Source of the DNA: Actinomadura nitritigenes | GTDB lineage: Bacteria; Actinomycetota; Actinomycetes; Streptosporangiales; Streptosporangiaceae | NCBI RefSeq assembly: GCF_017573545.1 | Contig: NZ_JAGEOK010000003.1 | Coordinates: forward strand, 186,001-250,000 | DNA length: 64,000 nt | Reading direction: 5' to 3' | In this document: piece by piece, positions 1-64,000 of the stretch | Position numbering within the stretch: the stretch's first letter is position 1 | How the letters are laid out: each line of letters begins with the position of its first letter | The notes under the pieces: model-generated | What the model was told of the DNA's origin: nothing | The model's input: only the letters and a program-made list of their open reading frames with translations | Databases searched by the model: none | Position numbers and translations under genes: made by a program

Positions 1-970
1 GCGGCGCCGGGCCCTCGGCGCCGATCAGCTCGCAGGAGCGGCCCTCGTCCTCGGCGAGCACGGACCAGAACCCGACGCGGTCGCGCAGCACCTTGGACGC
101 GTCGCAGTTGCCGCGCCCGGTGGGGCGCCGGACCGTCCGGATGATCTGGTCGACCTCGCGCTCGAGGCGGTCGACGGCCTCGCGGGTCTGGTCGGGGACG
201 GGTCCCTTCCCGAGCGCCTCGGCGTTGAGCCGCAGCGCGGCGAGGGGGGTGCGCAGCCGGTGCGACAGGTCGGCGGCCATCTCCCGTTCGGCGGACAGCA
301 GCTGGACGACGTGGTCGGCCATCGCGTTGAACGCCAGGCCGGCCTCGACGAGCTCCGGCGGCCCGTCCGGCTCGATCCGGACCGACATCTCGCCGTCGCC
401 GAACGCGGCGGCGGCCTCGGCGAGCCGGCGGGTGGAGCGGATCATCCGGTTGCCGAGCCGGTCCGCGACGGCGACGGACCCGGCGACGAGCGCGGCGGCG
501 ACGGCGGTCATCACCAGCCACGCCTTCCACACGCCGCGGGTCAGGTCGCCGTCGGGCAGGAACACCTCGATGACGGCGGTCCGGCCCGCGTCCAGCGACA
601 CCGGCTGCAGCAGCGCGTACCCGCCGGAGACGCGCGCGGTGTAGGAGCGGCCGCGGCGGCCCGCCTCCATGAGCTGCTCGGGACCCGCCGACGGGTCGCC
701 GGGCCCGGGCTTCGGGACGAGCGTGCCGTCCGGCATGTGCACGGTCATGCGTCCGGCGGCGCCGGCCTGGGTGCTGGCGACGGCGCGTTCGAGGGCGGCC
801 GGGTCCTCGGTGACGACGAGCACGGGGCCGAGCGCGCTCGCCTGCCGCTCGGCGGTGGTCAGGGCCCGGTCCCGGGCGATCTCCCGGACGGTCAGCGCGA
901 GCGGGATGAGGAAGGCCAGCGCGACCATCGAGGTGACCGCGAGGGACACCAGCACCAGCGTGCGTCTCAT
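1..970 (-). CDS. Two-component sensor histidine kinase (C-terminus beyond window)
   Basis: Membrane sensor kinase that would phosphorylate the response regulator encoded just upstream. The 323 visible residues show a membrane segment at about 5-27, an extracytoplasmic region to about 148, a second segment at about 151-170, a HAMP-like linker at 171-225 and a dimerisation/phospho-acceptor box at 233-245 with the motif DLSHRLRTPLAAL (His237). The ATP-binding domain starts near the left edge and is cut off. ATG start at 970 overlaps the regulator stop (ATGA), so the two are translationally coupled. The stimulus cannot be read from the sequence. Confidence 0.93.
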   Translation of the reverse strand, partial: MRRTLVLVSLAVTSMVALAFLIPLALTVREIARDRALTTAERQASALGPVLVVTEDPAALERAVASTQAGAAGRMTVHMPDGTLVPKPGPGDPSAGPEQLMEAGRRGRSYTARVSGGYALLQPVSLDAGRTAVIEVFLPDGDLTRGVWKAWLVMTAVAAALVAGSVAVADRLGNRMIRSTRRLAEAAAAFGDGEMSVRIEPDGPPELVEAGLAFNAMADHVVQLLSAEREMAADLSHRLRTPLAALRLNAEALGKGPVPDQTREAVDRLEREVDQIIRTVRRPTGRGNCDASKVLRDRVGFWSVLAEDEGRSCELIGAEGPAP

Positions 971-1653
971 GCGCGGGAGCCGGGCTCGGCCAGGCGGACC
1001 CCGACGCCCCGGACGGTGTGCAGGTAGCGGGGTTTCGCCGCGGTCTCGCCGAGCTTGCGGCGCAGCCAGGACAGGTGCACGTCGATGGTCTGGTCGTCGC
1101 CGTAGGCCTGCCGCCACACCTCGGCGAGCAGTTCGCGGCGGGCGACGACGCGGCCGGGCCGGGCGGCGAGGTAGGCGAGCAGGTCGAACTCGCGGCGGGT
1201 CAGCTCCAGCGGCGCGCCGTCCAGCCGCGCCTCCCGGCGGTCGAGGTCGATGTGCAGACCGCCGACGCTGATCTCGGCGGACGGCCCGGACCGCACGGAG
1301 CGGCGCAGCACCGCGGCGAGCCGGGCGCTGAGGTGCTCGGCGGAGAACGGTTTGATCAGGTAGTCGTCGGCGCCGGCGTTGAGCAGCCGGACGATCTCGG
1401 GCTCGTCGTCGCGGGCGGTGGCGATGATGACGGGGACGTCGGACACGCCGCGCAGCATCTTCAGCACCTCGGCCCCGTCGAGGTCGGGCAGCCCGAGGTC
1501 CAGGATGACCACGTCCGGCGGCGACTGGGTGACCTCGCGGAGCGCGTCCATCGCGGTGCCGACGCTGCGCACGACGTGCGAGCGCGCGCTCAGCTCGCGG
1601 ATCAAGGCGGTACGGACGTTCGCGTCGTCCTCGACAACCAGAACACTCGCCAT
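967..1653 (-). CDS. OmpR/PhoB-family response regulator
   Basis: DNA-binding response regulator of 228 residues. The receiver domain (1-115) has the acidic pair Asp9/Asp10, phospho-acceptor Asp52 in VILDLGLPD, and Lys101 in the LIKPF switch motif. A winged-helix output domain (about 127-225) ends with the usual TVRGVGVRL hairpin. The ATG at 1653 (MASVLVVEDD) is chosen because it begins directly at the receiver fold; the frame is open further upstream but without receiver homology. It precedes the kinase gene with a 4-base overlap and is divergent from the small exported protein at 1681, which is a plausible target. Confidence 0.95.
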   Translation of the reverse strand: MASVLVVEDDANVRTALIRELSARSHVVRSVGTAMDALREVTQSPPDVVILDLGLPDLDGAEVLKMLRGVSDVPVIIATARDDEPEIVRLLNAGADDYLIKPFSAEHLSARLAAVLRRSVRSGPSAEISVGGLHIDLDRREARLDGAPLELTRREFDLLAYLAARPGRVVARRELLAEVWRQAYGDDQTIDVHLSWLRRKLGETAAKPRYLHTVRGVGVRLAEPGSRA

Positions 1654-1680
1654 GCCGGAACCGTATGCCACCATGTGTCG

Positions 1681-2199
1681 ATGCGTCGGGCGATGTCGTA
1701 TGTTGCCCCGTGGGCGGTCGCGACCGCGGTGGCGGTGGCGCTGTCCTGGCTCGGGGTGCGCGGTGTCGTGCGCGGCGCGGTGTCGGAGCGGTCGGCGCCG
1801 CCGCCGATCGCGGGCCCGGTCATCCACGGCAGCCCGTCCACCCTGCCGGGTCCGCCGACGAGCGTCGGATCGCCGACGTCGGCGCCGCGTCCGGCGGCGG
1901 GCGAGGACCAGGGCCCGACGCCCAGCCGGTCCCCGTCGCCGTCTCCGTCCGGGAAGCCGTCCAAGCAGAGGCCGTCCGGCGACGTGCGCAGCTTCGCGGC
2001 GCGCGGCGGGCAGGCGGTGCTGGCCTTCACGGGCGGTCGCGTGAAGCTGGTGTCCGCGACGCCGAACCCGGGCTACGAGACGCGCGTGACGGAGGCGGCC
2101 GGCTGGCTGCGCGTCGACTTCCTCACCGACGAGCACACGTCGTCGATCGTGGCGACCTGGGACCAGCGCCCGCCGGCCGTCAAGGTCTACGAGTACTGA
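1681..2199 (+). CDS. Small membrane-anchored or exported protein of unknown function
   Basis: 172 residues, not recognised as a named family. An N-terminal hydrophobic segment (about 8-27, within PWAVATAVAVALSWLGV) is followed by a Pro/Ser-rich linker (about 45-100) and a compact C-terminal domain (about 102-172) rich in beta-forming residues, ending in KVYEY. The layout suggests a single-pass protein with its C-terminus outside the membrane. It is divergent from the two-component regulator with only 27 bases between the start codons, so it may be under that system's control. The start is the ATG at 1681; a GTG two codons upstream is an alternative. Confidence 0.7.
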   Translation: MRRAMSYVAPWAVATAVAVALSWLGVRGVVRGAVSERSAPPPIAGPVIHGSPSTLPGPPTSVGSPTSAPRPAAGEDQGPTPSRSPSPSPSGKPSKQRPSGDVRSFAARGGQAVLAFTGGRVKLVSATPNPGYETRVTEAAGWLRVDFLTDEHTSSIVATWDQRPPAVKVYEY

Positions 2200-2260
2200 G
2201 CGAGACGGCCCCGGGACGGAGGCGCGCGGAGAAGCGGGCGCGCGCAAGGCGCGCACGGAA

Positions 2261-2292
2261 GGGCGGGCGGCCCGTGCGCCGGCCGCCCGCCC
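2261..2292. terminator. Bidirectional hairpin terminator
   Basis: Perfect 12-base inverted repeat (GGGCGGGCGGCC / GGCCGCCCGCCC) with an 8-base loop, lying between the convergent ends of the exported protein gene (2199) and the small repeat protein gene (2307). There is no U-tract, as is common in high-GC actinobacteria. Confidence 0.65.
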
Positions 2293-2306
2293 TCGGTCCG
2301 CGGCCG

Positions 2307-2669
2307 TTACTGCTGGCTCTTCCTGAACATGAGGTAGCCGGAGATGAGGCGGTACGCGCCGTAGAGCATCGGGCCCCAGGCGACGACGTACACGCCGCCG
2401 CTCGGGCCGGAGGCGTTGCTGTAGGTGATCAGCGTGATGAGCAGGCCGGCGACGAACCATGCGACGCCGAAGCCCATGCCGCGCTTGCCCTTGGTGTCCC
2501 AGATGCGCCGCTGCTCGTCGCTGACCTGCTGGTAGTGCGGGGCGGCCTGCGCCGGCTGCTGGTAGTGCGGGACCTGCTGGTCCTGCGGCGCGGGCTGCGG
2601 CGGCTGCTGGTAGTGCGGGGCCGGTTGCGGGGGCTGCTGGTAGTGCGGGGCGGGCTGCGGCTCGGTCAT
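2307..2669 (-). CDS. Small PHYQQ-repeat membrane protein
   Basis: 120 residues. The N-terminal third is low-complexity, with repeats of the PHYQQ type separated by Pro/Ala/Gln; the C-terminal half carries two hydrophobic segments (about 66-85 and 93-112). This layout (Pro/Gln-rich cytosolic tail plus small membrane domain) is common in actinobacterial proteins of unknown function. A GGGAG ribosome site lies 5 bases before the ATG. It sits 11 bases downstream of the PH-like membrane protein gene and is probably co-transcribed with it. Confidence 0.75.
   Translation of the reverse strand: MTEPQPAPHYQQPPQPAPHYQQPPQPAPQDQQVPHYQQPAQAAPHYQQVSDEQRRIWDTKGKRGMGFGVAWFVAGLLITLITYSNASGPSGGVYVVAWGPMLYGAYRLISGYLMFRKSQQ
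2528..2648. repeat. Intragenic repeat encoding PHYQQ units
   Basis: The 13-mer GCTGGTAGTGCGG occurs four times, starting at 2528, 2558, 2606 and 2636. All copies are in frame within the repeat protein gene, so copy number could vary by slippage without breaking the frame. Confidence 0.8.
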
Positions 2670-2680
2670 GGTGCTCTCCC

Positions 2681-3235
2681 TCAGGTGACCGGGCGGCCGT
2701 GCGAGCCCGCCTCGGCGATGATGCGGTCGATGAAGGCGTCCCGGCCGCCGGTCAGCAGCAGCGGGACGGGGATGGTCGTGCCGTCGCGGCCCTCGACCTT
2801 GTAGCCGGCGACCTTGCCCTCGTCGCCCTGCTTGCGCTTGTAGACGGCCTTCACCGCGGCGAGGTCCCGCCAGGCGATCACCAGCGGGCCGCTGCGGCGC
2901 CGGGCGACCAGGCCGCCGTCGAACAGGTACGTCGCCCGGGACCCGACGGTCAGGCCGCGGATCGCGTAGACGATCCCCCAGAGGAAGCCCATCAGCAGGA
3001 CGAAGTGGATCGGGTAGGCCAGCGAGTGGACCCAGGAGAAGACGTCCGTGGAGCCGGGGACGAGCGACAGCAGCCACATGAGCAGGAGGCATCCCGCCGC
3101 GGTCGCGCCGCCGAGGACGACGGCGGTCGTCGCGGTGACCTCCCGCCGGACGTCGCAGAGCGCGCCGAACCCGTGCCGGGCGGCCGCGCCGGTCACGTCG
3201 TCGGGAGGGATCGTCGTGGTCGCCGCTCCATCCAT
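2681..3235 (-). CDS. Membrane protein with PH-like C-terminal domain (DUF6585-like)
   Basis: 184 residues. Two membrane segments (about 35-60 and 72-95) are followed by a C-terminal domain (about 100-180) with the strand-rich look of bacterial PH-like domains, including the segments GGLVARRRSGPLVIAWRDL and AVKAVYKRKQG. Resemblance to DUF6585 is from memory and tentative. Two ATGs are adjacent; the one at 3235 is chosen because GGAGG lies about 5 bases before it, while the ATG at 3238 is too close to that site. It is first of a two-gene unit with the PHYQQ protein. The role is unknown. Confidence 0.7.
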   Translation of the reverse strand: MDGAATTTIPPDDVTGAAARHGFGALCDVRREVTATTAVVLGGATAAGCLLLMWLLSLVPGSTDVFSWVHSLAYPIHFVLLMGFLWGIVYAIRGLTVGSRATYLFDGGLVARRRSGPLVIAWRDLAAVKAVYKRKQGDEGKVAGYKVEGRDGTTIPVPLLLTGGRDAFIDRIIAEAGSHGRPVT

Positions 3236-3334
3236 CATTCCTCCGATCGCCGACAGAGCCTCAGCGAGCACGATGGCGGATGCCGGTACACGTCCGGTAT
3301 ACGCGCGGCTCGTCACGCGTCGCGAGGCGCGCTT

Positions 3335-3363
3335 CGGGAAGGGCGCGCACCGGGAAGGGCGCG
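3335..3363. repeat. Short direct repeat upstream of the PH-like gene
   Basis: Two copies of CGGGAAGGGCGCG (3335-3347 and 3351-3363), spaced 16 bases, in the 142-base gap between the HORMA-like candidate gene and the PH-like gene. Function unknown; it may simply be GC-rich slippage. Confidence 0.45.
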
Positions 3364-3377
3364 GCGGGCGGGGGCCG

Positions 3378-3905
3378 TCAGCCCTGCCCGGCCAGGTTGA
3401 CGCCGACGGTGACCTCGTCCAGCTCGGGGATGCTCATCGTGGTGCCGTAGAAGCCGCTGCGCCACTGCACGGGGTCCGCGTTGCGGAAGCCGAGCTCCCG
3501 GTTGGCCCTGCTCCGGTCGACGCCGGCGGCGTACCGGGAGTGGACGACCTTGCGGAGCCCGAGCTCGCGGGCGACCAGCTCGAACTTCTGCAGCGCCAGG
3601 TCGATCTCGGTGGAGACCCCGCCGTCCCAGCCGGCGTCGACCTGGACCATGTCCCGGCCGGCCGACAGGTGCAGCGCGTTCCGCTCCCAGTCGATCTTGA
3701 TGAACAGCTCGACATGGCACGCGCCGTCCCCGTCGAGGCCGTAGACGGAGATCTCCTTGATCCAGCGCCTGTCGACGCCGAGGAGGAGCCGGCGGACGAA
3801 GTCGCGGTCCCGGGAGCTGCGCGAGAGGACGCGTTCGACCTGCAGTTTGATCAGTTCGGCGCGGGCGTACGTCGCCGTGTACGTCGCGGTCCTGGCGATG
3901 ACCAT
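3378..3905 (-). CDS. 175-residue partner of the Rca-like ATPase; possible HORMA-like protein
   Basis: Not confidently recognised. The N-terminus (MVIARTATYTATYARAELIK) begins a helix, followed by a helix-strand pattern WIKEISVYGLDGDGACHVEL (about 48-67), then a long C-terminal part with GRDMVQVDAGWDGG and HSRYAAGVDRSR. That order, an N-terminal amphipathic helix, a central strand-turn-strand and a loop-rich C-terminus, resembles bacterial HORMA proteins, which are remodelled by AAA+ ATPases. This is inference from pattern, not alignment. An AAGGA site lies 7 bases before the ATG. It is last in a three-gene unit, 16 bases after the ATPase stop. Confidence 0.75.
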   Translation of the reverse strand: MVIARTATYTATYARAELIKLQVERVLSRSSRDRDFVRRLLLGVDRRWIKEISVYGLDGDGACHVELFIKIDWERNALHLSAGRDMVQVDAGWDGGVSTEIDLALQKFELVARELGLRKVVHSRYAAGVDRSRANRELGFRNADPVQWRSGFYGTTMSIPELDEVTVGVNLAGQG

Positions 3906-3921
3906 GCCTGTTCCTTGGGGG

Positions 3922-4743
3922 TTAGGAGGAGAGGTAGTCGTGTGCCGTGTCGGCGGCGGTGCTCGTGGCCACAGCGAGGATGTCCTCGAGCGGGTGCGGG
4001 CGGTCGTCGATCCTCACCCGGCTGCGCGAGACCAGGCTCCTGGCGAGGTCGCCGAGGCCGTGCCGGTAGAGGGCCGTGGTGAGCGCGGTGTCGTCCATGC
4101 GGCGCCGCACCGCCGCCCAGAAGGAGATCGGTTCGTCGGGGAAGCGGCCCACGAGGTCGGCGGCCTGCTCCCCGCTCAGCCAGGGGAAGAGCGAGTTGAC
4201 CGCCGCCGCCCGCTCCGCGGGCTGCATGCGCCAGCTGAAGATCCGCATGCGGCCGCTGCGCCGCAGCGGCGCGTACAGCCGGGTGAAGTCGTTGCCGGTC
4301 AGGATGATGGGGACCCGGCGCATCCGCTTGCCCTCCACCCGGGTCGGGTAGTCGGCGAGGTGCATCAGCTCGGTGATCAGGTTCTGGGTGTTGACGGTGT
4401 ACTGCGTCAGCTCGCCCCAGCTGCCGATCGCGGCGTCGGCGTCGTTGAGCAGCACCGCCGCCGGGGTCCCCGCCTCGGCGTAGCCGCCGGCCTCCAGGTA
4501 GGCGGCCCGCATCCGGGCCGCGGGCGCCCCCGCGTTCGGGCTCTCCAGCTCGCCGCCGGACAGCAGGACGGCATGGATTCCGGCGCCCTCCAGGATGCGC
4601 TCGACCTGATAGGTCTTTCCCTCGCCCGGCGGCCCCTGGATGCCCAGGAGAAGCGGGGTTCCCGGTCGCGCGTCGGGCTGGAAATTGGCGATCAGATGCA
4701 GGCCGACGACGTCGGAGAAACGCCGCGCGATCGATTCGGTCAC
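3922..4743 (-). CDS. RuBisCO-activase-like (Rca-like) AAA+ ATPase
   Basis: 273-residue AAA+ ATPase. Walker A GPPGEGKT at 37-44, a Walker B-like VLLNDAD at 97-103 and sensor-1 segment ILTGNDF at 147-153. Several blocks match plant and cyanobacterial RuBisCO activase closely as I remember it: SGGELESPNAGAPA (62-75), TQYTVNTQ (113-120) and TGNDFTRLYAPLRRSGRM (149-166). These blocks are specific to the Rca branch rather than general AAA+. GTG start overlaps the upstream stop (GTGA), indicating coupling. No RuBisCO gene is present here, so the remodelled substrate is probably another protein, plausibly one of its two operon partners. Family assignment is firm; function is inferred. Confidence 0.9.
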   Translation of the reverse strand: MTESIARRFSDVVGLHLIANFQPDARPGTPLLLGIQGPPGEGKTYQVERILEGAGIHAVLLSGGELESPNAGAPAARMRAAYLEAGGYAEAGTPAAVLLNDADAAIGSWGELTQYTVNTQNLITELMHLADYPTRVEGKRMRRVPIILTGNDFTRLYAPLRRSGRMRIFSWRMQPAERAAAVNSLFPWLSGEQAADLVGRFPDEPISFWAAVRRRMDDTALTTALYRHGLGDLARSLVSRSRVRIDDRPHPLEDILAVATSTAADTAHDYLSS

Positions 4744-5342
4744 GCTCCCGATTCCCTCCGGCGCCGTTCCTTCTCCCGCAGCACCTCGGCCGGCAGCCCG
4801 AGAATCTCGGCGCGCAGATCGGGCCGGGAATCGCCGGGTGCGGACTCGTCGGGGGGAATCAGATCACCGGCGGCGGGCCCGTTGCCGGAACCGGCCACCG
4901 CCCCCTCGCCGGAAACGGCCGCCGCGTCGCGGGAAACGGCCGCCGCCGCGCCCGCCGGACCGGCGGCCGCCTCGTCTCCGGTGAGCGGCAGGCCCAGTTC
5001 GCGGCGGCGGGCCGTCACGCTGTTGACCAGTTCCTCCAGCGCCGCCTGCGGGTCGCGCGGCGTCTTGCGGATCCGTCCGGACGGCCGGATGACCAGGCGG
5101 TCGTCCCGCCAGGTCAGGTCGCGGTCCTTGTCCACCACCGCGTCGAGCTCGCGAACCGCGACGCCCATGGCCTGCCGTCTCTCCAGCGCCCGGTTCTTCT
5201 TGATCTCGCCCTCGATGAGCGCCACCAGTTCCCCGCGGTTCCGCTCGGTCTGCCTGTTGCTCAGCAGACCGCTGATGTAATTGCTCAGGACATTTCCGAT
5301 CACCCCGAGCACAAAAGCCTCGATCAACTCCCGACCTCGCAT
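4740..5342 (-). CDS. Putative membrane-anchored partner of the Rca-like ATPase
   Basis: 200 residues, family not recognised. Residues 6-28 (within LIEAFVLGVIGNVLSNYISG) form a hydrophobic or amphipathic helix. A charged helical stretch follows (about 30-75), then a compact segment with DLTWRDDRLVIRPSG (about 77-91), an Ala/Gly-rich linker (about 122-165) and a charged C-terminal helix (AEILGLPAEVLREKERRRRE). It is first in the operon; its stop overlaps the ATPase start. The start codon is the ATG at 5342 but no strong ribosome site is visible, so it may be wrong by a few codons. It could tether the ATPase to the membrane. Confidence 0.7.
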   Translation of the reverse strand: MRGRELIEAFVLGVIGNVLSNYISGLLSNRQTERNRGELVALIEGEIKKNRALERRQAMGVAVRELDAVVDKDRDLTWRDDRLVIRPSGRIRKTPRDPQAALEELVNSVTARRRELGLPLTGDEAAAGPAGAAAAVSRDAAAVSGEGAVAGSGNGPAAGDLIPPDESAPGDSRPDLRAEILGLPAEVLREKERRRRESGA

Positions 5343-5772
5343 CCGCGTGACGACGAACCACCATATGGGACGCCGGCCAGGCGACGATGGTTCACCACAG
5401 AATGCGGCACCGCGCGTTCCGCCGTCCACGGCGTGAAGATCGCGATACGGGGCCGCCGTGAACCCCGTATTTCCCCGGGTTCGGCCCGGCGGGGCGCGGG
5501 ATATGCTCGGAATTTTCGACCGCTCCTGCCGGCGTCGCGCAGATCTCTCGCCCATTATGCGCGAATTGTCAAACAGAAGGTCGCCGCCCGGCGCCGCCCC
5601 GCCGGACCCCATCCGATCCCGCCCCGGCCCCGGTCGGCACCGCGACCGGCCCCGGCGCCGCGCCGCCGTCCGGGCGGGCGGCGGAGAAAGCGGTTTCCGG
5701 GCGGGGCGGCCGGGGAATCCCCGTGATCACAACGGCAGGGACCGGCGGGGGCGGTCGGAAGGGACGGCTCCC
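5343..5772. other. 430-base divergent intergenic region
   Basis: Separates the minus-strand Rca-like operon from the plus-strand transporter, so both promoters should lie here. It is noticeably less GC-rich between 5430 and 5580 than its surroundings. I found no convincing coding frame, no clear -35/-10 pair and no long inverted repeat. Confidence 0.5.
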
Positions 5773-7110
5773 ATGGCCCTGGATCCCGGGGACGCGGCGC
5801 GGGCCCGCGCGGCGGGCGGCGGCGAGCGGCGGCGGCAGGTGCGGCTGGCCGCGGTGTCGAGCGTGATCGGCACCTCGATCGAGTGGTACGACTTCTTCCT
5901 CTACAACACCGCGGCGGCGATCGTCTTCAAGGACGTGTTCTTCCCCGAGTCGAGCGACTACGCGGGGACGCTGTCGGCGTTCGCGACGTACGCGGTCGGG
6001 TTCGCGGCGCGGCCCGTCGGGGCGGCGATCTTCGGGCACTGGGGCGACCGGCTCGGCCGCAAGGCGATGCTGATCGTCACGCTGGTGCTGATGGGGATCT
6101 CCAGCGCGCTGATCGGGCTGCTGCCGGGGACGGACTCGATCGGCGCCGCGGCGCCGGTGCTGCTGGTGCTGCTGCGCGTCCTGCAGGGCATCGCCGTCGG
6201 CGGCGAGTGGAGCGGCTCGGTGCTGCTCTCCATGGAGTGGGGCGACCAGAGGCGGCGCGGGCTGATGGCGAGCCTGCCGCAGATCGGGGTGCCGATCGGG
6301 CTGATCCTCGGCACCGGGATGATGACGGCCATCGCGCTCTCGGCGGACAAGGCGTTCACCGACTGGGCGTGGCGGGTGCCGTTCCTGTTCAGCCTGGTGC
6401 TCGTCGCGGTCGGGCTGTTCGTGCGGGTCCGGGTGATGGAGACGCCGCTGTTCGCCGAGGTGGTGGAGAAGCGGGAGGTCGCGCGGGTGCCGGTCGCCGA
6501 GGTCGTGCGGCAGCACCCGAAGGAGATCATCCTGAGCGCGCTGCTGCGGTGCTCTGAGCAGATGCCGTTCTACATCTTCACCTCGTTCGCCCTGACGTAC
6601 ATCCATAAGGACCTCGGGATGAGGCAGGGGCTGGCGCTCAGCGCGGTGACCGCGGCGGCGGTGCTGGAGCTGTTCACGATCCCGGCGGCCGGGCATCTCG
6701 GCGACCGGATCGGCGGGCGGCGGGTCTACGCCGTCGGATCGCTGCTCATCGCGGTGATCGCGTTCCCGTACTTCGGGCTGATCAACACCAAGGCGGCGGC
6801 GCTGGTGGTCGTCGCCGTGGTCGTGGCGCAGATCCCGCACGCGGTGCAGTACGGGCCGCAGGCATCGCTGATCGCGGAGAGCTTCCCGACCCGGCTGCGG
6901 TACGGCGGGGCGGGCATCGGCTACCAGCTGGCCTCGGTGATCGCGGGCGGGCCGGCGCCGCTGCTCGCGACGTGGCTGCTGCACGACTACGGCTGGTGGG
7001 CGATCGCGGTCGCGATGGTCGTGTCGTCGGTGCTGACGCTGGGCGCGCTCGCGCTGCTGCCGGACCCGGCCCGGGCGCGGGCCGTCCGGGAGGCGGGCGC
7101 GCCCGCCTGA
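5773..7110 (+). CDS. MHS-family MFS transporter
   Basis: 445-residue major facilitator of the metabolite:H+ symporter group (relatives carry proline/betaine, citrate, ketoglutarate or shikimate). Diagnostic blocks are GTSIEWYDFFLYNTAAAIVF (about 36-55) at the first helix and GHWGDRLGRKAML (about 87-99) in the loop between helices 2 and 3; about 12 membrane segments are seen. Start is the ATG at 5773 with GAAGGGA 8 bases upstream. The substrate cannot be told from sequence alone. It ends 10 bases from the convergent thioesterase gene. Confidence 0.92.
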   Translation: MALDPGDAARARAAGGGERRRQVRLAAVSSVIGTSIEWYDFFLYNTAAAIVFKDVFFPESSDYAGTLSAFATYAVGFAARPVGAAIFGHWGDRLGRKAMLIVTLVLMGISSALIGLLPGTDSIGAAAPVLLVLLRVLQGIAVGGEWSGSVLLSMEWGDQRRRGLMASLPQIGVPIGLILGTGMMTAIALSADKAFTDWAWRVPFLFSLVLVAVGLFVRVRVMETPLFAEVVEKREVARVPVAEVVRQHPKEIILSALLRCSEQMPFYIFTSFALTYIHKDLGMRQGLALSAVTAAAVLELFTIPAAGHLGDRIGGRRVYAVGSLLIAVIAFPYFGLINTKAAALVVVAVVVAQIPHAVQYGPQASLIAESFPTRLRYGGAGIGYQLASVIAGGPAPLLATWLLHDYGWWAIAVAMVVSSVLTLGALALLPDPARARAVREAGAPA

Positions 7111-7120
7111 CGGCCCGCGC

Positions 7121-7753
7121 TCAGCGCTCGTGGACCAGGAAGTTCTGCGGCGTGACGAACATCGCGGTGGCCTCGACGGTGACGCGGCCGTCGGGGCCCG
7201 CGATCGTCCCGGACGCGTAGATCTTGCGGCCCTCGACGCGGCTGGCCTTGGCCTCGACGGTCAGCAGGACCCCGAGCGGGGTGGGCCGCCGGTAGCGCAG
7301 CTCGAGGGTCGCGGTCATCCCGCCGGTGCCGGTCTGCGCGGCGGCCATGCCGAGCGCCTGGTCGAGGACCATCGCCGACACCCCGCCGTGCACGTAGGAC
7401 GGCGGCCCCTCGTAGACGTCGCTGAGGGTGAACTCGGCGCGGACGATGCCGTCGGGGGTGACGTCGAGGTCGACCGGCGGCGCGACGGGGTTGAGGGCGC
7501 CGGTGACCGGGTTGCAGCCCTGCCGGTCCATGCGGTGCCCGCCGGTGACGAGGAACGGCGGCGCGTCGCGGCGCACGGCCCGCAGCCGCTCGGTGAGCGC
7601 GGCGATCTCGTCCGCGACGGCGCGCGCCTCGCCGGCGCCGACGCCGGTGAGGACGGCCGCCTCGGTCAGCTCGCGGACCCGGGCGGCGAGCCCGGCCAGC
7701 GGTGCCGCCTCGTCCTCGCCGAGCATGTGCCGTTCGGTGGTCGCCCCGCTCAT
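7121..7753 (-). CDS. PaaI-family hotdog thioesterase
   Basis: 210 residues. The C-terminal 120 residues form a hotdog fold with the family motif PPSYVHGGVSAMVLDQALGMA (a His-Gly-Gly followed by the central helix with acidic Asp), as in acyl-CoA thioesterases of the PaaI type. The N-terminal 90 residues are helical and less conserved. An ideal AAGGAGG site sits 5 bases before the ATG. Expected to hydrolyse acyl-CoA thioesters in the cytosol; the acyl group is unknown. Divergent from the DUF4870 gene. Confidence 0.87.
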   Translation of the reverse strand: MSGATTERHMLGEDEAAPLAGLAARVRELTEAAVLTGVGAGEARAVADEIAALTERLRAVRRDAPPFLVTGGHRMDRQGCNPVTGALNPVAPPVDLDVTPDGIVRAEFTLSDVYEGPPSYVHGGVSAMVLDQALGMAAAQTGTGGMTATLELRYRRPTPLGVLLTVEAKASRVEGRKIYASGTIAGPDGRVTVEATAMFVTPQNFLVHER

Positions 7754-7894
7754 TCAGCCTCCTTCTGAGCCGAACGAGATTCTAAATTGCGCGGGCGGGT
7801 GCCCGGTGCGCCGGGTCCCGCCCAGCGGGCGGCGAGGGCGGCGCGCTCTATGATTCATGCGGACGAACATCCGCATCCGCGAAGGAATCCCCCC

Positions 7895-8383
7895 GTGACC
7901 GAGCAGCCACCGCCCTATGGGCAGCCGTACGGGCAGCCTCCGGGACCCCCGCCCGGAGGACCGTACGACCCGCGCTGGGGCTACGGGCCGCCGGGCGTCC
8001 CGTACGGGCCGCAGTACGCCCCGCCGCGCAACGACGACAACACGTGGGCCATCTTCGCCTACGTCGGCACGCTCGTGATCTCGTTCCTCGCGCCGCTGAT
8101 CATCTACCTGGTGAAGAAGCGCGAGTCGCCGTTCGTCCGCTTCCACGCGGCGCAGGCGCTGAACGTGCAGATCACGCTGCTCATCCATCTGCTGGCGGTG
8201 ATGGCGGTCTGCATCCCGCCGGCGATCATCGCCAAGGCCCCCGCCTTCCTGATCCCGATCGTCCTCCCGTACCTGGAGGCGCTGATCGGCCAGTGGGTGT
8301 TCCTGATCCTGGGGGCGGTCAAGGCCGGCAGGGGCGAGATCTACCGGTTCCCGACCTTCTTCTGCTTCCGGATGGTCCGCTAG
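7895..8383 (+). CDS. DUF4870 small membrane protein
   Basis: 162 residues. A Pro/Gly/Tyr-rich N-terminus (about 1-48) precedes a DUF4870-type membrane domain with three hydrophobic segments (about 50-70, 90-115 and 125-148) and the typical cytosolic motif SPFVRFHAAQALN between the first two. The GTG at 7895 is chosen because GAAGGAA lies 8 bases upstream; an in-frame ATG at about 7850 lacks such a site. Function of the family is unknown. Confidence 0.85.
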   Translation: MTEQPPPYGQPYGQPPGPPPGGPYDPRWGYGPPGVPYGPQYAPPRNDDNTWAIFAYVGTLVISFLAPLIIYLVKKRESPFVRFHAAQALNVQITLLIHLLAVMAVCIPPAIIAKAPAFLIPIVLPYLEALIGQWVFLILGAVKAGRGEIYRFPTFFCFRMVR

Positions 8384-8410
8384 CCAGCGGCCGGGGTCCC
8401 CGGGCGCGGG

Positions 8411-9235
8411 TCACAGGTAGGTCCGGGCGTACTCGTCCAGCACCGGCAGGACCGCGTCCCGGCCGCCTCCCGGGACCCGCAGCACGACCTCCTCGACGCC
8501 GATCGAGGCGTAGTGGCCGAGCTTCTCCACGCTCGGCACGGTCCCGAACGGCACGACCGGGACCATGTCGCGTCCCGCTTCCGCGCAGGCGCGGCGCAGG
8601 TCCGGGAGCGCCTCGCGGACGCCCGCCCCGCCGATCGGCATCCACCCGTCCCCGTACTCGGCGATGTGCGCGAACAGCGTCGGACCTGGAGCACCGCCGA
8701 GCAGCACCGGGACGCGGCCGGCGGGCTTCGGCCACGACCAGCTCGGCTCGAAGCGCACGAACTCGCCCGTGAACGACGCCTCGTCCCTCGTCCACAGCTC
8801 GCGCATCGCCAGCACGTGCTCGCGCACGACCTCGCGCCGCCGCTTCCAGGGAACGCCGTGGTCGGCGCCCTCCTCGGCGTTCCAGCCGTAGCCGACGCCG
8901 AGCGCGACCCGGCCGCCCGCGATCCGGTCGAGCGTCGCGACGGCCTTCGCGGTGACGATCGGCTCGCGCTGGGCGGGCAGCATGACGCCGGTGCCGAGGG
9001 TGATCCGCTCGGTCACGGCCGCCGCCGCGGCGAGCGCCACGAACGGGTCGAGCGTGCGCGCGTACTCGGGGGCCAGTGCCGCGTCGCCGGTCGGCGGCGG
9101 CGTCTCCCGCGCCACCGGGATGTGGGTGTGCTCGGGGACGTAGAGCGAGGCGAAGCCACGGTCCTCGGCCTCCCTGGCCAGTTCGTGCGGCGGCATGGTC
9201 AGGTCGGTCGCGAACATGGTGATGCCCAGCCGCAT
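8411..9235 (-). CDS. LLM-class F420-dependent oxidoreductase
   Basis: 274 residues of the luciferase-like monooxygenase fold (TIM barrel), related to actinobacterial F420-dependent enzymes. Visible blocks are the first strand MRLGITMFAT, FASLYVPEHTHIP, the sequence VTERITLGTGVMLPAQREP, and GGRVALGVGYGWNAEE. An AGGAG site lies 8 bases before the ATG. Substrate unknown. Fewer than 50 bases separate it from the carbonic anhydrase gene downstream on the other side of its start, so the two may share a transcript. Confidence 0.88.
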   Translation of the reverse strand: MRLGITMFATDLTMPPHELAREAEDRGFASLYVPEHTHIPVARETPPPTGDAALAPEYARTLDPFVALAAAAAVTERITLGTGVMLPAQREPIVTAKAVATLDRIAGGRVALGVGYGWNAEEGADHGVPWKRRREVVREHVLAMRELWTRDEASFTGEFVRFEPSWSWPKPAGRVPVLLGGAPGPTLFAHIAEYGDGWMPIGGAGVREALPDLRRACAEAGRDMVPVVPFGTVPSVEKLGHYASIGVEEVVLRVPGGGRDAVLPVLDEYARTYL

Positions 9236-9282
9236 GGCGGCGGCTCCTCTCCCTCGGTCGGCGCCACCCTACTTCCCGGCGA

Positions 9283-9831
9283 TCATGCGGCGTCCGCCCC
9301 GGGCCGGAGCGGGGCCGGCGGCACGACGACGTCGACGAGGCCGGTCGCGACATCGTGGACGAGGCCGGACACCAGGAACGCGGCGGGCAGGAACGGATCC
9401 GCCTTGATCGCCGCGACGTCGGCGGCCACCGCGGCCGCCGGATCGCCGACGGCCTTGCCGCCGAGGTCGGCGGGGTCGACGCCGAAGACGTCCGCCAGCA
9501 GGCCGGTGTGCTCGCGGAGGCGGATCATCCCGCAGTCGGTGTGGTGCAGGATGACGAGGTTCCACCCCGGTCCCGGATCGGTGCCCTCGGCCTCGGCGAT
9601 CGTCCGGAGCGCCGCCATCGTCCGGAACGTGCCGGGCGTGAACCTGCCGCCGAGGTTGCGGATGACGAGGGCGTCGCCCAGCCCGAGGCCGAGGACGGCG
9701 GCCGGGTCGGCGCGCGGGTCGACGCAGCAGATCACGATCGTCTTCAGGCTGGGGAACAATGGCAGGTCCGCGGGCGGTCCCGCGGCGGCGAAGCGGCGGT
9801 TCCGGTCGAGGAGGGTGTCGAGGGTGGTCAC
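9283..9831 (-). CDS. Beta-class carbonic anhydrase
   Basis: 182 residues. Zinc ligands and the catalytic dyad are visible: Cys36 with Asp38-Arg40 in CVDPR, and His97 with Cys100 in HHTDCG. It interconverts CO2 and bicarbonate in the cytosol. I prefer the GTG at 9831 over the ATG at 9846: GGGAG stands 5 bases before the GTG, while nothing resembling a ribosome site precedes the ATG, and operator sequence begins only 4 bases beyond it. Divergent from a TetR-family gene, with two operators between them. Confidence 0.88.
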   Translation of the reverse strand: MTTLDTLLDRNRRFAAAGPPADLPLFPSLKTIVICCVDPRADPAAVLGLGLGDALVIRNLGGRFTPGTFRTMAALRTIAEAEGTDPGPGWNLVILHHTDCGMIRLREHTGLLADVFGVDPADLGGKAVGDPAAAVAADVAAIKADPFLPAAFLVSGLVHDVATGLVDVVVPPAPLRPGADAA

Positions 9832-9850
9832 GGCGGCTCCCGTCATCTAT

Positions 9851-9865
9851 GTGGACACCGTCCAC
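9851..9865. promoter_or_regulatory. TetR operator 1
   Basis: Perfect inverted repeat GTGGAC-ACC-GTCCAC immediately upstream of the carbonic anhydrase start region. It shares its core with the second site 28 bases away (centre to centre). Confidence 0.75.
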
Positions 9866-9875
9866 CTTACGCGGC

Positions 9876-9896
9876 TTAGTGGACGCCGTCCACTAA
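9876..9896. promoter_or_regulatory. TetR operator 2
   Basis: 21-base perfect palindrome with 9-base arms (TTAGTGGAC-GCC-GTCCACTAA). It has the same core as operator 1 and lies 47 bases before the TetR-family GTG start, so it is well placed for autoregulation. Confidence 0.8.
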
Positions 9897-9942
9897 ATGG
9901 GGAGAGCGGCATGGGCTCGGCGGCGGCGACAGGGGCGGCAGC

Positions 9943-10599
9943 GTGAGCGAGGACGGCGTCGCGGCGGCCGGCGCGGCCCGGCGGGGCGGCCGCCGGCCGA
10001 AGGGCGTGGTTCGGTCGGGCCTCGTCCAGGCCGGCGTGGAACTGGCCCGGACGGGCGGCCCCGGCGCGGTCACGCTGCGGGAGGCGACCCGGATCGTCGG
10101 CGTCGCCCCCAACGCCGCGTACCGGCACTTCGCCGACCGGGACGCGCTCCTGAACGCCGTGTGCGTCGAGGCGATGCGGTCGCTCGTCGAGCGGATGGAC
10201 CACGAGCTGGGGCTGGTGACCGCCCGGCCGGGGAGCCGGGACCGCGCGGTCGCCCGGCTCGGCGCCGTCGGCACCGCCTACCTCGGCTTCGCGGCGTCCG
10301 AACCGGGCCTGTTCGACACCGTCTTCGCCGTCCCCGGCCACCTCCGGTTCGCCGAGGGCCTTTCCGGCGGCGACGCGGAGGGCAGGACGCCGCTGTCGGT
10401 GCTGGGCGGAGTCCTCGACGAGCTCGTCACCGCGGGCGCGCTCCCGGCCGAGCGGCGTCCCGGCGCCGAGTTCACCGTGTGGTCCTGCGTCCACGGCATG
10501 GCGATGCTCCGCAACCACGGCCCCCTGCGCGACATGCCGCGGGCCGAGAACGCGGCGCTCGCCGACGCCCTGTTCGCGTTCATCCTCCGCGGTCTCTGA
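9943..10599 (+). CDS. TetR/AcrR-family transcriptional regulator
   Basis: 218 residues. N-terminal helix-turn-helix (about 20-75) with the recognition region TLREATRIVGVAPNAAYRHFADRDALL, followed by a helical ligand-binding domain with GTAYLGFAASEPGLFDTVF (about 110-130), resembling the WHG-type C-terminal domain. The GTG at 9943 is the only start in this frame near the HTH; ribosome site is weak. Likely represses itself and the divergent carbonic anhydrase through the two palindromes at 9851-9896. The ligand is unknown. Confidence 0.9.
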   Translation: MSEDGVAAAGAARRGGRRPKGVVRSGLVQAGVELARTGGPGAVTLREATRIVGVAPNAAYRHFADRDALLNAVCVEAMRSLVERMDHELGLVTARPGSRDRAVARLGAVGTAYLGFAASEPGLFDTVFAVPGHLRFAEGLSGGDAEGRTPLSVLGGVLDELVTAGALPAERRPGAEFTVWSCVHGMAMLRNHGPLRDMPRAENAALADALFAFILRGL

Positions 10600-10802
10600 C
10601 GCGGGCCCGCTCCGTCCCGGCCGGCCGCCTCACCGGCACCCGGATCGCCGCGGCGCGGAACAGGCGGCACAGGAAAGAGATCCTTGCAGAACTCTCACAA
10701 AAGGATGGAGAAGACATCCGGATATCGCCGATGGCATACGGCGCCGGGCATGGGGATCTTTCGCCGGAGCGACCGAGCCGGATCACCGAGAGGCGGCGGG
10801 CC

Positions 10803-10832
10803 TGCCGTTGCCATGCAGCGATGGCAACGGCA
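10803..10832. terminator. Bidirectional hairpin in the convergent gap
   Basis: Perfect 12-base stem (TGCCGTTGCCAT / ATGGCAACGGCA) with a 6-base loop. It lies in the 348-base gap (10600-10947) between the convergent TetR gene and the secreted protein gene and probably terminates both. Nothing else is evident in that gap. Confidence 0.65.
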
Positions 10833-10947
10833 CGCCGTGACTCGGCGGAATCGCCCCGTCACACCACCTCCGCGAGCAGGATCCTCCGAATCAAGAGCCG
10901 CTTCCGGTCGCCCGCGAACGGCTCATGATCCACGGATTCAACTCGGC

Positions 10948-11424
10948 TTAATAGTACGGGTTCTTGACATACTTCTTGGTGACGCACTTCTGGTTGGCCT
11001 GGCTGACCGGCTCGATCTCGCAGAGCTGGATCTTGAGACCGCGGATCAGCGTCCACGCCGTCGTCTTGTTCACCACCCAGTGCTTGCTCTTGTTGTATCC
11101 GCAGACCCTCGGGCCGTTGTACTGCACGTCGACCTGCGCGGGGAGATCGGCCACCACCTTGACCTTCCCGCACCATCGGCCGGTCTTCGAGCGGTCGTAG
11201 ACGTAGATGTCCCACCCGGCGCGGTCCCCGATGAGGCCGTCATAGAACCAGGCTTTTCCCTTGGCGCGCGACGAATACGGGTCGCCGTGCGCGAGCTTGG
11301 CCTGCACGTCGAACTTGACACGCTTGGAGCCGTCGGCATAGGCCGCGGTCGGGGCCAGCAGCGAGACCGCCGCCACCCCGGCGGCGGCCACACCGATCCG
11401 GCGGGCCATCAGGCGTGTGGACAA
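10948..11424 (-). CDS. Secreted protein of unknown function
   Basis: 158 residues with a Sec signal peptide (Arg-rich start, hydrophobic IGVAAAGVAAVSLLAP, cleavage after AYA near residue 30). The mature part has four Cys residues (in RWCGK, RVCGY, QLCEI and QKCVT), suggesting two disulfides, and many Lys/Tyr residues; it ends in KNPYY. A GGGAGGA site sits about 4 bases before the TTG at 11424, which I take as the start; the ATG at 11409 would be about 19 bases away. No family recognised. Confidence 0.78.
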   Translation of the reverse strand: MSTRLMARRIGVAAAGVAAVSLLAPTAAYADGSKRVKFDVQAKLAHGDPYSSRAKGKAWFYDGLIGDRAGWDIYVYDRSKTGRWCGKVKVVADLPAQVDVQYNGPRVCGYNKSKHWVVNKTTAWTLIRGLKIQLCEIEPVSQANQKCVTKKYVKNPYY

Positions 11425-11693
11425 CGTTCCTCCCGGTTGAGAGATCGATTGGCCGCACACGCTGCCGCGTATGCGATCCATGCTCGGTACTGTCCTGCCG
11501 GGGAGCACTTTCGCAACAGATCGATGGGGATTCCCGAAGTGAACGCACATTTCACGGAACCGCTCGGCGGGCGCCCATCCGCACGACTCTTTCGACGTCA
11601 CTGAACGGCGATATTCATGCTGGTCACGCGGGAATGCCACAGGGCGGTCCGGTACCTGACCGGACGCGAGACCACTCGGGTCCGCGGCGATCG

Positions 11694-12449
11694 TCAGCGG
11701 GAGCCGAACGCGCAGACGGCGACCGTGGCGTCGTCGCACGCCTTGCCCCTCGGCCACCGCAGCGCCTGGGGGTCGGTCCGCTCGACCTCCCGCGTCCGTT
11801 CGACGACCTCCCCGGGGCCGTGCTCCGCGGCGAGCCGCGCCAGGCCCGGCCAGTCGGTCGCGCCGAACATGTCCGCGAGCCGTGTCGCGCCGTCCGTCAG
11901 CATGAAGACGCGCCGCAGTTCCCGCACCGGCACCGTGCCCGTGATCGCGGCGTCCGCGACGCTCGGATCCGCCGCCGCGTAGTAGGGACCGCCGGTGATC
12001 TCCTCGACGTTCCCGGCGGCCCGCTCCAGCAGGATCGTCGAGTCGGCCAGCACCAGGTAGTCCACCAGGTCGCCCCGGACCCGCACCGCCAGCACCGTCG
12101 CCGCCGGAGTGGTCGGGACGGTCAGGTCGCAGCTCGCCCGGTGCGCCGCCGCCACGTCCGCGATCGCCCCGGCCAGCCGCGCCACCAGCGGGCGCCGCGC
12201 CGGGCGGTGCACGCCTTCCGGCGGCGCCACCGGCGGCCCGGCCTGGGGGCCGAGGCCGTCCAGCATCCGCGCGAGCAGCCGTGTCCCGAGGGAGCGCGCG
12301 TACCAGGCCGTCCCGTGCACGCACCCGAGGTCGGTGCCGAGCGGCAGCCCGCAGCCGTCGAGCACGACGACGGCTCCCGGGGCCGCCGCCACGAAGTCCT
12401 CATTGAGCCGCTCCGGACTCCCCTGGTCCGTCGCCCACGTCACCCGCAT
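11694..12449 (-). CDS. PP2C-like protein phosphatase
   Basis: 251 residues of the PPM/PP2C fold. Visible metal-binding blocks are LNEDFVA (about 15-21), VVVLDGCG (about 27-34), MLTDGATRL near residue 185 and CDDATVAV near the end. The second half of motif 2 is unusual (DGCG rather than DGVG), so activity towards phosphoproteins is likely but not certain. The core is compact, without a sensor domain. GAGAGGG precedes the ATG by 8 bases. Neighbouring genes give no clue to a partner kinase. Confidence 0.75.
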   Translation of the reverse strand: MRVTWATDQGSPERLNEDFVAAAPGAVVVLDGCGLPLGTDLGCVHGTAWYARSLGTRLLARMLDGLGPQAGPPVAPPEGVHRPARRPLVARLAGAIADVAAAHRASCDLTVPTTPAATVLAVRVRGDLVDYLVLADSTILLERAAGNVEEITGGPYYAAADPSVADAAITGTVPVRELRRVFMLTDGATRLADMFGATDWPGLARLAAEHGPGEVVERTREVERTDPQALRWPRGKACDDATVAVCAFGSR

Positions 12450-12538
12450 CGCGCCGCCCTCTCGCTCGTCCCCGCGTCCCCATCATGGACGGGCCGCGCC
12501 CGCCGCGGCGAGCGAACGGCGCGCCCCGCCCCATCGGC

Positions 12539-13219
12539 CTACGGCGTGGGTGCGGAGCCGAGGCGCGCGACGGCGCGGACGGGGGCGCCGTCGGCGGCGG
12601 CGAGCGCGATCGGGAAGAGGGAGACCTCGATCGGACGCCCTTCGGTCTGCGCGGCCACGAGCGGGCCGAGACCGGTCAGGTTCTCGGCGATGACGGCCCC
12701 GGCGCCGCAGAGGATCCGGTGGGCGGCGAGCGAGAAGCCGTCCGAGCCGGGCGGCGGGGTCCGGTCGGCGGAGAGGGCGTCGATGCCGACCGTCCGGACG
12801 CCGGCGGCGACGATGGCCTCGGCCGTCTCCGGCGACGGGTACGGGTGCGCGAGGTACTCGTCCGTCCCCCAGCGCGACGACCAGCCGGTCGCGATGAGCA
12901 GGACGACGCCGGGAGCGAGGCCGTCCGGGAGCAGGTCCGGCGTGATGGGCGTGCGGGGTGCGAGGCCGCGCGCGTCCATGACGGCCGCCGGGCCGGTGAA
13001 GCGGGTGAGGGGCAGTTCGTCCAGCCGGGGCAGCGCGTCGTCGATGTGGAAGGGGGCGTCCACGTGCGTGCCGGTCTGCGAGCCCATGTGCAGACGCAGG
13101 ACGTTCACCCCGGAGTCCGCGACCGTCAGCGCCGGGACGGCCTCCACCTCCGGGTCGCCCGGGTACACCGGCATTCCGGTGGCGATCGGGACGGACAGGT
13201 CGAGCAGCTCAGCGGCCAT
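12539..13219 (-). CDS. Cyclase / kynurenine-formamidase-like metal hydrolase
   Basis: 226 residues of the cyclase family (PF04199). The metal-binding signature LHMGSQTGTHVDAPFHI supplies His44, His52, Asp54 and His58. Members hydrolyse N-formylkynurenine or isatin-like amides; the substrate here is undetermined. Start ATG at 13219, preceding residues giving no better start. Divergent from the HipA-like kinase gene with 45 bases between the start codons. Confidence 0.87.
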   Translation of the reverse strand: MAAELLDLSVPIATGMPVYPGDPEVEAVPALTVADSGVNVLRLHMGSQTGTHVDAPFHIDDALPRLDELPLTRFTGPAAVMDARGLAPRTPITPDLLPDGLAPGVVLLIATGWSSRWGTDEYLAHPYPSPETAEAIVAAGVRTVGIDALSADRTPPPGSDGFSLAAHRILCGAGAVIAENLTGLGPLVAAQTEGRPIEVSLFPIALAAADGAPVRAVARLGSAPTP

Positions 13220-13264
13220 GCCGCCGATTATCCCGGGCCCGCGCGCACCCGGTAGCGTTGCGGC

Positions 13265-14092
13265 GTGTTGCCACATGTGACCGCCATCCGTTACGTGACG
13301 CCGCTGCGCGAGGGCGGGTCGCTGCCGGGCGTCGTCGAGGCCGACGACCTCGGCACCTACGTCATGAAGTTCCACGGCGCCGGGCAGGGCCGCAAGGCGC
13401 TGATCGCCGAGGTGATCGCGGGCGAGCTGGCGCGGCGCCTCGGCTTCCGGGTGCCCGACCAGGTCCTCATCGACCTCGACCCGGCCATCGGCCGGCACGA
13501 GCCGGACCCCGACGTGCAGGACCTGCTGAAGGCCAGCCCCGGCTGGAACCTCGGCGTCGACTTCCTGCCCGGCTCGCTCGGGTTCGACCCGCTCGGCTGG
13601 CGGCCCGACCGGCTGTTCGCGTCGCGGGTGCTGTGGCTGGACGCGTTCATCGGCAACGTCGACCGCAGCTGGCGCAACCCGAACATGCTGGTCTGGCACG
13701 GCGACGTGTGGCTGATCGACCACGGCGCGAGCCTCATCTTCCACCACGCGTGGGCGAACGCCGCGCGGCTGTTCTCCGGCGCCTACGACGTGGACGACCA
13801 CGTGCTCACCCCCTTCGCGACGCGGCTGGAGGAGGCGGAGGCCGAGCTCGCGCCGAAGATCACCGAAGGGCTGCTGCGCGAGGTGACCGCGCTGGTGCCC
13901 GACCTGTGGCTGGAGAACGAACCCGGGTTCGCGGGCCCCCAGGAGCTGCGGGACGCGTATGTGGACGTCCTGCTGCCGCGCGCCGGCAAGCCCCGCGACT
14001 GGCTGCCCGACCTGGACGTCAGCGGCCACCGGCCGGACACCGGGGCGCGGCGCGGCGAGAACCGCCCGGGCTGGCTGGGCGGCCCCTCGTGA
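13265..14092 (+). CDS. HipA-family kinase-like protein
   Basis: 275 residues of the actinobacterial stand-alone HipA-like kinase family. Catalytic-loop features are IGNVDRSWRNPNML (about 135-148), with Asp and Asn as in the HxDxxxxN-type loop of HipA, and DVWLIDHGASLIF (about 152-164), the metal-binding Asp block. The glycine-rich segment LPGVVEADDLGTYVMKF with KFHGAGQGRKAL (22-50) would bind ATP. It lacks the N-terminal HipB-interaction part of classical HipA. GTG start at 13265; stop overlaps the DUF3037 start (GTGA). Confidence 0.85.
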   Translation: MLPHVTAIRYVTPLREGGSLPGVVEADDLGTYVMKFHGAGQGRKALIAEVIAGELARRLGFRVPDQVLIDLDPAIGRHEPDPDVQDLLKASPGWNLGVDFLPGSLGFDPLGWRPDRLFASRVLWLDAFIGNVDRSWRNPNMLVWHGDVWLIDHGASLIFHHAWANAARLFSGAYDVDDHVLTPFATRLEEAEAELAPKITEGLLREVTALVPDLWLENEPGFAGPQELRDAYVDVLLPRAGKPRDWLPDLDVSGHRPDTGARRGENRPGWLGGPS

Positions 14093-14520
14093 GCGACACC
14101 CCCGGGAACGACATCCGCACGAGCAACATCCGCGGGGCCGGCGAGCCCACCGTCTTCGAGTACGCGGCGCTGCGCGTCGTCCCCCGGATCGAGCGCGGCG
14201 AGAGCATGAACGTGGGCGTGGTCGTGTACTGCCGGGCCCTGGACTACCTCGGCTGCCGCACCCACCTGGACAAGCCGCGGCTGCGCGCGCTCGACCCGTC
14301 GCTGGACCTGGAGGGCGTGCGGTCCGCGCTGAAGGGCGTGGAGGCGATCTGCTGCGGCGGCGCCGGCGCCGGGCAGGCCGCCGAGGAGGCGCCGGGCGCG
14401 CGGTTCCGGTGGCTGACGGCGCCGCGGAGCACGATCGTCCAGCCGGGGCCGGTGCACGCCGGCCTCACCGGGGATCCGGCCGCCGAGCTCGACCGCCTCC
14501 TCGGCCTCCTCGTCACCTAG
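14089..14520 (+). CDS. DUF3037 protein coupled to the HipA-like kinase
   Basis: 143 residues of DUF3037. The conserved block FEYAALRVVPRIERGESMNVGVVVYC spans about 19-44, followed by LGCRTHLDKPRLRALDP. The GTG start overlaps the kinase stop by 4 bases, and the same pairing is, as I recall, common in actinobacteria, suggesting a functional complex. Biochemical function is unknown; substrate adaptor or regulator of the kinase are possibilities. It ends one base short of the stop codon of the convergent XRE-family gene, with no terminator between. Confidence 0.87.
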   Translation: MSDTPGNDIRTSNIRGAGEPTVFEYAALRVVPRIERGESMNVGVVVYCRALDYLGCRTHLDKPRLRALDPSLDLEGVRSALKGVEAICCGGAGAGQAAEEAPGARFRWLTAPRSTIVQPGPVHAGLTGDPAAELDRLLGLLVT

Positions 14521-14521
14521 G

Positions 14522-15430
14522 TCAGGACCACTCCCAGCGGATGCCGTGGTAGCCGGCCGGCATGCCGAACTCGATGAAGTGCGCGTTGTGGTAGCTGGAC
14601 AGCCGCAGGTCGGCGGCGTCCTGCAGGGCGGTCTGGCCGTCGGGACGCCACGTCCGGTAGCAGCGGGCGGGCAGCGCGGCCGGGTGGAAGCTCACCTCGA
14701 TGAGGTACTCGTGCTGGGGCGTGCGGAACCCGCGGCCCTCCTCGGTGGCGGGCGGGCCGGACTCGCCGAACCCGAAGCCGTACTCCAGCAGGTACGTCTC
14801 GCCGCGGCCGAGCGCCCGGTCGAACAGCAGCTCGGCGGCGATGAGGCCGCTGGAGTCGTCCATCCGGACGCGGCCGAACCGGCAGCCGCGCGCGGTGCGC
14901 GACGTCGGCAGCACGCCGTGCGGGTTGTGGTAGACGGCGATCCAGCGGTCGACGCCGCGCCGCTGCGCCTGGAAGACCGCGCGGGTGCGGATCTCGCGCA
15001 GCTCCCGGCGGCGGCCGATGACGTGCTGGTCGTGCAGGCTGAGCCCGGTGAGCAGGCGCTCGCCGCCGTCGCCGATCTCGTCGAGCAGGTCGCGGACGCC
15101 GGGCTCGGGGCACAGCTCCTCGATCGGCGGCCACGGTCCGGGCGGCCGATCGGCGTTCGGCTTGAGCAAGGTGAGCAGCGAGTGCCGGGGCAGTTCGAGG
15201 ATGACCTCCAGGCTGCGAACGGCGCGCAGCGACCCGGCGCGTTCGGGACGGGTCCGGCCGCGCTGCCAGTAGCTCAGCGTGGACAGGCTGACGGCGACGC
15301 CCTGCGCCTCGAGGCGGCGGCGCAGCGATTCGAGGCTGAGGCCCCGCGCCTGGATGGCGGCGTGCAGGGCCACGTTGAAAGGCCCGTACCGCACGACCTG
15401 GAGGAGGTCGTCCTCCGGCACGCTCTGCAC
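14522..15430 (-). CDS. XRE-family HTH protein with conserved C-terminal domain (copy A)
   Basis: 302 residues. Helix-turn-helix at about 20-75 with VSLSTLSYWQRGRTRPER as recognition region; a central linker; and a C-terminal domain (about 110-302) containing VIGRRRELREIRTRAVFQA, a FGFGESG block and an end in RWEWS. The same domain is found in the next gene. The GTG at 15430 is chosen because GGAGG lies about 7 bases upstream. The C-terminal domain looks beta-rich and could be a ligand or protein-binding module; no named family recognised. Confidence 0.8.
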   Translation of the reverse strand: MQSVPEDDLLQVVRYGPFNVALHAAIQARGLSLESLRRRLEAQGVAVSLSTLSYWQRGRTRPERAGSLRAVRSLEVILELPRHSLLTLLKPNADRPPGPWPPIEELCPEPGVRDLLDEIGDGGERLLTGLSLHDQHVIGRRRELREIRTRAVFQAQRRGVDRWIAVYHNPHGVLPTSRTARGCRFGRVRMDDSSGLIAAELLFDRALGRGETYLLEYGFGFGESGPPATEEGRGFRTPQHEYLIEVSFHPAALPARCYRTWRPDGQTALQDAADLRLSSYHNAHFIEFGMPAGYHGIRWEWS

Positions 15431-15546
15431 AGCTCGGCCTCCGGATCCGCTCCGGCCGGCCCCCGCCCAACGGCCTTGACCGCCGTGTTCACGACCTTCG
15501 GCCTCACTGTAAGGCTCCGCCGTCCCGAAGTCGACCGCCCGTTCCG

Positions 15547-16572
15547 TCACTCCCACTCCCACTCGACCCCGACGATGCCGTACCGGACGGCCCCGACCGC
15601 GATGTTCGCGCTCCCCGACGTGCCGATCCAGAGTTCGCCGAGCCGCCGCCGCGGCGCGAGCGGCCCGTCGGCGGTGAAGCCGTAGCAGCGGGCGGGCAGC
15701 CGGCCGGCGCCGAACTGGACGATCGCGACGTAGTCGTGGACGGGCCGGGAGAAGCGCCGATCGTAGTCGTCCGGCGGCCCGCCCGGGTCCGGCCCGGCCG
15801 GGCGGAGGTCGTACTCGATCACCGCCGTCTCCCCGGCCGCGAGCACGCGGTCGAAGACCAGCTCGAACGCCATCAGCCCGCCGCCGGCGCGGACCCGTCC
15901 GGGCCGGCAGTACCGGACGGCGGTCAGCTCCGCCGTGCCCTCCGCCGGCCCGGCCGGTTCCGAGGGAGCGTCGCCCGCCGGGACGTCGGGGCCCGTCCGG
16001 TGGACGCAGACGACGCGGTCGACGTCGTCGCCGGCCGCGCGCAGGACGGCGCGGACGGACAGCGTCCAGCGGGGGCCGTCCGCGTCCAGCCGGTAGACGT
16101 CGTGGACGCTGAGCCGTTCGAGCCGGTGGTCGCCGGACCGGTCGAGCTGCCCGACGAGGTCGGCGTACCGCCGCGGGTCGGGCCACAGCTCGCCCGCCGC
16201 GGCCGGCGAGGCGGGCGCGGCGCCGGACGGCCCGGCGCCGCGCGCCGGGGCGGGGGCGGGTCCGGCCTCGTCCAGCGGGCCGGTCAGCGTGCCGGGCGGC
16301 ACGTCGAGGACCTCTTCCAGGATCACGACGGCGGCGCGGGAGCGCGGACGGCTGCGGCCGCGCTGCCAGTGGCTCAGCGTGGCCACGCTGACGGTGAGCC
16401 CGCGTCGGCCGAGCCGGTGGCGGATCCGCTCCAGGGTGAGCCCGCTCGCCTGGACGGCCTGCCGGAACGCCTCGGCGAACTCCACGGCGGGATCGTACCG
16501 GCCGATCAGCCGCCGAGTCAGGCGTCCACCGCAGATCCGGCACGCTCCGACAGGTCCGATGCCTCCGGACAT
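15547..16572 (-). CDS. XRE-family HTH protein with conserved C-terminal domain (copy B)
   Basis: 341 residues, paralogue of the downstream gene. HTH at about 38-90 with VSVATLSHWQRGRSRPRS, an Ala/Pro-rich linker (about 100-125), and a C-terminal domain with RLERLSVHDVYRLD, FELVFDRVLAAGETAVIEYD, LPARCYGF and a terminal VEWEWE. The start is uncertain: ATG at 16572 adds about 29 residues including a lone CRICGG pair, whereas GTG at 16485 would match the length of copy A. Neither has a strong ribosome site. Only 116 bases separate it from copy A. Confidence 0.78.
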   Translation of the reverse strand: MSGGIGPVGACRICGGRLTRRLIGRYDPAVEFAEAFRQAVQASGLTLERIRHRLGRRGLTVSVATLSHWQRGRSRPRSRAAVVILEEVLDVPPGTLTGPLDEAGPAPAPARGAGPSGAAPASPAAAGELWPDPRRYADLVGQLDRSGDHRLERLSVHDVYRLDADGPRWTLSVRAVLRAAGDDVDRVVCVHRTGPDVPAGDAPSEPAGPAEGTAELTAVRYCRPGRVRAGGGLMAFELVFDRVLAAGETAVIEYDLRPAGPDPGGPPDDYDRRFSRPVHDYVAIVQFGAGRLPARCYGFTADGPLAPRRRLGELWIGTSGSANIAVGAVRYGIVGVEWEWE

Positions 16573-16597
16573 GCCGCCTGCCGGCCGCCGGTGCCGG

Positions 16598-17446
16598 CTA
16601 GAAGAGGATCGACATGAACGAGCCGTGCTCGGCGAAGCCGACGCGGCGGTAGGCGGCCCGCGCCCGCGTGTTGTAGTCGTTGACGTACAGCGACACCGTC
16701 GGCGCGATCCCGCGCAGCGCCTCCCGCACCACCGCCGACATGCCCGCCACCGACAGGCCCCGCCCGCGCAGGTCCGGCGGCACCCACACGCCCTGCACCT
16801 GGCAGGCGCGCGGAGTGACGGCGCCGACCTCCGCCTTGAACATGACGCGGCCGTCCTCGATGCGGGCGAACGCGCGGCCGTCGCGGATCAGCTCGGCGAC
16901 CCGGGCACGGTACAGCACCCCGCCGTCACCGCTGTTCGGGGAGACGCCGACCTCCTCGGTGAACATCGCGACGCACGCCGGGTACACGACGTCGAACTCC
17001 TCCATCCGCACCCGCCGGACCCCCGGGTCGGCCGGGACGTCCGGGACGGTGGAGGTGGCCATCACCGGCTGGGACGCGCGGACCGCCCGCGGCGGCCCCC
17101 AGTACGGCGCCAGGATCTCCCACAGGTCGCCGACCGCGTCGACGGGCCCGACGATCGACGAGCAGCGCCGGCCCTGCGCCTGCGCCCGCTCGGCGAACGC
17201 GCGGATCGCCTCCGGCCCGGCGGCGACCGGGATGAGGTTGGCGCCCGAGTAGCACAGCGCGGACAGCCGCCCGTCCCGCATGTAGCCCCACATCTGGGCG
17301 CCGAGGCGGCGCGGGTCGAGCCCGGCCGCGTGCACGCGGGAGCCGACGAACACGTTGGCCACCGGGTCGGCGTCGAGGATCGCGAGCGCCTCCGCCCGGT
17401 ACCGGTCGTCGAGGACCCGTACCGGCAGCGACCCCAGCATGCGCAC
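16598..17446 (-). CDS. GNAT acetyltransferase with DUF4081 N-terminal domain
   Basis: 282 residues. N-terminal DUF4081 (about 8-110) and C-terminal GNAT fold with the acetyl-CoA loop VWVPPDLRGRGLSVAGMSA (about 222-240) and VSLYVNDYNTRARAAYRRVGF (beta4/alpha4). In mycobacteria the orthologous enzyme follows ispG in the dxr-rip-ispG-GNAT cluster; here it is separated from ispG by three peptidase genes. Substrate unknown. Start could be GTG 17446 or ATG 17440. Confidence 0.88.
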   Translation of the reverse strand: MRMLGSLPVRVLDDRYRAEALAILDADPVANVFVGSRVHAAGLDPRRLGAQMWGYMRDGRLSALCYSGANLIPVAAGPEAIRAFAERAQAQGRRCSSIVGPVDAVGDLWEILAPYWGPPRAVRASQPVMATSTVPDVPADPGVRRVRMEEFDVVYPACVAMFTEEVGVSPNSGDGGVLYRARVAELIRDGRAFARIEDGRVMFKAEVGAVTPRACQVQGVWVPPDLRGRGLSVAGMSAVVREALRGIAPTVSLYVNDYNTRARAAYRRVGFAEHGSFMSILF

Positions 17447-17637
17447 GGCTACCGGCTCCCGGACCGGGCCGGGCCGCGCCCGGCTCCCCCCGGCGCGGCG
17501 TCCCCGCCGGCCGTCGACGCGGGCACGGCGTCGGGCACGGCGTCGGCCGGCGCGGCGTACAGCACTGTCAGCACCACGCCGACAAGCCTATGACGTCCCC
17601 GGTGCTCGTACCTCCACCGGCTCCCCCACCGGGGGAT

Positions 17638-19233
17638 TCACCCGTGCGCGGCGGCGTGGTGGGACCGTCCGGGCTTCTTGGCGGGGCCGGGCCCGGGCGG
17701 CGCCGGGGCCTTGCAGGTGGCGTCCGGACCCGGCCGGTCCGGCGGCAGGGCGCCCTTGCCCAGGTAGGCGGCGACGGTGCGGTCGACGCACCTGTCGCCC
17801 GAGAGCGTCACCCCGTGGTTGCCGCCGCCGACCTGCACGAGCAGCCGGGACGTGGGGAACAGGCGGTGGGTCTCCAGCGCGCCCGGGTAGGGGGTGGCGG
17901 CGTCCTCGGTGCCCTGGACCAGCAGCATCGGCGCGAGCGACGACCCGGCGCCCACCTTGGGCGGCTGCCCGCCGGGAGCGCCCCAGTACGCGCAGGGCGC
18001 GTTGTACCAGGTGTTGCTCCAGGTCTCGAACTTGTAGCCCTCGCGATAGAGGCGGACGCTGTCGGAGTGCCAGCGGTGCCAGTCGCGCGGCCAGGCGGCG
18101 TCGCGGCACTGGACGGCGTTGTAGACGGCGTAGTTGTTCTGGTCCAGCCAGGACGGCGGCTGCCACACCTTGCGGAGCGGGCCCGGGTCGTGCCGGACGG
18201 CGTACGCCGACAGCGCGGCGGCGTGCGGGGCCCAGCCGTAGTCGCCGTAGCCGTCGGCGAGGAACGTGTCGTCCAGCTCGTCCGCGCCGATCTTGCCGTC
18301 GATCGGCCGGGCCTTCAGCGCGGCGCGGGCGCGCGCGTACGCCGCGGCGACCCGGCCCTCGCTCTTTCCGAGCCGGTAGAGCGCGTGGTGCTCGGCCACC
18401 CAGGCGAAGAACACCTTGATCCGCTTCTCGAACGCGATGTTCTGGTCGATGTTGTCGCCGTACCAGACGCCGCTGGGCTTGACGACGCTGTCGAGGACCA
18501 TGCGGCGGACGCGGTCCGGGTGGGCCGAGGCGTACGCGGCGCCGAGGTAGGTGCCGTACGAGTAGCCGAAGTAGTTGATCTTCCGCTGGCGCAGCGCGCG
18601 CCGGATCGCGTCCAGGTCGCGCACCCAGTCGGCCGTCCCCATGTGCGGCAGGACGGTCCGGTACCGCTTCGCGCAGTCGCGGGCGTAGGCGCGGGCCCGC
18701 TTCCGCCACGCCCGCTCGGCGGCGGCGTTCTCCGGGACGGCGTCGGGACGCGCGCGCCCCGGGTCCTGGTAGCTCTTGTCGCAGACCAGCGCGGGCCTGC
18801 TCGCGCCGACACCGCGCGGGTCGAAGCCGATCCAGTCGTAGGACGCGGCGACGCCGCGGGGCATCGCCGCGTGGAAGACGCCCGCGAGGTCGCGGCCGTG
18901 CGCGCCGGGCCCGCCCCGGTTGAGCAGCACGGCGCCCTGGCTCTTCCTCGCGGTGTGCCGTGCGCGGGACAGCGCCAGGGTGATCTGCGCGCCGTGCGGG
19001 TGCGCGTAGTCCAGCGGCACCCGGAGCGTCGCGCACTGCAGGCCCTTGAGGCGGGTGCCCTCGACCGGGTCCTTGGCGGGGCAGGCGTGCCAGGCGAGTC
19101 CGGCGGGCCGGGGGGCGGGACCGGGCCGTCCGGGGGCGGCGGTCGCGGGGGACGGCGCGGCGGTACCGGCGACGGCGAGCGCGACCGCGGCGGCGGTCCC
19201 GGCGGCGGCCCTTCTTCCAGCGTGGTTCAGCAC
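17638..19233 (-). CDS. Secreted S33 tripeptidyl-aminopeptidase-like hydrolase (copy 1)
   Basis: 531 residues with a Sec signal (about 1-33, ending TATAA). Alpha/beta-hydrolase fold of the streptomycete SlpD/SlpE/tripeptidyl aminopeptidase group: oxyanion block LNRGGPGAHGRDL, WIGFDPRGVGAS, nucleophile elbow GYSYGTYLG (Ser), acid in GTEDAATPYPGA (Asp), and His in GGGNHGVTL. The C-terminal TAP-like domain follows. Expected to clip tri- or other short peptides from N-termini outside the cell. Most divergent of the three tandem copies; GTG start abuts a G-run. Confidence 0.9.
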   Translation of the reverse strand: MLNHAGRRAAAGTAAAVALAVAGTAAPSPATAAPGRPGPAPRPAGLAWHACPAKDPVEGTRLKGLQCATLRVPLDYAHPHGAQITLALSRARHTARKSQGAVLLNRGGPGAHGRDLAGVFHAAMPRGVAASYDWIGFDPRGVGASRPALVCDKSYQDPGRARPDAVPENAAAERAWRKRARAYARDCAKRYRTVLPHMGTADWVRDLDAIRRALRQRKINYFGYSYGTYLGAAYASAHPDRVRRMVLDSVVKPSGVWYGDNIDQNIAFEKRIKVFFAWVAEHHALYRLGKSEGRVAAAYARARAALKARPIDGKIGADELDDTFLADGYGDYGWAPHAAALSAYAVRHDPGPLRKVWQPPSWLDQNNYAVYNAVQCRDAAWPRDWHRWHSDSVRLYREGYKFETWSNTWYNAPCAYWGAPGGQPPKVGAGSSLAPMLLVQGTEDAATPYPGALETHRLFPTSRLLVQVGGGNHGVTLSGDRCVDRTVAAYLGKGALPPDRPGPDATCKAPAPPGPGPAKKPGRSHHAAAHG

Positions 19234-19307
19234 CCCCGCTTTCTACCTGCGCGCCCGCGCGTGTCGCGGGAACCGCGGGCTTCGCGCGATTCCGCCCGAA
19301 AACGGAT

Positions 19308-19349
19308 CTCGCGGCGCGCCCGTCCGGCGAGGGACGGGCGCGCCGCGAG
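19308..19349. terminator. 18-bp perfect hairpin terminator of peptidase copy 2
   Basis: Perfect 18-base arms (19308-19325 and 19332-19349) with a 6-base loop GGCGAG, just past the stop of the peptidase at 19372. It is one of the longest perfect stems in the window and probably isolates this gene from copy 1. Confidence 0.75.
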
Positions 19350-19371
19350 CGTCACGCGGTGAACCGGGGCG

Positions 19372-20973
19372 TTACGGACGGCCGATCGGCAGGTCCTTGC
19401 CCGCGACGGCGCCGGCGGCCTTGGCCGTCATCGCCATCGGGTTCGGGTCGTTCAGCGCCGGGACGGCGTTGCAGTAGGCGTCCGCGCCCTTGGAGCTCTT
19501 CGGCAGCGCGCCGGTGTCCAGGTAGGCGGCGACCTTGTCGTCCAGGCACGCGTTGCCGTTCAGCGTGTTGGCGTGGGTCTTGCCGCCGACCTCGAGGACG
19601 AGCCGCGAGGACGGGAACACCTTGTGCATGTTGTAGCCGCCGGCGACCGGGGTCGCGGCGTCCTGCGACGACTGGACGAGCAGCATGCCGGGCAGGCTCT
19701 TGCTCGCCTTCAGCTTCAGCGCGGGACCGCCCTGGAACGGCCAGAACGCGATGGGCGCGTTGAACCAGACGTTGCTCCAGGTGTTGAAGCGGTAGCCCTC
19801 CTTGTAGAGCTTGGCCGCGTCGTTGTGCCACTTGTTCCAGTTCCGCGGCCACCTGGCGTCGGCGGCCTGGACGGCGTTGTAGACGACGAAGTCGTTGTCC
19901 TCGCCGCCGGTGTTCAGCCAGTCGAGCAGCCCGGAGGCGTCCTTCTTGTTCACCCAGTCCGACAGGGCCTGCGCGAACGGGATGTAGTAGCCGGTGTTGT
20001 AGCCGGCGGTCAGGACGATGTCGTCCAGCTCGTCCGGGCCGATCTTGCCCGCGATCGGGGACTTCTTCGCGGCGGCGCGGACGGCGTAGTACTTCGCCTC
20101 GACGGCCTTCTCGGTCTTGCCGAGGTGGTAGAGCGAGTCGTACTTGCCGGTCCAGGCCCACCAGGACTTGATGTTCTTCTCGAACGCCTTGTCCTGCTCG
20201 AGCTGGGCGTCGTACCAGACCGTCTTCGGGTTGACGTTGCCGTCCAGCACCATGTGCTTCACGCGGTTCGGGAACAGCGTGGCGTAGGTGGCGCCGAAGT
20301 AGGTGCCGTAGGAGAAGCCGTACCAGCTGATCTTCTGCTGGCCGAGCCCGGCGCGGATGGCGTCGACGTCGCGGGCGGCGTCGGTGGTGCGCATGTGCGG
20401 CAGCATCCAGCCGAACTTGCGCTGGCAGTCCTGCGCGTACTTCCGCGCCTTGGCCTTCCAGACGGCCTCGTCCTTCGCCGAGTGCGGGACGTAGTCCGGC
20501 CGCACCGGGTCGTACCAGGTCTTGTCGCAGGTCAGCGCGGGCTGGCTGGATCCGACGCCGCGGGGGTCGAAGCCGATGATGTCGTACTTGGCGGCGGTGG
20601 CGGCGTGGCCGACGCCGCCCATCCAGCGGGCCAGGGCGGGCGCGTACGCGAGGCCGCTGCCGCCGGGGCCGCCCGGGTTCACGAACAGCACGCCCTGGTA
20701 GTTCTTGTCGTCGGTGTGCTTGTAGCGCGACACCGCGATGGAGATCTTGCGGCCGTTCGGCTTGGCGTAGTCGAGCGGCACCTGGACCTGGGCGCACTGG
20801 GCCTTGTTCATCGGGTCGTCCGGCCCGCTGACCTCGCACTTGCCCCAGTTGATGCCGCTCGCCGCGACCAGGTTCGCCGCGGACGGGCCGGTGGCGGCGT
20901 TCGCGGAGACGGCGGCGACGGTGCCGCCGGCCGCCACGGCCGCGGCGGCCGTGACGATGACGATCCTTCTCAC
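19372..20973 (-). CDS. Secreted S33 tripeptidyl-aminopeptidase-like hydrolase (copy 2)
   Basis: 533 residues. The signal peptide begins VRRIVIVTAAAAVAAGG and ends near ANAATG. Conserved blocks are FVNPGGPGGSGL, IIGFDPRGVGSS, nucleophile elbow GFSYGTYFG, acid block SSQDAATPVAGG and His in GGKTHANTL. The GTG at 20973 follows GAGGGGG by 4 bases and gives a proper signal peptide; the frame is open far upstream but that part is the promoter region. Monocistronic by its own upstream box and downstream hairpin. Confidence 0.92.
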   Translation of the reverse strand: MRRIVIVTAAAAVAAGGTVAAVSANAATGPSAANLVAASGINWGKCEVSGPDDPMNKAQCAQVQVPLDYAKPNGRKISIAVSRYKHTDDKNYQGVLFVNPGGPGGSGLAYAPALARWMGGVGHAATAAKYDIIGFDPRGVGSSQPALTCDKTWYDPVRPDYVPHSAKDEAVWKAKARKYAQDCQRKFGWMLPHMRTTDAARDVDAIRAGLGQQKISWYGFSYGTYFGATYATLFPNRVKHMVLDGNVNPKTVWYDAQLEQDKAFEKNIKSWWAWTGKYDSLYHLGKTEKAVEAKYYAVRAAAKKSPIAGKIGPDELDDIVLTAGYNTGYYIPFAQALSDWVNKKDASGLLDWLNTGGEDNDFVVYNAVQAADARWPRNWNKWHNDAAKLYKEGYRFNTWSNVWFNAPIAFWPFQGGPALKLKASKSLPGMLLVQSSQDAATPVAGGYNMHKVFPSSRLVLEVGGKTHANTLNGNACLDDKVAAYLDTGALPKSSKGADAYCNAVPALNDPNPMAMTAKAAGAVAGKDLPIGRP

Positions 20974-21104
20974 TTGACCCCCTCGGATCGGCGGCTCCGG
21001 AGCCCCGGTCGGGCTCGGAGGGGGGAGCAGCGCCGATACATGCGGATGCGTGGATTGCGTGGTGATTGTGGCGGTTCTGGGCGATATGGCGGGAGAGTCA
21101 CTGA

Positions 21105-21135
21105 TGACCAGATGCGAAATCGTGACAAGATCCAC
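21105..21135 (-). promoter_or_regulatory. Shared 31-bp upstream box, copy A
   Basis: 31 bases identical at 30 positions to 23044-23074. In gene orientation it begins GTGGATCTTGTCACGATT and ends CATCTGGTCA. It lies 132-162 bases before the start of peptidase copy 2. The strand-matched position before two paralogues argues for a common promoter or operator. Confidence 0.7.
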
Positions 21136-21201
21136 CAATGTTCGTGATGTTGGTCGGCGAGGGCCGCACCGGCGCGCGACCGGCCGGCGGCCGGCATGCG
21201 A

Positions 21202-21235
21202 AGAGGGCCCCGGGGATCGCTCCCCCGGGCCCTCT
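21202..21235 (-). terminator. Hairpin terminator of peptidase copy 3
   Basis: Stem of 9 plus 4 base pairs interrupted by a single C-C mismatch (arm AGAGGGCCCCGGGG), 6-base loop, followed on the minus strand by TTCGCAT. Sits 53 bases past the stop of the peptidase gene at 21289. Confidence 0.75.
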
Positions 21236-21288
21236 CGGCCGTTCCGCGGGCCGGCCGGGCAGGGTGCCCGGTCAGCCGGTCACGGGTC

Positions 21289-22947
21289 TCAGCGGATGAC
21301 GTCGTCGCTCAGCCGCGCCGCCTTCGTCACCGTCGTGGACAGCGACTTGGCCTTGGCGGACATCTGCGCCGGCGGCACGGGGTCGCCGAGCTGCGGGACG
21401 TGCGTGACGGACTGGCCCGGACGCTCCCCGGTCAGGAAGTACCGGTCGAAGATGGCGTCCACGGCCGCCGAACCGCGGTGCACGATGCAGTGCGTGCGGT
21501 CGCCGTCCTGGATCACCAGCTGCGAGCCCTTGAGCCGGCGGTGCATGTCGAGCGCGCCGGCGAGCGGCGTCGCCGCGTCCTCGCTGCCCTCGAACTGCAG
21601 GATGTTGCGCGGCAGCTCGCGGTTGCGCCCGACGTTCACCGGCGTGCCGGCCTTGGCGGGCCAGGTCAGGCAGGGCGCGTTGAACCACACGTTGCCCCAG
21701 GTGAGGAACGGGTGCTTCTTGTTGATGCGGACGTTGTCGCGCTCCCACTTGGCCCAGCTCGTCGGCCACTGGACGTCGGTGCACTGCACGGCGTTGTAGA
21801 CGGCGAACTCGTTGTCGTCCGCACCGCCGGTCGTCTGCGCGCCGAACGTGCCCACGAAGGTCGCGGCGTCACCGGACTTGTAGGCGCCCAGGCCCACCGC
21901 GTAGGCGTTCCACAGCGCCTGGCTGCGGCGGTACGCGGCGTTCTGGATCACGTCGGTCAGCTCGTCCGGGCCGACGGCGTACTTCTCGCCGCTGCTCGGG
22001 TCGGTGTAGTACACCGGCTTGGTCTTGAGCGTGGCGCGCAGCTTGTAGAAGAACGACCGCACGGCCGTCTGGGTGGTGCCCAGGTGGTAGACGGAGTCGT
22101 ACTTCGCGATCCACCCGAAGTAGTAGTCCATGTTCTTGTCGAACTGGACGTCCTGGTTCAGGTTGGCGTCGTACCACACGTCCGACGGGCCGACGTTACC
22201 GTCGAGCACCATCCGGCCCACGTTCTTCGGGAACATGGTCGCGTAGACGGAGCCGAGGTAGGTGCCGTACGAGGCGCCGTAGTAGTCGAGCTTCTTGTCG
22301 CTCAGCGCCTTGCGGATCGACTCCATGTCGCGGACGGAGTCGGTCGTCTTGATGTGGTTCATCAGGCCGATCTTGTCGGCCTTCTTGCACGCGTCCGTGT
22401 ACGCCTTCGACTTCTTCAGCCACACGGAGACCGAGGCGCGGTCGCCGGTGCCGTAGTCGGGGCGGGGGGCGTTGGTGTAGTTCGGGTCGCAGCTGAGCGA
22501 GGGGACGCTCATGCCGACGCCGCGCGGGTCGAACCCGATGACGTTGTAGGCGTCCTTCAGCGCCGCGGAGTTCTGCGCGAACACCCGCGGGCCGAACAGC
22601 GCGCCGCCGCCGCCCGGACCGCCCGGGTTCACCACCATGTCGCCCTTGGCGGCGCCCGTGCCGGTGTGCGGGGTGCGGGTCAGCTGCAGCGTGATCTTCG
22701 TGCCGCTCGGCTTGGCGTAGTCCAGCGGCACCTGCAGCTCGCCGCACTGCACGATCTTGGAGACCGGGTACAGCCCGTCGTACAGGTCGTGGACCTGCTG
22801 GACGAAGTCCGCCGGGCAGGCGTGCCACTTGACCGCGGCGGGGTCGAACCCCCTGGCCGCGGAGGGGCCCGCGGCCTGTGCGCTCGCGGTGCCGAGCCCG
22901 GCAAGGCCGAGCCCGGCCACCGCGGCCACGACGACAGTCCTCTTCAC
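21289..22947 (-). CDS. Secreted S33 tripeptidyl-aminopeptidase-like hydrolase (copy 3)
   Basis: 552 residues. Signal peptide VKRTVVVAAVAGLGLAG to about AQAAG; GTG start at 22947. Blocks: VVNPGGPGGGGALFG, VIGFDPRGVGMS, nucleophile elbow GASYGTYLG, acid block GSEDAATPLAGA and His in DGDRTHCIVH, where the Cys after the His is unlike the other copies. Same TAP-like C-terminal domain. Shares with copy 2 an almost identical upstream box. Expected role is extracellular peptide trimming for nutrition or processing. Confidence 0.92.
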   Translation of the reverse strand: MKRTVVVAAVAGLGLAGLGTASAQAAGPSAARGFDPAAVKWHACPADFVQQVHDLYDGLYPVSKIVQCGELQVPLDYAKPSGTKITLQLTRTPHTGTGAAKGDMVVNPGGPGGGGALFGPRVFAQNSAALKDAYNVIGFDPRGVGMSVPSLSCDPNYTNAPRPDYGTGDRASVSVWLKKSKAYTDACKKADKIGLMNHIKTTDSVRDMESIRKALSDKKLDYYGASYGTYLGSVYATMFPKNVGRMVLDGNVGPSDVWYDANLNQDVQFDKNMDYYFGWIAKYDSVYHLGTTQTAVRSFFYKLRATLKTKPVYYTDPSSGEKYAVGPDELTDVIQNAAYRRSQALWNAYAVGLGAYKSGDAATFVGTFGAQTTGGADDNEFAVYNAVQCTDVQWPTSWAKWERDNVRINKKHPFLTWGNVWFNAPCLTWPAKAGTPVNVGRNRELPRNILQFEGSEDAATPLAGALDMHRRLKGSQLVIQDGDRTHCIVHRGSAAVDAIFDRYFLTGERPGQSVTHVPQLGDPVPPAQMSAKAKSLSTTVTKAARLSDDVIR

Positions 22948-23007
22948 ATATCCCCCTAACCTGTCGACTCGGATGAGTCGGACATTTGGGTAAGCAAGTG
23001 AAGATTG

Positions 23008-23022
23008 TTGTCCTGCGGACAA
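23008..23022. promoter_or_regulatory. Palindrome upstream of peptidase copy 3
   Basis: TTGTCC-TGC-GGACAA, a perfect 6-base-arm inverted repeat 61-75 bases before the GTG start of copy 3. It is absent from the upstream region of copy 2, so it may be a copy-specific operator. Confidence 0.5.
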
Positions 23023-23043
23023 GTCCGACGACAGAGCTTGTCG

Positions 23044-23074
23044 TGACCAGATGCGGAATCGTGACAAGATCCAC
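23044..23074 (-). promoter_or_regulatory. Shared 31-bp upstream box, copy B
   Basis: Partner of 21105-21135 with one mismatch in 31 bases, 97-127 bases before the start of peptidase copy 3. On the minus strand it contains CTTGTCACG. The flanking bases on either side differ between the two loci. Confidence 0.7.
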
Positions 23075-23190
23075 GGAACTTTGTGATCCACCCGAACGTC
23101 CAGGTTCCGGGCATTCCATGGGGGCGTGCGCCCGGCGACCGGCCGGGCCGGGCACGCCGCTCCCCGGCCACCGGCCTCAACGCACAAGAA

Positions 23191-23223
23191 AAGGGCCCTC
23201 GGGCTCATCACCCGAGGACCCTT
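23191..23223 (-). terminator. Rho-independent terminator of the ispG transcript
   Basis: 13-base stem with one mismatch (arm AAGGGTCCTCGGG in the minus orientation), 7-base loop, then TTTTCTTGTG. The pyrimidine-rich tail makes this the most canonical terminator in the window. It lies about 90 bases past the ispG stop, in the 367-base gap (22948-23314) that also holds the peptidase promoter elements. Confidence 0.85.
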
Positions 23224-23314
23224 CAGGTCCGTCCCCGACCGCCTACGCGGCCGCGGCCGTCACATCACCGCGCCGGCCCTGCCGGCCCGTGCCGGCCGCC
23301 CGCCGCGGGCGGCG

Positions 23315-24508
23315 TCAGCTCACCACGACCTGCGCGCCCGGGCCGGACACCGACCCGTCCTCGCCGACCTCGATGCCCATGTCGTCGGCGATGCGCATGG
23401 CCTCCTCGATCAGCGTCTCCACGATCTGCGACTCCGGCACGGTCTTGACGACCTCGCCCTTGACGAAGATCTGGCCCTTGCCGTTGCCGGACGCGACGCC
23501 GAGATCGGCCTCCCGCGCCTCGCCGGGCCCGTTCACCACGCAGCCCATCACCGCGACGCGCAGCGGCACCGGGAAGTCCTTCAGGCCCGCGGTCACCTGC
23601 TCGGCGAGCGTGTAGACGTCCACCTGCGCCCGGCCGCACGACGGGCACGACACGATCTCCAGGCCGCGCTGCCGCAGCCCGAGCGACTCCAGGATCGCCG
23701 TGCCGACCTTGACCTCCTCGACCGGAGGCGCCGACAGCGACACCCGGATCGTGTCGCCGATCCCCTCGCTCAGCAGCGCGCCGAACGCCACCGCCGACTT
23801 CACCGTGCCCTGGAACGCCGGCCCCGCCTCGGTGACGCCGAGGTGCAGCGGGTACTCGCAGGCGGCGGCGAGCTTGCGGTACGCCTGGATCATCACGACC
23901 GGGTCGTTGTGCTTCACCGAGATCTTGATGTCCCGGAAGCCGTGCTCCTCGAACAGCGAGCACTCCCACAGCGCCGACTCCACCAGCGCGTCCGGGGTGG
24001 CCTTGCCGTACTTCTCCAGCAGCCGCTTGTCCAGCGAGCCGGCGTTCACCCCGATCCGGATCGGCACGCTCGCGTCCTGCGCGGCGCGCGCGATCTCGCC
24101 GACCTTGTCGTCGAACTTCTTGATGTTGCCCGGGTTGACCCGGACCGCCGCGCAGCCCGCGTCGATCGCCGCGAACACGTACTTGGGCTGGAAGTGGATG
24201 TCGGCGATGACCGGGATCGGGGACTTCTTGGCGATCGCGGGCAGTGCCTCGGCGTCGTCCTGCGACGGGACCGCCACCCGGACGATCTGGCAGCCGGACG
24301 CGGTCAGCTCCGCGATCTGCTGCAGCGTGGCGTTGACGTCGGCGGTGAGGGTCGTGGTCATGGACTGCACCGACACGGGCGCGTCGCCGCCGACCGGCAC
24401 GTCGCCGACCATGATCTGGCGCGACTTGCGGCGCGTCGCGACCAGGCTCTGCGCCCCCTGACCGTCGCCCTCGCCGCGGACCGTCGGAATACCCAGTGAA
24501 ACACTCAT
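23315..24508 (-). CDS. ispG: 4-hydroxy-3-methylbut-2-enyl diphosphate synthase (IspG)
   Basis: 397 residues, MEP-pathway enzyme that reductively opens the cyclic diphosphate MEcPP to HMBPP using a [4Fe-4S] cluster. The N-terminal TIM barrel begins near SVQSMTTT (47-54) with IADIHFQP (101-108) and RVNPGNI. Cluster ligands are Cys288 and Cys291 in SCPSCGR and Cys323 in [10 protein letters not shown], with conserved Glu330. An AGAGGAGAGGG tract directly precedes the ATG. Downstream of rip1 and dxr on the same strand with a 110-base gap to rip1. Confidence 0.98.
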
Positions 24509-24618
24509 CCCTCTCCTCTGACTCGCTCTGCCCAGCCTAGGCGCACCGCATGGATGAGGTGACGGCGACCGGCATGGAATAGTGTGACCACTCGGCTACG
24601 CCCGGTAAACGTTCTCGC

Positions 24619-25818
24619 TCATTGCGGCATCTGGAGGGGGTTGACCAGGTCCGCGAGGATCAGCAGCACGCCGAGCCCCACGAGCACCAGCACCGCGAGA
24701 TATGTCAAGGGCATGAGCTTGGTCATATCGACGGTGCCCGGATCCGGACGTCCCCTGATGGCGTTGAAGCGCACCCGCAACCGCTCGTAGGCGACGACCG
24801 CGAGGTGCCCGCCGTCGAGCGGCAGCAGCGGGACGACGTTGAGCGCCCCCAAGAAGATATTCACCGAGACGACCAGCGACAGATACAGGGCGATCTTGTC
24901 GCGGACGGTGCTGTGCGAGGAGAAGATCTGCCCCGACACCTCCGTCGCGCCGACCACGCTGCCGACCTGCCCGCCCGGCGAGCTCTGCCGCTCGGGCGTG
25001 AACAGCTTCGGGATCGCCGACGGCAGGTCCACCACGATCCGCCCCATGCCCTGCACGGTCCTGCCGATGGCGCGGCCCGCGAACACCGCCGCGTTGACCG
25101 GGCCCGTCCGTTCGTAGCCGGAGCCGACGACCCGAGCGGACAGCCCGACGAACGGCTCGCCGCCGACGTCGGCCAGCCGCATCCGCAGCGTCACCGGCCG
25201 CCCGGCACCGGGGCGCTGCACGACGACCGGGACCGTCTGCCCCGGCTTGGCCTTGTCGATGGCGTCGCGCAGCTCGTCCCAGTCCGACACCGGCGTGCCG
25301 TTGAAGGAGAGCACCCGGTCGCCCGCGCGCAGGCCCGCGGACTTCGCCGGCGACGCCGGGCGGCCGCTGCCGCAGCCGTCCTGCAGCCGCGCCGGCACGC
25401 AGGTGCTGACCTGGTCCACCGTCGTGGTCACCGTGCCGGGCTGCCGGACGCCGACCGTCATCGCCATCGCCGTCAGCAGCACGAACGCGAACACGAAGTT
25501 CACCACGACGCCCGCGGCGATGACGATCGCGCGGCGCCCCGCGGGCTGGCGGTAGAAGGCGCGGGGCCGGTCGGCCTCGTCGACCTCCTCCAGCGGCGTA
25601 TAGCCGATGATCTTGACGAAGCCGCCGAGCGGGATCGCCTTGACGCCGTACTCGGTCTCGCCGCGGGTCCGCGACCACAGCGTCGGGCCGAACCCGACGA
25701 AGTACTGCGTGGCCTTCATCCCGAACCGCTTGGCGGTGAGCAGGTGCCCGCCCTCGTGGAGCATCACCGACACCAGCAGCGCGATGACGAACGCCACCGC
25801 GCCCAAGGCGAAGGCCAT
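24619..25818 (-). CDS. rip1: Rip1/RseP-type site-2 intramembrane metalloprotease
   Basis: 399-residue M50 protease that cleaves transmembrane anti-sigma factors and similar substrates in the membrane. Zinc site HEGGH at 21-25 in the first helix, a PDZ domain (about 125-205, with GLRAGDRVLSFNGTPV), and the third-ligand motif LPLDGGH near residue 335 in a later helix; a final hydrophobic helix at about 368-392. AAGGGGGAT precedes the ATG. Located between dxr and ispG as in mycobacteria and other actinobacteria. Confidence 0.96.
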   Translation of the reverse strand: MAFALGAVAFVIALLVSVMLHEGGHLLTAKRFGMKATQYFVGFGPTLWSRTRGETEYGVKAIPLGGFVKIIGYTPLEEVDEADRPRAFYRQPAGRRAIVIAAGVVVNFVFAFVLLTAMAMTVGVRQPGTVTTTVDQVSTCVPARLQDGCGSGRPASPAKSAGLRAGDRVLSFNGTPVSDWDELRDAIDKAKPGQTVPVVVQRPGAGRPVTLRMRLADVGGEPFVGLSARVVGSGYERTGPVNAAVFAGRAIGRTVQGMGRIVVDLPSAIPKLFTPERQSSPGGQVGSVVGATEVSGQIFSSHSTVRDKIALYLSLVVSVNIFLGALNVVPLLPLDGGHLAVVAYERLRVRFNAIRGRPDPGTVDMTKLMPLTYLAVLVLVGLGVLLILADLVNPLQMPQ

Positions 25819-25887
25819 CCGATCCCCCTTCCGGGTCCGGTCCCGCCGGGGGATCTCCTCCGACGTCCGGCCGGCACCGCGGGGCCC

Positions 25888-27129
25888 TCAGCCCAGGCCG
25901 GTCGCTTCCCTTGTCCGTGCGCGCGCCCAGGCGTCGGCGGCCAGCACGTCGTCCAGCGTCAGCTCGCCCGGTGTCCCGGACCCGTGCTCCTCCATTACCC
26001 GCGTGATCGTGTCGACTATCCCCAGGAACGGAAGCCGTCCCGCGCGGAACGCCTCCACGCATTCCTCGTTGGCCGCGTTGTAAACGGCGGGGACCGTCCC
26101 GCCCAGCTCGCCCGCGCGGCGGGCGAGCGCGACGGCCGGGAACGCCTCGTCGTCGAGCGGGAAGAACTCCCAGGTGTGCGCCTTCGTCCAGTCCATGCCG
26201 GGCGCGGCGTCCGGGACGCGGTCCGGCCAGTCGATGCCGAGCGCGATCGGCAGCCGCATGTCCGGCGGGCTCGCCTGCGCCAGCGTCGACCCGTCGGTGA
26301 ACTCCACCATCGAGTGGATCATCGACTGCGGGTGCACCACGACCTCGATCCGGTCCATCGGGACGTCGAACAGCAGGTGCGCCTCGATGACCTCCAGGCC
26401 CTTGTTGACGAGGGTCGCGGAGTTGATCGTGATGACCGGGCCCATGTCCCAGGTCGGATGCTTCATCGCCTGCTCGGGCGTGACACCGGACAGCTCGGCG
26501 CGGGCCCGGCCGCGGAACGGGCCGCCGCTGGCGGTCAGCACGAGCCGGCGCACCTCGTCGGCCCGGCCGCCGCGCAGGCACTGCGCGAGCGCCGAGTGCT
26601 CGGAGTCGACCGGGACGATCTGGCCCGGCAGCGCCCGCTCCTTCACCAGCGGCCCGCCGATGATGAGCGACTCCTTGTTGGCGAGCGCGAGCGTGCGGCC
26701 CGCGTCGAGCGCGGCCAGGGTGGAGGCCAGGCCGAGCGCGCCCGTGACCCCGTTCAGCACCACGTCGCACGGCCACGCCGCGACCTCGGCGACCGCCTCC
26801 GGGCCGGCGACGATCTTCGGGATGGCGTAGTCGCCGGAGGCGTAGCCGCGCCGCTTGGCCTCGGCGTAGAACGCCAGCTGGAGCTCCTGCGCGGCGGACG
26901 CCTTGGCCACCGCGACGACCTCCGGGCGGAACTCCAGCGCCTGCTCGGCCAGCAGCTCCACCCGCTCGCCGCCGGCCGCGAGGCCCGCGATCCGGAACCG
27001 GCCGGGATTGCGGCGGACGACGTCGAGGGCCTGCGTCCCGATCGAGCCGGTGGAGCCGAGGACGACGAGTTCTCGTGCGGAGGGCGCGGCGGCGCCAGAG
27101 GGAGACATCACCGCACCATTGTCGGACAT
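25888..27129 (-). CDS. dxr: 1-deoxy-D-xylulose 5-phosphate reductoisomerase (Dxr)
   Basis: 413 residues. Converts DXP to MEP with NADPH in the second step of the MEP pathway. Nucleotide-binding motif [13 protein letters not shown] (about 23-35), metal/substrate block [14 protein letters not shown] with Asp and Glu, and the mobile loop ASGGPFRGR. About 15 extra N-terminal residues (to PSARE) precede the fold; an internal ATG at 27108 is an alternative start. First gene of the dxr-rip1-ispG unit. Confidence 0.98.
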
Positions 27130-27188
27130 CGGTGCCCGGGTGTCGGCGGACCCGGCGCCCCCGCGCGTCCGACCCGCCCCGCCGTTAA

Positions 27189-27208
27189 CCCTTGATGATC
27201 ATGAAGGG
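27189..27208. promoter_or_regulatory. Imperfect palindrome upstream of dxr
   Basis: CCCTTGATGATCATGAAGGG, a 20-base near-palindrome centred on TGATCA, 60-80 bases before the dxr start and about 115 bases before the small zinc-protein gene on the other strand. Operator function is only suggested by position. Confidence 0.4.
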
Positions 27209-27320
27209 ATGGTCGACACGAGAGCCTTTGCCGCCCTTTTCACCTTCACTAGCAGGGACAACACCCGATCCCGCCTATAAAGGAGTGACGTGATTCGACT
27301 CCCGCCAGGGGGATGGGGAC

Positions 27321-27707
27321 ATGGGCCAGACGGGCGAGCCGACGTTGGACCCGGGAACGCTGAGCCCCGCTCAGCGCCTCGGCGACGCCTGCGTCGTCTG
27401 CCGCAAGAAATGGCCCCGGCCGCGCGTCCGCGTCGGCCGCCTGCCGGACTCCACCGGGGTGTTCGCGTGCGACGACTGCGCACCGGCCCCACCGGCACCT
27501 CGCACGCCGCGAGGCCCATGGGAGCCGCTCACGAACGCCGGACGGCCGGTCGAGGAACCGGCCCCGGTGCGGACGGCGGCCATCGACGCCGTCGTCGTGG
27601 AGGTCTCTCCAGGGAGAAGGGTGACCCGGGCCTTCGGGGGGACGCCCGGGACCACCCGAGAGGCGCGCCCGACTGGGGGCGGTCGGGCGCGCCGGAGAGA
27701 CCCCTGA
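27321..27707 (+). CDS. Small putative zinc-binding protein
   Basis: 128 residues. Two Cys pairs, CVVC (about 24-27) and CDDC (about 50-53), separated by a basic stretch KKWPRPRVRVGRLPD, make a treble-clef-like zinc site likely. The C-terminal half is Pro/Arg-rich and poorly conserved in appearance. A G-rich tract precedes the ATG. Similar small proteins occur in streptomycetes as I recall, function unknown. A strong hairpin overlaps its last codons, so the true 3' end may differ. Confidence 0.62.
   Translation: MGQTGEPTLDPGTLSPAQRLGDACVVCRKKWPRPRVRVGRLPDSTGVFACDDCAPAPPAPRTPRGPWEPLTNAGRPVEEPAPVRTAAIDAVVVEVSPGRRVTRAFGGTPGTTREARPTGGGRARRRDP
27662..27693. terminator. 12-bp perfect hairpin overlapping the zinc-protein gene end
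   Basis: Arms GGCGCGCCCGAC / GTCGGGCGCGCC with an 8-base loop. It starts 45 bases before the annotated stop codon, which is unusual for a terminator and could instead mean the reading frame really ends earlier. Confidence 0.55.
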
Positions 27708-27856
27708 TCTATTCGATCCCGGCCCACCGGGCTTGGGCGAGCGCGACCTCGCTTCGCGAGCTTCCCGGTGGGGCTCGCCACCGGCTCGCCGCACCGGTCA
27801 GATAACGCGCTCGCGTGACGGCTGAGGCCCGTCCTGGAGAGATCTCGGCGGGTGCG

Positions 27857-29068
27857 CTACGCCTTGGTGGACTCGATCCAGGTCCTGGTCCACTCGGCGT
27901 AGTCGGTGCAGTCCGTCTTCTTGGACTTGCCGCCGCAGGCGCGGGCGGGCGCGTGCGCGAACACGATCTTGTCGATGTAGTCGCGGTCGCCGACGTGGAA
28001 GGCGCCGCAGAAGCCCGCGCGGAGGCGGTCGCCGGAGCACGCCTGCGGGTTGGCGGGGGCGACGCCGGTCCACTCGGCCACCTGCTGCTGCACGTCCGGG
28101 GACGCGGTCCACTGCAGCCACTGGTACATGCAGTTCGGGTGCTGGACACGGGCACCGATCATCCACGCGTCCATCCAGCCGGTGACGCCCTCGGACGGCT
28201 CGGCGGCCTGGACGGGCTTGCCGGCGCGGTCCAGCACGTCCACCTGGTAGGGGCCGCCCTCGCCGAGCACGGCCGCTCCCCCGGCGAACGCGCTGATCGC
28301 GTCGGCGGGCTGCTCCCAGTACTTCAGCACGTGCGGGCGCTGCGAGGCGAGGACGCGGCCGGCGGCGGCGAGCTGGCGCGGGGTCAGCGAGTACGGGTCG
28401 CCGATCTTGAGCTTGCGGTCGTGGCCCTTGAGGTAGAGCGCGGCCTCGGCGATCGCGAGCGGGCTGTCGCGCACGATCAGCTTGCCGGAGTAGCGGCGGG
28501 CCTGCTCGGGGTCGAACAGCGCGGACCAGCTCGCCGGCGGCTGCACGGTCCGCGTGTCGTACATGAGGAGGTTCGCGCCCCACACGTAGGGGACGCCGTA
28601 GTACTTGCCGTCCTGCTTCAGCAGGCCCCGCAGCTTCGGCTGCAGCTTCTTGTAGCCGTCCACGAGGCTGGTGTTGACCGCCGTGACCTGGTGCTCGGCG
28701 ACGAGCCGGCCGGCGACCTCGGGCGGCGCGGCGACGCCGTCGTAGCGCCGGTCCGGGTTGCGCATGAGGTCGTACATCTCCTGCGGGGTCTTGACCAGCT
28801 TCACGCCGACCTTGCAGCCGGTGCGCTCCTGGAACGGGGTGACCCAGTCGACGCGCGGATCGGTGGTGCCGCTCTCCACCGAGCCCGGCATCGCCAGCAG
28901 GTCGAGGGTGCCCTCGCCGGGGCCGAGCGTGCTCGCCATCTTCGCGACGCCGACCGGTTCCGGGTTCTCCTCGCTGCAGGCGCCGAGTCCCGCGACCGCC
29001 AGCACCGCGACCGCCGCCAGCGCCGCCAGCCTCCCGCCGTCCGCCCGCCGGCCGGCCCTCCGCCGCAT
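27857..29068 (-). CDS. Solute-binding lipoprotein (spermidine/iron-like, family 1)
   Basis: 403 residues with a lipoprotein signal and lipobox LGAC (Cys about 30). The body is a periplasmic-binding-protein type II fold: FQERTGCKVGVKLV, DGVAAPPEVAGRLV, YYGVPYVWGANLLMYD, PASWSALFDP and a C-terminal WLQWTASPDVQQQVAEW, most like polyamine-type receptors. Extra Cys pairs near the C-terminus (ACSGD, GFCGAF, ACGGK, DCTDY) are unusual. No permease or ATPase genes adjoin it, so it is an orphan receptor. GGGAG stands about 5 bases before the ATG. Confidence 0.88.
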   Translation of the reverse strand: MRRRAGRRADGGRLAALAAVAVLAVAGLGACSEENPEPVGVAKMASTLGPGEGTLDLLAMPGSVESGTTDPRVDWVTPFQERTGCKVGVKLVKTPQEMYDLMRNPDRRYDGVAAPPEVAGRLVAEHQVTAVNTSLVDGYKKLQPKLRGLLKQDGKYYGVPYVWGANLLMYDTRTVQPPASWSALFDPEQARRYSGKLIVRDSPLAIAEAALYLKGHDRKLKIGDPYSLTPRQLAAAGRVLASQRPHVLKYWEQPADAISAFAGGAAVLGEGGPYQVDVLDRAGKPVQAAEPSEGVTGWMDAWMIGARVQHPNCMYQWLQWTASPDVQQQVAEWTGVAPANPQACSGDRLRAGFCGAFHVGDRDYIDKIVFAHAPARACGGKSKKTDCTDYAEWTRTWIESTKA

Positions 29069-29485
29069 GTCGCTCCCGATCCCCTCCGCAGAGCCGTCCC
29101 CCGTCGCGGACGGACCCATCGGCGCAGCGTAGCGTCTCCGGCACGGCGGAGCGGCGCCCGCCCCGCCGGGGGCGCCGGGCCCGCCGCGGCCCGGCCGCCA
29201 TTCAGGAGGGTGCCGAGGGCCGTCCGCAAGCCATTCGCAGGTTTGCGGAGGCGACTCTTCCGACTCGGGCCGCCGGGCAGCGATATTACTGAAGATCGCT
29301 ACTCCGGCCCGGACCATTCATAAAAGTCATTTCCGGTCCGTATACGGAAACGCCACGGCCCCGGGAGGGCGGTGGGTGCCGGTGTCCGCGCCACACGGAG
29401 GTTGCTGGAGAGGGATGTGGCGCGGGCTGCCCTTCCCGGGGCCGCGGTGCAGCCGGTGGACGTGGCGAGGTTGGGGAACAGCGGA
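29069..29485. other. 417-base intergenic region upstream of the orphan receptor
   Basis: Holds the promoter of the solute-binding lipoprotein. Locally AT-rich at 29280-29345, with TCCGTATACGGA (a perfect 12-base palindrome, 29337-29348) and ATAAAAGTCA at 29320-29329, which is repeated inverted at 29901-29910. No convincing coding frame. Confidence 0.45.
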
Positions 29486-29830
29486 TCACCTTGCAGTGCT
29501 GCCTGGCCACGCGGTCACCGGCGCCCGGCGGGGCGGCGGCGGTGTGACGCCCTCGAGACGGAGGAGATTCGAGGGACGCCGCGCGCTCTGCCGGGGGTCG
29601 CGGAACGGCCTGGGGCCGTCGTCGGAGGGATGCCTGGGTGCGGTGTGCTTGACCACCTCTATCCGTGCGATGAGGCTCTGCGGGGTGTCGGCCTCCAGGA
29701 AGTCGCCGACGTCGCGCTCGCGGGGCGGGAGCGCCCACCAGCGCCGGGTGAACGGCCCGAACCAGATCGTCCAGCCCGGGAACCGCCGGCCGAGCGCGTC
29801 GACCTCCGCGGCATGGTCGTCAGCGGTCAT
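29486..29830 (-). CDS. Small WxIW-type hypothetical protein
   Basis: 114 residues. The N-terminal half MTADDHAAEVDALGRRFPGW continues into TIWFGPFTRRWWALPPRE and DVGDFLEADTPQSLIARI, a pattern common in short actinomycete proteins of unknown function. The C-terminal 45 residues are Pro/Arg-rich and may be spurious extension. AGGAG lies 9 bases before the ATG at 29830. Confidence 0.68.
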   Translation of the reverse strand: MTADDHAAEVDALGRRFPGWTIWFGPFTRRWWALPPRERDVGDFLEADTPQSLIARIEVVKHTAPRHPSDDGPRPFRDPRQSARRPSNLLRLEGVTPPPPRRAPVTAWPGSTAR

Positions 29831-30186
29831 AGCGCGGCACTCCTGCTCGTCCCGTCCCACCGGTCACCGGAACGCCGGATCCCGTTCTGACTCCGGAGCC
29901 TGACTTTTATTTTCGCCCCATTTAATTGACAGTGCGATTGTGTCGCCCGCCACAGACGCCGTCAATGGGTGGAGCCATTATTCGTCGGGAGGGCCCGGAC
30001 GAAAATCAACGACGGATATCCACGGCCGTGGGAAAGTACCGGACGCCCGGCCCGGCCTGCCGGTTCGCGCCGGGAGCCCCGGTGCGGGTCACCGGCCGCA
30101 ATCCCCCGTTCACCCTCGCGTCACCGCCCGCGGCTAGCGTGGCCGGCACCCGCGTTCCGACATCGAGCACCGCGAGGCGGTCCCGC
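29831..30186. other. 356-base divergent intergenic region
   Basis: Lies between the small WxIW gene and the membrane glycosyltransferase-like gene. An AT-rich patch at 29901-29935 (TGACTTTTAT, then TTTAATTGACA) stands out from the surrounding GC-rich DNA and probably carries one or both promoters. I could not define a -10/-35 pair with confidence. Confidence 0.45.
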
Positions 30187-31725
30187 GTGCCGTCAAGGCT
30201 TTTTGCGCCATTTATTGCTATCTGGGCGTTTCGTCGGTATCTCCGCCACGCGCCGTTCGTCCTGGCGCTCGCGGGCGGTGCCGCGCTGCGCTGGACGGCG
30301 GTGCTCGCCTACCCGCACGGGCTGTGGTTCACGGGCGACTCCTACTTCTACGTCGGCTACGCGCTGCGGCCCGCGCCGTCGCCCAGCAAGACGCTCGGGT
30401 ACTCCTTCGTGCTGCGGCTGCTGGAACCGCTGCACAGCCTGACCGCCGTCGTGGTCGTCCAGCACCTCATGGGGCTCGCGATCGCCGTGATGGCGTACGC
30501 GGTGCTGTGCCGCGCCGGGCTGCCCGCCTGGGCGTCCGCCCTCGTCACGCTGCCCGTGCTGTACGACGCGTACCAGATCGAACTCGAACACCTGCTGATG
30601 TCCGAGACGCTGTTCATGTTCCTGATCGCGGGCGCGCTGACGCTGCTGCTCTGGCGCGTCCGCGACGGGCGGGCCCCGCCGTGGTGGACGGCCCTGGCCG
30701 CCGGCCTGCTGCTCGGCTACGCCGTGCTGGTCCGGTCGGCGGGCGCGCCGGTGGTCCCGGTCGTGCTGCTCTGCCTCCTGCTGTGGCGGCAGGGGTGGCG
30801 CGCCGCGCTCGCGTTCGGCGCGGCCGCCGCGGTCCCGCTCGTCGCGTACGCGCTGTGGTTCCACGCCGGGCGCGGCACCTACGCGCTCACCACGTCCGAC
30901 GGCATCTACCTGTGGGGCCGGACGGCCGGGTTCGCCGACTGCGCGAAGATGCGCCCGCCGCCGGACGAGGCGGCCCTGTGCCTGCCCCCGGCGGCCGACG
31001 AGCGGCGGGAGGCGCCCGGCCACCTGATCTGGCGCAGCGACATCCCGCCGCGCGAGCTGCTGTCGCCCGTGGTGTCGCCGGAGGCGAACAGCACGCTGCG
31101 AGACTTCTCCGTCCGCGCGATCCGGGCGCAGCCCGGCGACTACCTGGAAGCGGTCGGCGAAGGCGTCGGGCGCGCCTTCAGCCCGCGCCGGTACCCCTAC
31201 CCGAACTCGACGACCGAGCGGCTGTACCACTTCCCCGGCCGGCCGCAGCTGTTCCCCAGCGGGCTCGCCTACGCCGCCAAGCCCGGCGCGCCGGGCACCG
31301 TGCTCGCGGACGCGATGCGGTACGGCCGGACGGGCACGCCGAGCGAGGTCGTCCGGCCGTACGCGGACCGCCTGATCGACTATCAGAGGCACTGGTTCCT
31401 GCCGGGACCGGCGATCGGCGCCGTGTTCGGGCTCGGGGCGGTCGCCTTCCTGGCGGCCCGCGGGCGGCGCCGCGAGGTCCTGATGGTGTGGGGGACGGCG
31501 GCGACGCTGCTGCTGTTCCCCATCGCCAGCGCCGACTTCGACTACCGCTACGTCGTCCCCACGGTGCCGTTCGCCTGCTTCGCCGTGGGCCTCGGCCTGT
31601 CGGCGGTACGCCGCCGCGCGGCCGGCGACGACGCCGACCGCGCGGACGACGCGGAGACCGTCACCCGTTGGTGGGGAACCCTAGGTTCACGCCGCCGTGA
31701 CTCGGATCGAGCCAGCGTGCCGTGA
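30187..31725 (+). CDS. Integral membrane GT-C-like glycosyltransferase (putative)
   Basis: 512 residues with about ten membrane helices and the N-terminal pattern of GT-C enzymes: an acidic motif after the first helix (WFTGDSYFYVGYAL, about 47-60) and a long extracytoplasmic C-terminal part with YLWGRTAGFADC. Likely transfers sugar from a polyprenyl-phosphate carrier outside the membrane, but the acceptor is unknown. Start GTG at 30187 (after GAGGCGG) gives a short cytosolic N-terminus. Its last 65 bases overlap the convergent mmsA gene. Confidence 0.7.
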   Translation: MPSRLFAPFIAIWAFRRYLRHAPFVLALAGGAALRWTAVLAYPHGLWFTGDSYFYVGYALRPAPSPSKTLGYSFVLRLLEPLHSLTAVVVVQHLMGLAIAVMAYAVLCRAGLPAWASALVTLPVLYDAYQIELEHLLMSETLFMFLIAGALTLLLWRVRDGRAPPWWTALAAGLLLGYAVLVRSAGAPVVPVVLLCLLLWRQGWRAALAFGAAAAVPLVAYALWFHAGRGTYALTTSDGIYLWGRTAGFADCAKMRPPPDEAALCLPPAADERREAPGHLIWRSDIPPRELLSPVVSPEANSTLRDFSVRAIRAQPGDYLEAVGEGVGRAFSPRRYPYPNSTTERLYHFPGRPQLFPSGLAYAAKPGAPGTVLADAMRYGRTGTPSEVVRPYADRLIDYQRHWFLPGPAIGAVFGLGAVAFLAARGRRREVLMVWGTAATLLLFPIASADFDYRYVVPTVPFACFAVGLGLSAVRRRAAGDDADRADDAETVTRWWGTLGSRRRDSDRASVP

Positions 31726-33178
31726 CGGCCTTGGTGCGCGTGTAGAAGTGCACGCCCTCCATGCCGTGCGCGTGGCTGTCGCCGAACAGCGAGTCCTTCC
31801 AGCCGCCGAACGAGTAGTACGCCATCGGCACCGGGATCGGGACGTTGATCCCGACCATGCCGACCTCCACCTCGTTCTGGAAGCGGCGCGCCGCCCCGCC
31901 GTCGTTGGTGAAGATGGCGGTGCCGTTGCCGTACGGGTTCGCGGAGATCAGCTCCATGGCCTCGTCGTACGAGCCGGCCCGCACGACCGCGAGGACCGGG
32001 CCGAAGATCTCGTCCTTGTAGGCGTCCATCTCCGGGGTGACGTGGTCGAGGACGGTCGGGCCCAGCCAGAAGCCGTCCCCGGCGCCGCCGAGCACCGGCG
32101 TCCCGCGGCCGTCGATCGCGAGCGTGGCGCCCTGCGCGACCCCCGAGTCCAGGTACGAGGCGACCTTGTCGCGGTGCGCCCGCGTCACCAGCGGTCCCAT
32201 CTCCGCCTCGGGGTCGTCGCCCGGTCCGACCTTGAGCCCGGCGACCCGCTCGCGGATCTTCGCCATCAGCTCGTCGCCGACCGGGTCGACGGCCACCACC
32301 ACGGAGATCGCCATGCAGCGCTCCCCCGCCGAGCCGAAGCCCGCCGACACGGCCGCGTCCGCCGCGAGGTCCAGGTCCGCGTCCGGCAGCACCAGCATGT
32401 GGTTCTTCGCGCCGCCGAGCGCCTGCACCCGCTTGCCGTTCGCCGCGGCCGTCCCGTAGATGTACTTCGCGATCGGCGTCGAGCCGACGAAGCTGACGGC
32501 CTTCACGTCCGGGTGGTGCAGCAGGCCGTCCACCGCCGCCTTGTCGCCGTGGACGACGTTGAACACCCCGTCGGGCAGGCCCGCCTCGGCCCACAGCTCG
32601 GCGATCCGCACCGACGCCGACGGGTCCTTCTCCGACGGCTTCAGCACGAACGTGTTCCCGCACGCGATCGCGACCGGGAACATCCACATCGGGACCATCG
32701 CCGGGAAGTTGAACGGGGTGATCCCGGCGACCACGCCGAGCGGCTGGAGGATCGAGTAGGCGTCCACCCTCGTGGACACGTTCTCCGAGAACCCGCCCTT
32801 GAGCAGGTGCGGGACGCCGCAGGCGAACTCCACGACCTCCAGGCCGCGCGCGACCTCGCCCGCCGCGTCCGACACCACCTTGCCGTGCTCGGACGAGATG
32901 AGCCGGGCCAGCTCGTCGCGGTGCGCGGCGACCAGCTCGCGGAACCGGAACAGCACCGACGTCCGCTTGGAGAGGGAGGCGTCCCGCCAGCCGGGGAACG
33001 CGGCCTTCGCGGCGGCGACGGCCGCGTCCACCTCGGCGGCGGAGGCGAAGTCGACGTGCCCGGCGACGCGGCCGGTCGCGGGCTCGTAGACGTCGCCGCG
33101 CCGGGCGGCCTCCCCGTCGAACGGCTTGCCGCCGATCCAGTGGGTGATGTGCTTGCTCTGGGACTGCGCGTCGGTCAT
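31661..33178 (-). CDS. mmsA: CoA-acylating methylmalonate-semialdehyde dehydrogenase
   Basis: 505-residue aldehyde dehydrogenase of the MmsA family, producing propionyl-CoA or acetyl-CoA from methylmalonate- or malonate-semialdehyde with NAD. Blocks: GVVAGITPFNFPAMVPMWM (148-166), KPSEKDPSAS (180-189), GGAKNHMLVLPDADL (265-269 onward), and catalytic Cys288 in GSAGERCMA. The start overlaps the aminotransferase stop by one base (TGATG). The pair suggests degradation of beta-alanine or related beta-amino acids via malonate semialdehyde. Confidence 0.96.
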   Translation of the reverse strand: MTDAQSQSKHITHWIGGKPFDGEAARRGDVYEPATGRVAGHVDFASAAEVDAAVAAAKAAFPGWRDASLSKRTSVLFRFRELVAAHRDELARLISSEHGKVVSDAAGEVARGLEVVEFACGVPHLLKGGFSENVSTRVDAYSILQPLGVVAGITPFNFPAMVPMWMFPVAIACGNTFVLKPSEKDPSASVRIAELWAEAGLPDGVFNVVHGDKAAVDGLLHHPDVKAVSFVGSTPIAKYIYGTAAANGKRVQALGGAKNHMLVLPDADLDLAADAAVSAGFGSAGERCMAISVVVAVDPVGDELMAKIRERVAGLKVGPGDDPEAEMGPLVTRAHRDKVASYLDSGVAQGATLAIDGRGTPVLGGAGDGFWLGPTVLDHVTPEMDAYKDEIFGPVLAVVRAGSYDEAMELISANPYGNGTAIFTNDGGAARRFQNEVEVGMVGINVPIPVPMAYYSFGGWKDSLFGDSHAHGMEGVHFYTRTKAVTARWLDPSHGGVNLGFPTNG

Positions 33179-34506
33179 CAGGCGGTCTTTCCGGTTGCGG
33201 TCCTCGCGGCGTCCGCGGTCACGGACTCCAGCGAGGCGATCAGGATGCCGAGGCCCTCCAGGGCCTCGGCGTCGGTCAGGGTGAGGGGCGGCGCCATGCG
33301 CACCACGTTGCCGTACAGGCCGCCCTTGCCGACCAGCAGCCCCCGCTCGCGGGCCGCCTCCATCAGCGCGGCGGCCAGCGGCGGGCTCGGCTCGCCGGTC
33401 TCCGGGTCCGCCAGCTCGACCGCGAACATCAGGCCCTTGCCGCGGACGTCCTTGACGACGGGGAGCCGCGCCGACGCCTCCCTCAGCCCGCCGATGATCG
33501 TCCGGCCCTGCTTCGCGGCGTTGGCCTGGAGGTCGTGGTCCAGGACGTAGTCGAGGGTCGCGTTCGCCGCCGCCATCGAGACCGGGTTCCCGCCGAACGT
33601 GGAGATCCCGACGGCGTGCAGCGCGTCCATCAGGTCGCCGCGCGCGACGACGCCGCCGACCGCGAACCCGTTGCCGAGCCCCTTGGCGAACGTCATCATG
33701 TCCGGCGTCACGCCGTGGTTGTCGATGCCCCAGAAGCCCTGGCCCGTCCGTCCCCACGCGGTCTGCACCTCGTCGGAGATGAACAGGATGCCCGCCTCGT
33801 CCAGGACCTCCTTGTACGCGGCGAACAGCCCGTCCGGCGGCATCGTGAACCCGCCGACGCCCTGGATCGGCTCGGCGATCAGCGCCGCGACGTCCCCGCC
33901 GGTCGCGGTCGCGAGGACGTGCCGCAGGTCCTGCACGCACGCGTCGACGTACGCCTCGTCCGGCATGCCGGCGAACTGCGGGAGGTGGCGGTCCGCGCCG
34001 TGCAGGAAGTGGACGTTCAGCGGCGAGTAGGACAGGTTCGTCCAGGCCCGGTTGCCGGTGATGCCCGTCGCGCCGAACGAGCGGCCGTGGTAGCTCTGCC
34101 GCATCGCGAGGACCTGGTCGCTGCGCCGCGCGTACGCGGCCAGCAGCAGCGCCGTCTCGTTGGCCTCGGTGCCGGAGTTGGCGAAGAACACCTTCGCGTC
34201 CGGGATGCCGGACAGCCGGGCGATCTTCTCGGCCAGCTCGATCTGGCCGCGCAGCAGGTAGGCGGTGGAGGTGTGCACGACGCCGGTGGCGAGCTGCCGC
34301 TCCACCGCCTCCCGCACCTCGGGCACGTCGTACCCGATCATGTTGGTGAGGATGCCCGTGAAGAAGTCGAGGTAGCCGTTGCCCTCGGCGTCGGTCACGC
34401 GGTTTCCCTTGCCGCCGACGATCTCGATGGGATCCTGGTAGTTGAGCGCCATCCAGGACGGCATGACCGCCCTGTGGCGCCGGAGCAGGTTCGCGTGTTC
34501 CGACAT
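33178..34506 (-). CDS. Class III omega-aminotransferase
   Basis: 442 residues, PLP-dependent fold type I. FANSGTEANETALLLA (108-123) is the cofactor phosphate-binding block, Asp245 in ISDEVQTAWGRTG pairs with the PLP nitrogen and Lys275 in FAKGLGNG forms the Schiff base. Neighbourhood (mmsA, PucR) favours beta-alanine or GABA with pyruvate as acceptor. First gene of the two-gene unit and divergent from its likely regulator. Confidence 0.94.
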   Translation of the reverse strand: MSEHANLLRRHRAVMPSWMALNYQDPIEIVGGKGNRVTDAEGNGYLDFFTGILTNMIGYDVPEVREAVERQLATGVVHTSTAYLLRGQIELAEKIARLSGIPDAKVFFANSGTEANETALLLAAYARRSDQVLAMRQSYHGRSFGATGITGNRAWTNLSYSPLNVHFLHGADRHLPQFAGMPDEAYVDACVQDLRHVLATATGGDVAALIAEPIQGVGGFTMPPDGLFAAYKEVLDEAGILFISDEVQTAWGRTGQGFWGIDNHGVTPDMMTFAKGLGNGFAVGGVVARGDLMDALHAVGISTFGGNPVSMAAANATLDYVLDHDLQANAAKQGRTIIGGLREASARLPVVKDVRGKGLMFAVELADPETGEPSPPLAAALMEAARERGLLVGKGGLYGNVVRMAPPLTLTDAEALEGLGILIASLESVTADAARTATGKTA

Positions 34507-34678
34507 GTGCCAAGTCTCGGTCCGGCGCGACGGCGGGACCAGCGGCAGAGTGTCACGACAGCGGGCCGCCGGTTGACGGAGTGGAACCCGGCGTCGCCGG
34601 ACGCCTCCCCCCGGCGCCTACATCCTGTAAACCTCACGGCGACCCGAGTTGACAGGCTGTCGGATATCATCGCGGGCG

Positions 34679-36310
34679 ATGCTGCCCACACTCGACGACG
34701 TCCTCCAGCTCGACGCGGTCCGCCGCGGGCAGCCGCGCGTCGTCGCGGGCGCCGACCGCACCGGCAACCTCGTCCGCTGGGTGCACGTCGCCGAGGTCAC
34801 CGACATCGCGCACCTGCTGCACGGCGGCGAGCTGGTGCTCACCACCGGCATCGCGCTGCCCGACGAGCCGGAGCGGCTGCGCGCCTACATCGCCGAGCTC
34901 GCCGAGGTCGGCGTCAGCGGCCTGATGATCGAGCTCGGCCGGCGCTACGCCAGCCGGCCGCCCGCCGCGCTGGTCGCCGCCGCCGAGGACCTCGGCCTCC
35001 CCGTGGTCGTGCTGGCGCACGAGCCGGCGTTCGTCGACATCACCGAGTCCGTGCACGCCCGGATCGTCCAGGAGCAGTTCGCCGAGCTGCGCGCCTCGGA
35101 GCAGCTGCACGAGATCTTCACCCAGCTGTCGGTGGAGGGAGCCTCCACCGACGAGGTCGTCCGGCAGGTCGCCGCGATCGGCGGGCACCCGGTCGTGCTG
35201 GAGAACCTCTCGCACCGCGTGCTGGCCGCCGACGCCGACGGCCGCGACCCCGCCGAGCTGCTGTCGGCGTGGGAGACCCGCTCGCGCGCCGTCCGGCCCC
35301 GGACCCGCACCGGCTACGACGCCGCGTCCGGCTGGCTCGTCACCACCGTCGGCGCCCGCGGCGAGGACTGGGGCCGGCTGATCATCGTGCTCGGCTCGCC
35401 GCCGTCGCCGCGCGAGACCGTGCTGATCGAGCGGGCCGCGACCACCCTCGCGCTCGGCCGGCTGCTGGACCGGCACGCCGAGAGCGTCGAGCGGCAGGCG
35501 CACGGCACGATCATCGCCCGGATCCTCGCGCACGCCTACTCCGACCCGCAGGAGGCCGCCGCGCGCGCCCGCGCGCTGGGCGTGCCGCTGTCCGGCCGCC
35601 GGCTGCTCGGCGCCGTGCTGCGGCCCCGCGGCCCCGCCCACCCGGCCCGCGGGTCCGCGCCGCCCGTCGGGGAGCTGTCGGCGCTCGCCGAGACGGCCGC
35701 CGCCGCCTGCAAGGACGCCCGCCTCGCCGCCCTGGTCGGCGTGCTGGACGAGGGCGGGCCGCAGGCCCGGGTCGGCGTGCTGGCCTCGCTGCCCGCCCGC
35801 GCCGACGCCGAGACCGCGCTCACCGAGGTCGCCACCCGGATCCGCAAGCAGTCCGGCGGCGACACCGTGATGGCCGCCGGGTCCGTGGTGGAGACGATCC
35901 GCGACGTCCGCCGCTCGTTCCTGGAGGCCGAGCAGGTCGCCGACGTCGCCGCCCGCGGCTCCGGAACCCGGCTGTTCTACCGGCTGCCCGACCTGCGGCT
36001 GCGCGGCCTGCTGCACCTGCTGCGCGACGACGCCCGCGTCCAGACGTTCGTCGAGCGCGAGCTCGGCCCGCTGCTGGAGTACGACGCCCAGCGCGGCAGC
36101 GACCTGACCCGCATCCTGGAGCTGTACCTGGAGTCCGGGCGCAACAAGGCCGTCGCCGCCCAGCAGGCCCACCTGTCCCGCCCGGCCTTCTACGAGCGGC
36201 TCCGCCGCATCGAGCGGGTCCTCGACGCCGACCTCGACGACGTCGAGTCGTGCGTCTCCCTCCACGTCGCCCTGCTGGCGCTCAGCTCCGTCCGCTGGGA
36301 ACGCTCCTGA
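34679..36310 (+). CDS. PucR-family transcriptional regulator
   Basis: 543 residues. N-terminal PucR domain (about 5-120, with VHVAEVTDIAHLLHGGELVLTTG), a middle GGDEF-like/unknown segment, and a C-terminal PucR-type HTH (about 470-535, LYLESGRNKAVAAQQAHLSR then AFYERLRRIERVL). Such proteins activate purine, GABA or beta-amino-acid catabolism. Divergent from the aminotransferase-mmsA operon, with a 172-base gap containing TTGACA and ACAGGCTGT (34652-34660). Start ATG at 34679. Confidence 0.93.
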   Translation: MLPTLDDVLQLDAVRRGQPRVVAGADRTGNLVRWVHVAEVTDIAHLLHGGELVLTTGIALPDEPERLRAYIAELAEVGVSGLMIELGRRYASRPPAALVAAAEDLGLPVVVLAHEPAFVDITESVHARIVQEQFAELRASEQLHEIFTQLSVEGASTDEVVRQVAAIGGHPVVLENLSHRVLAADADGRDPAELLSAWETRSRAVRPRTRTGYDAASGWLVTTVGARGEDWGRLIIVLGSPPSPRETVLIERAATTLALGRLLDRHAESVERQAHGTIIARILAHAYSDPQEAAARARALGVPLSGRRLLGAVLRPRGPAHPARGSAPPVGELSALAETAAAACKDARLAALVGVLDEGGPQARVGVLASLPARADAETALTEVATRIRKQSGGDTVMAAGSVVETIRDVRRSFLEAEQVADVAARGSGTRLFYRLPDLRLRGLLHLLRDDARVQTFVERELGPLLEYDAQRGSDLTRILELYLESGRNKAVAAQQAHLSRPAFYERLRRIERVLDADLDDVESCVSLHVALLALSSVRWERS

Positions 36311-36392
36311 CCCGCGCGGGAGGCCGGAGACCGGCGGGAGGCGATCGGCGAACGGCGGGCCCGGGGCTTACTCCGCGTTTACCCTTTCCAGC

Positions 36393-37172
36393 ATGACGGA
36401 CGCGGCGTTGCATGTTCATCGGTACGGAGATCCATCGGGGGAGCCGCTGGTCGCCCTGCACGGCGTCACGGGGCACGGGGCCCGGTGGCGGCGGACGGCC
36501 GAGCGGTACCTCGCGGACCGGTACACCCTCGCGCCCGACCTGCGCGGGCACGGCCGCTCCCCGCACCTGCCGCCGTGGGGCGTCGAGCAGCACGTCGAGG
36601 ACGTCCTCGCGGTCATGGACGCCGAGGGCCTGGAGAGGACCGACCTCGTCGGGCACTCCTACGGCGGCATGATCGCGGTGCATCTGGCGCGGACCGCGCC
36701 GGACCGGGTGCGGCGGCTCGTCCTGCTGGACCCGGCGATCGGCCTCGCCCCGGAGGACGCCGCGAGCACCGCGCGCCGGTACATGGCCGAGGTGTCCTTC
36801 GCGGACGCCGTCGAGGCGCGCGCGTCGCTGGTGGCGCGCTGGTCCCTTGCCTCCGAGGAGACCGTGAACGACGAGGTCGGCGCGCACCTTGAGCACGGCC
36901 CGGACGGCCGCACCCGCTGGCGCTACGAGCGGGCCGCGATCGTCGCGGCGTACTCGGAGATGGCCCGCCCCCACGTCCCGCCGCCCGCCGGCCTGCCGAC
37001 CCACCTGGTGATCGCGACCCTCGCGGACCTGGTGCGGCCGGAGTTCGTCGTGGACTGCCGCGCCGCCCTCGGGAACGCTCTGACGATCAGCGAGATCGAG
37101 TCCGGCCACATGCTCTACATCGACCGCCTGGAGGAGACGGGGGCGCTGCTGCGCACATGGCTGGCACCGTGA
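36393..37172 (+). CDS. Alpha/beta hydrolase
   Basis: 259 residues. Oxyanion block LHGVTGHGARW (about 22-32), PDLRGHGRSPHL, nucleophile elbow GHSYGGM (Ser about 92) and a C-terminal SGHMLYID supplying the His. A lid-like insertion follows the elbow. Substrate cannot be predicted. It precedes a methyltransferase gene by 39 bases and may form an operon with it. Confidence 0.92.
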   Translation: MTDAALHVHRYGDPSGEPLVALHGVTGHGARWRRTAERYLADRYTLAPDLRGHGRSPHLPPWGVEQHVEDVLAVMDAEGLERTDLVGHSYGGMIAVHLARTAPDRVRRLVLLDPAIGLAPEDAASTARRYMAEVSFADAVEARASLVARWSLASEETVNDEVGAHLEHGPDGRTRWRYERAAIVAAYSEMARPHVPPPAGLPTHLVIATLADLVRPEFVVDCRAALGNALTISEIESGHMLYIDRLEETGALLRTWLAP

Positions 37173-37211
37173 GCGCACATCTCCTCCACATCCGGCTGGT
37201 TTGATCGCCGC

Positions 37212-37979
37212 ATGGCAGCGAGCATCGACTATCTCGACGGGGTCGCCGGAACGGACGTGGCGCACGCCTACAAGCGCCACATGCTGGAGGCCCTCTCCAT
37301 CGAGCCCGGCCACACGGTGCTGGACGCCGGCTGCGGGCCGGGCACCGACCTGGCCGCGCTCGCCTCCGCGGCCGGGCCGTCCGGCACCGTGATCGGCGTC
37401 GACCACGACGCGGCCATGGCGGAGGAGGCGCGCCGCCGCACCGCGGCCCTGCCGCGCGTCCGGGTGGAGCGGGCCGACGCGCACGCCCTCCCGCTGGACG
37501 CCGGCGCCGTGGACCGGGCCCGGATGGACCGGGTGATGATGCACCTGGACGACCCGTCCCGCGCCCTCGGCGAGCTGCACCGCGTCCTGCGGCCGGGCGG
37601 GCTGCTGGCGCTCGCCGAACCCGACTGGGACACCCTCGCGATCGACCACCCCGAGCTGGAGACGAGCCTGGCGTTCACCCGGTTCGTCGCCGGGAGCGCC
37701 AACCGGAACCGGGCGATGGGGCGGCAGGTCCCGCGGCTGGCGGAGGCGGCGGGGTTCGCGGTCCTGTCGGTGCTGAACGCGGCTCCGGTGGTCCGCGACC
37801 CGGCCACGGCCGAACAGGTGTTCGGGCTGCGCCGGAACACCGGCCGCGCCGTCGAGGCGGGCCATCTGGACCGGGACGCCGCCCGCCGCTGGCTGGACCA
37901 TCTGGACCGCGGTCCGGTCATGGTGACGGCCTCGTTCATCGTCGTCCTCGCCCAAGCGGCTCCCGGCGCCGTCCGCTAG
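37212..37979 (+). CDS. Class I SAM-dependent methyltransferase
   Basis: 255 residues. SAM-binding motif I LDAGCGPGTDLA (about 37-48), acidic end of beta2 in VIGVDHDAAM, motif II/III RMDRVMMHLDDPSRALGELH and LRPGGLLALAEPDWD (about 126-140). The N-terminal DVAHAYKRHMLEAL is typical of UbiE-like small-molecule methyltransferases. A hairpin (GCGCCC-TTC-GGGCGC) begins 9 bases after the stop and could terminate the transcript. Confidence 0.92.
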   Translation: MAASIDYLDGVAGTDVAHAYKRHMLEALSIEPGHTVLDAGCGPGTDLAALASAAGPSGTVIGVDHDAAMAEEARRRTAALPRVRVERADAHALPLDAGAVDRARMDRVMMHLDDPSRALGELHRVLRPGGLLALAEPDWDTLAIDHPELETSLAFTRFVAGSANRNRAMGRQVPRLAEAAGFAVLSVLNAAPVVRDPATAEQVFGLRRNTGRAVEAGHLDRDAARRWLDHLDRGPVMVTASFIVVLAQAAPGAVR

Positions 37980-38091
37980 CCCGTTCCGCGCCCTTCGGGC
38001 GCCTCCTCCGGCCATCCGGATGTCACCTGGAGGAGGTACTTCAGTGCGCTGAGGGCACAACCATCTGGTGACACTTCGCAGTTCGGCGGGC

Positions 38092-39201
38092 ATGCGCACC
38101 TTCGGGGTGGAAGAGGAGCTCCTTCTCGTCGACCCCGTCAGCGGCGTGCCGCAGGCGGTCTCCGGCTCCGTCCTCCAGTACGCCCGTCGCCACGACGAGG
38201 TCCTGTTCAACGGCGGGCGGTGGTCCGAGCCGCTGGAATGCGAGCTCCAGCGCGAGCAGCTGGAGACCTGCACCCCGGTCTGCCGCACCCTCGACGAGGT
38301 GTCGGCGCACGTCAGATCGGCGCGGCAGGCGGCGGCGCAGGCCGCGGCGGGCGTCGGCATCGCGGTCGCCGCCCTCGGCACCTCGCCGGTCGCCGTCCGC
38401 CCGTCGCTGTCCCCGCTGCACCGCTACCAGCGCATGTCGGACGCCTACGGCCCCACCGCCGACGAGCAGCTCACCTGCGGATGCCACGTCCACGTGGGCG
38501 TCGCGACGCCGGACGAGGGCGTCGCCGTCCTCGACCGGATCAGGCCCTGGCTGCCGGCGCTGCTGGCCCTCAGCGCCAACTCCCCGTTCTGGCAGGGCGC
38601 CGACACCGGCTACGACAGCTGGCGCTACCAGGTGTGGGGGCGGTGGCCGTCCAGCGGCCCGACCGAGCTGTTCGGCTCCGCCAAGGCCTACCGCGCGACC
38701 GTCGAGGCGCTGCTGGCCACCGGCGCGCTCGTCGACGAAGGGATGATCTACTTCGACGCGCGGCTGTCCCGCCGCTACCCCACCGTGGAGATCCGCGTCC
38801 CCGACGTGTGCATGCGCGCCGACGACGCCGTGCTCATGGCCGCGCTGGTCCGCGCCATGGTCGACACCGCCGCCGAGTCGTGGCACGCGGGCGAGCCGCC
38901 CGACCCCGTCCGCGCCGACCTGATGCGGCTGGCGATGTGGCGGGCCGGACGGTCCGGGCTGCGCGAGGACCTCGTGCACCCCGCGACCCGCCGGGCCGCG
39001 CCCGTCCACGAGGTCGTCCGCGCGCTGCTGGAGCATCTCGGCCCGGCGCTCGACCGCGCGGGCGACCTGGAGACGGCCACCCGGCTGCTGCAGCACCTCC
39101 TGGCCCGCGGCAACGGCGCCCAGGTGCAACGCGCGGTGTACGCCCGCACCCGCGACGTGACCGCCGTCGTCTCCGACGCCGTCCGCCGCACCACCGCCTG
39201 A
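38092..39201 (+). CDS. Carboxylate-amine ligase (GCS2/YbdK-like)
   Basis: 369 residues, glutamate-cysteine-ligase family 2 (ATP-grasp-like fold) as in YbdK and EgtA relatives: MRTFGVEEELLLVD at the start, an EQLETCTPVCRTL block with substrate-binding Glu, and GCHVHVGVATPDEGVAVLDR (about 132-151). Forms a gamma-glutamyl or similar amide bond from carboxylate and amine using ATP. ATG at 38092 matches the family N-terminus; GTG at 38068 is an alternative. It ends 5 bases from the convergent TrmB-like gene. Confidence 0.9.
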   Translation: MRTFGVEEELLLVDPVSGVPQAVSGSVLQYARRHDEVLFNGGRWSEPLECELQREQLETCTPVCRTLDEVSAHVRSARQAAAQAAAGVGIAVAALGTSPVAVRPSLSPLHRYQRMSDAYGPTADEQLTCGCHVHVGVATPDEGVAVLDRIRPWLPALLALSANSPFWQGADTGYDSWRYQVWGRWPSSGPTELFGSAKAYRATVEALLATGALVDEGMIYFDARLSRRYPTVEIRVPDVCMRADDAVLMAALVRAMVDTAAESWHAGEPPDPVRADLMRLAMWRAGRSGLREDLVHPATRRAAPVHEVVRALLEHLGPALDRAGDLETATRLLQHLLARGNGAQVQRAVYARTRDVTAVVSDAVRRTTA

Positions 39202-39206
39202 CCGCG

Positions 39207-40040
39207 TCAGTGGCGGCCGCGGCCGAGGAGGCGCAGGAGGCCGGGGTCGGTGGCGAACAGGCGGTCCAGCTCCCCGCCGCCGACCCGGTCCGCGAGGATC
39301 TGCAGGGCGATGTCCTGCCGGACGTACTCGGCCGCCATCAGCGCGACCGCCGGGTCCGCCGTGTAGATCCCCCACGCCCCGCCCTCGCCGAACCCGCCGA
39401 CGACGGCCTCCCGCCGGTCGCCGACGACCACCAGGAGCCGGTACCCGAGATCCTCAAGGACGGCCTCGGGCGCGGAGTACCGGTGCTGGTAGACGGCCCC
39501 CGTCCCGTACCCGCCGAAGGGATCGGCGCCCTCGCCGAACGAGACCACCGACACCTCGACGTCCCGTCCGGCGGCGTCGACGACGGCCTCCCGCAGCCGC
39601 CGCATCTCCTCCGGCCACACCGACATGAACAGGTCGCGGCGGGCGCCGGCGACCACGTCCTCCGCCCGGTCCAGCATGGCCTCGGCGTCCTTCAGCCCGT
39701 GGATCAGGTGGCCCTCGGGGGCCGCCGCCACGGCGGGCAGCGCCGACCGCAGCACGGCCACCGACCCGTCGAACTCCCGCCGCATCCGGTCGAGGAGCGC
39801 GTCGGGCGGCAGCGGCAGGTACTCGGTCGCGTCCGACGACCCCCGCAGCTCGTAGGCGGCGCCCCGCGCCACCAGCTTGCCGAGCGTCTCGTACACCGTG
39901 CTGCGCGGGACCCCGGAGCGCTTCGCCACCTCGTACCCGTTGACCGGCCTGCCCGCCCCGACGAGGGCCACGTACGCCTTGGCCTCGTATCCGGACATGC
40001 CGAGCCGCTGCAGATGCTCAAGGACGTCCCGCGCGCTCAC
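39207..40040 (-). CDS. TrmB-like transcriptional regulator
   Basis: 277 residues. Winged HTH of the TrmB family (about 10-75: LGMSGYEAKAYVALVGAG and GVPRSTVYETLGKLVARG) plus a C-terminal TrmB sensor-like domain (about 110-270, with DLFMSVWPEEMRRLREAV). The ATG/GTG choice is GTG at 40040. Stands alone on the minus strand; divergent from the methyltransferase at 40104 (63 bases), the most likely target. The ligand is unknown; sugars are usual in archaeal members. Confidence 0.88.
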   Translation of the reverse strand: MSARDVLEHLQRLGMSGYEAKAYVALVGAGRPVNGYEVAKRSGVPRSTVYETLGKLVARGAAYELRGSSDATEYLPLPPDALLDRMRREFDGSVAVLRSALPAVAAAPEGHLIHGLKDAEAMLDRAEDVVAGARRDLFMSVWPEEMRRLREAVVDAAGRDVEVSVVSFGEGADPFGGYGTGAVYQHRYSAPEAVLEDLGYRLLVVVGDRREAVVGGFGEGGAWGIYTADPAVALMAAEYVRQDIALQILADRVGGGELDRLFATDPGLLRLLGRGRH

Positions 40041-40103
40041 CGCCGCAATGCTAGTTCTTCGGGCGCCCGCCGTCGCCGGGCCGCGCGCTGCCAGAATCCG
40101 GGC

Positions 40104-40775
40104 ATGGAGCGGCGGCTGGACGAGATGACACTGCAAGGGTCGCCGGTGGTGGCCAACTGCGCCATGAACCGGGAGCGGACGCTCAGGTCGTACGGGCGGG
40201 AACTCGGGATCGACGTGCTCGCGGAGATCGGCGGCGGCTGGCTCGACCTGTGCTGCGGCGCGGGACGGGCGCTGGCCGAGGCCGCCGTCCGGCGTCCTGG
40301 CGCGCGGATCACGGGCGTCGACCTGGCCGGCCGCTTCCTGCCCGCGGCGAGCGCCGTGCGGCTGGTCACGGCGTCCGTCGCCGAGTGGGCGCCGGACGGG
40401 CCGTACGGCCTGATCACGTGCGTGCACGGCCTGCACTACGTCGGCGACAAGCTGGGCGTCCTGGCGCGCGCCGCGTCGTGGCTGAGCGCGGACGGGCTGC
40501 TGGTGGCGAACTTCGACGCCGCAAGCGTCCGGCTCGCGGACGGGTCCTCCGGCGAGGCTCCGGACCGGTCTCCGAGCAGGGCTCCGGGCGGGCGGCGGGT
40601 CGCGGCGGCGCTGCGCGCGGCGGGGTTCCGGTACGACGGGCGGCGCCAGCGGATCTCCCTGCGAGGGCGGCGCGAGGTGCGGCTGCCGTTCCGCTACCTG
40701 GGCGCCGACGACCAGGCGGGTCCGAACTACACCGGGCAGCCGGCGGTCGACTCGTTCTACGAGCCGTTCCAGTAA
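40104..40775 (+). CDS. Small class I SAM-dependent methyltransferase
   Basis: 223 residues. Motif I LDLCCGAGRALAEAA (about 47-61), ITGVDLAGRFLPAASA, then LITCVHGLHYVGDKLGVLARA and WLSADGLLVANFD. The C-terminal third is Gly/Arg-rich and ends VDSFYEPFQ. Divergent from the TrmB-like regulator. Substrate unknown. Confidence 0.87.
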   Translation: MERRLDEMTLQGSPVVANCAMNRERTLRSYGRELGIDVLAEIGGGWLDLCCGAGRALAEAAVRRPGARITGVDLAGRFLPAASAVRLVTASVAEWAPDGPYGLITCVHGLHYVGDKLGVLARAASWLSADGLLVANFDAASVRLADGSSGEAPDRSPSRAPGGRRVAAALRAAGFRYDGRRQRISLRGRREVRLPFRYLGADDQAGPNYTGQPAVDSFYEPFQ

Positions 40776-41032
40776 CCAGTCGCTGACCGCCCGATCAGGA
40801 GCGGCGGCCGGGCGCCCGCTTTCCACGCGGCGACCATCTCGTCGAACGCGGCCGTCTCCACCGCGTTCCGGGGCCCGCACGGCATCGGAACCTTCCACGG
40901 ATACCGTCCGCGGACCGGCGGTCCTGGCAAAACGGTCCCCGGCCCGGGACCGCTGATGTGGGCAGCTTCACGGCGGCGGCGATTGCTGCGAAGATCAGGA
41001 CCGCTGGTACGAACGCGACCGGAGGCTCCCAG

Positions 41033-42511
41033 ATGAAAAGAACGCGACTTCTCGCCATCCCCGCCGGCGCCGCCGCCGTCCTGCTGTCCGCCACCGCGGC
41101 CGGCGCCGCCGCCGGGCCCGGCGCGCCAGGAATCGGCGACCCCTACTATCCGGACTACGGGAACGGCGGATACGACGTCTCCCACTACGACCTCGCCCTG
41201 AAGTACCAGCCCGCCACCGACACGCTGCAGGGCACCGCCCGCATCACGGCCCGGGCCACCCAGGACCTCACCCGTTTCGACCTCGACTTCCTGCTCGACA
41301 CGCGGTCGGTCACGGTCAACGGCCGCAGGGCGGCGTTCACCACGTCCGGCGCGCACGAGCTGGTGATCACCCCGGCCCGCGCCCTGCGGAAGGGCGCGCC
41401 CATGCACATAACGGTGACCTACTCCGGCGTGCCGTCGACGAAGAAGTACAACGGCTACGTCGGCTGGGCGAAAACCCCCGACGGCGCCGTCGCAGCCCAG
41501 GAGCCGGAGAGCGCCTGGTGGTGGTTCCCCAGCAACGACCACCCGCTCGACAAGGCCACCTACGACATCACCGTCACCGTGCCCGAGGGCCTTCAGACGA
41601 TCAGCAACGGCGAGCCCCGCGGCACCCGCACCGCAGGCGGCTGGACCACCGACAGGTGGCACGAGGCCAAGCCGGAGGCGACGTACCTGGCGACCCTCGC
41701 GGTCGGCAGGTTCGAGGTCCACAGGGGCCGCACGAAGAGCGGCCTGCCCGTGATCACCGCCTACAGCCCCGACGTCGCCCCGGCCCTGCTCAAGGCGGCC
41801 AAGGCCAGCGTCGAGACCACCCCCGAGGTCGTCGACTGGGAGAGCACGGTCTTCGGCCCCTACCCGTTCACCTCGATCGGCGGCTACGTCCCGAACGTCA
41901 CGTCGCACTTCTCGCTGGAGGAGCAGACCCGGGTCTTCTACAGCCCCGCCGCCTTCTCCACCGGCGTCCGGCCGTACCTCATCGTGCACGAGAACGCCCA
42001 CCAGTGGTTCGGCGACAGCGTCTCGCTCACCACCTGGCGCGACATCTGGCTGAACGAGGGCTTCGCCACGTACGCCGAGTGGATGTGGTCGGAGAAGACC
42101 GGCCAGGGCACCGCCGCCGAGGTCGCCCGCAAGACCTACGACAGCTACCCGGCCGACGACCCGTTCTGGCAGGTCAAGGCCGGTGACCCGGGCCCCGGCG
42201 AGCACCAGTTCGACGACGCGGTGTACGACCGCGGCGCGCTGACCCTCCAGGCCCTGCGCGCGACGGTCGGCGACGCGGCGTTCTTCACCGTCCTCCGGAC
42301 GTGGGCGGCGCAGCACCGCTACGGCAACGCCACCACGGCCCAGTTCGAGGCCCTGGCCGAGAAGATCTCCGGCAAGGACCTGGGGAGCCTCTTCCAGACC
42401 TGGCTCTACACCCCCGGCCGCCCTGCGGCCCCGCCCCAGCAGGTCACACTGAAGTCCACCCCCAAGAGCTGGAAGGCCATCCGCCAGACCCGCACCCTCG
42501 AGTCCCACTGA
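41033..42511 (+). CDS. Secreted M1-family metallopeptidase
   Basis: 492 residues with a Sec signal (MKRTRLLAIPAG to about AGAAAG). Catalytic zinc site HENAHQWFGD gives His319, Glu320 and His323, and the third ligand Glu342 in NEGFATYAEW with the M1-typical 18-residue spacing. The substrate-binding GAMEN-like motif is replaced by SLEEQTR (294-300). An N-terminal beta domain precedes the catalytic domain. GGAGG lies 7 bases before the ATG. Expected to remove N-terminal residues from peptides outside the cell. Confidence 0.94.
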   Translation: MKRTRLLAIPAGAAAVLLSATAAGAAAGPGAPGIGDPYYPDYGNGGYDVSHYDLALKYQPATDTLQGTARITARATQDLTRFDLDFLLDTRSVTVNGRRAAFTTSGAHELVITPARALRKGAPMHITVTYSGVPSTKKYNGYVGWAKTPDGAVAAQEPESAWWWFPSNDHPLDKATYDITVTVPEGLQTISNGEPRGTRTAGGWTTDRWHEAKPEATYLATLAVGRFEVHRGRTKSGLPVITAYSPDVAPALLKAAKASVETTPEVVDWESTVFGPYPFTSIGGYVPNVTSHFSLEEQTRVFYSPAAFSTGVRPYLIVHENAHQWFGDSVSLTTWRDIWLNEGFATYAEWMWSEKTGQGTAAEVARKTYDSYPADDPFWQVKAGDPGPGEHQFDDAVYDRGALTLQALRATVGDAAFFTVLRTWAAQHRYGNATTAQFEALAEKISGKDLGSLFQTWLYTPGRPAAPPQQVTLKSTPKSWKAIRQTRTLESH

Positions 42512-42638
42512 CCCACCGCCCGCCGGTGATCGAGCGGCCCCGCCACCCGCCTGATCATCGCCGGATCCCCCGCGCCTTGGCCTGTTCGAAGCGCATCAGC
42601 ATGGGAGGTGAGGAACCGGCCCCGGGTCCCGGCCCGGC

Positions 42639-43055
42639 TCACAGCCGTGCGTACCAGCTGCGGACGGACCGCTTGTAACCGTCGGGCATGGGCAGCGCGT
42701 CGACCTCGCCGGCGGTGAACAGCCCGAGCCGTGAGTGCTCGGAACTCACCGCCGGCTCGACGTCCGGCGTCAGCACCGTGCACCCGTAGGTGACGATGAC
42801 GACGCGGGCCTCGGGCAGCGTGGCGGGCAGCGGCTGGAAGATCCACACGTCCAGCAGCGGGCCGGCCTCGACGCTCCATCCGGTCTCCTCGGCGATCTCC
42901 CGCTCCAGGGTCGCCTCCGGGGTGGCGTCCGAGCGCTCGATGCGACCTCCGGGCAGTTCCCACTCCGCGCGCTCGTTCTCCAGCAGCAGCACGCGGCCGC
43001 CGGCGACGGCGACGCCCTTGACGGACACGGGCCAGGTCGGGGGCGCGGTCGCCAT
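42639..43055 (-). CDS. Nudix hydrolase
   Basis: 138 residues. Nudix box in LPGGRIERSDATPEATLERE followed by IAEETGW; the REIAEETGW core is intact but the first half has one extra residue compared with GX5EX7REUXEEXGU. Mg-dependent hydrolysis of a nucleoside-diphosphate-linked compound is expected; substrate unknown. ATG at 43055 with AGAGGGAT upstream. Separate from the ROK gene. Confidence 0.9.
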   Translation of the reverse strand: MATAPPTWPVSVKGVAVAGGRVLLLENERAEWELPGGRIERSDATPEATLEREIAEETGWSVEAGPLLDVWIFQPLPATLPEARVVIVTYGCTVLTPDVEPAVSSEHSRLGLFTAGEVDALPMPDGYKRSVRSWYARL

Positions 43056-43120
43056 GGCAGATCCCTCTTCCGGGCCGGGGACGGCACGCCCGGAACGTAA
43101 CACGGTGGCGGCCGCGGCGG

Positions 43121-44374
43121 TCAGCGGTCCAGAGTGCGGTCGATCCACTCGGCGGAGTGGTCGAGGAGGAGGTGGCCGGCGCCGAGGATGCCGACGTCCC
43201 GGCCGGCGCGGGACGTGGCGATCTCCAGGTTGCGGGTGGCGAGGGGGAGGCAGCGCTCGTAGATGGCGCCGCGGATCGTCGCGACGAGCGGTTCGGCGTT
43301 GGACAGGCTGCCCCCGATGACGAGGGCGTCGGGGTTGAAGAAGTTGACCAGCGCGGTGAGGACGTCGCCGATGAGGCGCCCGGCGTTGCGCACCGCGGCG
43401 GTGGCCTGCGGCACGCCGTCGGCGACCAGGTCGACGATCTCGGCCGGGGACTCCGCGGTGATGCCCTGCGCGGCGAGGGACGCCGTGAGGGCGGCGCCGC
43501 TGGCGTGCGCCTCCAGGCAGTCGGGGTGACCGCAGGAGCAGTCGACGGTCGCCTCGGACCGGATGCGGACGTGGCTGATGTCGCCGGCCGCGCCGCGGCC
43601 GCGGTGCAGCCGGCCGTCCACGATGACGCCGCAGCCGATGCCGCTGCCGAGTTTGATGACCATGACGTTGTCGAGGTCGGGCCAGGACCGGCGGTGCTCG
43701 CCGACGGCCATCAGGTTGGCGTCGTTCTCGACGAGGGCGGGGATGCCGGCGTGCGCGTCGACGAACTCGCGGACGGGGAAGTCGTTCCAGCCGGGCATCC
43801 GCGACGGTGAGACGACCTGGCCCGTGGCCGGGTCGACCGGGCCGGGCAGCCCGATGCCGACGCCGCGGACGGGCACGTCCGCGAGGCCGTGCTCGGCGGC
43901 GAGGGCGCGCAGGCTGTCGATGACGGCGGCGAGGGTGGCCTCGGGCCCGACGGAGATGTCGCAGGCGAGGTCGGCGAGGGCGCGCGGGGTGCCGGTGAGG
44001 TCGAGGGCGGCGAGGCGGGCGTGGTGGGCGCCGAGGTCGGCGACCAGGAAGACGCCGGCCTCGCGGGCGAGGCGCAGGCGCCGGGGCCGCCGGCCCCCGC
44101 GCGAGGCCCCGGCGCCCTCCTCGGCGAACAGGCCGGCCTCGATGAGCTGCTCGACGCGCAGCGAGACGCTGGAGGCGGCGAGGCCGGAGAGCCGGGCGAG
44201 CTCGGCCCGCGACTCGGCCTGGCCGGTGGCGACCAGCCGTACGAGCGCGGCCGGTCCTGTCTCTTGCGGGGGGCGACCCCCCGCGCCCCCCCGCAAAGGC
44301 CTGACGGACCGGTTCCCTCCACTCCGCTGGCGGTCCGCTCCGGGAGCCGGTCCGTCGTCTCTGCTGTTGCGCAC
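43121..44374 (-). CDS. ROK-family repressor
   Basis: 417 residues. An N-terminal winged HTH (about 40-100, with RAELARLSGLAASSVSLRVEQLIEAG) precedes the ROK kinase-like domain: VENDANLMAVGEHR and the zinc motif CSCGHPDCLEAHASG. No C-terminal oddities. GTG at 44374 coincides with a predicted transcription start, so the message may be leaderless. The first 38 residues are Gly/Arg-rich and coded by a palindromic insertion. It probably represses itself and the divergent gluABCD operon via a palindrome at 44454-44467, but sugars rather than amino acids are the usual ROK ligands. Confidence 0.88.
   Translation of the reverse strand: MRNSRDDGPAPGADRQRSGGNRSVRPLRGGAGGRPPQETGPAALVRLVATGQAESRAELARLSGLAASSVSLRVEQLIEAGLFAEEGAGASRGGRRPRRLRLAREAGVFLVADLGAHHARLAALDLTGTPRALADLACDISVGPEATLAAVIDSLRALAAEHGLADVPVRGVGIGLPGPVDPATGQVVSPSRMPGWNDFPVREFVDAHAGIPALVENDANLMAVGEHRRSWPDLDNVMVIKLGSGIGCGVIVDGRLHRGRGAAGDISHVRIRSEATVDCSCGHPDCLEAHASGAALTASLAAQGITAESPAEIVDLVADGVPQATAAVRNAGRLIGDVLTALVNFFNPDALVIGGSLSNAEPLVATIRGAIYERCLPLATRNLEIATSRAGRDVGILGAGHLLLDHSAEWIDRTLDR
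44264..44356. repeat. Palindromic GC element inside the ROK gene
   Basis: Contains GGGGGG-CGA-CCCCCC (44268-44282), an overlapping larger hairpin from TTGCGGGGGGC (44264) to GCCCCCCCGCAA (ends 44296), and a 10-base inverted repeat GACGGACCGG / CCGGTCCGTC (44303-44312 and 44347-44356). It sits in the first codons of the ROK gene and is out of keeping with the coding sequence on either side. Looks like an inserted palindromic repeat. Confidence 0.5.
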
Positions 44375-44380
44375 CCCAGA

Positions 44381-44410
44381 TAGATAGCATGCGCGAACTT
44401 GATACAGCAA
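44381..44410 (-). promoter_or_regulatory. Predicted promoter of the ROK gene (leaderless)
   Basis: On the minus strand TTGCTG (44410-44405), 18 bases, then TATCTA (44386-44381). Transcription would start 6-7 bases on, at about 44375-44374, the same position as the GTG start codon. Confidence 0.5.
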
Positions 44411-44414
44411 TGCG

Positions 44415-44442
44415 TTGACTTACGTCGATTTGGAGTTCTAAT
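44415..44442 (+). promoter_or_regulatory. Predicted promoter of the glu operon
   Basis: TTGACT (44415-44420) and TCTAAT (44437-44442) with 16-base spacing, 49 bases before the first ATG. The -35 is close to consensus, the -10 is weaker. Confidence 0.45.
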
Positions 44443-44453
44443 GTCCTCTTCGA

Positions 44454-44467
44454 CTTCGATTTCGAAG
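44454..44467. promoter_or_regulatory. Palindromic operator between ROK gene and glu operon
   Basis: CTTCGA-TT-TCGAAG, a perfect 14-base palindrome between the predicted -10 element and the ribosome site (GAGGA, 44479-44483) of the first glu gene. Its position downstream of the promoter would give repression by a bound ROK protein. Confidence 0.55.
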
Positions 44468-44490
44468 GAAGTTGGATCGAGGATGACCGA

Positions 44491-45219
44491 ATGATCGAGG
44501 TACGCGGCCTGTACAAGCGTTTCGGCGACCACACCGCGCTGCGCGATGTGGACCTGGACGTCGCCCGCGGCGAGGTGGTCGTGGTGATCGGCCCGTCCGG
44601 GTCGGGCAAGTCCACGCTCTGCCGCTGCCTCAACCGGCTGGAGACACCGGACGCGGGCGCGGTCCGCATCGACGGCGCGGAACTGCCCGCCGAGGGCCGC
44701 GCGCTGGCCCGGCTCCGCGCGGACGTGGGCATGGTGTTCCAGTCGTTCAACCTCTTCCAGCACAAGACCGTCCTGGAGAACCTGACGCTCGCGCCCACCC
44801 GGGTGCGCGGGGTGTCGCGCGCCGAGGCCGAGCGGCACGCCCGCGCGCTGCTCGACCGGGTCGGCATCGGCGCGCAGGCCGGCAAGCTGCCCGCGCAGCT
44901 GTCGGGCGGCCAGCAGCAGCGCGCCGCGATCGCGCGCGCCCTGGCGATGCGGCCGAAGGCGATGCTGTTCGACGAGCCGACCTCCGCGCTCGACCCGGAG
45001 ATGGTCGGCGAGGTCCTGGACGTCATGACGGGCCTGGCCCGCGACGGCATGACGATGGTCGTCGTCACCCACGAGATGGGCTTCGCCCGCCAGGTCGCCG
45101 ACCGGGTGGTGTTCATGGCGGACGGCGAGGTCGTGGAGACCGGGGCGCCGGCCGCGTTCTTCGACTCCCCCGCCACCGACCGGGCCCGGGACTTCCTGGC
45201 CAAGGTCCTCAGCCACTAG
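44491..45219 (+). CDS. gluA: Glutamate-type amino acid ABC transporter ATPase
   Basis: 242 residues. Walker A GPSGSGKS at 34-41, Q-loop VFQSFNLF, signature LSGGQQQR, Walker B MLFDEP and H-loop VTHEMGF. Closest by pattern to polar amino acid importers of the GluA/GlnQ type. GAGGA lies 7 bases before the ATG. Provides energy for the two permeases encoded downstream. Confidence 0.95.
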
Positions 45220-45292
45220 CCGCCTCGTCCCGGCCCGGTTCCACCCCCCGGCGCGCCGCCCATGGCGCGCCACCCGAGAAAGGTTGTTGATC

Positions 45293-46228
45293 ATGGTGCG
45301 TACCCCTGCGGGGCTGCGGTGGGCGGTGCCGGTCGCGGTCGCCGCGCTGTCGCTGGCGGGCCTGACCGCCTGCTCCGGCGGCGACTCCGGCAAGGCCGTG
45401 CCCGGGGCCGGCGGCGGGAAGCAGGACGACCTGGTCGCCGCTGCGCCGGTCGCGTCGGACCTGCCGGCCGGCTCCACCATGGAGAAGATCAGGAAGCGCG
45501 GGCAGCTCATCGTCGGCGGCTCGCTGGACGCGCCGCTGCTGTCCCAGCAGAACCCGGCCACGAAGAAGGTCGAGGGGCTCGACGCCGACTTCGGCCGGCT
45601 GCTCGCCAAGTACATCATCGGCAAGCCGAACGTGAAGATCGTGAACTCGGCGTCGGAGACCCGGGAGGCGCTGCTGTCCAACGGCACCGTGGACGTGGTG
45701 CTGCAGACGTACAGCATCACGCCGGAACGCGCCAAGCAGGTCGCGTTCGCCGGGCCGTACTACAGCTCGGGCCTGGTCATCGCCACCAAGAGCGACAAGA
45801 GCGGCATCGCCTCGCCCGCCGACCTGAAGGGCAAGACGGTCATCGCGGGCGCCAACACCCCGGCGATCCCGGCCATCAAGAAGGCCGCCCCGGACGCCAA
45901 GATCATCACGTTCGGCAGCGACCCCGAGTGCGTGCAGGCGCTCAAGCAGGGCCGCGGCGACGCCTACGTCCAGGACGAGGCGGTGCTGCTGGCCACCGCC
46001 AAGCAGGACCCCACCGTCAAGATCCAGGGCCGGCCGTTCACCAGCGACCCGTACGGCATCGGCCTCAAGCACGGCGACGCGCAGATGAAGCAGTTCGTCA
46101 ACGACTGGCTGCAGAAGATCGAGGCGTCCGGGCTGTGGGCGAAGGTCTGGAAGAACTCGATCGGGACGGTCGTGCAGGGCGACGCGCCGCAGCCGCCCGC
46201 GCTCGGGTCGGCGCCGGGCTCGCAGTGA
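45293..46228 (+). CDS. gluB: Amino-acid-binding lipoprotein of the glu transporter
   Basis: 311 residues. Lipoprotein signal with lipobox LTAC. Class II periplasmic binding protein of family 3: GQLIVGGSLDAPLLS, GLDADFGRLLAKYI, TYSITPERAKQVAFAGPYY, LKGKTVIAGANTP and PYGIGLKHGDAQM. The SITPER-AFAGPYY segment also occurs in the GlnH-like sensor at 59219, but other regions differ widely. ATG at 45293 after GAAAGG; a second ATG 9 bases upstream is less likely. Likely binds glutamate or aspartate. Confidence 0.93.
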   Translation: MVRTPAGLRWAVPVAVAALSLAGLTACSGGDSGKAVPGAGGGKQDDLVAAAPVASDLPAGSTMEKIRKRGQLIVGGSLDAPLLSQQNPATKKVEGLDADFGRLLAKYIIGKPNVKIVNSASETREALLSNGTVDVVLQTYSITPERAKQVAFAGPYYSSGLVIATKSDKSGIASPADLKGKTVIAGANTPAIPAIKKAAPDAKIITFGSDPECVQALKQGRGDAYVQDEAVLLATAKQDPTVKIQGRPFTSDPYGIGLKHGDAQMKQFVNDWLQKIEASGLWAKVWKNSIGTVVQGDAPQPPALGSAPGSQ

Positions 46229-46282
46229 GCGGTGGCCCGCGAATGAGAGGGATCCGCGCGTGAGAGGGGGCCTCGTCCTGCC

Positions 46283-46927
46283 ATGAACGTCATCACCGAC
46301 CATCTCTCCGAGCTCGGCCACGGCCTGCTGCTGACCGTCGAGCTGACGCTGCTGGCGCTGGCCGGCGCGCTGGTCGCGGGGATCGCGGTGGCCGCGATGC
46401 GGGTCTCCCCGGTGCGCGTGCTGCGCGCCGCGGGGATGGCCTACGTCGAGGTCCTGCAGAACGTCCCGCTGCTGGTGTGGCTCGTCATCGCCGTGTTCGG
46501 GCTGCCGGAGATCGGAGTGATCGCCGGGCTGTTCACCACCTCGGTCGTCGTGATCGCGCTCTACCAGGGCGCGTACACGGCCGAGGCGATCCGGTCCGGG
46601 ATCAACGCGGTGCCGGCGGGGCAGGGCGAGGCCGCCCGCGCGCTCGGGCTCACCTTCGTCCAGTCGCTGCGCCTGGTCGTGCTGCCGCAGGCGCTGCGCA
46701 CGGTCGTGCAGCCGCTCGGCAACATCGCGATCATGACGCTGATGAACACCGCGCTGGCCGCCGCGGTCGGCGTGGTGGAACTGACCTCCGCGGCGAACCG
46801 GGTCAACCTGGCCGAGGCCCGGCCGATCTGGATCTTCGTGACGGCCGGCCTGGCGTACATGGCGCTGTCCGCGGTCGTCGGGCTCGCGACCGGCGCCCTC
46901 GACCGGAAGCTGGCGATCCTGCGATGA
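46283..46927 (+). CDS. gluC: Amino acid ABC transporter permease 1
   Basis: 214 residues, HisMQ-type permease with about five membrane helices. EAA loop EAARALGLTFVQSLRLVVLP (about 115-134) would contact the ATPase. Translation overlaps permease 2 by 4 bases (ATGA). The 54-base gap after gluB carries two TGAGAGGG copies. Confidence 0.93.
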   Translation: MNVITDHLSELGHGLLLTVELTLLALAGALVAGIAVAAMRVSPVRVLRAAGMAYVEVLQNVPLLVWLVIAVFGLPEIGVIAGLFTTSVVVIALYQGAYTAEAIRSGINAVPAGQGEAARALGLTFVQSLRLVVLPQALRTVVQPLGNIAIMTLMNTALAAAVGVVELTSAANRVNLAEARPIWIFVTAGLAYMALSAVVGLATGALDRKLAILR

Positions 46928-47808
46928 GCGCACCGTCCTCGCGGCTGCTGTTCGACGAGCCGGGTCCGCGCGCCCGCGGCCGCATCCGCATCGCCACCGC
47001 GCTGGCCGTCCTGCTCGGCGCCGTGCTCGTCGCGCTCGCGCTGCGGCAGTTCGCCGACAACGGCCAGCTCGCCGCCGACCGGTGGCGCCCGTACGGGACG
47101 TGGCCGATGTGGCGGTACCTGCTGGAGGGCCTGCGGTCCACCGTGCAGGCCGCCGCCGTGTCGATCGCGCTCGCCGCGGCGGCCGGGATCGCCCTGGCGC
47201 TCGGGCGGATCTCGCCGTCCCGGTGGCTGCGCGTCCCGTCCGCCGCCTACGTCGAGATCGTCCGGACGATCCCGGCCCTGCTGCTGGTGTACGTCGTCCT
47301 GTTCGCGCTCCCCCGCTACGGCGCCGACCTGCCGCTGTTCTGGAAGCTCGTCGTCCCGCTGTCGGTGTCCAACGCCGCCGCGTTCGCCGAGATCTTCCGC
47401 GCCGGGATCCGGTCGGTGGAGCGCGGCCAGCTGGAGGCGGGCCTCGCGGTCGGCCTGACCCGCGGCCGGGCGATGCGGCTGATCGTGCTGCCGCAGGCGG
47501 CCCGGCGGGTGCTGCCGTCGCTGGTCAGCCAGTCCGCCGGGCTGCTGAAGGACACCTCGCTCGGCTACGTCGTCAGCTACTCCGAGCTTCTCTACAGCGG
47601 CAAGGTGCTGGCGAACTACAACCACCTGCTCATCCAGACCTACCTGGTGATCGCGCTGGTCTACCTGGTGATCAACGCGTCGCTGGCCAAGCTCGCGCGG
47701 ACGCTGGAGGCCCGGCAGCGGACCCGGCCGTCCCGCGCCGTCCGCCAAGCCGTCCCGGCGGCCGCCCCCACCACCGCCGACGCCGCGCCCGGCGCGGCCC
47801 GACCCTGA
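46924..47808 (+). CDS. gluD: Amino acid ABC transporter permease 2
   Basis: 294 residues, HisMQ-type permease. The N-terminus to about 25 is cytosolic; the EAA loop reads LEAGLAVGLTRGRAMRLIVL (about 178-197), followed by PQAARR. An Ala/Pro-rich tail extends past the last helix. Partner of the permease encoded just upstream; 11 bases before the asparaginase gene. Confidence 0.93.
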   Translation: MSAPSSRLLFDEPGPRARGRIRIATALAVLLGAVLVALALRQFADNGQLAADRWRPYGTWPMWRYLLEGLRSTVQAAAVSIALAAAAGIALALGRISPSRWLRVPSAAYVEIVRTIPALLLVYVVLFALPRYGADLPLFWKLVVPLSVSNAAAFAEIFRAGIRSVERGQLEAGLAVGLTRGRAMRLIVLPQAARRVLPSLVSQSAGLLKDTSLGYVVSYSELLYSGKVLANYNHLLIQTYLVIALVYLVINASLAKLARTLEARQRTRPSRAVRQAVPAAAPTTADAAPGAARP

Positions 47809-47819
47809 CGAGGAACCCG

Positions 47820-48764
47820 ATGTACGACGTGCTGGCCGAGGTCGTCCGCAACGGCTTCACCGAGAGCCGCCACTACGGCAGCGTCGCCGGGGTCGCCCCC
47901 GACGGCACCGTCGCCTACGCGCGCGGCAACGTGGACGAGACCGTCCTGCCGCGCTCGACGACCAAGCCGTTCCAGGCCGCGGCGTGCCTGGCGGCGGGCG
48001 CGCCGCTGGCGGGCGAGCGCCTCGCCATCGCCGCCGGCAGCCACACCGGCGAGGACTTCCATGTCAAGGCGGTCGAGGCGATCCTCGCGGACGCCGGCCT
48101 CGGCGCGGACGCGCTGCGCTGCCCGCCGTCCTGGCCCGAGGACGAGCCGGCGAAGGCCGCGCTGATCAGCGCGGGCGAGGGCGCCTCGCGCGAGCGGATG
48201 AACTGCTCGGGCAAGCACGCCGCGATGCTCGCCGCCTGCGCCGCCAACGGCTGGCCGCTCGACACCTACCTCGACCCCGATCACCCGCTGCAACGCCGGG
48301 TCGCGCGGGTCATGGGCGAGGCGGCCGGCGAGACGCCGTCGCCCGTCGCCGTGGACGGCTGCGGCGCGCCGCTGTTCGGCCTCACCCTCACCGGGCTCGC
48401 CCGCGCGATGGTCACCCTCGTCCGCGCGGACGGCCCGTACCGCGCCGTCGCCGACGCCATGCGCGCCCACCCCGAGTACGTCGGCGGGACCGGGCACGCC
48501 AATACCGAGTTCATGCGGCTGCTGCCCGGCTGCGTCGCCAAGGGCGGCGCGGAGGGCGTGTTCGTCGCCGCGACCGCGGACGGTTTCGCCGTCGCGGTGA
48601 AGGTCATCGACGGCAGTCCCCGCGCCACCACCGCCATCGCGCTGCGCGCCCTCGCCGCGCTCGGCGCCGACACCGCCCCGGCCGCCGCGCTGGGCGCCGT
48701 TCCCGTCCTCGGCGGCGGGCGTCCCGTCGGCGAGATCCGCATCACCCTGGAAGGACACCAGTGA
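47820..48764 (+). CDS. Asparaginase II-family protein
   Basis: 314 residues of the Rhizobium-type asparaginase family (PF06089, not the E. coli type). Blocks: RSTTKPFQA (about 45-53), AAGSHTGEDFHVKA, MNCSGKHAAMLA and HPEYVGGTGHANTEFM. Hydrolyses asparagine to aspartate and ammonia, which fits a glutamate/aspartate uptake operon. GAGGAA precedes the ATG and the gap after gluD is 11 bases. Stop overlaps the cutC start (GTGA). Confidence 0.92.
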   Translation: MYDVLAEVVRNGFTESRHYGSVAGVAPDGTVAYARGNVDETVLPRSTTKPFQAAACLAAGAPLAGERLAIAAGSHTGEDFHVKAVEAILADAGLGADALRCPPSWPEDEPAKAALISAGEGASRERMNCSGKHAAMLAACAANGWPLDTYLDPDHPLQRRVARVMGEAAGETPSPVAVDGCGAPLFGLTLTGLARAMVTLVRADGPYRAVADAMRAHPEYVGGTGHANTEFMRLLPGCVAKGGAEGVFVAATADGFAVAVKVIDGSPRATTAIALRALAALGADTAPAAALGAVPVLGGGRPVGEIRITLEGHQ

Positions 48765-49504
48765 GCCTCACCCACGAGATCTGCATCGACAGCGTCGCCG
48801 GCGCCATCGCCGCCGAGAAGGCGGGCGCCCAGCGCGTGGAGCTGTGCACGGCGCTGTTCGACGGAGGGCTCACCCCCACGCTGGGAACGGTGCGGGCCGC
48901 GCTCGCGGCCGTGTCGTCGATCCGTGTGCACGTCATCATCCGGCCCCGCGGCGGCGACTTCATCTTCGACGAGCACGAGATCGCGGCGATGGAGCACGAC
49001 GTCGCGCTCGCCCGCGACGCCGGCGTCCACGGCGTGGTGATCGGCGCGCTCACCCCGGACGGCGCGGTCGACCGCCCGGTCACCGAGCGGCTCATCGCGG
49101 CCGCCGGCGGCCTGCCCGTCACCTTCCACCGGGCCTTCGACATGACCGCCGACCCGTTCGCCGCGCTGGAGACCCTCGTCGAGCTCGGCGTCGCCCGCGT
49201 CCTGACCTCCGGCCAGGACGCCAGCGCGCTGGAGGGCGCGCCGCTCATCGCCGAGCTGGTCCGGCGCGCCGGCGACCGCATCGTGGTGATGCCGGGCGGC
49301 GGCATCAACGACCGCAACGTCGCCCGCGTCGTCGCGGAGACCGGCGCCCGGGAGATCCACTTCGCCGCGCTCAGCGAAGCGCCGAGCCCGGCCGTCCACC
49401 GCAACCCGTACCCGTTCATGGGCGGCGAGCTGCGGCGGCCGGAGTACCAGCGGCTCGTCACGACCGGCGCCGGCATCGCCGCGGTGATGGACGCCGCCCA
49501 CTGA
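48761..49504 (+). CDS. cutC: CutC family protein
   Basis: 247 residues, TIM-barrel CutC family: EICIDSVAGAIAAEKAGAQR (about 5-24), VHVIIRPRGGDFIFDE (about 52-67), GALTPDGAVD, VTFHRAFDM and VVMPGGGINDRNV. Historically called copper homeostasis protein, but the activity is unsettled; similarity to barrel enzymes suggests a metabolic role. GTG start overlaps the asparaginase stop. Last gene of the operon. Confidence 0.93.
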   Translation: MSLTHEICIDSVAGAIAAEKAGAQRVELCTALFDGGLTPTLGTVRAALAAVSSIRVHVIIRPRGGDFIFDEHEIAAMEHDVALARDAGVHGVVIGALTPDGAVDRPVTERLIAAAGGLPVTFHRAFDMTADPFAALETLVELGVARVLTSGQDASALEGAPLIAELVRRAGDRIVVMPGGGINDRNVARVVAETGAREIHFAALSEAPSPAVHRNPYPFMGGELRRPEYQRLVTTGAGIAAVMDAAH

Positions 49505-49549
49505 CCCCGCGCGTCCGGCCCGTCCGGACGGTTCGGGGCTGGGCCGGAT

Positions 49550-49743
49550 GCGCGGACGACGCGCAGGTGCCCCTCGGTGAGGGTGCCGGTCTTGTCGAAG
49601 CAGAGCGTGTCGACCCGGCCGAGCGCCTCCAGCGCCCGCGTGGAGCGCACCAGCACGCCCAGCCGCCGCGACGCCGCGAGCTGGGAGACGGTGGCGACCA
49701 GCGGCAGCCCCTCGGGGACGGCGGCGGGCCGGCCGGCCCGCAC
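49550..49743 (-). pseudogene. P-type cation ATPase remnant
   Basis: About 65 residues match the core of a CtpI-like metal P-type ATPase: PEGLPLVATVSQLAASRRLG (transmembrane helix 4 region) followed by LGVLVRSTRALEALGRVDTL and CFDKTGTLTEGHLRV (phosphorylation site Asp). On both sides the frame continues without recognisable family sequence and there is no N-terminal region, actuator or second half, so it cannot encode a working pump. Remnant between cutC and the WYL gene. Confidence 0.82.
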
Positions 49744-49840
49744 GACCGGCCGCCTCGTCGGGCGGGCCGTGCGGGGCCGGCGCCGCGTCCTGCGGCAGGG
49801 CGGCGCCCCGCGGCAGGGGCGGCGCCGGCCCGGTCCCCCG

Positions 49841-50356
49841 TCAGGCCGCGTGCGCCGTCCGGCGCTGGAAGGGCAGGTAGCGGTCGGCGCGGCGGGGGCG
49901 CGAGGGCAGGCCGGTGGACTCGACGGCCAGGATGCGGTCGAAGCGGAAGGCGCGGACGCCGCGCCGCATGCGGCACCAGCCGACGAGGTACCAGTGGTCG
50001 CGGTGGACGAGGCAGGTGACGGGCTCCACCTCGCGGATCGTCACGTTCGCGCCGGCGTCGCCGTAGCAGAGCCGGACGACGCGGTGCTCGGTGATGGCCG
50101 CGGCGATGACGCGCGCGCGGTCGGCGGTGGAGGCGTCCAGGGGCGCGGTGAGGGTGGCCAGGGTCGCGGCGACCACGTCGTCGTGGCCGGCGTTGTCGAG
50201 GAGGGACCGCAGGGCGCGGCGGGCGGTGGCGGCCTGCGGGCCGGCGCCGAGGTGCGCGAGGGAGAGCGCGAGGGCCGCGATCTCGGCGGCGGTGAGCACG
50301 GTGCCGGCCGCGTCGTGCGCGGGGGTGGTCCGAAGGTGCGTCGCAACGTTCGCCAT
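49841..50356 (-). CDS. WYL-domain protein without an HTH
   Basis: 171 residues. WYL domain at about 70-160: HRVVRLCYGDAG, REVEPVTCLVHRDHWYLVGW and RRGVRAFRFDRI. Classical WYL regulators carry a winged HTH before this; here the N-terminal 65 residues are Ala/Leu-rich and lack an obvious HTH, so it may be truncated or act with a partner. A palindrome (50358-50377) starts just upstream of the ATG. Ligand binding to nucleic acid or small molecules is inferred from the family. Confidence 0.78.
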   Translation of the reverse strand: MANVATHLRTTPAHDAAGTVLTAAEIAALALSLAHLGAGPQAATARRALRSLLDNAGHDDVVAATLATLTAPLDASTADRARVIAAAITEHRVVRLCYGDAGANVTIREVEPVTCLVHRDHWYLVGWCRMRRGVRAFRFDRILAVESTGLPSRPRRADRYLPFQRRTAHAA

Positions 50357-50357
50357 G

Positions 50358-50377
50358 GTTCGATCATACGTTCGAAC
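50358..50377. promoter_or_regulatory. Inverted repeat at the WYL gene start
   Basis: GTTCGA and TCGAAC arms (GTTCGATCATACGTTCGAAC) start 2 bases upstream of the WYL ATG. Fits autoregulation or a regulator of the divergent PknG operon (first start codon at 50555). Confidence 0.45.
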
Positions 50378-50554
50378 ACTGACATTTCGCAGTGGCGGGA
50401 ACGCCCGGAAAGCGTCACCTGACGCAGGGCGGGAGGCGCGGCGCGCTCCGATCGCGGGCTCGCTTGAGATGCCCACGCTGCATGGTGAACACTGTGGCCC
50501 AAAACGTGCTCTATTCGGGGGAATCGGGGGCGAACACATGATCGCGGACGGGCG

Positions 50555-51805
50555 GTGAACGACGCGTGGGCGGCCCGGCCCCCGCTGGACCGGGACGGGG
50601 CCGACCGGGCGCTGGCGCACCTGCGCGAGGAGAGGGACCGCATCAGCACGGCCCTGCTCGAACTGGAGGGGCACCCGGGGTACCAGTTGCTGGACGGCGC
50701 GGCGGTGGACGGGGAGACGCGGCGCGTGCAGGCCGAGGTGCGGTCGCGGATGGCGGAGATCTGGGCGCTGTTCGACCACTACGGGCGCGCGCTCGGCGAG
50801 GCCGAGCGGCTGCGCGCCCTCCACCCGCGGCCGGACCGGGCGCGGCTCGCCGAGCTGACCCGGCTGCTGGCCGGGCCGTCGGTCGAGCTGCCGGCCGAGG
50901 AGGTCCCGCTGGAGCGCCGGACGCTGCTGGCCGTCCCGTCCGGCGAGAGGCTGACGCTGCAGGCGGTCGTCGCGCGCATGACGCCGCTGTACGAGGACGT
51001 CGCCAAGACCGTCGCCGCGCTCGACGCCGTCTGGTCGGCGCTGCTGTCCCGGCTCGCCGAGGTGGAGGCCGAGCAGCGCGCCGCCGCCGACCTGCTGGCC
51101 TCGCTGGGCGGCACGGACCCCGACCTGGACCGGCTGACCGCCGAGCTGCGCACGGCGGCCGCGCTCGTGCGCGCCGATCCGCTGGCGCTGGCGACGGGCG
51201 GGCGCGCCGACACCGGACGGCTGGACGCGCTGCGCACCGCGCTGGCGGACGTGCGACGCGGCCTCGAGGAGGCGGTGCGGCTGCGCGAGGGGTTCGCCGA
51301 CCGGATCGCCGGGATCGCGGCCGTGCTCGACGCGCTGCGCGGCACGGAGGCGGAGGCGCGCCGCGTCCGCGACGAGGTGCTCGCGAAGATCGCCTCGCCG
51401 GTGCTGCCCGACCTGCCGGACATGTCCGCCACGCTGGCCGACCGGCTCGCGGCCGTCGGCCGGCCGCCGCACGGCACGGCGGCCCGCGGCGGCGGCTGGA
51501 ACGACCTCGCCGACCGGGTCACGGACCTGGACCGGGCGATGCACGCCGCGCTGGACCAGGCCCGCCGGGACGTCGAGGTGATCCGGGGGCTGCTGGACCG
51601 GCGCGAGGAACTGCGCGGACGGCTGGAGGCGTACCGGGCGAAGGCCGCCCGCCTCGGCGGGTCCGAGGACGCCGAACTCGCCGCGATCTACGAGCGGGCC
51701 CGCGAGCTGCTCTGGACCTCGCCGTGCGACCTGCGCGAGGCGACCGTGACGCTGTCGGGCTACCAGCAGGCCATCACCTCGCGGGCGAAGGGAGCGGAAC
51801 GTTGA
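50555..51805 (+). CDS. Coiled-coil protein, first gene of the PknG-type operon
   Basis: 416 residues, almost entirely helical with heptad-like Leu/Ala spacing and many Arg/Glu pairs (for example LRGRLEAYRAKAARLGGSED). No enzymatic motif, no membrane segment. Probably a scaffold or adaptor for the kinase encoded next, since the stop TGA overlaps the TTG start of the kinase gene. GTG at 50555 is the start; a short ATG frame just before it (50538) is only seven codons long. Confidence 0.85.
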   Translation: MNDAWAARPPLDRDGADRALAHLREERDRISTALLELEGHPGYQLLDGAAVDGETRRVQAEVRSRMAEIWALFDHYGRALGEAERLRALHPRPDRARLAELTRLLAGPSVELPAEEVPLERRTLLAVPSGERLTLQAVVARMTPLYEDVAKTVAALDAVWSALLSRLAEVEAEQRAAADLLASLGGTDPDLDRLTAELRTAAALVRADPLALATGGRADTGRLDALRTALADVRRGLEEAVRLREGFADRIAGIAAVLDALRGTEAEARRVRDEVLAKIASPVLPDLPDMSATLADRLAAVGRPPHGTAARGGGWNDLADRVTDLDRAMHAALDQARRDVEVIRGLLDRREELRGRLEAYRAKAARLGGSEDAELAAIYERARELLWTSPCDLREATVTLSGYQQAITSRAKGAER

Positions 51806-54282
51806 GCCAGTGCACCGCGCCGGGCTGCGGCGGAACCATCGAGGACGGTTACTGCGTCATATGCGGCATGCCGCCCGCCTCGCCGAACGCGTCGCCCGCC
51901 TCCGGTTCACCCGCGTCCGGTTCACCCGCATCGGGGCCCGGGGCGGGGAACGCCTGCACCCAGCCCGGCTGCTCCGGCACGATCGTGGACGGCTACTGCG
52001 ACGAGTGCGGCTCGGCCGCCGCCCCGGCCGCCGCCGCGCAGGCGCCGTCCGGGTCGTCCGGCGCGCCGGCCCCGCCGGACGACAAGTGCCGCCAGCCGGG
52101 CTGCTCCGGCACGATCGTCGACGGCTACTGCGACGAGTGCGGCTCGCCCCCGGACCAGCCGTCCGCCTCCACCGGCACGAGCGGCACGAGCGGCACGAGC
52201 GGCACGACCCGGACCGGCAGCACCCGCACCGGCTCGTCGCGGTCGTCCGGACGGCGCGGGATGCTCGGCGCCGGCCTCGTCGAGGTGCCGCGCGTCCCGT
52301 ACCGGGACCCGTCCTCGGCGGTGATGAGCGACCCGCAGGTCGCGGAGGGCAAGCGGTTCTGCTCCAACTGCGGCGAGCCCGTCGGTCGCGGTCGCCCCGA
52401 CCGGCCGGGCCGCACCGAGGGGTTCTGCCCGAAGTGCGGCACCGGGTTCTCCTTCACCCCGAAGCTCAGCCCCGGCGACCTGGTCGGCGGGCAGTACAGC
52501 GTGCTCGGCTGCATCGCGCACGGCGGGCTCGGCTGGATCTACCTCGCGCAGGACAAGAACGTCAGCAACCGGTGGGTGGTGCTCAAGGGCCTGCTGGACA
52601 CCGGCGACGCCGACGCCATGGCCGCCGCCGCGGCGGAGCGCGCCTACCTCGCCGAGGTCGAGCACCCGAACATCGTCAAGATCTACAACTTCGTCGAGCA
52701 CGACGGCGACGGCTACATCGTCATGCAGTACGTCGGCGGCCAGTCACTCAAGGACATCCTGCTGGAGCAGCCGCAGCCCACCGGCGAGAAGCACCTGCCG
52801 CTCACGCAGGCCATCGCCTACGGCCTCGAGGTGCTGCGCGCGTTCGACTACCTGCACGCCAAGGGCCTGGTCTACTGCGACTTCAAGCCCGACAACGTCA
52901 TCCAGTCCGAGGAGGAGCTGAAGCTCATCGACCTCGGCGGCGTCCGGCGGCTGGACGACCCGGACGGCGCCATCTACGGCACGATCGGCTACCAGGCGCC
53001 GGAGATCGCCGACGTCGGCCCGTCGATCAGCTCCGACCTCTACACGGTCGGGCGCGCGCTGGCCGTGCTGAGCTTCCCGTTCAAGGGCTACACCCGGGCG
53101 TACGCGGAGAGCCTGCCGCCGCGCGAGGAGGTGTCGCTGCTCCAGAGGTTCGAGTCCTACGACCGGTTCCTGCGCCGGGCGACGCACAAGGACCCCGCGG
53201 AGCGGTTCCAGGACGCGGCCGAGATGGCGGAGCAGCTCACCGGCGTGCTGCGGGAGGTGCTGGCCGCCGAGGAGGGCGCGCCGCGTCCCGCGCCGTCCGC
53301 GCTGTTCGGGCCGGAGCGCTTCGACCCGTGGATGGCGGGCGACCTGGCGGCCGAGTCCGCGCTGCCGCCCGTCCCGCCGGAGATCGCGGCGTCTTCGCTG
53401 CCGGTGCCGCTGGTCGACGGCGCCGATCCGGCCGCCGCGTTCCTGGCCGGGCTGACCGCGCTGGACGACGAGCAGCTCGGCCCGGTGCTGGAGGGCGCGC
53501 CGGAGCGCACGCCCGAGGTGATGCTGGCGCTCGCCCGCGTCAAGATCGAGACGGGGCGGGCCGACGAGGCGTCGGCGCTGCTGGACGGGCTCGCGCAGAG
53601 CCTTCCCGGCGACTGGCGGGTGGACTGGTTCCACGCCGTGTCGCTCCTCGCCGCCGGCCGGATCGCCGAGGCCGAGCGGAGCTTCGACCGGCTCTACGGG
53701 CTGCTGCCCGGCGAGGCGGCGCCGAAGCTGGGCCTCGCCTACTGCCGCGAGCACTCCGCGCCGGACGAGGCCGTCCGGCTGTTCGAGCTGGTGTGGCGGA
53801 CCGACCACGGCTACCTCACGGCGGCGTTCGGGCTGGCCCGGGTGCACCTGGCCGCGGGCCGCCGCGCCGCGGCGGTGCAGGCCCTGGACGCGGTGCCGAA
53901 GATCTCCATCCGGTACGTCCCCGCGCAGGTCGCGGCCGTCGCGACGGCGGTCCGCGGCCGCGCGCCCGCGGACCTGACGGCGGCCGAGCTGGTCGCGGCG
54001 GGCGAGCGGCTGGAGGGCCTCGACCTGGACGACGAGCGGCACGACCGGCTCGCCACCGAGATCCTGGAGGCCGCGCTCGACTGGCTGCCCGCCGGTTCCG
54101 GCAACGGCGCCCCCGGCGGCGCCCAGGGCGGCGCGCTCATGGGCGCGCCGCTCGCCGAGACCCCGCTGCGGCGCCGGCTGGAGCGCACGTACCGGGAACT
54201 GGCGCGCCGCTCCCGCGACCGCGCCGAGTCCCGCCTGCTCATCGACTCCGCCAACGCCGTACGCCCGAGGACGCTGCTGTGA
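51802..54282 (+). CDS. pknG: PknG-type serine/threonine kinase with multiplied zinc ribbons
   Basis: 826 residues. Three near-identical ribbons of form CTxPGCxGTIxDGYCxxCG at 4-21, 52-69 and 96-113, a Thr/Gly/Ser linker (124-150), a fourth Cys4 site at 187-212 (FCSNCG, FCPKCG), kinase domain about 230-490 with Lys262 (VVLKG), YCDFKPDN (Asp360, Asn365) replacing HRDxKxxN, and DLGG (377-380), then a TPR-like C-terminus. Layout matches mycobacterial PknG (rubredoxin-kinase-TPR), which senses amino acid status, but the ribbon array is expanded. The unusual TTG start follows AGGGAG. Confidence 0.95.
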   Translation: MSQCTAPGCGGTIEDGYCVICGMPPASPNASPASGSPASGSPASGPGAGNACTQPGCSGTIVDGYCDECGSAAAPAAAAQAPSGSSGAPAPPDDKCRQPGCSGTIVDGYCDECGSPPDQPSASTGTSGTSGTSGTTRTGSTRTGSSRSSGRRGMLGAGLVEVPRVPYRDPSSAVMSDPQVAEGKRFCSNCGEPVGRGRPDRPGRTEGFCPKCGTGFSFTPKLSPGDLVGGQYSVLGCIAHGGLGWIYLAQDKNVSNRWVVLKGLLDTGDADAMAAAAAERAYLAEVEHPNIVKIYNFVEHDGDGYIVMQYVGGQSLKDILLEQPQPTGEKHLPLTQAIAYGLEVLRAFDYLHAKGLVYCDFKPDNVIQSEEELKLIDLGGVRRLDDPDGAIYGTIGYQAPEIADVGPSISSDLYTVGRALAVLSFPFKGYTRAYAESLPPREEVSLLQRFESYDRFLRRATHKDPAERFQDAAEMAEQLTGVLREVLAAEEGAPRPAPSALFGPERFDPWMAGDLAAESALPPVPPEIAASSLPVPLVDGADPAAAFLAGLTALDDEQLGPVLEGAPERTPEVMLALARVKIETGRADEASALLDGLAQSLPGDWRVDWFHAVSLLAAGRIAEAERSFDRLYGLLPGEAAPKLGLAYCREHSAPDEAVRLFELVWRTDHGYLTAAFGLARVHLAAGRRAAAVQALDAVPKISIRYVPAQVAAVATAVRGRAPADLTAAELVAAGERLEGLDLDDERHDRLATEILEAALDWLPAGSGNGAPGGAQGGALMGAPLAETPLRRRLERTYRELARRSRDRAESRLLIDSANAVRPRTLL
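51961..52146. repeat. Near-identical zinc-ribbon coding units
   Basis: Segments 51961-52014 and 52093-52146 are identical at 52 of 54 bases, coding two of the Cys4 ribbons. The similarity at nucleotide level implies recent tandem duplication. A 15-base tandem repeat encoding Ala-Ser-Gly-Ser-Pro lies just upstream (about 51898-51930). Confidence 0.85.
52174..52209. repeat. Nonamer tandem repeat in the pknG linker
   Basis: GGCACGAGC three times (52174-52200) plus a fourth, changed copy (52201-52209), coding Gly-Thr-Ser units of the flexible linker. Confidence 0.85.
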
Positions 54283-55598
54283 CCGACGACCCGACCGCCG
54301 CCCCCGTCGACGGCACGGCCGCGGCCAAGCCCGCCGAGCCGACCTGCCCGGTGTGCGGCGAGATCGTCTACCCGGGCTACGTGTTCTGCGAGAACTGCGG
54401 GCACAAGCTCGGCGACCCGCCGCCCGCGGATCCCGGGGAGAGCGGCGCGGCGCCCCGGGAGGGCGCGACGATCCGGCAGAGCTCCGCCTCGCTCGCCCGG
54501 CGCCGGGCGGCGGGCGAGGCCCGCCCGTGCCCGGAGTGCGGCGGCGCGGCGATCGACGCGGACGGCTACTGCGAGCGGTGCGGCCTGCGCCAGCCCGCCG
54601 AACGCGACCATGTCGAGATCGGCCTTCCGGCGGCCGGCGGATCCGCCGGGCCGGACGCGAACGGGTCCGGCCCGCTCGCCGCCGCGGGCGCCAGCGACCG
54701 CGGCCGCCGCTACAGCCGCAACGAGGACGCGCTCGCCCTCGCCGCGCACGCCGCGGGCGTCGTGGCGGTCGTGTCGGACGGGGTCGGCTCGTCGCAGCGT
54801 CCGGACGAGGCGTCCCGCGCGGCCGCCGACACCGCCGCCGCCGAGCTGGCGGCGCTGCTGGACGCGGGCCACGACCCCGAGGAGGCGACCCGCGCCGCCG
54901 CGCTGAAGGCGGCCGGCGCGGTCGCGGCGCTCGCCGCGTCCCCGTCGGAGGCGCCGTCGTGCACGTACGTGTCGGCGGTGACGCGCGGCGCGGCCCTGAC
55001 CGTCGGCTGGGTCGGCGACAGCCGGGCCTACTGGCTGTCCGCCGGCCCGGACGGGACGGCCGACACGGAGGAGACCCGACCGGACGCGACGCGGCCCGAC
55101 GGCCTCGGCCCGGACGACACCGAGCCGAACACCGGCGACACCGAGCCGAGCACCGGCGACATGGCCGAGCTGGGCGCGTCCCGCCAGCTCACCGAGGACG
55201 ACTCGTGGGCCGCGATCATGGTGGCGCAGGGCGCGCTGACCGAGGCCGAGGCGGAGGCGCACCCGAACGCGCACGTCATCACCGCCTGGCTGGGCGCGGA
55301 CGCGGGCGAGGTCCGGCCGCACGTCGCGACGTTCCGCCCGACCGGCCCCGGCACGCTGCTGGTGTGCAGCGACGGCCTGTGGAACTACTTCCCGGCGGCC
55401 GCCGACCTGGCCGCCCTCCTCGGCGGCCCCGGCGAGCGGCCCGACCCGGCCGCCGACCCGCTCGGCGCCGCGCGGACGCTCGTGCGGCACGCCCTCGACG
55501 CCGGGGGGCGCGACAACATCACCGTCGCGGTCATCCCCTTCCCCTCTCCCCCAGTCCCCGCGCGCACGCACCCCGAGAGCACGGAGCAGCACCGATGA
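54279..55598 (+). CDS. PP2C phosphatase with two zinc ribbons
   Basis: 439 residues. Cys4 ribbons at 23-40 (CPVC, CENC) and 84-101 (CPEC, CERC), then a PP2C domain (about 125-430): GRRYSRNEDALA, VAVVSDGVGSSQRPDE, VGWVGDSRAYWL, LLVCSDGLWNYF and GGRDNITVAVI. All metal-binding Asp blocks are intact. An acidic/Thr-rich insertion (about 255-300, repeats of TEPxTGD) interrupts the catalytic core. GTG start overlaps the kinase stop. Natural eraser of PknG phosphorylation. Confidence 0.94.
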   Translation: MTDDPTAAPVDGTAAAKPAEPTCPVCGEIVYPGYVFCENCGHKLGDPPPADPGESGAAPREGATIRQSSASLARRRAAGEARPCPECGGAAIDADGYCERCGLRQPAERDHVEIGLPAAGGSAGPDANGSGPLAAAGASDRGRRYSRNEDALALAAHAAGVVAVVSDGVGSSQRPDEASRAAADTAAAELAALLDAGHDPEEATRAAALKAAGAVAALAASPSEAPSCTYVSAVTRGAALTVGWVGDSRAYWLSAGPDGTADTEETRPDATRPDGLGPDDTEPNTGDTEPSTGDMAELGASRQLTEDDSWAAIMVAQGALTEAEAEAHPNAHVITAWLGADAGEVRPHVATFRPTGPGTLLVCSDGLWNYFPAAADLAALLGGPGERPDPAADPLGAARTLVRHALDAGGRDNITVAVIPFPSPPVPARTHPESTEQHR

Positions 55599-56950
55599 GC
55601 GAGCAGCCGCAATTCACGATCAAGGTCGACCAGAACAAGTACCTGCCCGCGGGCGGCCGCGAGGTGCACGCCATCGTGTCCGTCGAGGCGACCGGCCCGG
55701 CGCTGCCGTCGCCGTCCTCGGTGGACGCCGCCGTGGTGATCATCATCGACACGTCCGGCTCGATGTCGTACCCGGACAGCAAGCTGCGCGCCGCGGTCGC
55801 CGCCGCGCAGACCGCGGTGGACACGCTGCGCGACGGCGTCGAGTTCGCCATCGTCTCCGGTTCCAACTCCGCGTCGATGGTCTTCCCGCAGCAGCCGGGC
55901 CTGGTCAAGGCCACCGACGGCGCCCGGCAGCGCGCCAAGCAGGAGCTGAAGCGGCTGAAGGCGTCCGGCGGCACCGCCATCGGGTCGTGGCTGCGGCTCG
56001 CCGACCAGATCTTCGACGCCCGGCCGGGCGCGATCCGGCAGGCGATCCTGCTGACCGACGGCAAGAACCAGCACGAGACGCCCGAGCAGCTCAACGCCGC
56101 GCTGGCGCGCTGCGCGGGCCGGTTCGTCTGCGACTGCCGCGGCATCGGCACCGACTGGGAGGTCGCCGAGCTGCGCCGGATCGCGTCCGCGCTGCTCGGC
56201 AGCGTCGAGTTCATCCGCGACACCAACGACCTCGCCGCCGACTTCCGGGCGATGACGGAGGCGGCGATGGGCAAGGCCGTCGCGGACGTGGCGCTGCGGG
56301 TGTGGACGCCGAAGACCGCGACGCTGAAGTTCGTCAAGCAGGTCATGCCGTCGGTGGACGACCTCAGCGGCAAGCGGGTGGAGTCGGCGCCGCAGGCCGG
56401 CGACTACCCGCTCGGCGCGTGGGGCGCGGAGAGCCGCGACTACCACGTCTGCGTCGAGGTGCCGCCCGGCGAGGTCGGCAAGGAGGTCCGCGCCGCCTGG
56501 GTGAAGCTGGTCGTGCCGGGCGCCCCCGGCGAGGAGGCGCAGGTGCTGGCGACCGGGAACGTCCTCGCGCAGTGGACCGACGACGAGGCCCTCTCCACCA
56601 AGATCAACCCGCGGGTCGCCGACTACACCGGGCAGGCCGAGCTGGCGCAGGCCATCCAGGAGGGCCTGGAGGCCCGCGGCAAGGGCGACGTCGACACCGC
56701 CACCGCGCGGCTCGGCCGCGCGGTCGTGCTGGCCGACCAGGCCGGCAACGAGGAGATCACCGCGCTGCTGCGCCGCGTCGTGGACGTCGTCGACCCGGTC
56801 ACCGGGACCGTCCGGCTGAAGCGCGACGTCGACAAGGCCGACGAGATGACGCTCGACACCCGTTCCACCAAGACCGTCCGGACGCGCGGCGCCGAGACCC
56901 CGACGACCCGCAAGGACGAGACCGTGCCGACGCGGCGGGGCGAGGGCTGA
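55595..56950 (+). CDS. von Willebrand factor A protein with Thr-rich tail
   Basis: 451 residues. vWA domain (about 40-220) with MIDAS motif DTSGS in VVIIIDTSGSMSYPDSKL, TAIGS and LLTDGKN completing the metal site. A beta-rich region follows, then a helical segment with AELAQAIQEGLEARGKGDVD. The C-terminal tail (about 415-451) is rich in Thr with basic residues, for example TRSTKTVRTRGAETPTTRKD, and is a candidate phospho-acceptor for PknG. ATG overlaps the phosphatase stop. Confidence 0.92.
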   Translation: MSEQPQFTIKVDQNKYLPAGGREVHAIVSVEATGPALPSPSSVDAAVVIIIDTSGSMSYPDSKLRAAVAAAQTAVDTLRDGVEFAIVSGSNSASMVFPQQPGLVKATDGARQRAKQELKRLKASGGTAIGSWLRLADQIFDARPGAIRQAILLTDGKNQHETPEQLNAALARCAGRFVCDCRGIGTDWEVAELRRIASALLGSVEFIRDTNDLAADFRAMTEAAMGKAVADVALRVWTPKTATLKFVKQVMPSVDDLSGKRVESAPQAGDYPLGAWGAESRDYHVCVEVPPGEVGKEVRAAWVKLVVPGAPGEEAQVLATGNVLAQWTDDEALSTKINPRVADYTGQAELAQAIQEGLEARGKGDVDTATARLGRAVVLADQAGNEEITALLRRVVDVVDPVTGTVRLKRDVDKADEMTLDTRSTKTVRTRGAETPTTRKDETVPTRRGEG

Positions 56951-56952
56951 GC

Positions 56953-57681
56953 ATGGCGATCTGCCCCAACGGACACACCTCGCGGTCCGCGGACTACTGC
57001 GACGACTGCGGCGAGCTCATCGGCGCGCCCGCCACGCCCCCCGCTTCCCCGTCCGGCGGGGGGCCCGCGGCGCCGTCCGGCCCGTCCGGGGAGCGGCGCT
57101 GCCCCGACTGCGGCGAGCCCGGCACCGACCGGTTCTGCGAGATCTGCGGCTACGACTTCGCGACCGGCGGCGGCAGGCCCACGTCCGACCGGCCGCTTCC
57201 CCCGCCACCGGGGCCTCCGGGGCCGCCCCCGCCCCCTCCGCCCCCGCCGCCGCTCCCGCCGAACGCGACGGGCTGGACGGCCGTGGTGGCCGCCGACCGC
57301 GAGTACTACAACGCGGTCATCGCCGAGGAAGGCCCCGACTCGGCGTCGCTGGCATTCCCGCCGTACGCGCCGGAGCGGCGGATCCCGCTCGCCGGGCGGC
57401 AGATCCGGATCGGGCGGCGGAGCTCGGCGCAGCCGTCCCCGCCGGAGATCGACCTGCGCGAGCCGCCGGAGGACCCGGGCGTCTCGCACGTCCACGCGGT
57501 GCTGCTGGCCAAGCCGGACGGCTCCTGGACGCTCGTCGACCCCGGCTCGCGGAACCGGACCTGCCTGAACGGCTCCACCGATCCGATCCCGCTGAACGAG
57601 GAGATCCCCGTGTCCGCGGGCGACCGCATCCACGTCGGCGCCTGGACCACCATCACGCTGACCAGAGACGAGGCGATATGA
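56953..57681 (+). CDS. FHA protein with zinc ribbons and poly-proline linker
   Basis: 242 residues. Ribbon-like sites CPNGH...CDDCG (4-19) and CPDCG...CEICG (about 49-66), a proline run of about 20 residues, and a C-terminal FHA domain (about 130-240) with IGRRSS, GVSHVHAVL and NRTCLNG, the typical phosphothreonine-binding Arg, Ser-His and Asn. GarA in mycobacteria is the FHA target of PknG; this protein could fill that role but its N-terminus lacks the TETTS-like motif. Starts two bases after the vWA gene's stop codon. Confidence 0.92.
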   Translation: MAICPNGHTSRSADYCDDCGELIGAPATPPASPSGGGPAAPSGPSGERRCPDCGEPGTDRFCEICGYDFATGGGRPTSDRPLPPPPGPPGPPPPPPPPPPLPPNATGWTAVVAADREYYNAVIAEEGPDSASLAFPPYAPERRIPLAGRQIRIGRRSSAQPSPPEIDLREPPEDPGVSHVHAVLLAKPDGSWTLVDPGSRNRTCLNGSTDPIPLNEEIPVSAGDRIHVGAWTTITLTRDEAI

Positions 57682-59222
57682 CGGCCGTCCAGCAGGCGCC
57701 GGCGGGACCGCCGGGCGGACCGTCCGGCCGTGTCGCCGGAAACGGCGCCCCGGCCGCCGGCGGCACGGCGCCGCCGCCGGAGCGCCCGTCGGAGCGGCGG
57801 CTCCGACGCGCGGCCCCCGGCGAGCCGTCGGGCATCGCGCGGGCGCTCCCCCGCACCGTCGCGGGCCGGATCCGGGTGCTGACCGCGGCGGTCGCCGTGG
57901 TCCTCGTGGCGCTGCTCGTGGCGGCGTGGGCGGCGATCGCCGACGCCCGCGACGGCGTGAAGGTGATCGGGAAGGACGCGGGCCCGCAGGTCGTCGCGAC
58001 CGGCGACATGTACTTCCAGCTGTCGGACATGGACGCCCAGCTGGCCAACGCGCTGCTCGCGGGGCCCGCCGCCGGCGGCGGCCGCGACCAGGCCCTCGCC
58101 CGCTACGACCAGGACCGGCAGCGGGCGGGCGTCGCGCTGCTGAAGGCCGCGAAGCTCGCCGACGAGACCACCGAGGACGACACCGCCCGCGACCTGCTGG
58201 ACGGCATCGGCCGCTACGAGCGGCTCGCCTCGCAGGCGCTGCTGCTCGACCAGCAGTCGGGGCGCACCTCCGGCCAGCCGCCGAAGAAGGTCTTGGACCT
58301 GTACCGGCAGGCGACCGACATGATGAAGCTCGACCTGCTGCCCAAGGCGTACAACCTGACGCTCGACAACGGCACGCTCGTCCGGCACACCTACGAGGAG
58401 AAGCGCTCCGACGTCCGGTCGGGCGCGCTGTGGGTCATCGTCACCGGGATCGTCCTGCTGGGCGTCCTGCTCGGGCTCCAGGCGTACCTGGCCCGCCGCT
58501 TCCGGCGGCTGCTGAACCCGGCGCTGGCCGTCGCCACGCTCGGCGCGCTCGTCCTCGTCGCCGCCTGCGCCGCGATGCTCGCCGGGCAGGGCGACGACCT
58601 GCGCAGGGCGAAGGAGCAGGGCTTCGACCCGATCCTGTCGCTGTCGCGGGCGCGCGCCATCAGCAACAGCGCGAACGCCGACGAGACGCGCTTCCTGCTC
58701 GACCCGGCCCGCGCCGACTCCTACGAGCAGGTCTACCTGAAGAAGTCGCAGACCGTCCTCTACCTGAAGGCCGGGAACCTCGACGAGTACAACGCCGCCG
58801 TGCAGAAGGGGCTGCGGGTCGACCAGGGACGCGCGCCGTTCCTCGGTTTCCTCGGCACGGAGGCCAACCGGGTCGACGACCTCGCCAGGCCCGTGGACAC
58901 CGAGGACGCGCTGAAGCGGGTGCTGGCCGACTACCAGAGGGTCCAGGAGAACGACCACCGGATGCGCGCGCTGGTCGACGGCGGGCAGAGGGCGCAGGCA
59001 TCGGCGGCGCGCGGCGCGGCTACCGCCGACTTCACCCGGTACGACAAGGACATGCAGACCCTGATCGGCATCCACTGGGGGGCGTTCCAGCAGGCCGTCA
59101 AGGACGGCGAGGACGGCACGGGCGGCTGGTACGCGATCCTGCCGGTCGCGGGCATCGCCATCGTCGCGCTCGCGCTCGTCGGCGTGCGGCCCCGCCTGGC
59201 GGAGTACCGGTGGCAGAGATGA
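57678..59222 (+). CDS. glnX: GlnX-like membrane coupling protein
   Basis: 514 residues. N-terminal cytosolic Pro/Gly-rich part, membrane segment about 66-90, a helical extracytoplasmic region (about 95-245), two adjacent segments (about 255-305), another extracytoplasmic helical region, and a final segment about 492-508. No enzymatic motif. In mycobacteria GlnX (Rv0412c) sits between GlnH and PknG and relays the ligand signal. Start ATG overlaps FHA stop; its stop overlaps the GlnH-like start. Sequence similarity to GlnX not verified, inference is from location and topology. Confidence 0.85.
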   Translation: MTAVQQAPAGPPGGPSGRVAGNGAPAAGGTAPPPERPSERRLRRAAPGEPSGIARALPRTVAGRIRVLTAAVAVVLVALLVAAWAAIADARDGVKVIGKDAGPQVVATGDMYFQLSDMDAQLANALLAGPAAGGGRDQALARYDQDRQRAGVALLKAAKLADETTEDDTARDLLDGIGRYERLASQALLLDQQSGRTSGQPPKKVLDLYRQATDMMKLDLLPKAYNLTLDNGTLVRHTYEEKRSDVRSGALWVIVTGIVLLGVLLGLQAYLARRFRRLLNPALAVATLGALVLVAACAAMLAGQGDDLRRAKEQGFDPILSLSRARAISNSANADETRFLLDPARADSYEQVYLKKSQTVLYLKAGNLDEYNAAVQKGLRVDQGRAPFLGFLGTEANRVDDLARPVDTEDALKRVLADYQRVQENDHRMRALVDGGQRAQASAARGAATADFTRYDKDMQTLIGIHWGAFQQAVKDGEDGTGGWYAILPVAGIAIVALALVGVRPRLAEYRWQR

Positions 59223-60118
59223 GAAGGCGCGGGATGGGGACCATGGGGATCCGCCGGAACGGGAACGCCCTGCGTGCGGCGGCGGCGCTGCTGACCGCCG
59301 GAGCGGCCGCGCTGTCGGCGGCGGCCTGCGGGATCGCCGACGCCGGCGAGACGTCGATCGTCCACAAGAGCGAGCTCACGATCGGCGTCAACACCGACCA
59401 GCCCGGTGTCGGGTCGCGCAGCGGCGGCACCTACGCGGGCTTCGACATCGACGTCGCCACGGAGGTCGCCCGGCGGCTCGGCGTCACCGGCTCGCACCTG
59501 CGCTTCGTGCCGGTGACGTCCAAGACCCGCGAGAGCCTGATCGAGAAGGGCAAGGTCGACCTCGTCGTCGCGAGCTACTCCATCACGCCCGAGCGGAAGC
59601 TGGACGTGGCGTTCGCGGGCCCGTACTACGTCGCGCACCAGGACATCCTCGTCCGCGCGTCCGACGCGTCCGCCGTGAAGAACGTCCACGGCCTCGCGGG
59701 CAAGCGGCTGTGCCGGGTCGCCGGGTCGGTGTCGTACCCGCGCGTCCACGACGAGCTGGGCGTGGCGGCGCTTCCCGCGGACGTCGGGGAGCACGAGGGC
59801 TACGCCGCGTGCCTGGACGGCCTGACCTCGGGCCGCCTCGACGCCGTCTCGACCGACGACCTGATCCTGGCGGGCCTGGCGGCGAAGGCCGTCCGGGAGG
59901 GCCACAAGGTGACGATCGTCAACGCGCCGTTCTCCGACGAGCCGTACGGCATCGGGCTGCGCAAGGACGACGTGGACGGCTGCGAGAGGGTGAACAAGGT
60001 GCTCACCAAGATGTACCAGAACGGAACCATGCCGCGGCTGCTGCACAAATGGTTCGATCCCGCGGGCCTGAAAGTCACCACCACCGTGCCCCAATTCGAG
60101 GGCTGTGACGAGTCGTGA
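59219..60118 (+). CDS. glnH: GlnH-like amino-acid-binding lipoprotein
   Basis: 299 residues. Lipobox AAAC after a 30-residue signal. Family 3 binding protein: LTIGVNTDQPGVGSR, GFDIDVATEVARRLG, SYSITPERKLDVAFAGPYY, YAACLDGLTSGRLDAVSTDD and PYGIGLRKDDVDGC. The paired Cys (LCRVAG and AACLDG) may form a disulfide. In mycobacteria GlnH binds aspartate/glutamate and signals via GlnX to PknG; there is no permease here, which supports a sensor role. Last gene of the coupled operon. Confidence 0.93.
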   Translation: MRRRGMGTMGIRRNGNALRAAAALLTAGAAALSAAACGIADAGETSIVHKSELTIGVNTDQPGVGSRSGGTYAGFDIDVATEVARRLGVTGSHLRFVPVTSKTRESLIEKGKVDLVVASYSITPERKLDVAFAGPYYVAHQDILVRASDASAVKNVHGLAGKRLCRVAGSVSYPRVHDELGVAALPADVGEHEGYAACLDGLTSGRLDAVSTDDLILAGLAAKAVREGHKVTIVNAPFSDEPYGIGLRKDDVDGCERVNKVLTKMYQNGTMPRLLHKWFDPAGLKVTTTVPQFEGCDES

Positions 60119-60197
60119 CCGCGCGGACGCGCTTCGCGAGGAAGGGCGAGGCGTGAAGGGCCGATGAGACCGAAGGGTCACTGAGATCAGTCGGTTA

Positions 60198-60240
60198 CGT
60201 AAGTTCCGGTCGGCGCGCGTGATCGTAAGTTATGGTCGCG
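60198..60240 (+). promoter_or_regulatory. Direct repeat upstream of the coiled-coil membrane gene
   Basis: CGTAAGTTCCGGTCGGCG (60198-60215) and CGTAAGTTATGGTCGCG (60224-60240), spaced 26 bases. Lies 45-87 bases before the ATG at 60285, suggesting an activator or sigma-factor site. Confidence 0.5.
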
Positions 60241-60284
60241 ATCAAAACCCATTCCGGTAGGAACCGCCCCGCCCGAGGAGTGCC

Positions 60285-61493
60285 ATGACGACGGTCGTCC
60301 TGGTGGTGCTGTGCCTCGTGGTCGGGGCGCTGGAACTCTACGCGGGACGGCAGTCCCGCAACCAGGCCAACGCGTTCACCCGCCGTGTCGACGAGCTGAA
60401 CGAGCAGGTCACCAAGCAGAACAACGTGCTGGTCACGGTCGGCGAGCAGCTCACCGCCGAGCTGTCGCGGGTCAAGCAGGACGTGCTGCCCGCGCTGGAC
60501 GGCCGGCTGCGCCACAACCACGAGCAGGTCGAGGAGCTGGCCGGGCGCGTCCACCAGGCCGACGAGCACCTGCGCGTGCAGGCCGGCCGGCTGCACGACC
60601 TGGAGCAGCAGCGCATCACGCTCGCCGCGCTGCGCCGCAAGCTCACCGAGATCGAGACGTCGGTGCGGTCGGTGACCGGCGCCGGCGCCGCCGCCGTCGA
60701 GGGCAAGGTGGAGGGCGCGCTGGACCGGCTCGCCGAGCTGGAGCGCGGCGGCGAGGAGATCCTGGAGCTGCAGCGCACCCTCACCCGCACGCTGGAGGAC
60801 GTCGAGGACGTCGTCACCGAGTTGCTCCAGTTCACCGAGGGCGAGCTCGACGACACCGTCACGGCCGCGCTGACCGGACGCCCCCGCGACCATCCCGGCG
60901 GGACGTCCGTGACCGCCACGGGCCGGCTGTGGACGCGCGACGGGCAGCTCGACGACATCCTCACCGAGATGTACGAGCGGTGCGTGCGGGCCAGCCGGCT
61001 GAACGTCCGGTTCCGCACGGCCGAGGGTACCGACGGGACGGCGCCGGGCTCCCCCGAACGGCGCCGCTACTTCCTCGGCGGGCAGGCCGCCGAGGACCTC
61101 GCCGGCGCGTTCAGCGCGCTGCTCATCTCGGCCGGCACCGAGCCGCCGAAGAACGGCCTCACCACCAACGGCGGGGACCGGCGCGGCGGCCTGGCCCGCG
61201 TCGAGCCGGGCCTGCCGCCCGGCGTGGAGCCAGCGCGAGCCCCGGAGGACGAGGAGGCGCTCAAGGCCCTCCTGCGCACCCTTTCGGAGTGCTCGGGCGC
61301 GGTGGCGCAGATCGGGCCGCTGATGGCCGTCCGCACGCGGGACGAGCTGCTGTGCGCGGTGCTGACCGCCGCGCAGTCGCTGGAGCTGGAGAGCGACGAG
61401 GTGTTCTGGGACCCCTCGTCCGCCACCGAACGGCTGCGGCGGCTGCCGTCCCATCAGCTGTGGGATCTCACCGCCTGGTCGTCCGCGCCGTAG
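60285..61493 (+). CDS. Membrane-anchored coiled-coil protein
   Basis: 402 residues. N-terminal membrane segment (about 3-20, VVLVVLCLVVGALELYAG), then a long charged coiled coil (about 25-195) with repeated Leu at heptad positions, and a globular C-terminal domain (about 210-400) with ILTEMYERCVRASRLNVRF and LRTLSECSGAVAQIG. No enzymatic motif recognised. GAGGAG lies 6 bases before the ATG. Separate transcription unit from the PknG-type operon by a 166-base gap. Its last 40 bases overlap the convergent gene. Confidence 0.83.
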   Translation: MTTVVLVVLCLVVGALELYAGRQSRNQANAFTRRVDELNEQVTKQNNVLVTVGEQLTAELSRVKQDVLPALDGRLRHNHEQVEELAGRVHQADEHLRVQAGRLHDLEQQRITLAALRRKLTEIETSVRSVTGAGAAAVEGKVEGALDRLAELERGGEEILELQRTLTRTLEDVEDVVTELLQFTEGELDDTVTAALTGRPRDHPGGTSVTATGRLWTRDGQLDDILTEMYERCVRASRLNVRFRTAEGTDGTAPGSPERRRYFLGGQAAEDLAGAFSALLISAGTEPPKNGLTTNGGDRRGGLARVEPGLPPGVEPARAPEDEEALKALLRTLSECSGAVAQIGPLMAVRTRDELLCAVLTAAQSLELESDEVFWDPSSATERLRRLPSHQLWDLTAWSSAP

Positions 61494-62158
61494 GCCGGGC
61501 TCGTGCCGGGCCCGTCTGCGCTCTGGGCGCCGTTCGGGACGTGGCCGGGGTTCGGGGCATAGGCGTGGACGGTCCGCTCAGCGGGGCCGCCGATCCGCAC
61601 GTACAGCGGGCAGTGCAGCGCGCGCGTCACCGGTTCGACCTCTGCGCACAGTCCGACGCCTGCGGCGCGGTCGAGGAACACGACGTTCTCCACCGCGCGC
61701 GCGCCGCGCACCGCGTACGGCACCGAGTCGGCGTCGCCGGTGTCGAACAGCTCCTCGAAGGTCAGCCGCCGCGCGAACCGCATCAGCACCTCCGCGTCCA
61801 CGACCCGGCTGCCGATCGCCGCCGCCGGACCCGCCACGACGATGCCGAAGCTCGGGTTCTCCCGGCCCCGCACGTAGATCTCCCGGTCGGGCTCCAGGCC
61901 CTTCCGCCGGTCCGGGAGCTGGAGTCCGAACCCGGCGTCGCCGTCCAGGAACGCGGGCGGGCCGAACCCGACCGCGCCGCCCGGCACCCGCAGCACCGTC
62001 TCGGGCGTCCGCCAGCCCGGCAGGTACACGCCGAGGCCGCGCAGCAGCAGCCGCCAGATCGGGCGGCCCATGACGTCGTGGGCGAACTCCCCCGGCGGTT
62101 CCTGAGCGCCCGCAGGGCCCTCCTGCGGCTGCCTACCGGGCTCCCCAACGCCGTCCAT
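61454..62158 (-). CDS. Hypothetical protein
   Basis: 234 residues, family not recognised. Pro/Gln-rich N-terminus (to about 28), then DVMGRPIWRLLLRGLGVYLP, VGFGPPAFLDGDAGFGLQLP and VRGRENPSFGIVVAGPA. A YAVRGARAVENVVFLDRAA segment follows, then a disordered C-terminus. No membrane segment is clear. The start is uncertain between ATGs at 62158 and 62170 and no ribosome site is visible. Overlaps the convergent coiled-coil gene. Confidence 0.6.
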   Translation of the reverse strand: MDGVGEPGRQPQEGPAGAQEPPGEFAHDVMGRPIWRLLLRGLGVYLPGWRTPETVLRVPGGAVGFGPPAFLDGDAGFGLQLPDRRKGLEPDREIYVRGRENPSFGIVVAGPAAAIGSRVVDAEVLMRFARRLTFEELFDTGDADSVPYAVRGARAVENVVFLDRAAGVGLCAEVEPVTRALHCPLYVRIGGPAERTVHAYAPNPGHVPNGAQSADGPGTSPAYGADDQAVRSHS

Positions 62159-62303
62159 GCCGAACATCATCAGCCGCGCGCCCGGCGCGACACAAGGCCG
62201 ATGCGCCGTTCCCGGGCGACCCGTCCTGATCACCCCCGCGGTACCTGCACGGCCCGCGCGCGTTGGGCTACCGTTGGACCACCGGACACGATGGGAAACC
62301 GCA

Positions 62304-62825
62304 GTGAATCTGCAGGACATGGTGGTCCACCGCGACGACACGACGACGCGGATGGTCGACAGGTACTTGATGTCCTACGAGGGACGGGTCATCGCCGTGC
62401 GCCGGCACCCCGCCCTCCTCCTGCTGCCGATCGTCTCCACGGTCGCCGCCCTCATCCTGTGCGCGGCCGTCCAGGTGACCATCGGCCTGGCGTGGATCTG
62501 GCTCCTGTGGCTGGTCAGCCTCGGCTACCTGCTCTGGAACCTCGCGGCCTGGTCCCTGCAGTTCTTCCTGGTCACCGAGCACCGCATCATGGTGATCCGA
62601 GGCGTCCTCAACCGGGACATCGCGATGATGCCGATGGCGAAGGTCGACAACATCGAGCTGAAGCGCTCCTACACGGGCCGGGCGCTCGGCTACGGCGAGT
62701 TCGTCATCGAGTCCGCGGGGCAGAAGCAGGGGCTCCGGAGGGTCCGCTTCGTGCCGTATCCCGAGCAGCTCTACCTCGAGGTCTCGTCGTTCGTCTTCGG
62801 CACCGTCGACGCGGCTCCGGACTGA
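62304..62825 (+). CDS. PH-domain (DUF304-like) membrane protein
   Basis: 173 residues. Two membrane segments (about 38-62 and 64-88) in LLLLPIVSTVAALILC and the following WIWLLWLVSLGYLLW, then a bacterial PH domain (about 88-160) with FFLVTEHRIMVIRGVLNRDI and AKVDNIELKRSYTGRALGYG. GTG start at 62304. Resembles YdbS/YdbT-like membrane proteins of unknown function. Confidence 0.88.
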   Translation: MNLQDMVVHRDDTTTRMVDRYLMSYEGRVIAVRRHPALLLLPIVSTVAALILCAAVQVTIGLAWIWLLWLVSLGYLLWNLAAWSLQFFLVTEHRIMVIRGVLNRDIAMMPMAKVDNIELKRSYTGRALGYGEFVIESAGQKQGLRRVRFVPYPEQLYLEVSSFVFGTVDAAPD

Positions 62826-62848
62826 CCCTCGCCGCCCGGCGCGGCCCG

Positions 62849-64000
62849 TCAGGAGTCGAAGCCGAGGCCGAGGCGGTCCAGGGTGCGGAGCCAGAGGCCG
62901 CGGCGGCCGTCGTTGCGGTCGGCGCGGGCGAGCTCGCGGCGGGTCAGCTCGATGACGCCGTACCTGAGCGGCTCGGGCGGGAACGGGACGGGCTTGGAGC
63001 GCACCATCGCCAGCCGGGTCCGCTCGGTCTCCTCGCCCGGGGCGAGGCCCACGCGGAGCAGATCGAGCATGACGTCCGCGCCGAAACGCGTGGCTCCCAC
63101 ACCGAGGCCGGTATAGCCCGCCGCGTAGGCGAGCCTGCGGTCGAAGGCCGTTCCGTAGAAGGCGCAGAAACGGCTGCACGTGTCGATGACGCCGCCCCAC
63201 GCGTGCGTGAAGCGGACGCCCTCCAGCTGCGGGAACGTGTCGAAGAAATGCCGTGCCAGCGCGGCGAAGGTGGCGGGGCGGTTCTCCAGGTCGCGCCGCA
63301 TTCCGTTGCCGTAGTGGTAGACGGCGTCGTATCCGCCCCAGAGGATCCGGTCGTCGGCGGTGAGCCGGTAATAGTGGAACTGGTTGCCGGCGTCGCCGAG
63401 CCCCTGCCGGTGCTTCCAGCCGATCGCCTCGCGCTGCGCCGGGGACAGCGGCTCGGTCACCAGGGCGTAGTCGTACACGGGGACGAGGAAGCCGCGCATG
63501 CGCCGCAGCAGGGGCGGGAAAGCGCCCGTGGCGAGGGCGACGCGCCGGGCCGTCACCGAACCGTGCGCGCCGCTCAGCCGCAGCCTGCGGGCGTCCGAGC
63601 GCACCCCGGTCACCCGCGCGTTCTCGTGGATGCGGACGCCGAGGGACCGGCACGCTTCCGCCAGCCCGAACGCGAGCTTCGCGGGATGGACCATGGCGAC
63701 CGCGTCGCGGTCCCACAGCCCGGCGAGGTACGTGGGCGACGCGACCTCCCGGCGGACGGCGTCCGGGCCGAGCAGGATCGGTTCCCAGCCCAGCTCGTAC
63801 GCCTTCTCCGCCTCCCGTTCCAGCGCCGGGACCTGCCACTCCCGCGTCGCGACCGTCATCTCCCCGGTCGGCTCCCACTCGGCGTCGATGCCGTACCGGG
63901 CGAGGGTCGCGCCGATGGCGCGCAGGTTGTCCCATCCGAGCCGTTCGAGCTCGTGCATGTCGTCCGGCCAGCGTCCCTGGCCGTTCTCCAGGCCGTGGGT
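62849..64000 (-). CDS. FAD-dependent oxidoreductase (N-terminus beyond window)
   Basis: The visible 383 residues are the C-terminal part of a DAO-family flavoenzyme (glycine/D-amino-acid oxidase fold): THGLENGQGRWPDDMHELER at the edge, VTARRVALATGAFPPL, RMRGFLVPVYDYALVTEPL, HYYRLTADDRILWGGYDAVY and YAAGYTGLGVGATR near the C-terminal FAD loop. The dinucleotide-binding GxGxxG is outside the window. Gamma-glutamylputrescine oxidase-like enzymes are possible relatives. Convergent with the PH-domain gene. Confidence 0.92.
   Translation of the reverse strand, partial: THGLENGQGRWPDDMHELERLGWDNLRAIGATLARYGIDAEWEPTGEMTVATREWQVPALEREAEKAYELGWEPILLGPDAVRREVASPTYLAGLWDRDAVAMVHPAKLAFGLAEACRSLGVRIHENARVTGVRSDARRLRLSGAHGSVTARRVALATGAFPPLLRRMRGFLVPVYDYALVTEPLSPAQREAIGWKHRQGLGDAGNQFHYYRLTADDRILWGGYDAVYHYGNGMRRDLENRPATFAALARHFFDTFPQLEGVRFTHAWGGVIDTCSRFCAFYGTAFDRRLAYAAGYTGLGVGATRFGADVMLDLLRVGLAPGEETERTRLAMVRSKPVPFPPEPLRYGVIELTRRELARADRNDGRRGLWLRTLDRLGLGFDS

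Follow-up and report, generated by a model that had tools for sequence, protein, structure and literature searches.

The minus strand of a 64,000-nucleotide stretch of the Actinomadura nitritigenes genome (hereafter the window) carries three consecutive genes, in the order gene 1, gene 2 and gene 3, which on the evidence of sequence and predicted structure probably constitute an independently evolved HORMA switch that is reset by a dedicated motor of the RuBisCO activase (Rca) type. HORMA proteins act in cell-cycle checkpoints, DNA repair, meiosis and type III CBASS immunity, while Rca is known as a chaperone of RuBisCO. The three-gene operon is real. Gene 1 and gene 2 overlap by four bases (4740–4743, GTGA in the minus-strand reading) and a short gap precedes gene 3 (see the table); genes and coupling are present as the original prediction had described them. 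Downstream of the unit, at 2307–3316 of the window, two overlapping hydrophobic ORFs were noticed, one of them with a sub-threshold match to DUF6585.

Table. Features of the three-gene unit (positions in the window)
Feature	Position	Strand	Description
Gene 1	4740–5342	-	200 aa; ORF open to a possible start at 5612
Gene 1, hydrophobic segment, residues 9–27	5262–5318	-	mean hydropathy 1.59, borderline for a membrane span
Gene 1, C-terminal tail, last 27 residues	4743–4823	-	candidate docking or closure motif; several invariant columns
Gene 2, Rca-family AAA+ ATPase	3922–4743	-	273 aa; PDB search, profile, tree
Gene 2, Walker A, GPPGEGKT, residues 37–44	4612–4635	-	PDB alignment; G40, G42 and K43 invariant in 23 rows
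Gene 2, Walker B region, Rca-like ND-x-D form, residues 97–103	4435–4455	-	D101 and D103 invariant in 23 rows
Gene 2, sensor 1 and arginine-finger region, TGNDFTRLYAPLRRSGRM, residues 149–166	4246–4299	-	N151, R162 and R165 invariant in 23 rows
Gap between gene 2 and gene 3	3906–3921	-	16 bases; Shine-Dalgarno-like AAGGA before the ATG of gene 3; read directly
Gene 3, predicted HORMA fold, proposed ATPase client	3378–3905	-	175 aa; AlphaFold model, fold searches
Gene 3, first 8 residues	3882–3905	-	modelled with low confidence; may serve as the handle gripped by the ATPase

As judged by its sequence, gene 2 is an ATPase of the Rca family and not a TRIP13. A PDB search with the window protein yielded three Rca sequences (6z1d, 4w5w and 3t15) at E values of 6.3e-48 to 3.7e-43 and 151–167 bits, which cover its residues 5 to 222–239 of 273 (5–235 for 6z1d, the entry with E 6.3e-48). 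The next protein among the best 60 of 93 matches is of the Cdc48/p97 type and reaches 32 bits, a distance that argues against a chance likeness to Rca. With a 15-row ATPase profile the Rca entries score 253–268 bits over positions 5–269 (best match: E 5.7e-79, positions 6–265 of 276), followed by an entry at 57 bits in the core; the p97-type entries after Rca extend to position 198 at most among the best 60 of 284. All three Rca sequence blocks quoted in the original prediction occur in the translated protein, each aligned with its counterpart in the three structures. No change is seen across 23 diverse ATPase rows at the Walker A, Walker B, sensor 1 and arginine positions; the roles of the sensor 1 and arginine-finger residues are presumed from general AAA+ knowledge. 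The helical lid of Rca (PF21228) scores 20.8 bits in the window ATPase, below the Pfam cut-off of 27, compared to 27.5 bits in the relative P0024 and 122.6 bits in the RbcS-fused cyanobacterial protein P0118; for Cap6 of CBASS it is not listed at E ≤ 0.1. The RbcS-like C-terminal domain PF00101, which the cyanobacterial homologues carry, is absent from the window ATPase.

Phylogeny separates the ATPase from TRIP13. The homologue search found 187 proteins, the best 120 of which were listed, and trees were built from 37 (13 RbcS-fused and 24 others), 29, 22 and 20 of these; the split ATPase of locus L014 was left out of all trees and that of the phage contig L034 entered the 29-relative tree only. 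The 37-relative tree, in which CbbX is the sole outgroup on a very long branch (end branch 10), very distant from the unit's ATPase, is superseded by the three others. To the 20-relative tree four FtsH-type and four bacterial TRIP13-type proteins were added, the latter being Cap6 of locus L047 and three relatives from plasmids. Here the nine HORMA-linked ATPases are joined by five RbcS-fused homologues from cyanobacteria in one group (100/100), with TRIP13 and FtsH opposite. The five RbcS-fused proteins, described as cyanobacterial Rca-like proteins (PMC5385338), stand for Rca in this tree, plant Rca being in none of the trees, and the program flagged long branches that meet between the Rca side and the TRIP13/FtsH side. 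A forced grouping of the HORMA-linked ATPases with the four bacterial TRIP13-type proteins is rejected (AU p 0.00885). The kinship with Rca claimed in the original prediction is thus borne out by PDB search, 15-row profile and tree, and the placement in a TRIP13 branch that it had named as a possible refutation is rejected at p 0.009. BLASTP of the window ATPase against Cap6 gave no significant similarity (E 0.20); the 94% obtained with a 23-row ATPase profile against Cap6 runs through the AAA core and would be explained by shared AAA+ ancestry. The PADLOC TRIP13 model is not listed for the window ATPase at E ≤ 1, and the L029 ATPase matches it at 12.8 bits. The TRIP13 C-terminal lid PF23242 has no match in the window protein or genome, in scans where the genome controls matched nowhere and Cap6 itself was not listed. 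A separate observation concerns P0076 from Planktothrix, named RuBisCO activase in its source record, for which no RbcS-like domain is listed and which branches outside the RbcS-fused clade; this name may be wrong.

For the product of gene 3, structure prediction gives a HORMA domain. The AlphaFold model of the window protein has a pLDDT of 91 (the five models range from 90.8 to 68.6 in mean pLDDT), and a fold search with it returned HORMA entries throughout the best 50 Foldseek and the best 50 VIA rows, with moderate, query-normalised Foldseek TM-scores of 0.36–0.54. Model and fold searches predict the same HORMA fold for the divergent gene 3 of L013. At the sequence level this kinship is not perceptible: a Pfam scan of the window protein found no family, HORMA included, at E ≤ 1; HORMA Pfam families are absent from ten other gene 3 homologues at E ≤ 10; the PDB sequence search gave no HORMA protein but two aldolase sequences (best E 0.31); and hhalign against the E. 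coli CBASS HORMA protein indicated no kinship (about 0.1–0.2%). PF18138, the CBASS-type HORMA family, matched nothing in the window genome or in 246 genomes of the phylum, in a search whose controls also matched nowhere. Within the family, the gene 3 types of L028/L029 and L013 compare with each other at 34.6%, and that of the phage contig is weakly tied to the rest (37% and 12%). Residues 1–6 have a pLDDT below 50 and the first strand begins at residue 9, while R5, T6 and T8 are nearly invariant.

In an 18-row alignment, gene 1 has a hydrophobic helix at its N-terminus, followed by a conserved middle portion, a variable linker rich in Pro, Ala and Gly, and a conserved basic C-terminal tail, which is kept within the window group despite the variable length of the preceding linker. 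No Pfam family was found in it at E ≤ 1, scanned as the 290-aa ORF. The gene 1 versions of different groups are treated as counterparts on the strength of their position and hydrophobic start rather than of a sequence comparison. The strongest 19-residue hydrophobic stretch begins within residues 1–9 in nine of ten versions and in the L034 protein at residue 58 (hydropathy 1.57). Hydropathies amount to 1.96–2.51 in L013, L014, L015 and L027 (2.13 in the last), to 1.34–1.59 in the window, L005, L006 and L029, and to 0.95 in L028. Such a layout would suit a protein that is anchored and carries a docking or closure motif.

The order gene 1, ATPase, gene 3 recurs in all eleven loci read, namely the window, L005 (genome G201), L012 (G161), L006 (Streptomyces sp. 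NBRC 109706), L013 (G118), L014 (G012), L015 (G172), L027 (G696), L028 (G678), L029 (G718) and the viral contig L034. Each of the 11 ATPases with readable neighbours adjoins a HORMA-like gene, so termed by predicted fold in two cases, by kinship to these two in sequence or profile in eight, and weakly in the phage copy. Within the taxonomic family the ATPase profile detects nine of 341 genomes (best seven candidates per genome), and the HORMA profile detects the same nine and no others, always adjacent to the ATPase (best ten candidates per genome). Since both profiles were partly built from these loci, what is informative is that no scored candidate was an unpaired copy. The unit is present in 4/65 genomes of the genus, while samples of the phylum (396 genomes) and the class (392) gave the window's own genome alone (best six candidates per genome); a single window protein as query found 3/150 family genomes (best 16 candidates per genome). 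All three genes are under purifying selection, with pairwise NG86 dN/dS values of 0.20–0.54 for 18 pairs from the window and its near relatives L005, L012 and L006.

Window and L005 share part of their flanks. In L013 a serine recombinase and a replication initiator RepSA of the pSAM2 type (2055–5647) lie 3–7 kb away, and in L014 (7954–10823) a transposase-like ORF running in the opposite direction splits the ATPase, genes 1 and 3 being open. On the other side of the unit, L013 and L014 have a common chromosomal neighbourhood. The L034 unit lies on the strand opposite to the phage genes, and the terminases of this contig are closest to those of Firmicutes phages or of phages from samples of the human gut. 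At 1472–8443 the unit is flanked by two different terminase large subunits, possibly from two phages or a chimaeric contig. A plasmid collection contained no match to window gene 3, the window ATPase, P0071 or the phage-contig ATPase, a phage collection none to the phage-contig ATPase as sole query, and further viral scans no additional contig with the unit.

From these data we propose the following scenario. The ATPase likely acts on the HORMA protein, given that Rca and TRIP13 both reshape their clients and that the N-terminus of gene 3 is short, modelled with low confidence and conserved. The suggestion in the original prediction that the last gene encodes a client different from RuBisCO gains strength from the predicted fold, which belongs to a class with known AAA+-remodelled members. 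The further steps of the cycle are conjecture. The HORMA domain of gene 3 would close on a peptide supplied by gene 1 or by an invader and keep it beneath the C-terminal safety belt; in this closed state it would hold gene 1 in an active or an inactive form. The gene 2 ring might then grip the flexible N-terminus of gene 3 and pull it through the pore, thereby opening and resetting the domain and doing the job of TRIP13 in other HORMA systems. Gene 1 would be both HORMA partner and output, probably at the membrane; that its tail is the HORMA ligand is conceivable, with chances we rate slightly below even.

Several other readings of the same data have to be weighed. The moderate TM-scores and the lack of any supporting sequence profile would also be expected if gene 3 were no HORMA protein and its fold match a coincidence of a small α/β layout; we regard this as very improbable. 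The strong Rca kinship of gene 2 raises the question of RuBisCO itself. The window genome has one RuBisCO large-chain match, away from the operon on contig C83, where a large chain, a small open frame and a CbbX that passes the NCBI cut-off lie together (locus L001, 34–2865). The small frame has a weak CcmM-domain match and was taken as cbbS by position and length; it is probably the RuBisCO small chain. The original description as a system without RuBisCO therefore holds for the operon and fails for the genome, where large chain, probable small chain and CbbX are present on C83. The rbcL/CbbX context, whose discovery elsewhere in the genome had been thought to speak against the prediction, indeed exists; what it shows is a RuBisCO with its own activase, the adjacent CbbX. 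A large chain is found in three of the nine genomes carrying the unit (the window genome, G201 and G172), and the remaining six gave no large-chain match; the sparse distribution of the unit is independent of RuBisCO. That gene 2 is a second activase for this RuBisCO, with its neighbours as accessories, could appeal to its descent and to the large chain in the window genome, but the location of RuBisCO next to CbbX on another contig, the six carriers lacking a large-chain match, the missing PF00101 domain and a lid score far below that of P0118 render it extremely improbable, and for the first two of these reasons a RuBisCO role of the unit was rejected. More weight, if still little, is due to the view that gene 2 remodels gene 1 or the complex of genes 1 and 3, the HORMA protein being an adaptor in the way that p31comet, itself of HORMA-like fold, brings MAD2 to TRIP13. 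The overlap of gene 1 and the ATPase gene could reflect direct assembly of their products, and p31comet is a precedent for such an adaptor (PMC4439613); however, the unit has a single HORMA gene, whose short, conserved and low-confidence N-terminus fits a client, and we consider the adaptor role distinctly unlikely.

Whether the proposed HORMA switch serves phage defence or a similar conflict is, in our estimate, an even bet. In keeping with a mobile conflict system, the unit has a patchy spread, a copy on a phage contig, a recombinase and RepSA nearby in L013 and an insertion in L014. PADLOC gave no match for five gene 3 and two gene 1 proteins and weak or no matches for six ATPases. Ten flanking proteins scanned included no clear defence gene, two having DNA-binding-type matches (one an 18.7-bit capH match), and neither they nor the three-gene unit contain a CD-NTase. 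A role in the housekeeping or developmental signalling of actinomycetes, for instance in the cell cycle or sporulation, would agree with the purifying selection on the three genes, the partly common flanks of window and L005 and the want of a recognised effector domain; nevertheless, the very patchy occurrence in family (9/341) and genus (4/65), the strong divergence between copies and the copy on a phage contig make such a function rather unlikely.

The trees also touch on the origin of Rca. Tentatively, we raise the possibility, which we hold to be less probable than its opposite, that Rca motors began as bacterial HORMA remodellers and that carbon fixation in cyanobacteria and plants captured one branch of them as RuBisCO activase. 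According to a review (PMC9951593), Rca originated in cyanobacteria, which is at odds with a HORMA-motor origin. The RbcS-fused homologues form a single clade in the 37-, 29- and 20-relative trees, and in the first two, which have distant roots, this clade is nested in a set in which every member with known neighbours is HORMA-linked. In the 22-relative tree, used for the single-group AU test, the HORMA-linked rows as one group apart from the RbcS-fused clade were not rejected (AU p 0.419), and in the 20-relative tree the nine HORMA-linked rows could form one side of a branch (70/95). A firm nesting of Rca inside the HORMA-linked ATPases was dropped on these two grounds.

If the proposed reading is true, a second motor family works on HORMA domains, HORMA remodelling arose more than once, and Rca gains a non-photosynthetic relative and perhaps its origin. 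Gene 3 would represent a HORMA family that is invisible to the sequence profiles tried, and the unit a candidate defence system of three small genes. Among the matches listed from the mostly open-access literature, judged by title and the start of the abstract, none describes a HORMA protein paired with an Rca-type motor; an earlier description elsewhere is possible.

The unit can finally be set beside four known systems. With the red-type activase CbbX, which occurs beside RuBisCO in the same genome, it shares the AAA+ motor, but CbbX is tied to RuBisCO and very distant from the unit's ATPase in the tree. Green-type Rca is much closer, having in common the AAA core, part of the lid and the catalytic positions, and gene 2 branches with its cyanobacterial homologues; unlike Rca, the unit has no tie to RuBisCO, no RbcS-like domain and a weak lid profile score. 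In type III CBASS, a peptide-binding HORMA protein and the AAA+ ATPase Trip13 regulate a cyclase, as two reports state (PMC9122588, PMC10419184). The CBASS locus L047 (Cap7 HORMA, Cap6 TRIP13) resembles our unit in that a HORMA-fold gene adjoins a dedicated AAA+ gene within a small unit; it differs in that our unit contains neither a CD-NTase nor a recognised effector, that an Rca-type ATPase takes the place of TRIP13 (E 0.20 against Cap6), and that the HORMA proteins have no profile-level sequence kinship. TRIP13 is the motor named for HORMA proteins in all three sources (PMC4439613, PMC10419184, PMC9122588) and converts MAD2 from the closed to the open state (PMC4439613). The ATP-driven opening of a HORMA domain, as carried out by TRIP13/Pch2 on MAD2 and the meiotic HORMADs (PMC4439613), is what we propose for the present unit, in which an ATPase of a different AAA+ family would perform it.
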